Assembly: GCF_964204645.1 (NCBI RefSeq)
Contig: NC_134025.1
Location: 7,011,001 to 7,075,000, forward strand
Length of the DNA stretch: 64,000 bases
Direction: 5' to 3'
Origin: Tubulanus polymorphus
Taxonomy: Eukaryota > Nemertea > Palaeonemertea > Tubulaniformes > Tubulanidae
A model generated the notes under the pieces. That model was not told where the DNA came from. It searched no databases and saw nothing but the letters and a program-made list of their open reading frames with translations. This document shows positions 1-64,000 of the stretch, in pieces. Made by a program: the position numbers and the translations under genes. The stretch's first letter is position 1. Every line of letters starts with the position of its first letter.

Positions 1-3000
1 TGCTTACGAATGAATTGCAAAACATTTTTGGGGATACCTGGGTAAGATATCGTCATCTGGCAATATTGTAGAATCGTAGATAATTTTTGATAAAACCCGA
101 AAAATTCAGATGCTCATCTATATTCGATTCAGATGCGAGTCTTAAGAACCATGATCGGACCGCCTTCTTCCTTGAATTTGCGGAATGTATACTGGCACGG
201 ATTTGTAGTTCCCGGTCAGATAAAAAAACAGTGAGGATGATTCTATGGAATTTTGTAATCAATACATTCGATTCATTTTTTGCATAAATAATCCTAGTAC
301 CGGTATATAGATGAGAGTTTGTTTCTCACTCAAAACGTTTTTCAGGTATACTTATTTCATATTGCTGATGACGGCAACTCTTGGAAAAAAGTTGGCGGCG
401 AAGGGTGTATCAGTGTCGTCTCATAGGCCATTTACCACATTCCCGGCATTAACCAATTTAGAAATAATCGGTAATATATAATTATACTTTCAACTGTGAA
501 TTCGCTGCATCTGCGACTGATGCTTTTGAAAAGAGAATTATCTTCATATTTCAGAAATCGACATTCGCAATTCCAAAATGCTGGAACTGTTGATAGAAGA
601 AACTACATTTATTTCGAACTATATGAGACCAGTTTGGATTTCAGCCATACGGGCTCTTAACAATAACAGGTGTGGTTCGTGCATCTAGGCCCTGAAATTT
701 TACATATTCCGATCACAGACTATCATACGTAGGTTTACCTATCTTTCTAGAAGTGGAGATGCGATTATTCTGCTCCTAACGCAACTGGAACACTGTTTGA
801 GGAGTGTTTTTGCAAAAATAAATAATTGTGAAGGACGAGTTCTAACAGCAGAGGTATATATAAAATGAAAAGTAAGAAAAAATAATGCGAAGGGGGCACC
901 CGGACTTGAACCAGGGACCTCTCGATCTGCAGTCGAATGCTCTACCACTGAGCTATACCCCCGTTACATACCGTTGCGCGCAGCTATACTCGCTATATAA
1001 CTGGTTTATGGATAATAATCAATACTATTGAGTGGGAAACGCACCGTGTATGAATGCATATGTGTTTATATCGCTTCTGATTATAGTCCAAATTTATGCA
1101 AAGTTTACACTTAAACTCAAAAAGCATCTTTCTTTTTTTTAGTCAGCCGAATTTTACACAACATTTGCTGAGGTAAGAATAAGAAATGAAGAAATTCTTT
1201 TTCACGGAATCCGGCGTGCGTGCGTCGTTATTGTTTTAACGAGCAAAATTCTCTTATGAAGATCGAACTAATCGTATTAAAGTAGAATTATTTGTTAACT
1301 GTTTTAATAGATTTTGAACATAGATTTGCCGAATGGTGACAATAATCATTTACATTCTGCATTAGGAATATCATTTTTGGTAAGGTACATTCTTTCATAT
1401 TCGATTTTAGAAATTCGTGTTGCGGTCGAGATATCTGTTAAAAACATTTTTGTCCATCGGTTTTTAGGATATGTTATACGATCTGCTGGTTTATCCGGAA
1501 GGTTTGCGACTACGTGATCAAATAAGTCACGGTGAAGTAAATCTAAACGCCATCAGCGAACGGATGGTCAGTTTCGTATTCGCGACGTGTGTTGCGTTTT
1601 GTTCTAAATGGCTGCCACCGTCGGCTTTGTCTTGGAAGGCACGTAAATTTCAGACGTTAGCGAAACAGAACCATTGAAGAAGCAGGATACGGATGGATTT
1701 GATTGATCTTTCGATTTTTCAGGAACCATCTGTTCGTCAGATTTATCAATGGGCTGAAAACTATGAAACTCATTTTCATCCAGTGACAATTGCAAAGTAC
1801 CAGGTGATAGCGCGTAGATAGTTTGTATAATGTAGATTCTGCTACAATATGTAAGTAAACAATTTTGGTTTTTTTAATAGATCACTAGCATTTCAAAAGA
1901 ACTTTCGTCTTGGTTAGAACTTCCTCGACCGAGTAAAAGTGATATGTAAGCTAATCGGCGTCGTTTTGATTCTGAGTTCAATATTTAAATCGCTGGCTAA
2001 AGAGAAAAATTCACGGCAGAATTATTTCAGATTATTCGATATTGACTGGACGCTAACAGACTGGAGTCATCATGCTCGTTTGAATTCGCTTTGTGAACGG
2101 ACTGCCAGTATAAGTGGTTCCAATCTAAATGATCACTCAGTGTAAATATACTTAATCGCTTCTCATTCTTGTGTCTCTATAAACAATTTCATTGCAGAAA
2201 TCATTTAATTTCTAGACCTTTCCAACCGTTCGGCAAGTTCGATTTGCCCGTGACTGATTTGGCTATTCTCCGTTCGTACCATTCAAGTGGTAAAACGATA
2301 ATTGACGACGATGTCCATGTACATGTAGTAAGGTTTTGCCACCTTAAAACTTCATATTTGTTAGTTGCCATCCACAACGCTGTTACATCTGAATATTTCA
2401 TTTTAGGCGACTTCTCATGTTGACGGGTTGTCGTCAACTGCTATGATCAACCAAGCTAATTTGATACTGCGTCAATGTACACGCGTTTGTAACAATGTAA
2501 AATCGGCTGTCCAAATGCGCTTTGATCAGTTCAAAAGGAGAGAACTGCGATCAAGACAGAGAAAAACCTACGCTCGGATGTTAGACAGGTACGGTACGCT
2601 TTATTTGATCGTATATTTATGTAGCGAAAAGATAAACCTTGGAGTCACCGTTCGATATTTTTCCAGTATTACTTTCATATCCATTGGTTTGAAACTGGTC
2701 ATGATTCATACATTTCAAATCATCAAAAATGCCAGCTCGGGTTCATACAGAACACTGCCACACGAACGTATTCTAAGGTTAGGATTTTGTATCAAAATCG
2801 ACCGGAACCTCTCAATGTATTATATACCATTAATTGTTAATTGCTCGTATGTCTTATTACTACAGGTTAGCTAAACATATTCTCAAATACAGTGAGAATA
2901 TCGCCAGTCATACGAATGTAGAGAAAAATCGCTGGGAAGAAGCCGTTATACTAACTGAATCATTATTAGAATATCTTATTGTTGTTATGCAAAACACATC

Positions 3001-3010
3001 TAATAGCTGA
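1..3010 (+). CDS. ERMARD: ERMARD (ER membrane-associated RNA degradation protein), 5' partial
   Basis: This ER-membrane protein is linked to neuronal migration in vertebrates; its biochemical role is poorly known. Fourteen exons join in frame: 1-41, 346-470, 555-669, 751-853, 1143-1172, 1311-1379, 1468-1638, 1723-1803, 1881-1945, 2031-2141, 2198-2327, 2407-2588, 2667-2777 and 2866-3010 (TGA). They give about 492 residues. The N-terminus lies outside the window. Family hallmarks from memory of the human protein are the DUF4209-type block [12 protein letters not shown] (exon at 1468), [14 protein letters not shown] (2407 exon), then a hydrophobic segment (2667 exon) and a C-terminal helix containing [16 protein letters not shown]. 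The 1468 exon runs into an in-frame TGA if unspliced. The best solution is a GC-AG intron, 1639-1722. All other introns are GT-AG. The gene hosts an antisense tRNA-Cys in its fourth intron. I am sure of the family and less sure of the 1638 boundary. Confidence 0.88.
891..962 (-). tRNA. tRNA-Cys (anticodon GCA)
   Basis: On the minus strand the sequence is a 72-nt cloverleaf. The acceptor arm starts GGGGGTA and pairs with the closing CCCCC, followed by discriminator T. The D-arm region is GCTCAGTGGTAGAGC. The anticodon loop reads CTGCAGA, giving anticodon GCA. The variable loop is short, and the T-arm carries GGTTCAAGTCC. Box A (TAGCTCAGTGGT) and box B (GGTTCAAGTCC) are both intact, so it looks like a functional Pol III gene. 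No intron and no encoded CCA are seen. It lies antisense inside the ERMARD intron 854-1142. A T-run is not obvious immediately downstream, but the minus strand has TTTTTT around 877-882. Confidence 0.96.
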
Positions 3011-3011
3011 T

Positions 3012-3017
3012 AATAAA
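3012..3017 (+). promoter_or_regulatory. poly(A) signal for ERMARD
   Basis: AATAAA occurs one base after the ERMARD stop codon, with further AATAAA copies at about 3161 and 3256. The first is so close to the stop that one of the later copies may be the main signal. Hexamer evidence only. Confidence 0.4.
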
Positions 3018-3686
3018 TAACATTGTCACAGTGGGGATCGATGGATTTATTTATTTACTTAGTTGCGTAGGCTACGGATTGGTAGATTTTGATTAATCAT
3101 GGACGCGTATGATTTGATAAATGGCATAGAGCGCTAGACTCATTCAGCGCAGAATTGATAAATAAAATGTTTTACAAAAAGTAAATTAAACATACTGCGG
3201 TAGTTTCAGATGTTTTTAGAACGTGCTATGGAGTCTAAGTTTGTACACGTAATATCATAATAAAGACCTCAGCCTGTGTTTTATAGGATGTCAGTTGTTC
3301 TGGTTGGTTTTTTTAGACAGTTTTTCAGTATAGTGTCCTGTTTTTTAATATGGAGAGGAGATTGGACTGGAGTCTCCGAACTGCGGTCAATAATGTCAGA
3401 TGTTAACCGTCAAGTGCTGCCCCTATATATATCATTAGCGGTGAACAAGTGAACTAAATGATTCCAGCCCAGCCCTATGTCCCAATTACATAGATGGCAG
3501 CACCAGCTGAGAACGAGCAGCTGTCAAAAATTCTCACACACGCACTAAAGTGAAACTGATGTGAAAAATGTCACGTACGCGTCACAAATCTCAGCTTTTT
3601 AGTTTGATATAGATGCAATAACTATGCAGGAACAAACCTGAGCATACGTCTTGTGTAAGAGCTTGAAATCAACCTCTGGTGGTAAG
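3018..3686 (+). other. ERMARD-SELENON intergenic region
   Basis: About 670 bases between two genes on the same strand. It contains spare poly(A) hexamers for ERMARD and must hold the SELENON promoter and 5'UTR. No conserved coding frame, TATA box or repeat was recognised. Confidence 0.5.
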
Positions 3687-6593
3687 ATGCCCGAGGTTTC
3701 GATTCAAACCAATGATGATGTGGTGGTCGTGGCGAAACCTCGTCCCGCCGGTAAACCAAAACCTGGAACTATAACTATAGAACTGCCTGCATGGATATTA
3801 TGGGGGCTAGCGGTGCTGGTAGGGGTGGTTGCTGTTGTGTCTGGATGTTTTTGGACGATGTCCAGATATGGGCCGTTTATTTTGGCGCCCGCCGATGTGA
3901 TGGATGACGTCGGAATTGATGGCGTGATGATTTTCCGCAAACACGACCGCGATGACGACGGTGTATTGACTTTAGAAGAATTTGAACCGATTGTTCATCG
4001 ACTACGTGATTTAAACGTAAGTTATCAGTTGAATTCTATCTGTTCACACATTAGCAACCCGTCAGTGGTTTAGTTTCACGATTGGATATTTTCACAAACC
4101 ACTAATAGACCCCTCAGTCTGATATCAAGCCGTTGTTCCCAAAAAGTGAACATTATCTAGTATTCAGACTTTAGGCCCATGATGGTATAAGTCCGACTGA
4201 TTATAAAAGCTTAGCAACGATTAACTAATCAGAGTGGTACCTGCTTAAATCAGAGATTTGAATATAATGATTAAGTATTAGAAACAAAAGATTTCCAAGA
4301 CTTAATATGTTTTTTTAGGAAACAGTCCAATACATCCAGGATATAAAACAGTACGATGAAATACTTACCATAGAAACTGCGTTTATGCCATTCGTTTTAT
4401 CCAGCATGAATAAGAATATGAATGAGCTGGTAAGTATTTATATTATATACCTATTCAGTTCACATTTAAGTTCTATCTGGTAGCGGAATCGTTCCAGCTT
4501 GTATAAAATTTTATTTTCAGTTTGCTGGTACCCTAGACTCATTGTACGGCTTGAAAACGTGGAAAACTGTTAGTGCACCGTGGAAGAACTACGCAGCCCG
4601 ACATTTCTCCGTGTTTATGCCATCGGAAAAAGACTTGACGAACTTGGGCAAAGTTTATAAGATCTACGAATTTAACCCCGGTCCCGACGAGCCGTCGTTC
4701 ATCTCGAGTAATCGCTATTATCCACCGACTGTCGAAAGACGACTGGTCACAATTCATCAGCTGTTAGCCATGTTTCATCCGAGGCCGTTCGTTTACGCGC
4801 GGTTTCAACCACAAGGAGCATACGCATGTGTACGAGCGTACAACGAATTCTTCATAGATATAGAATTTAGGTAGGCAACTAATGTCTATTTCAACTTTGC
4901 TTGAGAAGGCATCAGGTGGCCTAGCTCTGTCAGTTTTAGTAGTACATACCTGATATTGGTCCTAAGAACCAGCAAAGATGGGCATTTGAACTAAAACATC
5001 AATTTTTGATCCATTTTATGCTGCATCGAAGCAAAGTTGAAATAGAAATTAGACAAAAATTGTTAGCAAGCCCAAGTAACTCCTTTTAAGTTTTATGAAT
5101 GACTTTATGCTGTGATATACTGAATTGGAAAACCACTATTTATGTGCAGAATTTGCTTTATTTCTGTTCTTTTTGTTTAGAATACATGCTGAGTTTCAGC
5201 TAAATGAACCACCGTTTTATCCATTTTGGTTCACACCAGCTCAATTCATGGGAAATTTGATCATCAGTAGAGATGGAAAACATGTTGTATATTTCCACAT
5301 GTTTGTTCCCAACGATCGGAAACTCAATGTTGGTGAGTAATGAAGTTTACATTAAAACCATAACAACTATACAGTAAAGCTGATGTAATGATGAAAAATA
5401 TCTGCATTTATTGTTTATGAGTAGACTTTTAAAAAGAATTTCATGAGGGGTTTTAAGTGTAACTGAATGCGCTAACTTTGAACTAATTTAAGACTTGGAG
5501 TGGTTAAACCCTAGAGAATCTGATGCTGATGATCAGAATATGGAAGTCGATATTGGTTTAATCCCGTTGATGGAATTACGATCTACTGACGAATCGCGAT
5601 TCGCTGCCAATAATAGCAAAGGGCAAGATCTACACCTAACGTTCAACAATCGCGATCCAGAACATGTAACAAAAGCTAAGTCTCAACAGTGGCTGGAAGA
5701 GATTGCAGTTGAAAGAGCTAGAAAACACATTGAAATTAGATTTTATCCTTTTAAAAGGGTAAGTTCAGTAGCTAACTCAACAATTGCCATAAATCAAATG
5801 GACTTTTCTCTTAAGTCTTCGATCCCCGGCTACTAAATTCAGCATCTTAGGATGGTGGTTCATTTGTTAAGTAATAAAGCAATTTCCATTTAGGTGCCTT
5901 ATTATAATTTCACGGATGCCTTTAGCAGAGGAGAAATCGAAAAAAAGCCAATACATTCCATACTGCTGTGGGGTGCATTGGATGATCAGAGCTGCTGAGG
6001 TTCAGGGCGGACTCTTCGGGAGACATCTCTCGAGAGCCCGCCCGTTATGTCTTTTCTCAAGGACAAGATGATTAGCACCTGGTCACTGGTAGCTGACGTA
6101 AAAGTAAGTATAAAAAAAGTTCACACGATATTTTGAATTCAAATGAACAGTTATCATTGATGATTAGTTATCATGTAATAGATCATTAAAATCTTTGTTT
6201 TACAGGATGAACATCGATTAAGATCCTAATTCTTATTTTTACAGGAAATTGAGAAAGATCTAACTCGACCAAAGGATGCAATTAGAGCTCAACTGCACAT
6301 GAAAAGCTATGTGTTTCCAGTTATGATGATCGTTGCATTGCCGAATGGTACCGTTATAAACGCACTGAATGCTAATGAATTTATGGATAAAGGTGATAAA
6401 CTTTCCGAAAAAGAAGTCGGGTGAGTTGAGAAAATTGTTTGAAAATCACGAGACCATAAAACTTGTACAAAACTAGAAAAATCATCTGAAATTTTTCTAT
6501 TTCAGGTTTGATATCCCGAATAATGTTTTATATCTAGACTTTCTGAGAGATTCCTACAAAATATTTGAAGACGAATATAAGCATACACTATAG
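3687..6593 (+). CDS. SELENON: Selenoprotein N (SELENON/SEPN1), complete, Sec at in-frame UGA
   Basis: ER/SR membrane selenoprotein that senses luminal calcium and regulates SERCA by redox chemistry. Eight exons: 3687-4016, 4319-4429, 4521-4870, 5181-5332, 5493-5758, 5894-6103, 6245-6420 and 6506-6593. All phases close, giving 560 residues. There is one N-terminal membrane helix (about residues 33-56, [16 protein letters not shown]) with the bulk luminal. An EF-hand (about 86-98, [13 protein letters not shown]) follows, then the SelN core with [16 protein letters not shown]. The redox site is S-C-U-G with U=TGA at 5996-5998 (Sec438), within [18 protein letters not shown], which matches my memory of the vertebrate site. 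After it comes the thioredoxin-like tail with STWSLV and [17 protein letters not shown] 3687 is chosen because the frame upstream begins only at TTG. A naive gene caller would truncate the protein at Cys437. An acceptor at 6205 in the last-but-one intron gives a stop, so 6244 is used. Confidence 0.95.
5996..5998 (+). other. SELENON: UGA selenocysteine codon
   Basis: TGA lies in frame inside the exon 5894-6103, between Ser-Cys and Gly-Ser-Gly of the SCUG redox motif. Coding similarity continues without interruption for more than 120 residues after it, so it is recoded rather than a terminator. Confidence 0.94.
5999..6043 (+). promoter_or_regulatory. Stem-loop downstream of the UGA, SRE-like (Sec redefinition element)
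   Basis: Six bases after the UGA a hairpin begins. GGGCGG (6005-6010) pairs with CCGCCC (6038-6043). After an A-C mismatch, CTCT (6012-6015) pairs with AGAG (6033-6036), and CG (6017-6018) pairs with CG (6031-6032) across a bulged T. An approximately 12-nt loop remains. SELENON is the classic gene with such an element promoting UGA readthrough, and its spacing in vertebrates is similar. Pairing was done by eye; no folding energy was calculated. Confidence 0.75.
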
Positions 6594-6756
6594 CAGCAGG
6601 AGCTGGTGTTGTTGTAAAGAAAACAAAAACTAAATATTCATTTATATAAACAAACAACAATTTATCATCAACTATCTATATATCAATGCACAGATCTGAA
6701 TATAATAGACCAAGGGTTTCATGATAAGCTACTGGTTAGCTACTGGGTAATATATA

Positions 6757-7064
6757 CAGTCAACTCTTTGTTATCCAAATTCCATATTGGCCATCCACCA
6801 CATAATTTTCAGAGTACAATTGATGAATATTTTAGATAATATAGTAGAACAAACTTCTCACTACTTTTTGTAAAAGACAGAGTTCAATAAAACAGTTCAT
6901 GTGTTCATAGAAAATGGCTTAATGATGTAATAATACATTTTGAGAGGTCATTTCGAGTGTCTTGAAGAAAATGGAAATTTCTTAGATTCATTTTATCCGT
7001 CACCCTCGATAATCCACCAAAATTGCAGAGGTCCTGATAGTGGTGGATGACAAGGAGTTGACTG
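6757..7064. mobile_element. Short TA-flanked MITE, pogo/Tigger-like termini
   Basis: The left end starts CAGTCAACTCTTTGTTATCC and the right end, reverse-complemented, starts CAGTCAACTCCTTGTCATCC. The termini are therefore inverted repeats of about 20-25 bp with two differences. Both are flanked by TA (6755-6756 and 7065-7066), the target duplication of Tc1/mariner and pogo elements. Length is 308 bp with no ORF, so it is non-autonomous. It lies in the SELENON 3'UTR between the stop codon and the SECIS element. Confidence 0.8.
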
Positions 7065-7592
7065 TAACTCATAATGTAATAATATTCATGAGATTCATTA
7101 TCGTATATACACTGTACTTAGATAGATTTTATAAGTTGCAAGCATATCAGTATCTTGTACCGGTGTAGCCTAGAGAAATTCAATGCAATAGCATATCACA
7201 TTTGAATCAAAATTTTCTTTCTGTTTTATCAAATTAATCAATCATTACTGCTACATTGCACAATTTATTGAATAGTATAATCATGTTTAAGAGTTATTGA
7301 ATGGTTTCATGTGATTTCAATTATTTTTTGCTACCAAACCACTGATAGATTTACATCGAATGTTACTGTTTGATAAAGAGTGATACATGTTGTAGGGTTT
7401 ATCAGCAACAGATGTTAATTTTATAGGAAATTTACATGATATACATAATCGTTTATTCTTTAAAAGCCTTTTTAGAAAATAATGTATACAGTGTACACTA
7501 AAAACACTACTGCTTTGTGATTCAAAGTACATGTACAGGTACTAGCTGTACTAGTCAGTAGTCTTCATTGCGTTAACATTGGGAGGCAGTTA

Positions 7593-7700
7593 TATGAACT
7601 ATCATTCTCAATTTTTGTGTATGACGTCTTTTCACCTAAAGTACATTCATGTACAGGCTAAAGACTGATGGCTTAACAAGAGATAGAATGATGGTTCATA
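7593..7700 (+). promoter_or_regulatory. SECIS element, form 2, of SELENON
   Basis: RNA hairpin that recruits SBP2 and directs Sec insertion. Helix I: TATGAAC (7593-7599) and ATCATTCT (7601-7608) pair with AGAATGAT (7685-7692) and GTTCATA (7694-7700). The quartet strands are ATGA (7621-7624) and TGAT (7666-7669). Helix II: GTCTTT (7626-7631) with AAAGAC (7660-7665), then CCT (7635-7637) with AGG (7655-7657). Unpaired AAA (7638-7640) supplies the conserved adenosines. A mini-helix GTACA/TGTAC (7641-7645 and 7650-7654) with loop TTCA makes it form 2. The quartet-to-AA distance of 13 nt fits the family. It starts 1 kb after the SELENON stop on the same strand. Confidence 0.92.
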
Positions 7701-7705
7701 ATAAA
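7700..7705 (+). promoter_or_regulatory. poly(A) signal for SELENON
   Basis: AATAAA starts at the last base of the SECIS outer helix. A second AATAAA lies near 8045. Use of the first would place the SECIS at the very 3' end of the mRNA. Hexamer evidence only. Confidence 0.45.
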
Positions 7706-10209
7706 CGCTTCTGAAATTTATTGTCTATAGACAATTAACTCCTTGTATCATTCCCAAGTCATTCCTCTTTCCAGGTGCTTCTAGTCACTGTAGCTCCATA
7801 ATTCCCCTCATGACAAAATTGGTCTGTGATTTATAAACTATTTGGAATAATCAGCAGGGGATCTGAGAGAAGCTTTTATTTCTTGAAGGGTCTATGATTG
7901 AAGCTTAAAATTAACTTTATTCAATAGGTATTTAGACCACATTCATGATTTTGCTGATTTTAACATGTAATGTCTTGCCTATTTGCTGCTAACTCTGCAG
8001 CGGTTTTATTTTGAGAATAGATCTGTAAACTGAAGATAAATGAGCAATAAATATACTCTACTTTTACAATATATGTATACTTTTGCTTGTTGAACACTTC
8101 ATAACTGGTTCAAACTCCACTTGATTGAGATCGAAACATCTTTTCCTAAATTGACCGAGTGGATTATAGTCGCCAGTATCGGACTTAAGGCTAAGTTCTG
8201 ACATAACTGTGATTTCAGTGATTACTGTGTGATTTCAGTCTGGGTGATACATACAATGGACTTCTAGACGATTCTTTAAGTGTAAAAGCAGTTTTTGCCA
8301 AATTTTAAATCCTTTTCCTATATACACTGAATTGTATGTCATTGATATGCATTATTAACTTTGAGAAAAAGATGAATATATAGTCATTCCATTATAAATG
8401 ATTTCACTAAACAGGAGGTCCATCAGCCACTTGACATGCACAAGAAGACAGCAAGGAAACATTTTTGTTAAAATATAGAATGTAATTATATTATCTGAAA
8501 ATAGGATCACAGAGAAAAAATATCAACAAGAATTCAAATTAAACAGCATAAATACATATGATGGTACATATCTCTTATGAGATAAGAAAAAAATAATCAT
8601 GATAGTCTTTTATTGAGAAAAATAGATCATATGCATTAACATATGAAAATTACATTCAGGAAAAAAATTGTTAATCTAAAAAATAAGTAGTTTGTACAAG
8701 TATTTCCAGCCTTACTTATGGTTTCTCATGAATAACTAATGTAAAATGACTAGATTAATATCGAAATGCTAGGAAAGCAAAATAATGAAACATCTATAAT
8801 AATCACAAAATTCATAAAAACTGAACTACAAGTTCTCACAAACAGGTAACACATTAGTCCATCCAATGAAAAGTTTCAAACCTGAGAAAGAAATTATGAC
8901 AGAAGCCTGGCAAGGCTGATAGGCTATCCGCTGTGTCATATCACCTCAACACATTTTTGAATCGAGTTAGTGAATTTCAACAACGTCATTTATTAACAAT
9001 GAAACTCGAAAACAAATGTTTATTGATAAGACATTTTTCATCAATTTTAGATTACACTGTTAATTCATCAGGAAATGCAATGACATTCAAGGCATACATA
9101 CATACATTATCTGTACTCATTATCACAACACCCAAATGATAATCTTCATGGAATTTGACATCTAAAATGGAATTTGGGAAAAGCACATTTGCTCTATAAG
9201 TAAACATTGATGAGGCTTGCACAGACTTGGTTTTTGTTATAGATAAATACAGTTAATTCAGTCAACCCTCACTGAAAACATGGGAATTTTTGAAGCCATA
9301 TGTACACAAATAAATTTGAAATGGGAGGTATCTTGATAGTAATTCCTCACATTTTATCATTAACTCGCAGACATAAAGAGACCCAGCTTTGATAACATTC
9401 ACTACCCACAAATTGCTACAATCAATAGAAATAGCTAGTAACGACAGAAAACACTTAAAGAGTACCAATATCATGGAATGATTGTAATAATGTTTCTTTA
9501 AATCACTTTCTAAACAGTTTCCAGCCAAAGAATTACTGTAAAGTATTCTATTCAAATATTATTTTCATTGCCGATATAAAATACATGTATCACTAATGAT
9601 ATATCTACCAGTTTTTATGTATTTCATCTTTTAAACCTATTAGATAAAACAAATTCAAGAATTTTTGAACATTTAAAATTCTTGCATACCAAATAAGGTA
9701 TCTATGTACGCTATCTCAACTGACCGAATAACCCTATATACATCGGAAGCATTGCTTAGGAGAGAAGAGAGCACCAGTTTAAATCTTGCCCCACACTTGA
9801 CAACAAACAACATGAGAATATTTCAGAAGGCTTTTAGTTTACATTCCCTGTTACATACAAATGCTTGTTTAGTTAGTTGTTGGCTTACATACATCCATAA
9901 CTCCATATGTTTATTTTTATCAAAAAGATAGGTGATCAAAAACTAGAATTTTCATCATACAAAATTCTTCTTATCATCCATTCTTTTTGGAGAGCAAAGA
10001 ATTGTCTCTACATTAAAATCATTTACCGTCCATCTATGCCAGAAACAGTACTAGTATCTAAAGTAACTACTGTGTATCAGAAAAATTGAATAATAAAATA
10101 ACCTTAAATTGCTGTTGCAAATGAAACAACATTAATATAATATATCCTTTTACATTATCGCTGATGAAATATCGATGAAACCCATTGACTAGTTCATAAT
10201 GATGATTTG
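7706..10209. other. AT-rich region between convergent SELENON and DDHD1 3' ends
   Basis: No coding frame with plausible splice sites or similarity is seen. On the minus strand AATAAA hexamers (TTTATT on plus) near 8606, 8987, 9009 and 9910 could end DDHD1 transcripts. The region therefore probably consists of the two 3'UTRs plus a short spacer. No inverted-repeat element was recognised. Confidence 0.5.
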
Positions 10210-13200
10210 TCATGTTTTGGGCGTATAGTCTGGATGTACATTTGTCAGAATGAATAGACCAATATCTTGGTTAGTCCAGTAAGCTGTGTGAGATGTCAAA
10301 ACGGCCAAATAGCTGTTCTCGAGACTTCCTTCTTGCAGTTGATAATCCAATCGATACTCTAAATCTACCACAAAATTAGCGTTGTAGAACAAACAACCAA
10401 GTAGTTTTTAAATCAAACAGTAACAGGACAATTTTAATGAAACTAGTCTTATCTACCTGTATGTTCAGTACTTGTATAGTCTTGAGCGTCTTCCATTTCT
10501 TTAGCATGCATTCTCTTCTCAATTTCCTGGGCGCTGCTTTCAATTCGCTCCATTTCGGCGCTAAGTTCATCTTCAGGTGACTTCTTGCTGAATTTTGCCC
10601 AAACTGAAGCCACGCGATCTGACAAGGAAAAATCAATTGAACAGGGTGAATAATTTACAGATTTTATAATCCAATATGGTTAAATAAAAAGTACGAACAA
10701 AAAGTGCTATTATCAGTTATTGCTGATACACAGAAAGTTGAATGTAACTCTTATTCCAGACTTTTCACTGGGTACTGAGAAAAAGATAAGTGTTATAAAA
10801 AGGTGCAGTAAATGATATTCAAAAATTGAGTCAAAAAGATACAATAAGAATGAAATTGGATATCCAATATTTTCTAGAATTCAAATTCGGTGCTGTGTGG
10901 TAGGTGGACACTAAAAAATTGGGTTTTCTTACCAAGGACACTACCAGGGGGAGGTGTGTCCTCTGAATCGGATGGTGTAGCTGTTCAAGGCAAAATAAGA
11001 TAAGGCAAATAATTAGAAAAAAGCATAGATACTACCACAATGGGGAGAAATATAACTACCAAGAATGCTCAAGTAAGCCATATCTTCAAGAGCTGAGGAA
11101 TTGAAGAGAAAAAAACATTGCACCCATATTTAATTTTGCCACTACACTTATGCATGTTTATTAAGGTACAATAGATTTAACAAACTGCGAGATAGATAAC
11201 ATTCCCAAATGACCCATAAGCTAAACATGAAATGGGGTTAGTAAGGCATGATATTGATTTGATGCTTACCTTCTTGGTAGACATAAATGTACACGTACAT
11301 ATACAGATAAATACATTTATAATAGTACTCATACACTGAATATCAGATTAAGCATATGATGGGTTAAAATTTCTAACAGATGACCTACAACTACATTAGA
11401 CAAATGACAGGAATCACATAAATGTTGATCTTACTCGATATGGATCCTTTTGGTTTGACTTCAGTTGCTTGGTTATTATTGTTCTTTTCATTACTCTCAT
11501 CTTTCCGGTTGTTGGTTGCTTTCGATGATGTCGCCACCTCGGCTTTGATAGACGTGTAAGGTTCAGAGACTTTGGCTGTGTCAACGCGGTGGATTTTCAG
11601 TGGTTTCAATCCGGAATAATGTTTAAGTAGTAACGGTTCTAGCCTATAAGCCTGCAATCAATCATCATACCGGTAGTGTCAGTAAAAGCGATATAGTTTT
11701 GGGAATCGAAACAAGCAATAGAACACCTAGTTCTATTGAATGATTGAATATATTTTTCTTTATGATAGAAAAATTTAAATTTACAACCAAGGTTTCTTAT
11801 GAATTTTTTTATTTTTACAATACAGAGTAATAATGAAATACAGGAGATCCTGAGAAGTCGAAAAGTGACTTATGTGAATTGGAGCCCCTCTGTCTATTGC
11901 ACATAGAAATTGTTATTTGATACATGTATTTACGTACCACAGGATCAGCAGGATGATAGATGTTGAACAATCGGTTACAAATCGTTCTTGGCAGGATGTG
12001 ATCTTGCGTAGCATTACCCTTTGGTCTTACACCTCTCAAAGCCAGAAATACTGCTAATGGAGATCCGAGACAGAAGAAATTTTCAAGCTGAAAATATATT
12101 CATATGTCAACAGTTAGAATCCATATCCATGATAAAAACTTCATCATTTCCTTGACATTTCTAGCGAAGTAAAAACAAAATTGGAGAATTGAGAACATGC
12201 AAACCTTGTCACCAAAATGAGCAAAAAATAAAGATTTATCAAATGGCATTCTATACTAAAGACAAGAAAGCTTATAGATCCATATACCTGCATTTCAAAC
12301 TCACAAGCAAAATCTAGCATAAATCAGATTTGAACTAATTTCTTATACATTACACTAAGCCCATTGTATATTACACCAAACCCTTTAGGAACCAAACCCA
12401 GTATATTGATGGCCATCACCACGCACAAAATGCGAGTTACCTTTGGAAGAGATCGCCACAAAGGCCCCGAAAAAACATTGTTAGGAAAGTTTGCTTCCTG
12501 AAATTCATTCAAATTACATTTCAGTTGGCAGTGTAGATGCCCGACATTCTGGTTGTAATGGGCTGTACACATATAACAACCATGTCATATCACAGCAAAC
12601 TGAGTAAAATTCTTAGATAGACCTACCTTAAACCGCAGTGTTGGCACTTTCAGATGTTCTTTTTCAGCTAAACTCAACAGCTTCATTTCCAGATCAGTGA
12701 CTCTGAAGGAAATGGCAAAACCACAGACTGGTAAATTAGTATAATTTTTCACCATCATATAGCCATAAGAATTACGAAATGAGAAATTTATTCACCGCTT
12801 CCTGGCAGCATCAAGTTCTGTCACCAAATTCGCAGCACCTTCAGTCTTTTGAGTGTTTTTTCCCTATAAGAATTAGTTAGTATATGGTAATATATGGCTC
12901 ACTTTTTCTGACACAAGGAATCTAAATATGGTTTTTAGACCCCAAGATGATATAAAATGAATGATAATTTGCAGGAATTACTTACAATAACATGAGCGAC
13001 ATACTGATCATACATCTGTATAGGATTCCAGCCCATTATGATGTCATACATTATCACGCAACCTAATGAATGTGCGACAATGGACACTTTACCACCATTT
13101 GGTTCAAAATATGGATGCCGTGCGCAGAACATGCTGTATAACCGATTGAGCTCTGTTTGTAAACCGTGAGTTATCTGAAAATGATTACGAATTAAAGATA

Positions 13201-15498
13201 CAAAATGACCTGCAATCGCTTCCAATCGGCTGGAGCTGTATTTTAAGAGGGATTTTGTTGATATCCATACCTCTGATCTATAAAGTGGACTTGTGTAATA
13301 TAATATATCCATGGCACTGCTGTTCAGAATGGTTCTAAGGCCTCTCACTTTGGTTGGTGTAATGGAGTCAACAGTATCTGCAGGAAAAATTGTTAATACA
13401 ATGCCTTGTGATTGAAGGACAACCAATATTTGGAACAATAATTTGAATAAGAATTTGAATTATCACTACAAAAAATTAACGAAGATATGCAGATATCATG
13501 AAACGCATCAGCGTGCAGTGCAATAGACTAAATATACCATTGATGTGCATTCTTAGTACCAGTATGTACGTTAGTAATTTGACAAATAAAGCATATACAT
13601 CATTTAGTCAAATAAAATTCTTATTAGTAGCTTATTACAACTGTAAAGCTATAGACTACCTATTTTTTCAAATAAAAAGAACTACCTATTTTTTTTTCAA
13701 ATAAAAAGAATAAGGCACACATGAAGAATATAATAACATGTTTCCATGCTTGATTTGGTTAAGGCCATACCTTCTGGCCCACAAATATCGTGTTCAGAAC
13801 CATCAATTAATCCTGAAATTATTCATGAATAAATTCCCAGTATATATTTCATCAGATATGTATTGAACGAGCATCAAAATCTTTGAGAAATGTTTGAAAA
13901 GGCAGTAATTGAGTGAATATTATCTTTAGAAACACCATGAGAGATCATATCAGTTTTTCTGGTATCTGACTATCTGGTATCTGATGTCTTCTGACAATAA
14001 TTTCTTTGAAGAGAAGTTATGAATAAAGGAATATCAATTGCACACACTCACCGCCGTCTAATTTCAAGGATGATCTCCATTCAACAGGAAGGTATTCTGC
14101 TCGCTGATTGTCGGAGTCAAGGTCTGGAAAATACTTGGAACGCAGTTTATTCACATTAGCTCTGAGACTATAAACAAAGAATGAAAAAAAAGACAGTTAT
14201 AATCAATTCAAACTGGGATATGAAATATTTCCACTCTTAAACATGTAGAATACTACATGTACGATCAGCTATTCAGTTTTGGTTTAACCTTTTTGGAAAA
14301 ATTGAACAATTTCCGATAAGGGAAAGCCACAAAAATGGTAGGTACTGTACACTTACTCCTTACAGCTTCTGATAATACTGCCAGTTTCCATTTTCTGTCC
14401 AATTCCATGGATGACGAATACTAAATGAGTGATATCAGCAGGTTTATCATCAGGTCTCGCCTCCATGTAATATCCTCGATACAATCGTGTTCCACCTTTA
14501 AATAATAACGATACTTAAGCATAATATAAGTTGAAGACAACGACAAACTCTTCCCGACTGAGAAATGATGAGTCTTTTTACCAGCGCTTTTTTGTATTCC
14601 TAATCGATGACCAACTGATCGGACCAGTCTCGAGGACGTTGCTTCACTAAACATGTATATTTCATTGACTGCGTACCAATCAACATGGAATTCTTTGAAC
14701 TTCATATGATGAATAACTGAATTCATACAAAAATAAGCGTTCAAAATTGCAACTTTAATGCAGTTCATGCACTAAAAATTCCAAGGGTAAGCTTGTATTT
14801 ATCTACCTTTTTTCTGCCCTTTTTGTGGCGCAACTGGATTTTCTGTTTGAAATTTCTGATGTTCGAAATTAGATAAATGCTCCGTTTCAATTTGGGCGGC
14901 ATATCCCTCTTCCAACGGTTGCCACGTGCCATCAATAAACCAACAAGCCCTCATTATGGTCGCTGTTTGATTAACAGCTAAAAAACAAAATACAATGCAT
15001 ATATTTAAGAACAAACCGGGTCAAGTAAGATACTTTTTCAATGTTATCTGCAATACCTGTCCAATAAATAGGATAGCACTTATTGCTAACGACATCAACT
15101 TCGTAAAGTCCACCACGAACTACGATCATTTCGATATTATCTTCATGTTTGCCGCCGGTACCAAAATGTAGTTCTCGATACTTGCATTCGATACGCAAAG
15201 AATCGTAACCGATAAACGGTGTCCATTTTTTCGCGCCGTCCTCTTTATAAAACCAGCGTATTTCCTCAGGACCGAGGGCTTCGACGGTATCCGTTACAGG
15301 GTACAGATAACGCCGAAGGTTAGCCATACTAGAGGGTGTATCACCAGGACGTGAAGAAACATCGCTGATCTCAGAGCTTGCCTCGTCCATATAGATGTCG
15401 TCATCGGGAAAATCCGACTCGCTTAATGGATCGCCGAATTGATCCATATCTGAAGATGATATCCTGACCCTTGCATCCCCAAAAGAACTAGGAAACAT
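10210..15498 (-). CDS. DDHD1: DDHD1, phosphatidic-acid-preferring phospholipase A1
   Basis: Cytosolic PLA1 acting on phosphatidic acid and phosphatidylinositol. Exons in gene order: 15057-15498, 14807-14962, 14582-14716, 14357-14495, 14052-14167, 13771-13812, 13271-13377, 12986-13174, 12796-12863, 12627-12702, 11938-12087, 11435-11651, 10933-10980, 10457-10618 and 10210-10364 (TGA). Phases all close, giving 733 residues (744 with an optional 33-nt exon at 11060-11092). The N-terminal part has EEIRWFYKED and FIGYDSLRIE, then CWFIDGTWQPLEE, HVDWYAVNEIY and the lipase oxyanion strand VFVIHGIGQ. The nucleophile elbow is A-H-S-L-G (exon 12986) in place of G-x-S-x-G. The C-terminal DDHD domain covers ENFFCLGSPLAVFLALRG through TSHTAYW. 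There is no SAM or WWE domain, which separates it from DDHD2 and SEC23IP. A splice acceptor directly before ATG 15498 suggests a 5'UTR exon upstream. Confidence 0.93.
11060..11092 (-). other. DDHD1: Possible 33-nt microexon of DDHD1
   Basis: Between exons 12 and 13 a 33-nt stretch has a good acceptor (CTCAG) and donor (GTAGTT). It has the same 1-1 phase as its neighbours and an open frame (roughly T-LEDMAYLSIL-G). It would insert 11 residues into the variable linker before the end of the DDHD domain. I recall no equivalent in the human protein. Confidence 0.4.
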
Positions 15499-16993
15499 TT
15501 CTGCAATGTAAACATTATGATAATGGATATTTCAATGGATATCTTACTGCAATACTGTAGAGCGCTCATTATGCTTCATATCTTACCATCAATCGAAACA
15601 TTAACTCCAAGCCTAATCTTTCAACTTATTGATGTCAATGTACAGATGATAGAAAAACATAAATTGGCGCTTGCAGTCAGGGTAGTCATTAGACTTCTGA
15701 ATGTTGTAATAATGATTAAACATACAAACACATTAAGAAGTATATGACTGTTAAAGTAGAGGCAACCTGATTCAAATGGTCTTGAATCAGAATGAATAAT
15801 TTTCAGTGGCGTTGGAAGTGCAGCGACTGCAGTGGCGAAAGCCGCGGCAATAATTTAGTGAATGACGTTTTTTTTCTTTGAATACCACGTTTTCAGTGAA
15901 GAAATTAGGTCAATTCGAGGCGGCAAAATTAAGAACCTGTCCAAAATCGGCATTTGGCCGCAGCAATAAAACATTGCTTCCAACGCGCCTGATTTTTGAT
16001 ACGTAATAGTCAATGATTGACAGGTATTAGTTAGTAATTCATTGATGATGAACTGAACGGACGCGTCTGGGCCATCGTCCGTACAGTATGCGAAGCCAAA
16101 TGACAAATTCTATACGCTTAAAATATCTTATCGAAGATACATGCCATCATTATCGCGCGTAGTAAAATAAAGCTTCAATCCAAGTACGGTGATTACATTA
16201 CCTTGTTCAAATAGGATACTTTCAAGGCAAATAAATAAAGGCGAACAAATGTCAAATTAAGGATCGATTAAGATCCACTTTCTAGACGCAATCGCGAGAG
16301 TTGAATACAACTTTCAGACGTACAGCTACCGAAAAATATTTCTTCGCTTCATGTATTTGATGCATACCGGTATGTGCAGCTGATTGTCGGACGCCGGCCG
16401 GTTGGTACCAACAATACGAAATATTAAGTCCATGCCTTAACTATTTAGTCATTTTTTCCATGCATTTGAATTTTCTTTTGGTGATTAAAAACTTAAGAAA
16501 TATCGAATCTCAATTAGCCCTCAAGGATAAGTCTTTGAAGACATATGTAGTCACAGGACAATCGCTGCACTAGTTTTATTTCGATTTAAAAATCAATTAA
16601 CAATTACATGATGTGAGTAAATTGATAACAATATTTAAAGAATTTATGAAAAATAAATGTCATCTTCAAGAACAATAACATCACTGAATGTAAAAATCCA
16701 AATAATCCCTAGCAATCTCGGTTTTAATCTTATTATCTATTCTCCACATCCGAGTGTGGCTTACTACTACCGGTATCCAATAATTGCACATTATGACTAG
16801 CTCTGAATGGTGCTCATTATGCTATTAGTTACATTAAATCATTCCTCCATATTTCACAAGGAAATGCGCAAGGGCAAAAATACTGCAGTTGTGTTCAAAA
16901 AATCATAATACTGATACATAGGAATACTGAGTAATTGGGAAATCACAGGTCTTAACAAAGGCATTCATCCTAGCTTGATTTGGAAACATTATA
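15499..16993. other. Spacer between DDHD1 start and carrier 3' end
   Basis: It should contain the DDHD1 promoter and a noncoding first exon. An alanine-rich frame near 15807-15855 was seen but lacks support. A minus-strand AATAAA at 16575-16580 probably marks the 3' end of the carrier gene. Nothing else recognised. Confidence 0.45.
16575..16580 (-). promoter_or_regulatory. poly(A) signal for the SLC25 gene
   Basis: TTTATT on the plus strand is AATAAA on the gene strand, about 410 bases after the stop codon. Hexamer evidence only. Confidence 0.4.
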
Positions 16994-18258
16994 TTATGTT
17001 GACCAGTGGAGAGTTCGCGCTTCAAAGTAGTCCATCGTTTTTTTATAAAAAAGAAATGTTATGGCATTAGTTGGAATGGCACGCAGTGCTACAGAAATTC
17101 CACCACGCATGAAAACTTTTAAGCCATCTTCCTTGTAGCTTTTTTGCACGCAATCGATGAAGCCTTTATATCGGATGTTGTGAATATCACTCTGAACACG
17201 GCTCTTAATGGTGTCAAATGGCAAACAAAACAACCAAGAAACCACTCCAGAAATCCCACCACCAACGAGGCCACCCATTATGCCTGAACTGTCGGAAAAG
17301 TGATGCTCATCTACCAAGTGATTCAGCCATTCATAGACAAATATGTAAACACCATAGGTAGGCACATCTCTCATAGCTTGAATATGAAATCCTCTAAAAA
17401 ATCCGCGTAATCCATGCTCGCGGTACAAATTAGCAATACATTCCCGCGGTCCCTTGAAGTAATCCATCTTTCCCACAACACTTGGTGATCCTAAAACACA
17501 ATAAGAATGATATGATATGATTTATTTTCTCCACAAAATATGAATGAGGTAAATATAGTGGGAATCCAAAAATCTATCAATGGCTAATTAGAATTATAAT
17601 CATAACCTTTAATTTGTGCTTGTAATGTCACTTTAATGACATCGCTTGGGCAACCCACAACCAATTGAGAAGCTCCAGCAACTGACCCCGCAAGAAAGAT
17701 GTCTGAATAAGAAGCACTCTTGTGGCCTCGGAGCTCAGTGAATTTACGTAATGTGTTGCCATACACTCCAAAATATATTGTATTGATGAGAAAACCATTG
17801 CCAACCAGTGGGAAACTTAAACCACGCATAAATCCTGATTTCTGAAAAAGTTGCGTTATTTTGAAAGAAATTTAATCAGTTTATCTAAATATGATGAAAA
17901 TTAACCTGAATAAAGCTTATACTTATAAAGAGAACTTACAACACCAGCCCTCCAAACAGTCTTAATGCAGCCCCAGTTCCCAACATGCTTGTGAGTTTGC
18001 AACTGCACCTATAATATTAAAATAAACACATTTAACCTCTGGCTGCCAATACTATATAAATCATTCCAAGCCGAACCTGAAACACTTACTTTCACTGTGT
18101 CAAATGGATGTCCCACAATTATTCCAGCTGTGCCTGCAGAGGTGTAAAAGCGGAGATATGCCACAATTTTGGAAATAAAGCATATTTGGACTAGTGATTT
18201 GAAAAGCCTTACCTCCAATTGCACCAGCAATGTAATCGTGCAGTAAATTATTCGACAT
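16994..18258 (-). CDS. Mitochondrial carrier of the SLC25A45/47/48 group
   Basis: Inner-membrane mitochondrial transporter; substrate not deducible here. Five exons: 18213-18258, 18090-18133, 17940-18008, 17607-17841 and 16994-17490 (TAA). All phases close, giving 296 residues, the usual carrier length. Three tandem repeats each carry the Px[DE]xx[KR] signature: PFDTVK (about residues 25-30), PSDVIK and PFDTIK. Each is followed by a matrix helix and a GFFRG- or FMRG-like turn. The GLSFPLVGNGFLINTIYFGV segment and the ending RYKGFIDCVQKSYKEDGLKV are closest to what I remember of SLC25A48, with SLC25A45 and A47 as alternatives. ATG 18258 follows an untranslated leader; an ORF running through introns upstream of 18133 is not coding. 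The gene is divergent to the MSK gene, with 835 bases between the two start codons. Confidence 0.88.
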
Positions 18259-19093
18259 GTCTCACAAGAAAGAATGCTGAAATAAGATGACGATAATTGT
18301 GGGTAGATTGTTAAATTGCCCGCAGTCCCGCACCGCGAATCATAAATTGCATTATTAGCCAGCAAGTGCTGCCACGCCCGGCCATGACGGGCAGTTATTT
18401 TGACAATCGTGTAATTCCAAGCATAAATTGCGGCTGCTACACACATTTGTATTCCCTGCAAATTTCGTATTAGATTTTGAGTTCTACTTTCAATGATTGC
18501 AAAGGCAAAACTAATGGAATGGAACTTGTACCTGGGAGACCGGCGACCGCCGCCCCGCGTCACTGTCACAAATGACTAGTCTAAAGTGCAAAGTCCACGG
18601 CCGTATTTTTAGGGCGGTATGATCTGGATGCATGTATTTGATGTTTCCAACAAGTGTTTATCAATAACTTCTATTTTCCTTTTAAATCTAAAATGTCTTG
18701 ATTTTTATTCTTAATTTACTGTTCAAAATAAGATTGTATGATGTTTTATATAACGAATAATGAAAATTTGTTTTGAGTCGAATTGAAGTGATTTAGTGAT
18801 CCCCAGCACCAACGCATGACCCCGGTGCTGAAACCCTTTAATTTACAACAGAAAATAAGAGGATAGAAGCGCTGAACACATGATGATAAGATCATATTTC
18901 TCTCTAAAATACACAAGCGTTTAATGTTTTGATTGACAAGAAAGCACGTGCGTTTGTTTACGTTTTCGAATATTCGTACTTCCGGTTTGACGTGCATTGT
19001 GGGACGGAACTGCTGTGGATTGGGTCCAGGGAAAAACATCAAAACTCGACGCGTAACATCCGATTCTAGGGCTAATTTTGCACTAATTGCAAA
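18259..19093. promoter_or_regulatory. Divergent promoter region, SLC25 carrier / MSK kinase
   Basis: The two genes are transcribed away from each other from this 835-base interval. It is CpG-richer than the surrounding introns, notably at 18540-18610 and 18930-19060. A stretch resembling an E-box (CACGTG, near 18945) is visible. No TATA box is obvious on either strand. Any long ORF across it is read-through of untranslated sequence. Confidence 0.55.
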
Positions 19094-26634
<7,541 letters not shown>

Positions 26635-29427
26635 TGACAGGTTTTGTGTTTAGTCAAAAATCTTACAAATTTTAGTCATCTCAATTATCAGTTGTTACGT
26701 TGTAGTAGTTTGTTGTTGGTGTTAAACTGGTGGAGAATGTGGAGAGCGCGTGTTAATCATCTCTCAATTTAGGAGTCAAATGTAAAAGCTGCGTGGTGAA
26801 CATCGATGGAAGTTTGCTATGGCAAATCATTTATACACTGTTACTGCGTTACGCAGTTTTCAATGAATTATTGTCACTAAAGTTTGTCGTTCAACTAGTG
26901 GCTGAAACTTTGACCAAAATATCAGTTACTAAATGTATACAAGTGGTTATTCTCGTCGTTAAGGGGTCTTTTTATCAGTGCTGGTTTATGTTGCGCTGTT
27001 GTGACTTCATTTGATGGTTCATTATAATACGATAATATTTTTTCGCATTTACACTAAACAAAGTAGAATTTCAAAATCATCTTAACGGAGACAATCACTG
27101 ATCACCAGTGTATGAAACGACGCAGTGTGCAGGACGTGTTATGGTTATGGATATTGATACGAACAGTGAAATGTCTGTAGACTTGAAATCTATTGAAGTA
27201 ATTTATGTTTTACATATATCTAGGTGTACGAGAAATGCGTATGTACCAATAGAAATATGTACATTTGAAATGTTGAAATCATGATGTTTTGATGGAAGAT
27301 TTTTTATGATTTATTGTCTTTTTAATTATTAATTTTTGAGTTTTTGATTCTCAGAGGTTGTAAAAATGCATGAGACATATTTGTGTGTAACAAGAGATCT
27401 TCTGCAGCTGGTTCGGGTGTCCTGCGTTTAAAATTTAGCTTCTATTTGAATGAACAAATAATTTTGATACGGTGCAGTCAAATCAAGCCTATATCTGTGG
27501 AACTGTAGCATAAACAAAAGATTGTAGTTAAAACTTAGTTCATTGCAGAATCTGCAATATCTAGGCAATCCTGTCAATTTTTTTTCATTGCAGTCACTGG
27601 TCTTTTTGAATGAGTTATTATTTAGCAATCTATTGTCTATTTATGATTCTGGTGGTTTTCCATTCTAAGAGAATATTTACTTAAAATGATATTTATAAGT
27701 ACTGATAGGTCTACATACACGCATACATATTCTATATCTTTGCTGTGCAGTTTTCTTTTTCTAGTTGCATCTAAAATTATGTAGAAGTTTGTTTCTGTGA
27801 TTGGGTATATACATATTCAAGCATTCAAAAGTAAATTATAAAACAATATTGCAGCCTCTAATAAACTTCATAATGATAATCGTTTATCATTAAGTTGAAT
27901 GAGTTGCGTGATTAGTGAGTACCGAGGTACTCTGGTGTATTTAAATGCGTGCGAGTAATTGTGGTCATAATTTATTATAAGAGATTTTTATTCGATTTGC
28001 ATGAAGAGTTTTTTTGTAAACATAGTTTTTAGCGGGACTGGTTTTTCTTCGCGTACGTGTGTCTTTTTTTGTGAAATATTTTTCTTAGAAATTCTATTCT
28101 GTTCAGATATTAGTTTAATTAATTTATCATCCCGAGGTCAATGGTCATATATTTGTTGCAATAAGGATTCGAGTAATGGGTTTATTATGAATGTTATATA
28201 GGTTTTGTTGAGGAGTGTAAAACCTTACTAGATAATCATGATCATAATTATCATCTCTGTTTACTTTCAGCTGAGAAACTTTGATATTTTCTCTTGATTT
28301 AATCTATGAGGTTTAAGACTTTTTATTCGTTCTGTGTTTGCTGCTATAATGATATATTCCAAATTCCTGGGGTCGGGTAACATTAACGAGGTCGGGTACC
28401 TCCTAAATCTGTCGAAAATTATCAAATATTTTGCAGCGCATTGATCTATATTATGATCAAATGAATATGGTGAAGAATTGCTTCCTGCTACTTTTAGTCA
28501 GTCCAAATGAATTTATTTATACTTTTGCAATAGTATTTTCATTTATAATCACTATTTAAGTGTATATGTGCGTATAAGATATATCGCAATTGTTTTTATA
28601 GTATTGTATTTAATTTATCTAAATTATTCTATCCTGATTCGTCCAATAAGTAATCATTTGATTACTACTGTCAAAAATTCATAAAGACTAGTCTTCGTGA
28701 ATTTTTGCTACTGTTCATAGCAGTTTGATCTATCGTATATTTGTGTTTTGCATGCTTGTTATTTATATAACTAGAAAATGTAGGAACTTACCGATCATGC
28801 GCGAGACAATGGTTGAAGGATGTGAAAACTCTTGATCAATACGACCTCGTGCAGAAGCATGATATGATCTTAAATCGGTTTTGTGAATTGCGAAAGATCT
28901 GAGAATTGGGTGTGCTTGTCCTAATGTGATCTTACAGCAATAATGATTGATTTTGCGAATAATGAATTAAAAAATCCTTCGAATAAGCATATGACTAAAC
29001 ATTATTCCTCTGCTGTATTGTGTTCTATCTAGAAACCTAGAGTCCAATCCTTTGTGACTGTTGACTTTTTACACCCATGTCTAGTCCAATAATGTTTAAT
29101 GGCAATTTTTCGTTGTGAATGAAGTGTCTCAATAATTCGTAATTTCAATGGATCCATACAGACACCGACCATTTTAGATATTTTTCTGCAGAGATTTTAT
29201 CCTATTTGTCTCGGTTTTCAATTTCATTCAGAGCCGAGAAAATTAATCAGAGGTTTGTGTAAGCTGTGTATAATATTATTGTGTGAATTTTGTTAGAATA
29301 TTGTCATCGTCTAGTCTAATGGATATTTCACGAATTTGATCATATTTGCTTTGATAGTGAAATATTTTTGCCAAATGTCATCTCCTTTGTTAGTATGTCG
29401 TAACAAAAACTCAAAAATCAAATTGGC

Positions 29428-29517
29428 TTGGGCCCAGTTTCACAAAAACTTTGAGCTACTGCTCATTGTACTAAACCAAATATTTCTAGTTGGATTTTCT
29501 GTTAAACTGGGCCCCAA
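29428..29517. repeat. 90-bp inverted-repeat element in the MSK 3' region
   Basis: The left arm reads TTGGGCCCAGTTTCACAAAA. The right arm reverse-complemented reads TTGGGGCCCAGTTTAACAGA. The arms are about 20 bp long and imperfect. A GGGCCCAGTTTCACAAA-type end is familiar from dispersed short repeats of marine invertebrates, but I cannot name the family. Confidence 0.55.
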
Positions 29518-29868
29518 TTCCGTAGTCAAGACTTAATTGAAAATGGCCTTGACTGTCGAACCAGTCTCTGGTCTCGTTATAATAATCATTATGCTTAGTA
29601 TAACTTTGGTTATTGTCTATTTAAAAAGCGTTAAGAGGGAATAAAAGAGTCTCGGGTAAAGTTGTGATGTTATTTAAGAAAAAAAGAAACAGTTGTTTTT
29701 AGATGAATAAGAAAAATGTTTTATATTGCATGATATAATTGATAATGCAATATGGCACAGTTAAATAATGAGCATATTGTAAACTGCACGTTTTCTTGTC
29801 AGAAAACACTCCACAGTGTTGTTACTGATAAATCTATAATGAAAAAAGACATTAATATATTATGATGA

Positions 29869-29874
29869 AATAAA
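29869..29874 (+). promoter_or_regulatory. Distal poly(A) signal candidate for MSK
   Basis: AATAAA followed by an A-run, 3.2 kb after the stop codon. Another AATAAA lies at 29640-29645. Hexamer evidence only. Confidence 0.35.
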
Positions 29875-30389
29875 AAAAATATTGAATCGTAATTATTTTG
29901 CTTGTTGTTTTGTGGTATTGTTCATCTAGACCGTTGAATTACGCTTGCTGATCCGCGAAAAAAACAAGGAAATCTTATGATGATTGCAACTTATCTTGAG
30001 CAAGAACTAGCCCCAGCCATGACAGAGCATTGCCCCAGTTCTTGCCCGTATCAGGGAAATGAGAAACGGTATGTACTCCCGCCTTCTTTCCAAGATCTAT
30101 CCAACTTAAGGTAGTGGGAAAATACCATTTACCATCTCAGAAATGGTGCCGAAAATTCAATAGGTTGTCCTATATACGTAGTGAATGCCCCAGTGAACTA
30201 TAAAATGAAGATAAGTTATTTAGAATCGAAAGTCCAATGACGAAAGTACCCAATGAACGTGTGTCACGTTTGATAATTGTCCATATGTACTGGATATAAG
30301 AGAACTGATTTGTAGCTTTAAACTGACCTCGTTATTAATGGAATTTCAGAACAGAACTCTCAAGGTATTCGGAAATATTAACCAATATG

Positions 30390-30395
30390 TTTATT
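30390..30395 (-). promoter_or_regulatory. poly(A) signal for the 616-aa gene
   Basis: AATAAA on the minus strand, about 170 bases after the stop codon of the single-exon gene. Hexamer evidence only. Confidence 0.4.
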
Positions 30396-30566
30396 TCTAA
30401 ATCAGGTACCTGGTATGTACAATGATACGGTGTATTTGGGATTTCGATTAGGTTTAATAAGAAACGTGGCAAAAGTCTTCGAAGTATTAATTGCATTCCA
30501 TAAATTGTGCGCTTTTATATGTCAATTGAGGTTCATGTCAGAAATGTAGACTGATTAGCGATGCTT

Positions 30567-32417
30567 TTACTTATTTTCGCTGATTTTCCAATCATTTCCC
30601 ATAATGCGTTTGATGGCTTCTTCAGTTCCGACTTTAATCAGCATTTTCTGTACGATAGCATTACCGGCCGCACTGAGCTGATCGGTCTGTAACTCAACCG
30701 CATCGTTGATCCGCTCCACATTATTACTACTAACTTTCAGCTGCTTCGACAATACGGCTGCTGCTGGGACTCGCCGTTCATTGGCTTGGGCGTCGCGTAC
30801 GACTTGCAGCATAGATTCCAGAGATCGAAGTTTCGAGAGGAGCACTTGATAGACATCTTCATTGCGAGCAAACTGACCAGACTTCATCATCGTCACAACG
30901 TCTCGTCGGAATCCGAATTCTTTCGCCAAGGATGGTTGACCGTAAACTTCTCTGAATACTTGAATGACGTGCTCGTGGCAGAGTGCCATAAGGGTCAATT
31001 CATTTTCATCGGAACATAATTCTGAAGTTGCCAAAAACAAAAGGCAGCCTATTACCCGAGATTGGTCCAGGACAACTTCCATCGCCGGTAAAACGTCCAT
31101 TAACCGCTGACGTTTAAGATGTTTCGCTTGCGTCTTTTTCGGCGAGTCGTCAATTTTCACAAAACCAATAAACGCCATTACTAATGCACATATCAAGGAA
31201 AAGTCGCACTCTGGGCGGCTACTTACCAGACGTACAACTTTATGTATTTTTTCGGAAGGGTACAAATCTAAGAACAGATCGCAATATGTGTAGAGTCTCT
31301 TCGATAACGCGAATTTGAGAGCTAATATCGCATCTTGTATTCCATTCGGATCACTCAGAATAACCAATGGCTTCTGATTTCGCCAGGGTCGTTTGGTTAC
31401 AGGGAATGAGATAACGGGTCTGACACTTGAAGTTTTTCTCTTCTTGTTCGCAGTTATATCTCGATTCTTCGGACTGCGTGACGATGATCTTTTCTTCGAA
31501 CGGTTATTGGCATTGCTCGTTTCAGAACAGCATGCAGTGACGTCATCAGGGAATTTTCGAGTTTGTTGAACATTTTTGCGGCGATGATTTGGTGATACAC
31601 CACAGGGTGCAGCTGGTGGTTTGTTGACGGTAGATTTTATCGGGACGGAAACAGACGATGGTCTCTGTAAAATGCTTGGTCGACGTCTTGGTGAAGGTGA
31701 CGTCAGTTTACGATCTACCTTCGTATCCCGAATTAGTTTTCTCGTCGAGGAAAGATCCAAAGGTGTTTCTTGACTGTTAGGCGTGAAATTGTTCTTCGCC
31801 AAAAATTCTTCAATTTCTTTTAATGTCATGACTTTGACAGTAGTTCTAGCGTTAGACGAGGTTTTACTGAACTTCTGTGACGTCGGTCTCGAAAATATTG
31901 ACTTCACGATGATTGGGCCTTTGTAGTTAAGGTCTCCTTTATTCGAATTACAATCTCTTTGGCAGGTACGGGTACCCATATTACTCATCGTTGTGCTGCA
32001 GAGGCCGTTTCTTTGACTGGTAGCTGATGAGGAGCTGCACGATGACGCATTCGAAAGTTTGCTGGAATCGGAATGCGTCAGACGATATGGAGTGTTGTGC
32101 TGTCTTGGACCAATACCATGCGACAAATTAGTCAAATGGGAATACCAGGGCATCGTCATCCAGTTGTGGCAGCCAGCATTGATTGTTTGCTGGTTGCAGT
32201 TCGAGCAACGGCCATTATGACAAAGGTCTGCACAAGAACGTTGGAAATAACTGTAAGTACCGGTACCACAAAAAGTGCTGTCACTGCAATAGTTTTGATG
32301 ACATCTACATGTCGGCATGATATGCCTACCGGTACCACCGCTATCGGAATATGATACACTCAGAGCAACAGGTTTCTCATCGTAGATTTGATAACTTTCT
32401 CTCCCTGATTGTTCCAT
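30567..32417 (-). CDS. Unrecognised protein, 616 aa, intronless
   Basis: I do not recognise this protein. It is a single open exon of 616 codons starting at ATG 32417 in good context (GAAATGG). Residues 37-83 are Cys/His-rich (CRCHQNYC, then CADLCHNGRCSNC), nine cysteines that could bind zinc. About 85-350 is Ser/Thr/Arg-rich and probably disordered, with a basic nuclear-localisation-like stretch near 305-330 (KKRSSSRSPKNR, NKKRK). From about 345 to the end it is predicted helical and contains short ordered motifs such as LYTYCDLFLDLYPSEKIHKV, ECDFSLICALVMAFIGFVKI and the terminal RIMGNDW. No membrane helix is convincing. Absence of introns in an intron-rich neighbourhood suggests either a lineage-specific gene or an old retrocopy. 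It is divergent to SAYSD1. Confidence 0.8.
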   Translation of the reverse strand: MEQSGRESYQIYDEKPVALSVSYSDSGGTGRHIMPTCRCHQNYCSDSTFCGTGTYSYFQRSCADLCHNGRCSNCNQQTINAGCHNWMTMPWYSHLTNLSHGIGPRQHNTPYRLTHSDSSKLSNASSCSSSSATSQRNGLCSTTMSNMGTRTCQRDCNSNKGDLNYKGPIIVKSIFSRPTSQKFSKTSSNARTTVKVMTLKEIEEFLAKNNFTPNSQETPLDLSSTRKLIRDTKVDRKLTSPSPRRRPSILQRPSSVSVPIKSTVNKPPAAPCGVSPNHRRKNVQQTRKFPDDVTACCSETSNANNRSKKRSSSRSPKNRDITANKKRKTSSVRPVISFPVTKRPWRNQKPLVILSDPNGIQDAILALKFALSKRLYTYCDLFLDLYPSEKIHKVVRLVSSRPECDFSLICALVMAFIGFVKIDDSPKKTQAKHLKRQRLMDVLPAMEVVLDQSRVIGCLLFLATSELCSDENELTLMALCHEHVIQVFREVYGQPSLAKEFGFRRDVVTMMKSGQFARNEDVYQVLLSKLRSLESMLQVVRDAQANERRVPAAAVLSKQLKVSSNNVERINDAVELQTDQLSAAGNAIVQKMLIKVGTEEAIKRIMGNDWKISENK

Positions 32418-33245
32418 TTCCTCTTCTATAATGTAGGCCTATGCGTAACTAAAATAGAATCAGCCTAATTAAACTTCCTGCCAAACTGCGGTACCCAGAC
32501 TGAAGTCGAATGAAAATTTATCACATTAAGCACCTATAGGTCATTATGGGTTATTTTAAAATGCACGGTGTTCTCCATTTGGTTATAACTGATCGTAGAA
32601 GTTGGATATAGGCCTATTTTACTTCCATTTTACCAGGTTATCCAATTTTCAATCATTGCACTACCAAACATTGAAATATCCAACTCAAAGCCATGAAACG
32701 TGATGGATTTTATGAATTGATTTGCAAAATTGGTCCTTTTAGGCCTACCTTGTGGAGAAAATCGTAGCATTATTCGATAACGATACTATTATCAACTGTT
32801 TCTTTATAAAATCGGCAATTCAAACGACTGATACTGTTGCAAACTTATTGTTGTCATTTTTGTTTGTTTGTAATTTTTTCGACAGGTGCACGGTATTTGA
32901 TCCAAGGACTGATTTATTTGACCGTCGACATTTTTTCTTTACTAGCGGGACCGTTTACTTATCGGATCATAAAACCAAGTCTCATCTGATCATTTGGTAT
33001 TTGTTTTGGGTACAGGAGAATATCGCCTTTAAATTCCACGTGGCTTTTTCTTTTATTAACGCGTTTAACTTTTCGGTGGATCAGTTGTACTCCGGCGCCC
33101 GCCTGCGCTCCCAATATCGAGTCGAAAGACTCTGGCAACGGAGGGGAAATAAAACATTACAGCCGCAACCAACGATTTTATTAAGATATAGTTGACGTAA
33201 ACCCGGAAGTAAACAAAATTAGGCTAATTCATTGTCACGAACTAA
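32418..33245. promoter_or_regulatory. Divergent promoter region, 616-aa gene / SAYSD1
   Basis: 828 bases lie between the two start codons on opposite strands. An open stretch at 32752-33195 on plus is not supported as coding: it has no similarity or splice context. TAGGCCTA occurs three times (32440, 32612, 32741 areas). Confidence 0.5.
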
Positions 33246-34051
33246 ATGAATTCAATTGAACAGCAATTAAGAGAATACAGAGCCAGGAAATCGAAAGAGA
33301 AATTCTCGGCAAATCATAATGTGGGAAATTTGATATCAAGATCAATAAGCCTGGTGAGCTAAAAACTGCAAAAAGCCACCAAAACTTATTTAGGCCTAGA
33401 GGCACAGGGTCAGGGACCTGACACAATGATTTTGACCCCAGTATCCTAGGTACTGTATATAAAAAGACTTTTTATATAGGCCTATAGTACCTAGGATACT
33501 GGGGTCAAAATCTTTTTGTGTCAAGTCCCTGTGGCCTTAGGAGCAAAAGTTTGAAAGGAAAATGATGATGATTGAGTTTTTTTAAACGTACATTTACATG
33601 AATTTATTAGTTTTTAATAATTTTTCTATTGCAGGTGAGATCCCAGTCACAAACACAGGATAAAGCAGCTAAAGAATGCAATGATGAAGAGGATGAATTT
33701 ACTTGCTCAAGTCCTCCACTTACTGGAGTTGGAAACACTATTGGTACTCCTCAAATCAGTGACAATCAAATTTCCAGATTCATTGACCGGCACCCTTACA
33801 CTCCTTTGATTTTGAAAACTTTACTCTGGTTGATGCTGTGGTTACTTTTCATCAGTTTAGAATTCGGTGCAGTCTACTTCGTTGTCTCGAGTTTGTTTGT
33901 GATCTATAGAACTATGCGAACAAAACCTCGGTCTCCTGGTGAACTGAGTGCATATTCTGTATTCAATCCTAATTGTGAACGTCTCGAAGGAACATTTACT
34001 GCTGAACAGTTTGAAAAAGAATTGCGTTATGGTGCTGGTTCCGTTCATTGA
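33246..34051 (+). CDS. SAYSD1: SAYSD1 (SAYSvFN domain-containing protein 1)
   Basis: Small ER-membrane protein reported to sense stalled, UFMylated ribosomes at the translocon. Two exons, 33246-33353 and 33635-34051 (TGA), join in phase 0 to give 174 residues, close to the human length. The first exon encodes an amphipathic start (MNSIEQQLREYRARKSKEKF) like the human EQRLAEFRA start. The second contains a hydrophobic hairpin (LILKTLLWLMLWLLFISLEF, then AVYFVVSSLFVIY). It then has the family signature SAYSVFNPNCERLEGTFTAE and QFEKELRYG. The intron holds a long hairpin repeat. The 3' end converges on COG2. Confidence 0.96.
33392..33541. repeat. 150-bp near-perfect hairpin in the SAYSD1 intron
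   Basis: A 27-bp perfect arm (33428-33454) is complementary to 33486-33512. An inner perfect arm 33456-33466 pairs with 33468-33478. An outer arm 33409-33420 pairs with 33519-33530 with one mismatch. TAGGCCTA occurs at the outer left edge and inside the right arm. The structure resembles a foldback MITE or a small-RNA precursor. Confidence 0.8.
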
Positions 34052-34689
34052 ATGCGTTAATTTGGTGTCATTGGTATCCAGTACTTATCTTTAAAAACCC
34101 ATCTTTTATCTATATAATGTGGAGGAACAGGCCGGCCAGTACACCCGAAATCAGTTCCACAGTTGTGGGCTTAACAAGTGGAAAGTAACTAATTTGAACT
34201 CAAATTTGACCACCAACTGTAGAATTGGAATCTATTTTTAGATCTGAAGTTATGAAGCAGCTATCAAATAATATAGAATGAATTCTTGCTAGAAGACTCA
34301 TATTGTTTAACATCTCATTTTCTATGCATTTGTTATGGTACTACTTATATTTTATGGTCAAGGTTTGATTTTCATTTCAAAGTGTTTGTTAGTGAATAGA
34401 AAGTGAATATTATTCTCTTATACATGCTTCATTTAAGTTTTGTCGTTAAGAGAACTGGTTATCTGTTACGGATTCTGAAGTAAAGTTCCATGTAGCACTT
34501 GCTAACCCAAGCATATTTCAACTGGGTTTGGCAAAAAGTTGGTCATTACAACATGCACCCGATTTAGGCAAACCCCTGCTGCATGAGGATAGACAGCAAG
34601 ATGAGGGATATGCTTAGCTTTGAAAGATAAGAGTTCAAATATACTTGACAAAAATCAAAATTCATACCATACAAGTCTTAGATTATCCC

Positions 34690-34695
34690 TTTATT
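34690..34695 (-). promoter_or_regulatory. poly(A) signal candidate for COG2
   Basis: AATAAA on the minus strand about 600 bases after the COG2 stop codon. Hexamer evidence only. Confidence 0.35.
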
Positions 34696-34715
34696 TCACA
34701 TATCGAAAATAATTT

Positions 34716-34721
34716 AATAAA
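34716..34721 (+). promoter_or_regulatory. poly(A) signal candidate for SAYSD1
   Basis: AATAAA on the plus strand about 665 bases after the SAYSD1 stop codon. Hexamer evidence only. Confidence 0.35.
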
Positions 34722-35287
34722 TACATTATACATAAAAGATAATTTACAATGAATCTTGACTATACATAATTCTATTTACATATAGAATACAGTTATTTCT
34801 CAATCCAAAGAGGAAAGAAGTTCCTTTACGACCTACTTAGTTTACATATAATTTTTTCGTAAGAAATGGAATCAATGTCACCATACCTGAATAATTTTCA
34901 GCGTGAGATGTTCCATTCATGTGAATGAAAACACAAAAGAACAAATGAAAATGATTGGTTGCGCTAGCAAATTTACTGCAGCTTTAATAAAATACAACAT
35001 ACATAGAGCCAACAGTTGTGTATCTATTGACTTAAAGATGTACAAATAAAAAATAATAATGTCACAAAAAAGGGCAATACCCAATGACATAAAAGCTGTC
35101 ATCTCATTTTCAGACTTACATTGAATCAAAATCTATTCTGTGTCCTCGATTGAAGACATTTCCAACAACAAATCAACTAACAATAACCGAATAACCCACG
35201 ATTATCAGGGCATTCACCGAGTCCTAGATTCCGGATAAAGATCTACCGGTATAAGGAATTTAAATGGAGATGATTTAGTGGATATTA

Positions 35288-38200
35288 TCACGTATTCCCA
35301 GCATGAGATTCGGAGACAGTTTTCATTTCACTGTTATTATTGTTCCCCATGGTCGATGATGAGTTATTCGCAGATGCAGGTTTCGAGTCAGTGGCCAGCT
35401 CGCTTAATTTTTCATAAGATTCGATGTCATCTTTTGAGATACCTAAAGCTTCGATCTAAAATAAGCAAAGAAAACAAATCTTCAACGAGGAACTTTTTCG
35501 AACATTTTTGTCAACCTTTCATTATTCTGAGATTCGTAAACGCAACAAACCTGCTCTCCAAATTCTTTAATGTCTATCTTGAATTGTGTCCTGATCTTAT
35601 CATCATCGGTCATGCCTTGAGAAAGCGATGTTATTGAGCCACGAGCTTTCTTTAGACGCTTCAAACTGTCTTCCATTTTTCTCACGCTGGTCAGCACATC
35701 ATTCGTGATTGTATAATATCTACAAAAACATAGTGAGCACACGATCAGGAAAATGCTCCACAAAATAGGCGTCCAGGGACACCAGGCCCACTTGGCAAGT
35801 GGTCTCGAGATGCTCCACAATCTGACAATTTCAATACTCAACGTCCCCTGGTGAAACTGATGACCTTAAAACTTGGCACTATCATAGAATACGTCATAAC
35901 AGCTTTGCAATTAAATGTGGTCAACAAATACATACAGCTCCCAATAGAAATGGAAACACTACGTAAATATCACCATTCAATGCCCACTGGGGAAGTTATG
36001 CAAAAGCCAATGACCTTGAAAATAACCACAATCATAGAAAGTATCATGATCTACAACTTATGATTGTGATAACTTGAATCCCAAGTGGGCTAAAAAACTT
36101 TCATGGGACTAATGTCATCAATATTTTGACTACATTCCTATAAGAATTGCTGGTCCTACTTACTGACTAGTCAGATTCCGTAATATTTGTGTTATCCATA
36201 TCTTCTTGCGTTCAGTGCGAATGATATCTTTATGTTCATCGATAAAGCTATGAATTGGTTTCGCTATGCTAGAAACGTAAGGGGATGATTTTGTCGGCAC
36301 CTGAAAAATGAAACCTTCGTTGAGAAGAGGATTCATGACTTTACTGCCAGCTATGTAAAACTTTCGAATGGAGAATTCACCTCTCGGTTTGTTCGTCTGT
36401 ATAATCGAGGGATATCGCTAACTAGTTTCAGATGAATCGAGCACAAATTCGTGATTTCCAATACGATATAATCATCAAAGGGTTTTAACTGGTCACACAT
36501 GCTATTTTGTGAATCGGCAATGCTGCCTGAAAAGTAAGTATTGGCGCATTCATCAATATTACCATGAAAACTTTTTAGAAGAGCTCTTGTTTTTGAAATG
36601 TCATATTTTTTACCTTCGTATAAAGTTAGATCATCACAACCAATCTGAATCAGCTTAGGCTTGATGACTTCAGACAAAACTTCTGGTAACTAAAACTCAG
36701 AATGAGAAGCATGTACTTAACTGTTCACTTCGGCTTTGTTGACCCCATTTTGAAATAGCAAGTTTGAAAAATAAATCTTACCCGCTGTGAAAGATTCTCC
36801 GTATCAGTAATGAGTGTAATGATCTGTTGCATAGTTATACAAGTATGAAGCGGTTCAGCAGGATTCACTAATTCACTACTAGCTGGCTGATTTTCAATCT
36901 CATTTTGCTTGCTTTCTTTTTTCTCTTTTGCATCTGTTGCCATGAGCTGCAACGGAATATGTGTCATTCATATACAACAGGTTTCAGCAACAGTTCATGT
37001 AGCGTTAGTTAAATAAGTCAAACGGTAATCCTCCCAACTGGTCGGACTACAGGGTAGTTTACTGTAAGTATATTCAACCTCAGACATCTTACCTCTTTCT
37101 CTTGAAGTTCAGTGATCCAAGACGTGTACCTCGCCAGTATTTGCAGTGTTAGCTTCCAGAACTTTGGACAAAGAGGAGACAAATAGATGTGGTCTGACCA
37201 ACACAAGTGTAAAGATGACCACACGCTAGATGTAGATTGTAAATAAAATCCAGTATCTAGGAAAAAATTGTAGGAAAAATTGTAATACATACAGTCCACT
37301 GATTTAGATTATTAAGCACAGACCTGAAAGGGGCACACAGAATAAATCGGAACACATCTGAATAAAGTTGTCATGAAGAATATCAAACATGTCTCAATCG
37401 AGAGATTTATCATTCAGTTGTACTCTTCTGGTGGCAATGCATATATCTTTGTAAACAATAAAAGAACCACTCCTTAGGCAATGAGAACTCGACATGAGAC
37501 AGTGCTGCATTCTAGAGCACACATTGGAAACTATTTTAGTGGTGTGGCAGCTGAATATACAGGTACACTAAGGCTAAAATATAATGATACCTCGTTTCCC
37601 CCCAATCAGTCGGGTCATTTGGTAAACTGCAATTAATTTGTAATCAGTTCATCGATAACTGCAGGGTCTGTTATGGTAAGCTTGATCACGATTTAGAAAA
37701 AAAGGTTATGTACAGGGTAGATAGGTGGCCGGCTGGGTCAACTTTTTAAGCTGAGCAGATATGAGAAACAAGGTATCAATTTTTTTAGCCTAAATACTAC
37801 ATATATCATATCATGAATATTGAATATCATATTTCAGATCAATGATACTGTAATTTCAAAAGCCAAAAGCTATGATAATTACGGTAAAACTTCACTGTAT
37901 ATATGGAAATTCACTCGGCTTAAGGCAATAATAGACTAAATTTCAAGGTTGCATTTAAGTACTGTATTTTTGGTGCTATTGAAGTATCTAATTCCAATAA
38001 ATGGGATAATGAATGAAAATAGTAAACACTATCCTGAGGATTCGGTATGAAGTAGCTAGGAGCAGACTTGCAGGTATTCCTTTTTTAATCATATAAATAC
38101 ACATAACTATGATTCCCGGAAATTGTATATTTTAGAATTAACAGCGGGTGAAACTATTAAAGTACAAGCAAAACTTTGAACACAAGTGACATTCATACAT

Positions 38201-41200
38201 GGATATAGGAAACCTGCTAACACACTAAATGTATCAGTTCAAAAAAATGGACAAGATGCAAAAAGGCTGCTTTCTTGGTATTTCATGACACACTCCCATT
38301 TTAATTATGGTACACTAGTATATCACCCGAAGACCATAGTTAGCTTTTCACACCCGAGCACCCCGGGGGTTGAATCCATTGTATCAGACATTTATTGTCA
38401 ATGCTTATAAGATGATATTGATTCTTTTGTGCGCACTTCCCGGAAAAATAAATCAACAACTGTAACAAATGAAAACTGCTGCTGCAAGGTTTGTTTCTCA
38501 ACGTATGACCTAGATCTGATTCAGTTAAATGAATGTAAGCCAATGATTGTAGAAAGAAAATTCAGCAAGAAGAGATCATTCTCTTATTAAGATTTTGAAT
38601 GTTTAACGATGAACGAATAGACTTCAGAGGAAGACATTGAGGATTTCTAGTTTGAATATACATACCATTTGTCTTAGCAAACGGCGTCAATAAGGCCATT
38701 TCTAAATTGCAAGCGATCTCTTGAAATCTGAAATAAGAAATAAACATTTGCACTTTTTGAACTTTGAAAAAAATACCTACAGATTATCAAGAATTCACAT
38801 TCTCTATATCAATGTATAATTATTCAGTACATGACCCTCAGACAATAAAAAATCAATGGAACATAATGCACTTTACTTTCCAGACAAATCAATTTTGACG
38901 AGGATATAAGGTCTTGTGTTGATGGAATTAATTGATGTTTTATGTTCCGTTTTACAAGGTTACTTTCATTGAAGGATCAGCAGAGGTGCAGTGTTCCTGA
39001 GAGTGACCCTATATCATTTACCATTTCCATCATGTAAAAATATCAAAACTTCATGATCTTTTGATGATCAATGTAACCGATATGTTCGCACCTTATTTGA
39101 TAATAAACGGGCAGACTCCATTTGGCAAAGAATGTATTGTAACTCGGATGGGCTCGTAAGCGTTTGACGCTAGCTTGAGATCCACACTGCCTTTCAAATC
39201 GATCAGCGAAATCCATACTGACTAGATATTTCTGTAAATGACAAGATTGACATATTTCTTCAACTTAGTTTTACGAGCACAACAAGAAGTCTTCAGGCTT
39301 TGGCACTGTGGCTATAAATATCATCGCCAAAGAGGCCTGGTTTCCTTTTGCTGATGTTTGTTAATTTTGTGAATTAGCAGTTTTCGTGAATGGAAAATTT
39401 GATTTCTACGGAGTGAAGCCAAAATCATGAGCAATTGAGCAATGTAGGATTCACTCAAATATCTTATGGCTACAAATTAGTTGAATATATTCATTACATT
39501 TTAAGATGTCAGTCACATGTTTAGCACATTTTTCCAGCAATTTGGTGTAGCTATACGCTGCAGCTAAAAACTCAATGCAATTTTGAAATAATGAAAACCT
39601 GCTATTTCTTACATTGTGGAATACATCCGGGTTTCCAGGCGCGAATATAGATGGTGTTCGCGCTTCGATGTTATAAATCACTTCGGGCCATACAGCATTG
39701 ACGAGGAAATCATAACCACGCACGACATCCCCACTACTGTAAACGCAATCAAATTCAAGAATAAAGTAACAACAAATAGTCAACCTGCAGCTCTTGCCTA
39801 ATAATTGGACTTACTTTGAAAATGATCCAGATGTTACTTGTTTCAATGTTTCGCAATGAGTTGGAATGAAATCTAAAATAGCTGCATACATTGCCTCCAA
39901 GCCATGCTGGTTTGACTGGATAAATTCTTCAGTAATTACCTAATAAGAATGAAATGTACTTTCTTATAAAACTCTATAACAACAATACAATAGTTAACCT
40001 TGCTCAATATTCTTTTAGGTATTTAGGTATAGATTGTTTAAAAATGCCACTGGTTGTGAAGCTAAGATATGAATTAGGACAAATGGAGTAATTTCAAATA
40101 CATGATGTATATACCTCTTCCATATAAGGACGGACAGCACATTGACGGAATAGGTTTTCAGCATCCCGAATTTTATCAATTGTTGCATAAGTTCGAAGGC
40201 ACTGACGAAGAATTTCTATCTGACTGGTCTCCAGACCTTCCTTAAATGAACCTTCCAAACTAAATTGCAAAGTCGTCGTTATATTCGAGATGCGCTGTAA
40301 AAAATTAAGATGGCAAAATAGAAAACGCCACTTAGGAATATTTTTTAAGCTTTATGCAACTACTTATTCTAATCTTATTGGTTTCGTATAGTTTAAGTTT
40401 CCGCTCTAAAAAACTGGTCTCTTTATACTATTTATCTAAAGCTTATGCTCTCTTATGAATTGGATCTAATTTTCCGCAAAGTACTCCTTGTATTGTTATG
40501 AAAAGAATTACCGGTTTTATTTCTTGAATAAGGGGTAAATTACGATTTTTGCTCACGTAAAATTGCAACTTATTGAACTCAGTGGCAACGCGTTCCAAAA
40601 GCTGACCACTAAGTTCTCTAAAATGGAATGAAAAATAGAAAAAAATATCTCATGATGAATGTAAAGTATACAGAATAATCAAAATACACATTATTGAATG
40701 AATAACTAATCATCATCAAATATAACAGTAACCAGCACATCCTGGGTTGCAGTTTAAGCATACAACAGTAAGATTTCCGATTGATATTTCATGTTATTTC
40801 AAATTATTCAATCATTATTTATTTCAATATGAGCTATTTAGGTCGATCAAGAATCAATGAAAACCTTGTTAATGTTGACTTTTAAATTCCCATTCAAATC
40901 ATTAGCTGAATATCAGGAAAAGGACACAAAGGTTACACATGTGGATGGTTATTGCAATTTTTCATCAGATTAGAAAAAGTAACAATAAGAATCTTTTTTC
41001 GCAATTATCAATAAAACATACCCAGTATAATGAGTTACTCCTTCTAGTTGTTGAATACCCAATAAAAGCTCAATTTTATCGACCGACTTGATAATGTTCA
41101 TCAACTGCTGCAAACAAGCCTGAAAAGAAATGGATAGATTACATACAGTGCCACGAGCATTGAATAAATTGCAATAGGTTTTTACCAATGCAAGGCTGCA

Positions 41201-42612
41201 AGCAGAACTAGGTGTGATTGTGACACGTTAACATCATTTCACTTCAACAAAAAACAACAAAATAGAAAGTGCTGACCTTTTGTTTAATGATAGAATTTTT
41301 CTTGTTGATCTTTTCTTGAGTTTCATTTACAGCTTCGGCAATCGACGTTCGAACTTTCTGTAATAATGTATTTAAATGATCAGCTTCGACGTTTCTTCGT
41401 TCGTGTCTGTCTGGGATCAAACGACCGGGCCAGACAAATGACAAACGAATAATTGTAAGATTTTTACTAAATCAAAGAGAACTAGAAAGAATATGTCTGA
41501 TTGCTACACGCTTAGGCATACAAGGCTTGTCGCAAAAACAATAATTTCGTCTGCAATAAGTAAGCTTCCTGTTTGAGTTTTCATAAAGCACAGCAATCAA
41601 CTGTATTCTAGTAGTGTAAGTAGGTTTAAAAATCATGACCGAAAATGAATCATCATACATAATTAGTTCATAAACGACTGGTATCTACCATAATTTGTTC
41701 TTTAAGTTGATCTAAGGGAGCTGTTAAATTCTTAATAGCTTTATCCATTCCAACCTGAAAAACGGAATGAATTCAGAATTCAATACTACACTGGCTTAAC
41801 AGCAATACCAAAGGAAAAACTGAACTCAAATACACCAAAGATCTCTCCAGACAATGTCAAAGATCCATAAATTGAAATCTTGTCTACCGGGGTATCATGA
41901 AGATTTCCAACCTTGTCTTTCTTCCATACGTCACTTACCAAATTTGTTGAAAGATTGACAAAGTCTGCATAATCTTTGTTGATTAATTCGATCATAGCAC
42001 TTTTTAGCGTAACTAGGTACAAATGCAAGTCTTCCCTCAGCGTTTCTAATTGAACCTTGTGTCGACATGTTGTCACAAAATGATCCACATCAAAATCATC
42101 CTGATAGTAAGAAAAAACAGGATTCAAAACTGTATTTTACCTTAACTGTTCAAGTGTTCTGCCCTGTCAAGGTTATATCTGGAGTAGTCTTTTTTCCACA
42201 AACATGAGAAATCTCATTGATAGATAATTTGATAAACATTCGTAGAAAGGGTATGCTACAGTAGTTACAGTATGATAAACTGGTACCGGTATCATTTAGG
42301 ATACAAATAAGTATATCAAATTATGTTCTCTCAGTTCACAGGACTGTGAAGTTACATTTATTTTGTCTTTCGAATTGTTTGAAACACATCTGATCTCACA
42401 TTGTAGGCATCTGAGTAGAATTTCTCGATAGAATTACTCTACTACGATTAGACAGAAGCTAAAAAACGTATGAAAGGTACTGTGGCAAGTGTTCTTATGT
42501 GTCAAACGGATTTACTTCCGGGTTTTAATTCTACCTTCATGAAGTCGTCAGGATCGAAACAGAGCGCTGACCCACACGCTATAGGAATCATATTATCATC
42601 TGCAGTCATCAT
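35288..42612 (-). CDS. COG2: COG2, conserved oligomeric Golgi complex subunit 2
   Basis: Lobe-A subunit of the COG tethering complex for retrograde intra-Golgi vesicles. Seventeen exons: 42535-42612, 41939-42100, 41689-41754, 41277-41357, 41022-41119, 40512-40617, 40115-40294, 39815-39939, 39613-39736, 39092-39231, 38666-38727, 37093-37256, 36782-36946, 36381-36689, 36164-36300, 35551-35719 and 35288-35455. Phases close, giving 777 residues (human about 738). The N-terminal core LCFDPDDFMKDDFDVDHFV and MIELINKDYADFVNLSTNL is the most conserved part of COG2. Then come RLRAHPSYNTF, KLTLQILARYTSW, a low-complexity charged linker (36782 exon), DIPRLYRRTNRE and near the end KMEDSLKRLKKAR and MTDDDKIR. 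Two ATGs are adjacent; the upstream one (42612) is used. An antisense ORF beyond 42652 is not part of the gene. Confidence 0.96.
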
Positions 42613-42837
42613 TCTATGATTTATCCGTCTATTTATCAGTTTATGCAACGATTAAGCCAGAAATTTGCGAAATATTAGTAGTTTGTTAATGCCACTGTGG
42701 CACACTCCGCCATCTTTGCCGGTCTTTAATCGCAGCACGGTGATTGGTTGATTTCCTAGGCACACTTGCCAGTGATAGCTCTTAGTCCAACGAGTCGTTG
42801 TCCGCAAAATAGGGTCTGTTGTGCAAACCGGATTGTG

Positions 42838-42972
42838 ATGGCAAACTCGCAGGACCCGTTCGTTTTTGGCCACGGAGATTTGGAAATAAGACCAATTTTT
42901 GATTTTGTAGTTCATTTAGCCTTTTACAACATCAGTCGTTACCGTAGAACTTATAGAGCCAGTACCAGATAA
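42838..42972 (+). CDS. Candidate small ORF, 44 aa, divergent from COG2
   Basis: ATG in a fair context (GTGATGG) opens 44 codons to TAA. The N-terminal half is hydrophilic (MANSQDPFVFGHGDLEIRP). A short hydrophobic segment (IFDFVVHLAFYNI) and a basic end (SRYRRTYRASTR) follow, the layout of a small single-pass membrane or mitochondrial peptide. It begins 226 bases from the COG2 start on the other strand, so it could share the promoter. I recognise no family, and it may instead be the first exon of a longer transcript or noncoding. Confidence 0.35.
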   Translation: MANSQDPFVFGHGDLEIRPIFDFVVHLAFYNISRYRRTYRASTR

Positions 42973-45900
42973 TTAACCAAACCAAGGTACCGAGAAGGCC
43001 ACAAAATATATAATTTAGTTTATATCGGGATGGTGAGAAAATGGTGATGTAAATCATAACACCACACTCAGGCATCAAACTTTCATGCAAGCGGTTGAGT
43101 CCGGTCCGTCTTTGTTCGGCAATTAAAATTATCGTTGAGAATAATTGCCTTATTCATCTTTCCGGAAAGGATGTCAAAATTGTTGACGAAGGTTTGGAGC
43201 CGCATGAACCTTAATAATGGCCTCGGAGTCTTTGCCATCAGAGCAAGTCCGACTGGGGTGGTGTTCTCATAAGATACCCACCGATCTCGGCCATTTCAGG
43301 TATCATCAGTATTCTGTGAAAAAGTCACGGCTAGATGGCTCTCGATCCGCCGTGGGAATAAATTATGCTAACTTCCACGGGTAATCTATGAATGAATATG
43401 GTTCGGTTGGACTAATGAATGATGCTGGGGCGATATATACATGCATGCAACGCGACAGTCAATCTAAGAGTGGCAGACTAGGGATGAAGCGACACGGCGG
43501 ATATCATTGATAAATATGCGCGGTCCCATTTACTGAATGAGATCCAAGTTTTATTATCAACGGATATGAACTCGTCACTGATTCCGAGCGGAACAATATC
43601 ATCAATGGGCGAATCGAAAACACAAAGAGCTAGCATCGTTTTACAGTTTGAATGAAATGTATCAGGGATCGATACTCAGCAGTGCCTTTGTCGCATAACG
43701 ACTCGCTGCAGCTCGCTCCCTGTCTCCGATAATGTTACAGCACACATCGAGAGCGACTAGATGAATCCGCAACCAGGTGTGCTAGTACTAAGACCAATCC
43801 TTGAATGACGCAGTAGTGTAACAAACACTGGCGGCTATACACGATCTATCGGCGAACTCTAAATAATTTAGATGCATGTACATCGGGATAGAGAACCGAT
43901 ATAATCATGAATCGACACTGCCTCCGTCAGTTTCTACAGTAGATCTTTAAAACAATTTTTTTGGGGGGAGGGGCAAAAATTTGAAACCTCTCTTATTCTG
44001 CCTGATGGCAAAAATGTATGACTACCAAAGTGGGGAACACTCCTTTCGACCATTATTTATCCTGTATCAGGGCTGGTCATGATGATGGTCAGTAATATAC
44101 CGCTCATCTCGCAGCGAACACGACCCAATTCAAAAATGATGCTTATCGATTTAACTACATGAACAGTGTTGTGCATCAATTTCATTTCATTATGGTTCAA
44201 ACGAATCTTAATAGTAAATTGAATATTCATCGGGTATTTTTGTGCAAGAAAACGTAGCAAATCCTAAAGATATGAATTCAGAATGATCCATCCGCATAGA
44301 GGTGAGGCTGCGCCAGTTAATGCCGTATTGATTTATCCGATTTATCGATTTTTTACCAGTAGAAGATACGCTCAGTTGACAGCCAGTTAGTTCTCCAAGC
44401 GACGACATCAGTCCACAAAAAACCAGCAAAAACGAATCGTATTTTTTTTGTATAAATCATTATTTCTTTTCTTTAAAATGAATGAAATGACAACATATTC
44501 GCTCAATATAAAAGTATTCACATATGTATGTTAGCACATATTATTTATTTTAACATTGTACCACACCTTTCTTTAATAAATATTCTTATCGACGTCATCA
44601 ACAGGCCTTTTGAAGAAGCCTGATATTAATTGTATGTTTTTTTTTCTTTAAGAAAAAAAGGTGCTCAATTACACTGGGAATTAAACCATTCAAACCTAAC
44701 ACTATAGGTAGTCACATACACTCTACAAAGCTTATGCTCTCACCAGTTAACTGACAGTTTGCGTAGAGATTGTGTACAAGCATTATCATAATCATCATCA
44801 CCATTAATCATCATCATCATCATCACCATCGTTTTAATTTTTTACAAACAAGGGTAAAATTTATAAAGACATAACAGAGGTCGCACTGCAATATGTACAG
44901 GTATTATAGTAGTCATGCGCTGTTAAAAAGCTTCAGTGAATGATTCTTCTATCGGAACGAAATCTTTATATTCGGGGTCCAGCAACCCAGCTCACTCTGT
45001 TTTATAGTCAGTTGCTAGAGGACTGGTCTCCTTTGAAATAATAACACGCGTATCTCTTTTCTTATTTACAAAACAAATAATACACAGAAATGTTATTCTT
45101 TCGGGGCAGAACGTTACTTATAACATGACACATGTTGAGAACTATGTTGAATGTTTCATTTAAGTAAGAAATTCGCATCCCACAACAAATGCTATTTCAG
45201 TACCGAGTGTTAGATCAATGCCAAAAACTTTCACAAACGCGCGATTGAAATTAAATTCAGCATCAAAGTGAAAAAATATTTCGTGTTGATATTGACTTTT
45301 ACTTGCGTTGCATTATCCAAAGTGACGCAAAAATAGTAACGCAAGAATCCTCTATTCGTTGCTAGTTGCTGAATGAATGCGACTTACTTAACGACATCTG
45401 ATTTAGAATTCGGAGAATATTATTACAATATCATCGGCAAAGACACTGGTTGTGAGATATTTCGAAAAATTAATAAGACAAAAGTGAAATCAATATACTG
45501 TCTACCTTACACCGGAATATTTTGCTATGTAAACATATTGCTGTTTGGTCTATATAGATAGATGTTGGTACATCAATACGAATGAAGTGAGGCTGACAAA
45601 AACTCGGTGACTGATTTTATGTTGGTAAATGGCACACGCAAAGCAACTTAAACCTCCAGAGATATTGCATAGCACAATTATAACTCGAGTTGTCCAACAT
45701 GAATATCTTAATAATTTGTTTAATATTATCTATATACGATCATAAAAATATCATTCTTTCTGTTATTTATTTATTCATTTTTATCTTATAACGTATCATT
45801 ATCATTTTTATTATTATTATCATTATTATTATCATTATATACTTGATTGAAAAACGACAGTACTCCCGCGCGTGTCGGCATTGAGACTACCTGTTGAACT

Positions 45901-46935
45901 TATATACAAGAGGTGTGTACAAAATTTGGCATTCATAATCACATGACTACACACTTATTAAACAATTTACTAATCAATTAGCACCTATAAAGTCAAAGTA
46001 AAAAATGACGCTACAGGTACCGGTAATAATAATAATTATAATTGGAATCATGATGAAAATAAAGCGTGTAGTTTTAGTTATCATTCCTTGATGAAAAGTA
46101 ACTAATGCACATCGCAATAACATATCAGTACACATGTAAGCAGCACAGTAAAAACGAAGCAATTCTTTTATACCAATACTTAACAAAATAATTCCATTTG
46201 TACCCCAATGAAAATCATAACCAAATAGGCCTGAATCGGATTTGACATCGGAGAGCATCTGTACTAACGACGTTCAGATTTTTAGTACATCATCAGGTCG
46301 CTGTAAAACCGAAATAGCAAGGACACAAAATGAACGAAAATGAAATGCCTTACTGTTTAGATCAATACAAACTATGAATAAAGTTGACTAATATGTCCAA
46401 GATCATTGCCGATTCCAAATAAGGAAATGTTCAGAAATTTCATCTCGCTACCACTCATAAACCGTCAATGTCAATTCATAATCAAAATGTCGGTAGACCA
46501 AACAAACCCACGATCAACGGATTTAGACTGTGAAAGAAAGTATTAGCTCTGTCTTTGAAATTACTAACACCCTTCCCTACGTATCATTTATAATCAGTAG
46601 ATCAAGATACCTGGAAATACAACGTGGTGGTTTCTATAACACGGCTCTGCGGTTACATGAGTGAAACAGTCAACTTTTGGGAACTGAGTTTCCAAGAAAC
46701 AGCAGCGGCGGCAATCAGAAGTCATTTAATCTACCAATCTACCGAAGAAGAACCGGAAAAATATTTATATATACGTATACAACAGCCGTGAAAATAAAAG
46801 AGGCACACCACGTTTAAGTGCTATATTGCATCACAAGATGGTTGTTCGCCAGCCAAGCTTGAGAAGACTTCATTCATGTATTGATTGCATACATTAGCCA
46901 GTGAACAGTACAGAGATCTCTAAGCAGTGAAAGTG

Positions 46936-46957
46936 CTCTCTCTCTCTCTCTCTCTCT
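46936..46957. repeat. (CT)11 microsatellite
   Basis: Uninterrupted CT dinucleotide run; the ORF across it is an artefact. Confidence 0.9.
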
Positions 46958-47672
46958 GTTTTTCATACAGAGCTCTCCGATGATGGTTCCGTGTATACAC
47001 AGCCGATACATTTTCACCTTATTATTAAGCGATGGGAAAAGACTTGTATCCACCATGCATAATTCTGAATTCAAGTGTCAACGACGAAAACTTACATCAA
47101 ATTATTCTGAGCTTCAAAAATGCTATCAGAACTAATGAACGAAATATAATAATTTTGATTTCACTTCGGAGAGGAAATTCATTTGTTAGGAACCTGTTGA
47201 GGCAAAGTTCATCGTATGGCTACTTGAACTAAATAGATGTGTTATCATGAATGAATTACGACTTACGACTTTCGTAATGAATGTACGAAATGATAGGAGC
47301 ATCCCCTATCTCATGTAAACAAATTCATAGGTGAAGCTCGTGGTCAATACTGTGAAATCTTTCAAACAATTCAAACTATCAAAAATTGAGTTGCGTAATA
47401 GAGATTTATGAATTCTCTATGTCCTACATGTACTACTGATATCTATTCTTGTGCTGCAACAACGGCAAAAAGATTTGATTAACCTAACGCAATACATGTT
47501 AAAGAGCTAAGGTGTTATGATCATGATTTAAACACTGCTGAATGGTTTTCTAATATATAAAAGGCATCATTTTACATATACATGCATAAGTATGCATTAC
47601 CTTTAAATATCATCATTTAAGAGACATACAAAATGTACACATACCATAAAAACAAATAAAAACCAAATCAAC

Positions 47673-47702
47673 ATAATAATAATAATAATAATAATAATAA
47701 TA
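47673..47702. repeat. (ATA)n microsatellite
   Basis: About ten uninterrupted ATA/AAT units. Confidence 0.9.
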
Positions 47703-47733
47703 GTTGTATCATCGTCGTTGTTGAATGAAGCCA

Positions 47734-47950
47734 CCCCCCCCCCCCCCGCTTTAGCCAGTTAATTCCTGTTGATAAAAGTAAGAAACAAATCTAAATAGTA
47801 TAAGGATATATCATATTAAGTACTACAATGTTCAACTCATTTTCACCGGTTAAACTTGACAAATAATGGTTTTGTTTGAATAGTAATCAATCATTTGAAT
47901 ATTGATACCACATCATCTTAATAATCCAAGGGGCGGGGGGGGGGGGGGGG
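47734..47950. repeat. C14 run and G16 run about 190 bp apart
   Basis: A run of 14 C (47734-47747) and a run of 16 G (47935-47950) lie on the same strand. They are complementary and each could also form a quadruplex or i-motif. Such runs are also frequent sequencing-error sites, so lengths are uncertain. Confidence 0.75.
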
Positions 47951-49089
47951 CGATTTATGAATTCTCGGAAACTGTCTTTAATCACGATGAACTTGTTAGG
48001 TTCTTCATCAAACCAAGAGGAAAACAACAAGTTTATCGTGTACCGGTAGGATTGAGGCGATAAGTGCACTGATGTCAAGGGTAAACCTGGGCCGACTTTG
48101 AGGGAACAGGTTATTTACGCTGTCGTGGGCCTCATCCGCCCAAAAGACAATACAGAAATCACTGAACGCTACACAAAAATGCCGACAAAAAGAAAATCCA
48201 TAAACAATGACTTATCATTATTGATACAATGAACTGATGATAGTTTTCCTCCCCTGAATTAAAGATAGACAGCTATACATTGTTACACAGTTAATTTGGC
48301 ACGATTCATATACGGATAGGTCAGAGTTTAGAAGCAGTGGTAGAAAAGGAAAAAATTTGAAAAAAAAAAGAAGAAACGTTGTTCTTATTTACACAAGCAC
48401 TTAGAGATTTAACGATTTAATGAATGACGGATGCAGGATGCGTATCTGTTCCGAAGAAAAAAACAAACAACGATGACCGCGAGGCTCTATATTGTCAGGT
48501 GAAAGATTTAGAAAACGAATTCAGTCTGGTTAATGATGAATAATGCCAAAATGCCAGTTCCAAAATGGATGCTTAAAAATTTGGCATTTCCTGAAATCCA
48601 ATTGTGCTCAAACATATGCCAATCAAGAATTCGAAATCGGACCAAACTCAACGTTCATACGGTAAGAAATATTGTCGACAGCTTTGCGTGCATTTACCTA
48701 GTATTTGTCTATACAACAAGCGTTCATCCATCACAGGATTCTGAATTCGATTTATGACAGTACATGTATAAAAAAGGCAGACACCAAAAAAAATTCCATT
48801 GTTATTTTGTACCATTAATATTATCATTAATCGGAAACTACTTTCAATTAATAATATCAATAATAATTAATAGTAGTAGTTTTTTCAATAATTAATGATA
48901 TATCATTATTAACCGCTTATTATTTTTTCGTTTTGTACAATTTGACGACGTCATGTAAATGCCAAAGCCATACACTGATTAAAAATACTATGGTAGTCTG
49001 ACAGCCCGGGGAAGCTACAGAACATTCACGCATATGCATCGGGCAGGCACTCAGTCACTGATGCAGTCCTCCATCATATCATCAGAAAT

Positions 49090-49127
49090 ATATATATATA
49101 TACATATACATATATATATATATATTT
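49090..49127. repeat. TA/CATA microsatellite
   Basis: Interrupted TA repeat. Confidence 0.85.
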
Positions 49128-50145
49128 TTTTCACACACATACTCACACATAAGTGCAATGGGATTGTTTAGAAAAGAGCACTCCATTTAAGGTATGTACA
49201 AAGTTCGCGTGTGGCCTGTTGTCTTCAATTAATTCATCAATGCTATAATTAATTTCATATATATTATTAAACATATTTTTCTTTTTAAAATCTTAAAATT
49301 GATTTAAGCTCTACCTCGAATTGACTATGGGTACACTAACTTCACAGTTACTCATTGCGTACATAGTACATTCAATCTATCTATACTGTATATATAAATT
49401 AAATCCTCATATATCTATATATATTTTCATTTCATTCCTCTGAATATATGATATTTTCCCATTATAATTATTTTTTGAAAAAGAAACCACCAATGTTTTA
49501 TTTCTTTAGAAATTCTAAGTATGTAATACATTTTTTTAGAGTTGCTTCTTCCATTACTAGGCAACAGACCACACAAACACGATAAGAGTGACACATTTTT
49601 TTCAATTTCAGAAAATTGGCTCACTTGGCGCTATTTAAAAACTGTTATTTCACCGAGAGCTATACTTACACATCAACCCTTATTAGAAATAATGATAATG
49701 TACAGATCCCTTCCTTTTTAATGTGGTTAACTGACACATGGTACACAATTTCATTTGTTCGCCACTGTAGCCAAAACCTCGGGCATTTTATTCACTAAAG
49801 CCAGCCATGCACAACGAGCTCGATCTCCGTATTATTACAGAGAAAATTAAGTTAAATGGCACCAACACTTAAAATGAATACCCAGTGACTTCGAAACAAA
49901 TAATTGAACCAAATTTACGGTCTGTTTTAGATACAAATTTTGATTCATTCTTTTTCAAAAGAAAGAAAAAACATGTTAACAACACGTATGCATGGCTAAC
50001 CTCGCTCAATCTTCACTCCTTACTACAACTTGTTCACAACCACCTGAACGCAGGGGTTATTCACTTTCACTGGGGTAAAATTTTTCAACCGAACACACCA
50101 GCGAACAATCAGTTGCAGCTGTCTGAATTGAGTAAATCACCGCGC

Positions 50146-50187
50146 CGGCCTACCAGACGGGAGCATCGGCCTACCAGACGGGAGCAT
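50146..50187. repeat. 21-bp tandem duplication
   Basis: Two perfect copies of a 21-base unit beginning CGGCCTACCAGACGGG, at 50146-50166 and 50167-50187. They lie about 230 bases beyond the SPRED stop codon, presumably in its 3'UTR. Confidence 0.95.
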
Positions 50188-50414
50188 CGTTCTAAAACAC
50201 TCTTGTGGAGATAGCTACAAGTACGCGCAACAAATAGATATCAAGCTGACCAATAACATGTTTTCTTCGCATACACGCACTGCTGGATCAATAGATCATC
50301 ATCGCGTCCTGACCCTTACGACCTCCAACCAGACCACCATACATATTTCACTAGACACGTTTCTTTGAAATCGTTATAATAATAATCATATGCCATTACA
50401 TTCTTTTTCTAGAA

Positions 50415-53357
50415 TTAGGCCGCTTTGTGCCGGCCACCACAGCAGCCACATGCAACACCACAACGATGGCATGCCGTTAGTGGCCAATAGCACCACAGAC
50501 AGGGAACGATAAAGGACAATATAGTCAGTGCTGTCCATTTCTTACAGTTTGATTCGTCCGAAGAGTCGCATACACAAGGATGTCCATAGTCACCGTCGGC
50601 ATCAGCCATGCAGTGATACAGCATAGCTCGCGCACAGCATATGCATGATACGCGTTCAATAACGTCGTGCATCTTATCCGGCGCGTCTTCGCATAATCCA
50701 CGAGACGTTTCAGACGACACTGAAAACATTTTCTGACAGTACGCGCAGCGCGCGTGCTTTTTCGTCAAAAGGTACTTCGATTGTTTGTCGGCTTTATGGT
50801 GTTTACTGTCCTTATCCTTACGCGGCCTTGGCTTTCTGAGTGGCAATGGAGGATGTAGAGTCTCTATTTGTGTTTTCTTTATTGAACTACTACTGTCCCG
50901 CCGCGAAGCGGGTTTAGTGATCGAGTCCATGGAAGGATAGCTGTAGTCATTGTTAGATGATGGCCGAGTTTTAGTGTCAAATGTCACATAGCAATCGGTC
51001 GCCCGATTATCGATTTCATCTGATTGGGTTTTATCTGATGATTTTGGCCACATATTATCCTCCTTACTTTCGCTACTAATTGATTTGCCGTTTTCACTGC
51101 TCGGTGATTGTTTCATCACATTTGTAGAGTTCCGATTGGGCGTAAATGTTATCCAGTGTAGATGGGGTGGACGAGAGATAAATGGTCCGTAAGGTTCCTG
51201 CATAACTCCATGAATCGAAACAGCAGGCGATTGCGGTGTTGGTGAACTTGTCGTCGTACTGGTTGTACTATTCGACTGGCTACTCGAATCCTTCCTACCT
51301 AGAGGCAAATCCAACTGCTGCAAAATAAAAGAACGAAAAACTTCTTAAGTGATTTATCTTCAAAAGTTATTATCAAGAGATACCGGTACCCCCTAAAATG
51401 TCTTTCAAAATCATATGAAAATGTCTTTTGAGGGATTAATGAATTTGCCTGGAAATCATAAGTGCACATTAACATCTGGATAAAAACTGTAGCAATAACA
51501 GCGATAGATCTCAAAATCTTTGAAATGGTTCCTGGGAGAAAGACAACTAGATAATATCAATAATTATGTAGGGCAATAACAATGCTTAGAATAGTAACCC
51601 CTGCTTATCACAGCTAGTCATTCAGTTCAATTCTTGGCAACATAAATGAATGGTTACACAATCTAATCATATATCATCATTGAAAAAATGGTTTGAAAGC
51701 TTAATACCTAATGTTTTTGAAGCAAATGTTTTTTCTTATTCTGCTGCAATATACTTACCACAAAAACATCATCCTCTCCTTCTCCCATATCGAGGTCTGG
51801 CTGTTGACTCGATTCAGGCGATCCTATAAAATATATATATTTAAAAAAAATATTAGATATGAATGCAGGTTGAACCTGAAAGCATAGGGAGGGAAAGGGG
51901 TTAATTACCGATCTGGCATTGCTGACTATGTTAGGCACACTACAAACAAAAATATCTAGAACAAGACTACTGATATATATCTATGACCTCAATATAGGAA
52001 GATAGTGTCAGCCACATGTTGACGTTTTTATGCAACTTTTTGTCTGTCAAATCGTTGGCTGTGCCAACATTCTGGAAGTCACGGTTAGCTCCACCAGTCA
52101 TTGGCCTTATCACTTCCATCACAAACAAGTCATCAAAATCAATGCATGTGCATACTGTTTAGATGACGTGCAACCGAGCATTTCATGCATGACTGAAAAT
52201 CATTTCATTTTCCAAGCTGCAGATGATACTCTACAGGTAATGATTGTTGATGCAATGCAACTGTTGTTAATCCATCTTCTATTTAGAATAACAGGTGCCA
52301 TTATGTTCTGACAACAAGTCTTTTTTTCTGGGATGAGGAAACCATTTTTATACTGGGGTGGGGAACAGATGTAGCACATATTAATCGAGAATACAAAAAG
52401 GCATAGGTTCTAAGTTTAAGGGCACGAACAGCTCATTAGAGGAATTCCCTTGGGATTCCTTCTCTATTTGGAATCTCCAGGGATTCCCCACATTGGCATC
52501 ACAATCAAACAATTACAATGTATGTGTTACGTTATAAATTTTGTGAGTTTTTGCTTGCTTTAGAGTTTGCAATAGAGTAGTGATATAAATGTTTCCGAAC
52601 TAGTAAAACAAAAGGCTATACTAGGTAACAACGCAGTTATCATGGTTACACTTAGCGTCACCTAAGTTTCTGCCTTGTTCGCACTAAAACGATTCTATAA
52701 GGATCAAGTCATTAGGTTAATAAAAAATTCAATAAAAAGATTGGACGAAATTGACATAAGATATCTATATGCACATAACGCAGGAGTTAATGCACATGGT
52801 GAACTAGGTTGACTGCGACTGAATGGGAATGGAACAAGCCACCACTGTTCAATAAGTACACCAATATGAAATCAGATCATCACCAGCACGCATTCATTCA
52901 TTCATTCATTCATCAGTAGTTGCTGCAGCAATGACACAATGAAGGTTATATCTTCGGTAGCGTTAGCATGTATACAGTTTATACATATGAAAACCACACA
53001 GCACCGACGCGATATAAAATGACAACATACTGGCTCCCAAGCGCTGGCATCATCTATACACATACTCCAACACGGCCACCACCATGTACATTTTCTTATT
53101 ACAGTTCAAAGCTAGCTGAACGGATGGATATTGATCGACGGGCGATGCGTGGGTGGATGGTATGATATCCAAGCGCTGTAGCTAGCCACCAAGAAGGCTG
53201 AGCCTACCCAGCTAGCTCACAGGATAGACTATCAATGAATATTCAATCATCCACCGTTCATAATAATTATCTTCTTAGAGCCAGCATTGGCCTACTTGCA
53301 TATTTTATGCGAGATGATGTGATGTTGATCAGGAAAGGGAGTGTATTGATGTTGGTT

Positions 53358-53416
<59 letters not shown>

Positions 53417-56400
53417 CATACATATACACACATTTCGCCAAGTGTACATCGATATTTAAATCCTGCGGAATCAAATCAATCCCATGTTACTGAATGAGCT
53501 CGTAGCGATGGCATGTTGAATGAACTGGAGCATGTATATGTTTGATCAATGGCTTCTCTTCGCATTCAACTCCCTGAGAGAAGGGATTGGCATTAAGACA
53601 TTTTCATAGTCATACCCATAGCGCTGGATAATGGTCTAATTCTTCTGTGAATATACATTCATGCTTTGGTTCACCTGCAGTAAACATTCAATACCAGGCA
53701 CACACACACATACATATATATTCGTTATATACATATGTTTGCTTTTAAGTACCTTTATTTTAATTCCTACCTATGCGGAGAAAAAAAACTGTTCGAAATA
53801 AAGGCTCCGGAAAAACAAACATTCTATGATCAGCTGACTTTTAATTCTGACGCAAACGCCACTGGTTTCTGCCGTTTTCATAAAGTTTTCAAAGTCTAGA
53901 CAATTTGCTAAGACGAATTTAAACTTTTTGAAAAGTCATGACCTGTACCTATAGATTCTTAGGTCAACAGGTTAACAACACTAAAAACTTGAATGTTCGA
54001 CTCTCAAGTGGTTCATCTGACAAAAAATGCAAACAAACTGACCAAACCATAAATATTTACCCACTTCAATGTGATAAAGACAAGCTATCATATCTTGAAA
54101 TGTAAAGACCTGGATGTCTGGTCTTGTCCGTTGAGCCAGACAGAAAAAGGCTAAAATGATGGGATTGACCAGAGACCAATTGTGCACAGGTCTTCTCAAT
54201 AAGATGGCAACAATAAGGGTGCAAGATTTTATGCCTTAAAATGCTTACTTAGAAGCAAGGGAGAACCCGAGATCGATAATAACCACATACACAACAGATA
54301 GTACTCAGGCTTTATCGTCCCATGCTTATGAAGGCCTACATCATATCTAAATTCTTGGAATTGGCCTAACGGAAAGAAAGCCAAGATGTGAAATACGAGG
54401 CCCATGAAAACAAGCGCACGTTTACAGATATTTCTATGAGCAGTACAAAGCCAAATATCGATATGGGTAACTTGTGTTTTTACAGCGAATTCCGGGCTGC
54501 ACATTTCAGCAGTATATACACACAGTGTCTCGGCTGTGTCACTATTTTTATGGCATACTTGCGCGGAAGAAAGTCTTCCAGCTCACACACGCTTATGATA
54601 ATACGACGGTAAGTCTTTGTTGGGGCAAGATGCTGATGATCCAAACGTAAGGTTACCGCAGTATACAATCATATACGGATTTGAAACAGTTCATCGGAAG
54701 GTTTCAAATACTTCCCTAGAATGCAGTATACATAGCGCAGGGTACATACAGAACTGCAACTTTCAAATTTAAGGGTTATTCGAGGGGCTTTGAGGGTTAT
54801 AACCACCGAAATTTGACGGGCATTTTAAGATTAACTACGAACTTCAAGTTACTGTTTCTCAACTGCTGAATAAATAGGAGGGATCTAGGACTTTTGAAGG
54901 GCTAAATCCTTGAAATTGTCACCTTGTTTGAAACGAATTGTTCTTAAAAACTACGCAATTAAAAAGATTTTCTAAGGCACATTTCTCGGAATTTGAGGGC
55001 CCATGGGCTAAAAACTCAGAATCTGAGGGTTTTTGTACCCTCAAAATGGAATCTTGGAATTTAAGGGATTTGAAGGACTGTAGGAACCCTGCACGAAATA
55101 GATACAGCAGTCCTGTGGCACCTTGAAGCACATCCCGAATACTAAAAACACTTAGTACTGGTAATAACACATCAAGTATCAGTTATCTTTCTTAAAAGAT
55201 ACTTCTCAATCTCTCAAAAAGACCCTCGTCATTCTTCTTCTAAGTAAAACGCGTAGCCTCAATCCTGCAGACTGAACTGAAGGCAAACATTTAACATTCA
55301 GCTATCAACCACGCTCTCACTAACTGAATCGAATGCTATACCAATTACTTCACTGGTAAAAACAACTGAATTTCAAGAGGCAAATGAACAAATAGCCAAC
55401 AAAAGCTCAAGCTTGGTTAAGTAACCGCTGCAAGAAAACTATGCCAGACAAAATGACCAAGTCACGAGTGTCCCAAAAATGTGGCCAGCTATTAGACTTG
55501 CTTTCCCCTGACTTTCCCGAGATGAACGTTTTTTCACCGACTTGATCTGCTTGCTATAAGAATCTAATCAATTAACACAGTCAAATATACGCAAGTCATA
55601 GACGGAAACTGTTTGATTATGTAACGCCCGATCTAGCAATCCCCTGACTATTCCCATACTTTTTTAAAGATAAGAAATTTCCCTGATTGCCAGGTAAGTG
55701 GCCACCCAGTCCCGACTCTGATGATTGCAGATGAACCGCGTCTACTGACCTTCTAGTAAATCTTCGATTGCCCGTCGAATTCCTCTTTCAAAAGCCTTAG
55801 CATCAGCCGTATTCTGGAACGTCAGACCAAACTTTTTATCCTCGGTCCGCCAATGATGGAACGTAGGGGTCGCCTTCGTATATTGGACGTCCTTTTTGAG
55901 AGGACAGTTCAAAACGATCTAAAACAAAACAATAGTTGCCAGAGATGAAGCGTGCGTGACTGTTGGTTTTTTTTAGGGGGGGGGGGCTGATAATTCCACC
56001 ATATCTTCATTTTAAAAAATTTCACTCATGGAATATTAAGCGATAATGTATGATAAAGTGTTGCAGTTTTTTTATTGCATATTTCCACGATATCGATAAA
56101 GGTACTAGAGGGTCTTTAGATTTCAACTATATAACACTTTCCTGACTTCGCAAACTTTTAACAACATGTAGCCTACTGGCAGGCAGCCAAGGTTAAAGCT
56201 GGAAATCCTCAAAAGATTAACATTTTTTCATATAATGTAACCCAGTGTATATACAGCATAATGCACGGACTGTATAACCTCGGCTATGTTTTATGTTACA
56301 TGTAAAAAACATCATATATACTGTTGAATTTGCTACAATCCAAGATTCCGGAATTTATATTCTGAAACAAGAAACTGTTCATGTATCTAGTGCCTAATAA

Positions 56401-59400
56401 ATTTCATTTTATGATGCAGTAAAGTAAGAACACTTTAGTTCTTAGCTCCTGAGTTATTCACCAAGTTACAAGGCGACAAAATAATAGAGGACCGTTAATA
56501 TCATTGCTTTAATATCATTTATAGGCCTTTTATTCATAATCAAGTCTAAAACTCCCTGAATTTAACTTAACTACGCCGGGGTGTTCATAATGGATTTTGT
56601 TTGCGCTACGGCAATTTGATTAACAGCGTAACTAATACAATCCAGATTTAAACACAGTCCCATTTATGGAGAATATGGTGTGACACTGATTAGGCCAGCG
56701 CACCACTGTATTACAGTGACCTAGGTCAATCAACAATTTATACAGCACTCTTGAGAGTGGATAATTGAGCCTGAATGCTATTTCTTCACGGCTGAAATTT
56801 GTATCAATTACCAAGATCCAGCGTGGTGGCCATTACATTGGATAATAGCTTTGGCCTATATGTTTGTATAATACCAAAAAAAAAATTATTCATAGATTGG
56901 GGAAGGAGTAATACATGTCATCAGTTACATGTACAGTAGGTAGCAAAGCATATTGGAAGCTACAATATAGAGCTATAATAGAGCGAATGAGAATGCAACA
57001 AGCAATTTCTTAAATCATCAATTACATTATCGCACAAGTTAATGAATTGTAAACACGATAAACTTCATATCGAAGCATAAGAATGGGTCAAGGTGAAAAA
57101 TTACAAAACTGCTGCCAGTGCGTTTCATGGAATTGTAATAGCTAATTGATTTAATGTGGAGAAACAGCTTTATTGCCATGTGTGTTCAGTTCACTCCAAA
57201 CAAAGACCTGACATTGTCTGTCTTTCTGTGAATTCTGTCCATACATATATTTTACACGTCCTTATAGATACACAAAGACAACAGTAAAAAACGTTGTGAC
57301 TGTCACAACTATGGTAAAAACTCTGATTTAGGTCCAATCTTTTTGCACCAAACAGATGACGGAAACTATTAAAAAACTTGAACACATAATACAAAGCAAA
57401 TTTTTCCCTATATCTTAAGTTCTAAAAGGCCAAAAATGTATCAGAGTTCTCATATCTACGTAATAAGGAGTTTTCACGGAGAAAATTTCATACTTCAAGG
57501 AAGCATCTGCATCGCTCTTTTATTTCCCAATTTCATTAGTCCTATATCAGACTGCTTATCTCGGTAAACTGTTACTTCAGTGGTTTTATTAACTAATTTT
57601 CATCCTTGACTACTGAACTCAATTTCTAATTCGGTAACCGCATCTAATAGGGTAACAAAAAGATCCTGGTTCTAACTGTATCGATTCTGGCATAGCCTGC
57701 GTACAACGCGAGCCTATTTCTCAAAATTAAAGGAGCTTTTAAAGGAGTTTCGAGCACCTTTTCTGTTTTTAGGAGTTTTTAGTGAATCAAGGGGTCGCAG
57801 GGGCCTTGTCACTTTTACCAGGACTTACCGTGTTATCACACATCCTCTGACCGTAGATCAGGTAGTCGTGCTTGATATCCCCATCCCCGATTGAACAAAC
57901 CCGCTTTTTCAGGCCGACTTTACTGAGGCCGCCGCCACCCATCGGCACCCAGCCTACGATTTCATCATCTCTCGTCATGACTTGTGCTTTCACCTGCACA
58001 AGTGTGTCATCACTGAAATAAACAGCAAAAAGCAAAAGTTGAATAAATGCCTCAGATGAATGACCAGCTGTACGACAATTTACACGTCCTCTTAATCATT
58101 CGACCTCCAATCGGAATAATTCTGTCTATTTGCCGCAGGCGATCTGAGTCAATAATGAAACAAATATCAAAATCAAACGACGACCTTCTATTTTTTGAAA
58201 CAAAGTATTTTAAAAAAAATCGATGGGTATTTAAACAAACATTCGAGGCACTGCCACTTAATAAATAGATAGATAAAACAATCGATTGCATCATATTTTC
58301 CTGGAATAACTGTGCACTCAAAAACGCGTTTTATTGCTCGAACATCTGTTCCGATAAAATTCAATTAAATATTGAAATGACAAGACCTGAAGTTAAGATC
58401 AAGGGTCCGATCTGACTATGGCAGTATTGGCTCATAAAGTCAGCCTATGTGGAGGACTGTGGAAAAAACGATCTTTCCAGACTATCCTCAGCATGTAAAT
58501 AACAAGTGATAGAACTTGGCATTCCCAGTATAAGTAAACCGCACGATTCAACCATTAAGCAACAAGTTTCAATATATTTTCCGATGTGAACTAAGCCAAA
58601 TTGCATATACTGGCTCGTTCTCAACAACACATCTATGTAGCCTAACCAGGGCGATGCTTGAGAGAGACGCCTGACCTAGATACATGCATCCAAATGTTCA
58701 GTTTTCGATGATTTTAGATTTAACAATCCAGGGGTGGCAGCCACCTGCACGGCAACTTACTGACTTACACGAGCCCGAGCCACAGGAGGATCTGAATCAT
58801 CGCCAAACCACAGGAATGTAATTAGAAGATCAGGATCATTTAGAACAGATTAAGCCAAGTTTACGTACAAACACACGGGCGGCTATGAAATTGCGGTTTT
58901 TTTTACTTACTTGGAACGCATTAACATTCTCTCCTTAAATAGGGGGTGTATGGGTGCAGTGCACCGGATAGGGACAAATAGAAAGTTGACAGATAGACGA
59001 CACCAGTGGAAGCAGACCTGTACTAACAATACAACTCAAGAGAACATAAAGAGGGTACATCCTGCATGACCCAATTCGCTACAATGTAAGCAGTATATTT
59101 CATTTGGCCTATACTCTTTTCTACTTCTAGACACGTGTTAATATAAATGTGTATATAGACCTAGGCAGAATAGCGTTGAACTGCTTCCGAGATGATTTTT
59201 CTCGATTTTCTAGACCAATGCTCTTAGAGCACTTCGCGTTCATCCATCTAAAATATATTTCTAAAATCACGACGAAGAAATGAAACCGACAGAGCCGCCA
59301 CATCTTCGAGAATAAACATTTTAACAGCCCTATCTATCACGATGGTTTCCGGCTAACTGTGAAAAATTAACCTCAACCTCGGCAAAGAAAAGAGTTTAAT

Positions 59401-61425
59401 GTTTAACTGTGTTCAGAAGAGGCAGTAATGTATATTTCAGTGCCAGGATAGATGATGGGCAAACGAAGCAGCAGAGCCGAGTGGGAACTCAAGTCACCCA
59501 GGTACAGGGTTAGCTCTGAGTGTTGAATGAAGGTAGAATTCCATTCATACACATGTGCTTCTGATCTATTTTGCTGCTTAATGCTTTTCAGTATCGTAGA
59601 AAGAAAGCTAAAGTAAGAGAGAATCCCATACATATTTTTCTTAACGGTTATTCAGGTAAAAGGTTGCAAACTGCGGAGACGGTGGGCAGGCCTATGAACA
59701 GGTGGGTATAGAGGCTACTAGACAGTTCGCAATACAACGTGACACATGTAATAAATCGAGCATCATCACCGAATTACATTAGATTTTGAGGTTAATTAAA
59801 TCTAAAGAGTACGGGTGAAACGTCGACCGTGACAGCTGGTCTCAGTTCATTGACTTCAGAAATGAATCAAACAAAATGTAGAGCTCTCTCCTGCTTTGAC
59901 CTTTCTGATAAAGTTAAACCCTCATTTGGTTTGAATCGTTATAATCGCTAGGCCTAAAGCAAATAAACGGAATTGATCGCACCAGAATTATGACTATACT
60001 AGGTACACAGAAATAACCATTTCGCGATTGATAGATAAAGACCAAATAATAATGCTGATTACATTCAGTCAAAAACAGGTCAACAAAACTTTAAACGTCA
60101 TAAGAAATACTTCATTGTTACAGCATATCTAGTAGCGTTTTGAAACAGTACTCTAGAAAATATAAAAAAACGTTTTAAATAGACATTTACTGGTGCAACA
60201 GGTTGCGGTACGATTACTTCAATCGGGGCAACTCTACCTTCACGAAACCGTTCGCAATTTAAGAATAACTACTCGTTTCATAGTCACATGACAGAAAATC
60301 CATTTCACAAAGAAACAAGTCATGAATTCATGAATGAAAACGTCTTTCTCCTAGGCTTACTTATAATAATGGCTACAATAAGCAACTCCGATAAGGGACA
60401 TATATTGAATGGGCGACTGAATATTATACTGTAAAACGACGAAGAACGATAGGTTACAAACCAACGAATTTGTACAAAATGCATCAGCAGTAATAACGGA
60501 GAGCACTCGATTATTACCGGAAAAATATTGCACTGAGATTGTGAGCGCGAAGCCGCTCAAGGTCATAATGAAGTAGATATTAAACCGACTTATCATTCAT
60601 CAACAAATTGCTATCCATGCAACCGCCTACCTACATGTTCCTGATTAAACCAACACCATCTTATTAGGCCTACTTCGGTACATGCTAATTTCATTAGATC
60701 AACATGTAGGCCTAGCCGATGTCAACAACACCGTCATCAAAACTCCTAGCCAGTAGGTTAATATTGGTAATTCAAGAGAAATATCACCAAGAAAATATTT
60801 TGGTCAACGACTCCTACGAAGGCCAGTCTAGTGTTGTACGTTAACTAGTTGTAGGCCTTACCGCTGCTGAGAATAGTCTTAGATAACGGTAAGGTAGTAG
60901 AAAGAAAGGGCTGTTAATGAACACTGGTTGATTGCATTGAAATACAGTTTTATTAATTTTCTTAGAAGAAACACACAGCTCACGACTAAGAGAATCGAGA
61001 AAATTGAGATTTCATGAATCAACGCAGGCAGCCAAGCCTGTGTAGTTTTATGAATGAACGTCATGACACTGGCCAGAAAATGGCCGACACAAATTTATTA
61101 CACACACGCACATCTGAAGACGTTTCGCCAGCTCATACACACTTCCACAATCAAACAAACGCTAAATTTAATATCCACGCCTATCCCGACGACATTCTAC
61201 GTCGAATGATAGCCGTTGTTTTTTTCGGGAAGACGTCAAAACGAGCGAAAATAAGGCCGACGAATCATTCTGACTGCTCTAGCACCGATAGACACACACG
61301 GGGCCATTGATTCAAAAACTGTGAGCACCACCACGAGCAAACAGCTTCAAATCTGCACTTATTCCTCGTCGTATCCAGCGCTATACTTACTGATTATAAT
61401 CTGTCATGATTTCATTTTCAATCAT
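50415..61425 (-). CDS. SPRED1: SPRED (Sprouty-related, EVH1 domain-containing protein)
   Basis: Membrane-associated inhibitor of Ras-Raf-ERK signalling. Five exons: 61391-61425, 57829-58012, 55750-55918, 51759-51823 and 50415-51317 (TAA). Phases close, giving 451 residues (human SPRED1 444). The EVH1 domain (about 13-127) contains [39 protein letters not shown] and KKFGLTFQ, with [15 protein letters not shown] closing it. A short acidic exon and a Ser/Thr-rich linker follow. A c-Kit-binding region is not clear. The Sprouty domain (about 341-451) is Cys-rich: [45 protein letters not shown] and a final [11 protein letters not shown]. The start is [11 protein letters not shown], with an in-frame second ATG at 61407. 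SPRED1/2/3 cannot be separated; likely a single invertebrate SPRED, so the symbol is nominal. Confidence 0.94.
52891..52913. repeat. (CATT)n microsatellite
   Basis: Five to six CATT units in the SPRED intron. Confidence 0.9.
53361..53412. repeat. (TA)26 microsatellite
   Basis: About 26 uninterrupted TA units. The tyrosine/isoleucine ORFs across it on both strands are artefacts. Confidence 0.95.
54738..55091. mobile_element. Degenerate inverted-repeat element, possibly hAT-like MITE
   Basis: The left end CAGGGTACATACAG matches the reverse complement of the right end, CAGGGTTCCTACAG, at 12 of 14 bases. The interior is rich in AAGGG/TTGAGGG words that recur in both halves. No target duplication was found and no transposase frame exists, so this is an old, damaged copy in the SPRED intron. 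Confidence 0.5.
55919..57828 (-). other. SPRED intron between the two EVH1 exons
   Basis: 1.9 kb without recognised exons or RNA genes. A G-run follows a T-run near 55967-55987. Otherwise featureless to me. Confidence 0.55.
58013..61390 (-). other. First SPRED intron
   Basis: 3.4 kb separating the 11-codon initiator exon from the first EVH1 exon. TAGGCCTA-type palindromes cluster at 59952, 60665, 60709 and 60851. No coding frame with support. Enhancers are possible but not visible. Confidence 0.55.
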
Positions 61426-63926
61426 GTGCGTGCATTTCGTCGTATTTCCGAGTCGAAATCGTCCACAACAACGAGAAGAAGTGTAAAATCCGAGGAGTAA
61501 AATAGAGCTGGGCAAACACAGCGCCAATACATGGGAATAGCAACCGGTGTGCGCCTACACCGATACCGGCGACCTAAAAAATAGTCCTCGCACGAAGAAA
61601 ATCGACCGAAATGATTTTCGACACTCTAAAGCTAACGGCAACCCAATATCAGCAAGTAAGTTTTATTTTCCTGTCTTAGTCAAGTCGTAATACCGTTTTG
61701 ATTTCATCGGGCGAAATAAGCAAGGTGGTTAGTCGCCGCGCACCGATATATCCGAGGCAATCCTGTACCGAGGGAAGTAGTACCGAACTTCATTATGCAA
61801 ATCAATTTTCAAGTATGTTGGAAATAAGGCGCAGTTTTTTCGAGATTGTGGAGTAAAACAGTCAGATTAAGTTAATTCGATTCGGTTCGCTGACTGACAT
61901 TCGCTTTTTAATCCGAAATGGTGAAATGCGAGGCAAAGCTCGTCCGGTACATTGATATTTCTCATGTAAATTATTTCTAGCTTCGGCCAATCAACAGAGC
62001 GAACGGCCACGTGATCTCAGTCATTATTATGATGACATCACTGATGTAGTATACACGGCACAATGCTACATTTTCATTCATACCGGCGGGGTAGTGTCGT
62101 CAGTAATGGTAGTCGTTTAGAAAGGCCGGGTGTGATTCACTAGTGATCGAGCGAACAGCTGGGGCACGAGCATCAATTTATTGTACACTACAGCACCGTT
62201 TCCAACGTTATTCTATTCGTCTAATGATTTGAATGGTTGACAATTTTAACCCCATAAAAAAAAAGATTCGATTCGATTTTTAAGCATTGGATTTTTTTGT
62301 GGCAATCGGAAAAACCCACCCAAACAACCAAACAGAATGCCTTACAACGTATTCGAATATCCTATCTAACCATGCGATTCATAACATGACCCCTGCCAAG
62401 AAGTCTGATTATTTTCATCTGTATCAAATTATTTAATGAAATATAGAAAATTCACGGATTGACTAATTAAAGATGATTGAATAATACCGATGAAATGGAA
62501 ACGGTAAGCCAAGATCTATTTCAATTATATATAGTATCGAGAAAACTCGCGCGCCAATTCGTCAAAACCTCCCACGCAATCGAGGCTCTAATCATCGACT
62601 GAATTAACGATTTTAAACGCTTACCTCAAAAATCGCGGTACTATTTTCATGTTATCCTACAGCGACATGAAATAAATTTTTGACACTTTTCTATTCTTTT
62701 TATTTATTATTTCATGATATTTCAAAAAGACGAGCGTCCTGCGTCGGAGAGTGACGCTAACTGTCAATAACAAAAGACGCGGTCTCGTGGCTGAAATTAT
62801 CGATATTGCAAAAAAGTACATGACCTTTTGGGGGGAAAAGTGCATGAATGGCGGGTAGTAACCTTGTACGCTCGCATAATCAATTTTTCTGACGATCCCC
62901 GTTGAAGGCCAATCAGATGCGAGCTTCGACTTGCCATCCCGGCAAGTACGCACGAACTTCATTAGATATTTTTTGCCATTCATAAAATGGAGTTTGTCAA
63001 GAACAATGAAATCTTTAAGTATATAGACCTACGTCTGCGTGAGTACGGCACAGCTGGTTGAATGTCAGATCGTGTGTCACTATTGAAACCGGACCAAACC
63101 AGAGATTTTTGTTCTCATTAAACGTCACCCAGGCCATCACAACAGAGATTTTTGGTTGATGATGATCATATCAATAAACACATATTCATTGGAAATCATA
63201 TTGGGACAGCTTTACCCAGTGAAACTGCAGATTAAAAACAACTCGGCCTCTATTTCCGCCAATTCACAATAGAACATCGAAATGATCGTCAGAAAAAAAT
63301 GCAACATAGTTTTCAAGAGTAAGTGAGCTGCTATGCTGCATTAACCATCAGAAATTTGTTCTTGCGTATTTCAGAGTATTAATCAGTGAGGGCGCGAAAA
63401 CTTGATAGTTTTTAGTATGGTCAGTAGAGTGCAGCACTTCCCGAGTAAGCACGGTAGCGCAAATAGCTGACGAATGAGCGAGAATATCATACGCACCGGC
63501 AGGGATTAAGTGCCCAATTTGAAATATGATTAATTGAAAGTTGTTAAAATCGCAATCAGAAACTATTTGAAAAAAAAAACTATACAGGTAAAACATACAT
63601 AGATGAAATGGATTAAGTAGACGTATGATTTACTTTCTGTAGTCACTTTACCGACGCCGCATCATGCAACCTAAAATGCTTAAATGTTTTCACTACATCA
63701 TGTCCTACATTATTACGGGTTAGGTAGGCAAACCGCTCGCAATTGCCATAAAAGTCATTTCGGTTCCCGACCGCGGAAAATAATTTCCAAAACTAGCTGA
63801 CTAGAATTAATCGGTTGACGCTAGTGCCTTGTGAAAAAAGAAACTATTAAAGTTGGGAAAATTATATTCCGTTATTTTATTCTAAAACACGAAAGATACT
63901 TTCGCTTATATACGTTTATATCTTAC
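61426..63926. other. SPRED upstream region
   Basis: Holds the SPRED 5'UTR and promoter. The stretch 61430-62200 is richer in CpG than the surroundings. Open frames at 62657-62983 and 63348-63596 on minus have no splice context or similarity I know. Confidence 0.45.
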
Positions 63927-64000
63927 CTGGAGTCGACAGTGGGCGAGAATCGGACCTTCATCCTGTCAAGTTCAATCGAGGCTCGGGTATATGCCGTCAG
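63927..64000 (-). CDS. Possible exon of a further minus-strand gene, cut by the window edge
   Basis: On the minus strand the last 74 bases are open in only one frame (TAYTRASIELDRMKVRFSP...). They end at a strong donor, GACTCCAG followed by GTAAGA. It could be an initiator exon starting at the internal ATG (MKVRFSPTVDS) or an internal exon. Too short to identify. Confidence 0.3.

Follow-up and report, generated by a model that had tools for sequence, protein, structure and literature searches.

The window analyzed here, a 64-kb stretch of DNA, contains on its plus strand a gene, SELENON, for which an 8-exon model was assembled in which the borders are GT-AG and the phases agree. The model comprises 560 codons and is interrupted by a single internal stop, a UGA. 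The coding features are as follows.

3687-4016, plus strand: exon 1, with the ATG, a hydrophobic, putative membrane-span segment and most of an EF-hand-like stretch (in-frame splice model)
4319-4429, plus strand: exon 2 (splice model; phases match the paralogue)
4521-4870, plus strand: exon 3 (splice model; conserved in the paralogue)
5181-5332, plus strand: exon 4 (splice model; conserved in the paralogue)
5493-5758, plus strand: exon 5 (splice model; conserved in the paralogue)
5894-6103, plus strand: exon 6, containing the UGA (splice model; a 17-residue stretch is identical in the paralogue)
5996-5998, plus strand: in-frame UGA, codon 438, within SCUG; proposed selenocysteine codon (aligns with the UGA of the paralogue)
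6005-6043, plus strand: selenocysteine redefinition element (SRE) stem-loop, 6 nt past the UGA (fold, z -4.5)
6245-6420, plus strand: exon 7 (splice model)
6506-6593, plus strand: coding part of exon 8, terminating in TAG (splice model)

An N-terminal hydrophobic stretch at approximately residues 34 to 56 was identified by eye, and residues 82 to 102 gave a weak EF-hand match (E 0.0009) that was below the Pfam cut-off. No SELENON-named match was obtained from Pfam, NCBIfam or PDB sequences, these being libraries without a SELENON model; the name of the gene therefore rests on the SCUG, EF-hand-like and hydrophobic features and on likeness to the human protein. No relative of the protein was found in a search of prokaryotes. 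SelN has been described as carrying a SCUG motif, an EF-hand and a single membrane span (PMC12839072), and a redefinition element has been reported for SELENON (PMC8704476), which the stem at 6005-6043 matches. Located just past the UGA, this stem would disfavor termination and aid decoding. Recognition of these features enables correct annotation, as a pipeline reading the UGA as a stop would truncate the protein at codon 437.

A search of the genome with the SELENON protein detected, on contig 2, a further SELENON gene that has diverged from the first and for which a model was built without the first exon.

G000:C2:24857500-24866500, minus strand: second SELENON gene (L043), with an in-frame UGA, an SRE stem and a weaker form-2 SECIS candidate

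The UGAs of the two genes were aligned with each other, the first four intron phases were common to both, and the proteins were identical at 158 of 398 aligned residues before the UGA and at 45 of 118 after it. That the protein stays conserved past the UGA in both genes, although they have diverged, is, at the level of sequence, direct evidence that both UGAs would be read through. An intron interrupts the paralogue one base past the UGA codon, and in the predicted spliced mRNA the SRE stem is re-formed (z -2.4). The paralogue has a form-2 candidate of its own in the 3'UTR, 283 nt past the stop. It reads AUGA...AAAA...mini-helix...GGAA above a long basal helix, scored 15.5 bits with the Rfam model, had a fold z of -2.1 to -2.9 and was followed after 166 nt by an AATAAA. 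It is a weaker element than that of the window, with a helix II that contains mismatches and a quartet whose 3' half is unusual; its identity as a SECIS is only probable. A survey of six invertebrates listed SelN once in each of five and none in Trichoplax (PMC3473315), and hence the presence of two SELENON genes is a less usual point of this genome. With a UGA and an SRE in each, these two genes of one invertebrate provide a natural comparison of the RNA features that are required.

The predicted 3'UTR of the SELENON gene in the window contains a repeat, two AATAAA hexamers and a long hairpin with the landmarks of a SECIS.

6757-7064, no strand assigned: MITE-like repeat (terminal inverted repeats, flanked by TA at each end)
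6886-6891, plus strand: AATAAA within the MITE-like repeat, possible early poly(A) signal (hexamer)
7593-7700, plus strand: whole SECIS hairpin (fold, Rfam match, pair list)
7593-7608, plus strand: 5' strand of the long basal helix (16 bp with 7685-7700, of which one is G.U)
7621-7624, plus strand: AUGA, 5' half of the quartet (in register with SECIS_1; SECIS scan)
7638-7640, plus strand: apical AAA, unpaired (fold, Rfam alignment)
7641-7654, plus strand: 5-bp mini-helix with a UUCA loop, which marks form 2 (pair list)
7666-7669, plus strand: UGAU, 3' half of the quartet (in register with SECIS_1; SECIS scan)
7685-7700, plus strand: 3' strand of the same basal helix (pair list of the fold)
7700-7705, plus strand: likely poly(A) signal, an AATAAA whose first A is the final base of the hairpin (hexamer)

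The repeat, which is pogo-like, lies between the stop codon and the SECIS, has terminal inverted repeats of the form CAGTCAACTC.../...GAGTTGACTG and had 27 further matches in the genome. The SECIS itself is located 1.4 kb past the UGA at 5996 in spliced order and approximately 1 kb past the SELENON stop.

A minimum-free-energy fold of 7570-7720 and its pair list placed bases 7593 to 7700 in a single hairpin. The outer helix (7593-7608/7685-7700) consists of 16 contiguous pairs, with one G.U at 7600-7693 and zero mismatches, rather than the 15 bp with one mismatch of the original prediction. A small internal loop separates this helix from 7 further pairs (7612-7618/7676-7682, including one terminal U.G) that lead up to the quartet of non-Watson-Crick pairs. 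Helix II is formed by 6 bp (7626-7631/7660-7665), a 3x2 internal loop and 3 bp (7635-7637/7655-7657), and the mini-helix pairs 7641-7645 with 7650-7654 around the UUCA loop at 7646-7649. The quartet, a helix II of 6+3 bp, the unpaired AAA and the 5-bp mini-helix with its TTCA loop had all been predicted, and all were seen in the fold and pair list. Together, these landmarks have the topology of a form-2 SECIS. The check that had been proposed, an Infernal search with the SECIS model, produced a match of the right topology but with a score under the curated Rfam value: SECIS_1 (RF00031) was the best Rfam match of 7450-7800, at 22 bits and E 0.063 over 4227 families and 351 bp, or E ~1.5e-5 for SECIS_1 alone (0.063 divided by 4227 families), and its alignment placed the quartet and AAA in register. 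The gathering cut-off of 35 bits is a database threshold and not a defining part of SECIS structure. As a yardstick, the SECIS located downstream of a GPx gene with an in-frame TGA in the same genome scored 30.9 bits, likewise below this cut-off.

None of 200 dinucleotide shuffles equaled the stability of the hairpin, nor did any of 1000 in a second run (z -5.3), and the complementarity of its flanks exceeded that of 1000/1000 shuffles, which preserved base composition only. In a home-made SECIS scan of both strands of the 64-kb window, 7621-7669 ranked first. Equally strong cores are expected ~0.2 to 0.35 times per shuffled 64-kb strand; as strength of this order can arise by chance, the core by itself is not compelling, and it is the long stem, the location 1 kb beyond the stop codon of a gene with an internal UGA and the gene context that carry weight. 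A SECIS_1 profile search of the whole genome was uninformative, with no match among the 150 of 6569 candidates that were scored and none in the control genomes.

The hairpin shares with eukaryotic form-2 SECIS elements (RF00031, SECIS_1) the AUGA/UGAU quartet, helix II, the apical AAA, the mini-helix and the 3'UTR position. It differs from SECIS_1 in its score below the curated cut-off, in the splitting of helix II by the 3x2 loop and in an unusually long and stable basal helix, which extends 16 bp beyond inner helix I. Human SELENON (SEPN1) likewise carries its SECIS in the 3'UTR and has a stem-loop directly downstream of the UGA (PMC8704476, PMC12839072). The human SelN SECIS is listed as form 1 (PMC3328465, PMC9076623), whereas the SECIS described here is of form 2; this is the expected form, as no form 1 SECIS has been identified in invertebrates (PMC3328465), and the difference from the human gene fits that reported absence. 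As is predicted for the SELENON gene of the window, the single SelN genes listed for Amphimedon, Nematostella, Lottia, Capitella and Branchiostoma are selenocysteine containing, and their SECIS elements are mostly AUGA_AA, with GUGA_AA in the sponge (PMC3473315).

The original prediction had also spoken of a full selenocysteine system. The window holds the mRNA part alone, and this claim was upheld for the genome only after tRNA-Sec and the enzymes had been found. Two tRNA-Sec genes with a UCA anticodon were present, together with exon matches for SPS, SEPSECS and PSTK and a match for an SBP2-type RNA-binding domain. For EEFSEC, the best exon match fell within an open frame 500 codons long on C5, with a model that also matches other translation factors. 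Downstream of an Rdx-family match (L049), two near-identical strong form-2 SECIS candidates were observed ~3 kb apart (1146-1197 and 4214-4265), each followed after ~113 nt by an AATAAA; these probably belong to a tandem pair of SelW/SelT-like genes. Given the tRNA-Sec genes, the machinery matches and the Rdx SECIS candidates, the genome is that of a selenocysteine user. No convincing SECIS was detected within the stretches examined at a second GPx locus (L046) and at the SPS locus (L047); a 24.6-bit SECIS_1 match in the former was rejected, being on the other strand.

Very probably, the hairpin is a eukaryotic SECIS of form 2 that serves an invertebrate SELENON gene from its 3'UTR, and the predicted form-2 SECIS with an upstream in-frame UGA was borne out by the structure, the model match, the gene model, the paralogue and the selenocysteine machinery. 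The element is real and an ordinary representative of a well-known kind. The analysis itself showed the structure and its location, the UGA flanked on either side by conserved protein, the stem of the SRE and the machinery matches. As a SECIS, the hairpin would be the signal that lets the cell read the SELENON UGA as selenocysteine; protein binding, decoding of the UGA and the presence of the SECIS in mature transcripts are to be expected from established knowledge of such elements.

It is very improbable that the hairpin is a chance structure or the relic of a palindromic repeat that happens to resemble a SECIS, with the true SECIS, if any, elsewhere in the 3'UTR. The frequency with which cores of this quality are expected in shuffled strands, the Rfam score below the cut-off and the MITE-like repeat in the same 3'UTR would suit such an origin, but the hairpin is far more stable than its shuffles and no other SECIS candidate was detected in a scan of the SELENON 3'UTR. 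Furthermore, within the reach of the genome search the stretch is single copy, and is therefore not a palindromic repeat. A microRNA precursor could account for the length of the hairpin and for two weak matches to microRNA-precursor families over the same bases; these matches, however, scored 15 to 17 bits against cut-offs of 117 to 140, with E values of 2.7 to 4.4, which is the chance level, and the SECIS landmarks would be left unexplained, making this origin exceedingly improbable.

A further possibility concerns the gene rather than the SECIS, which could be intact in a gene that is decaying or seldom expressed at full length. The AATAAA at 6886, carried by the repeat between the stop and the SECIS, could yield transcripts without the SECIS, and were most transcripts to end there, the protein would be cut at codon 437; the second SELENON gene could then cover the function. 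The mere presence of a hexamer, however, says little about whether it is used, and either the AATAAA at 6886 or that at 7700 may be the one that is. The frame, the splice sites, the SRE and the SECIS are all intact, while an undecoded gene would tend to lose them, and a decaying or seldom full-length gene is quite improbable. The reading of the hairpin as a form-2 SECIS of SELENON could also be extended to its long basal helix. Shuffles reached the observed flank complementarity in 0/1000 cases for the SELENON SECIS, 5/1000 for the paralogue, 553/1000 for GPx and 48 and 64/1000 for the Rdx candidates, again with only base composition preserved. It is conceivable, if unlikely, that in this lineage the helix is a SELENON-specific extension which does more than recruit SBP2 and which is kept, with different sequences, in both diverged genes and is absent at GPx; it might then act, for example, in 3'-end definition or in control by a double-strand-binding protein.

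Several other features were observed in the window. Genes encoding a WWE domain (14971-15531, minus strand), a mitochondrial carrier (16994-17521, minus strand), a SAYSvFN domain (33611-34051, plus strand) and a Sprouty domain (50415-51344, minus strand) were present, as was a tRNA gene (891-962, minus strand; 68 bits) whose anticodon, read from the alignment, was GCA (Cys). Other places in the window gave microRNA-like Rfam matches too, and these, like those over the SECIS, were put down to chance or repeats. A long, near-perfect inverted repeat at 33411-33531 had a weak Rfam plant-microRNA score (36.6 bits; cut-off, 72) and is more likely to be a palindromic mobile element than a microRNA.
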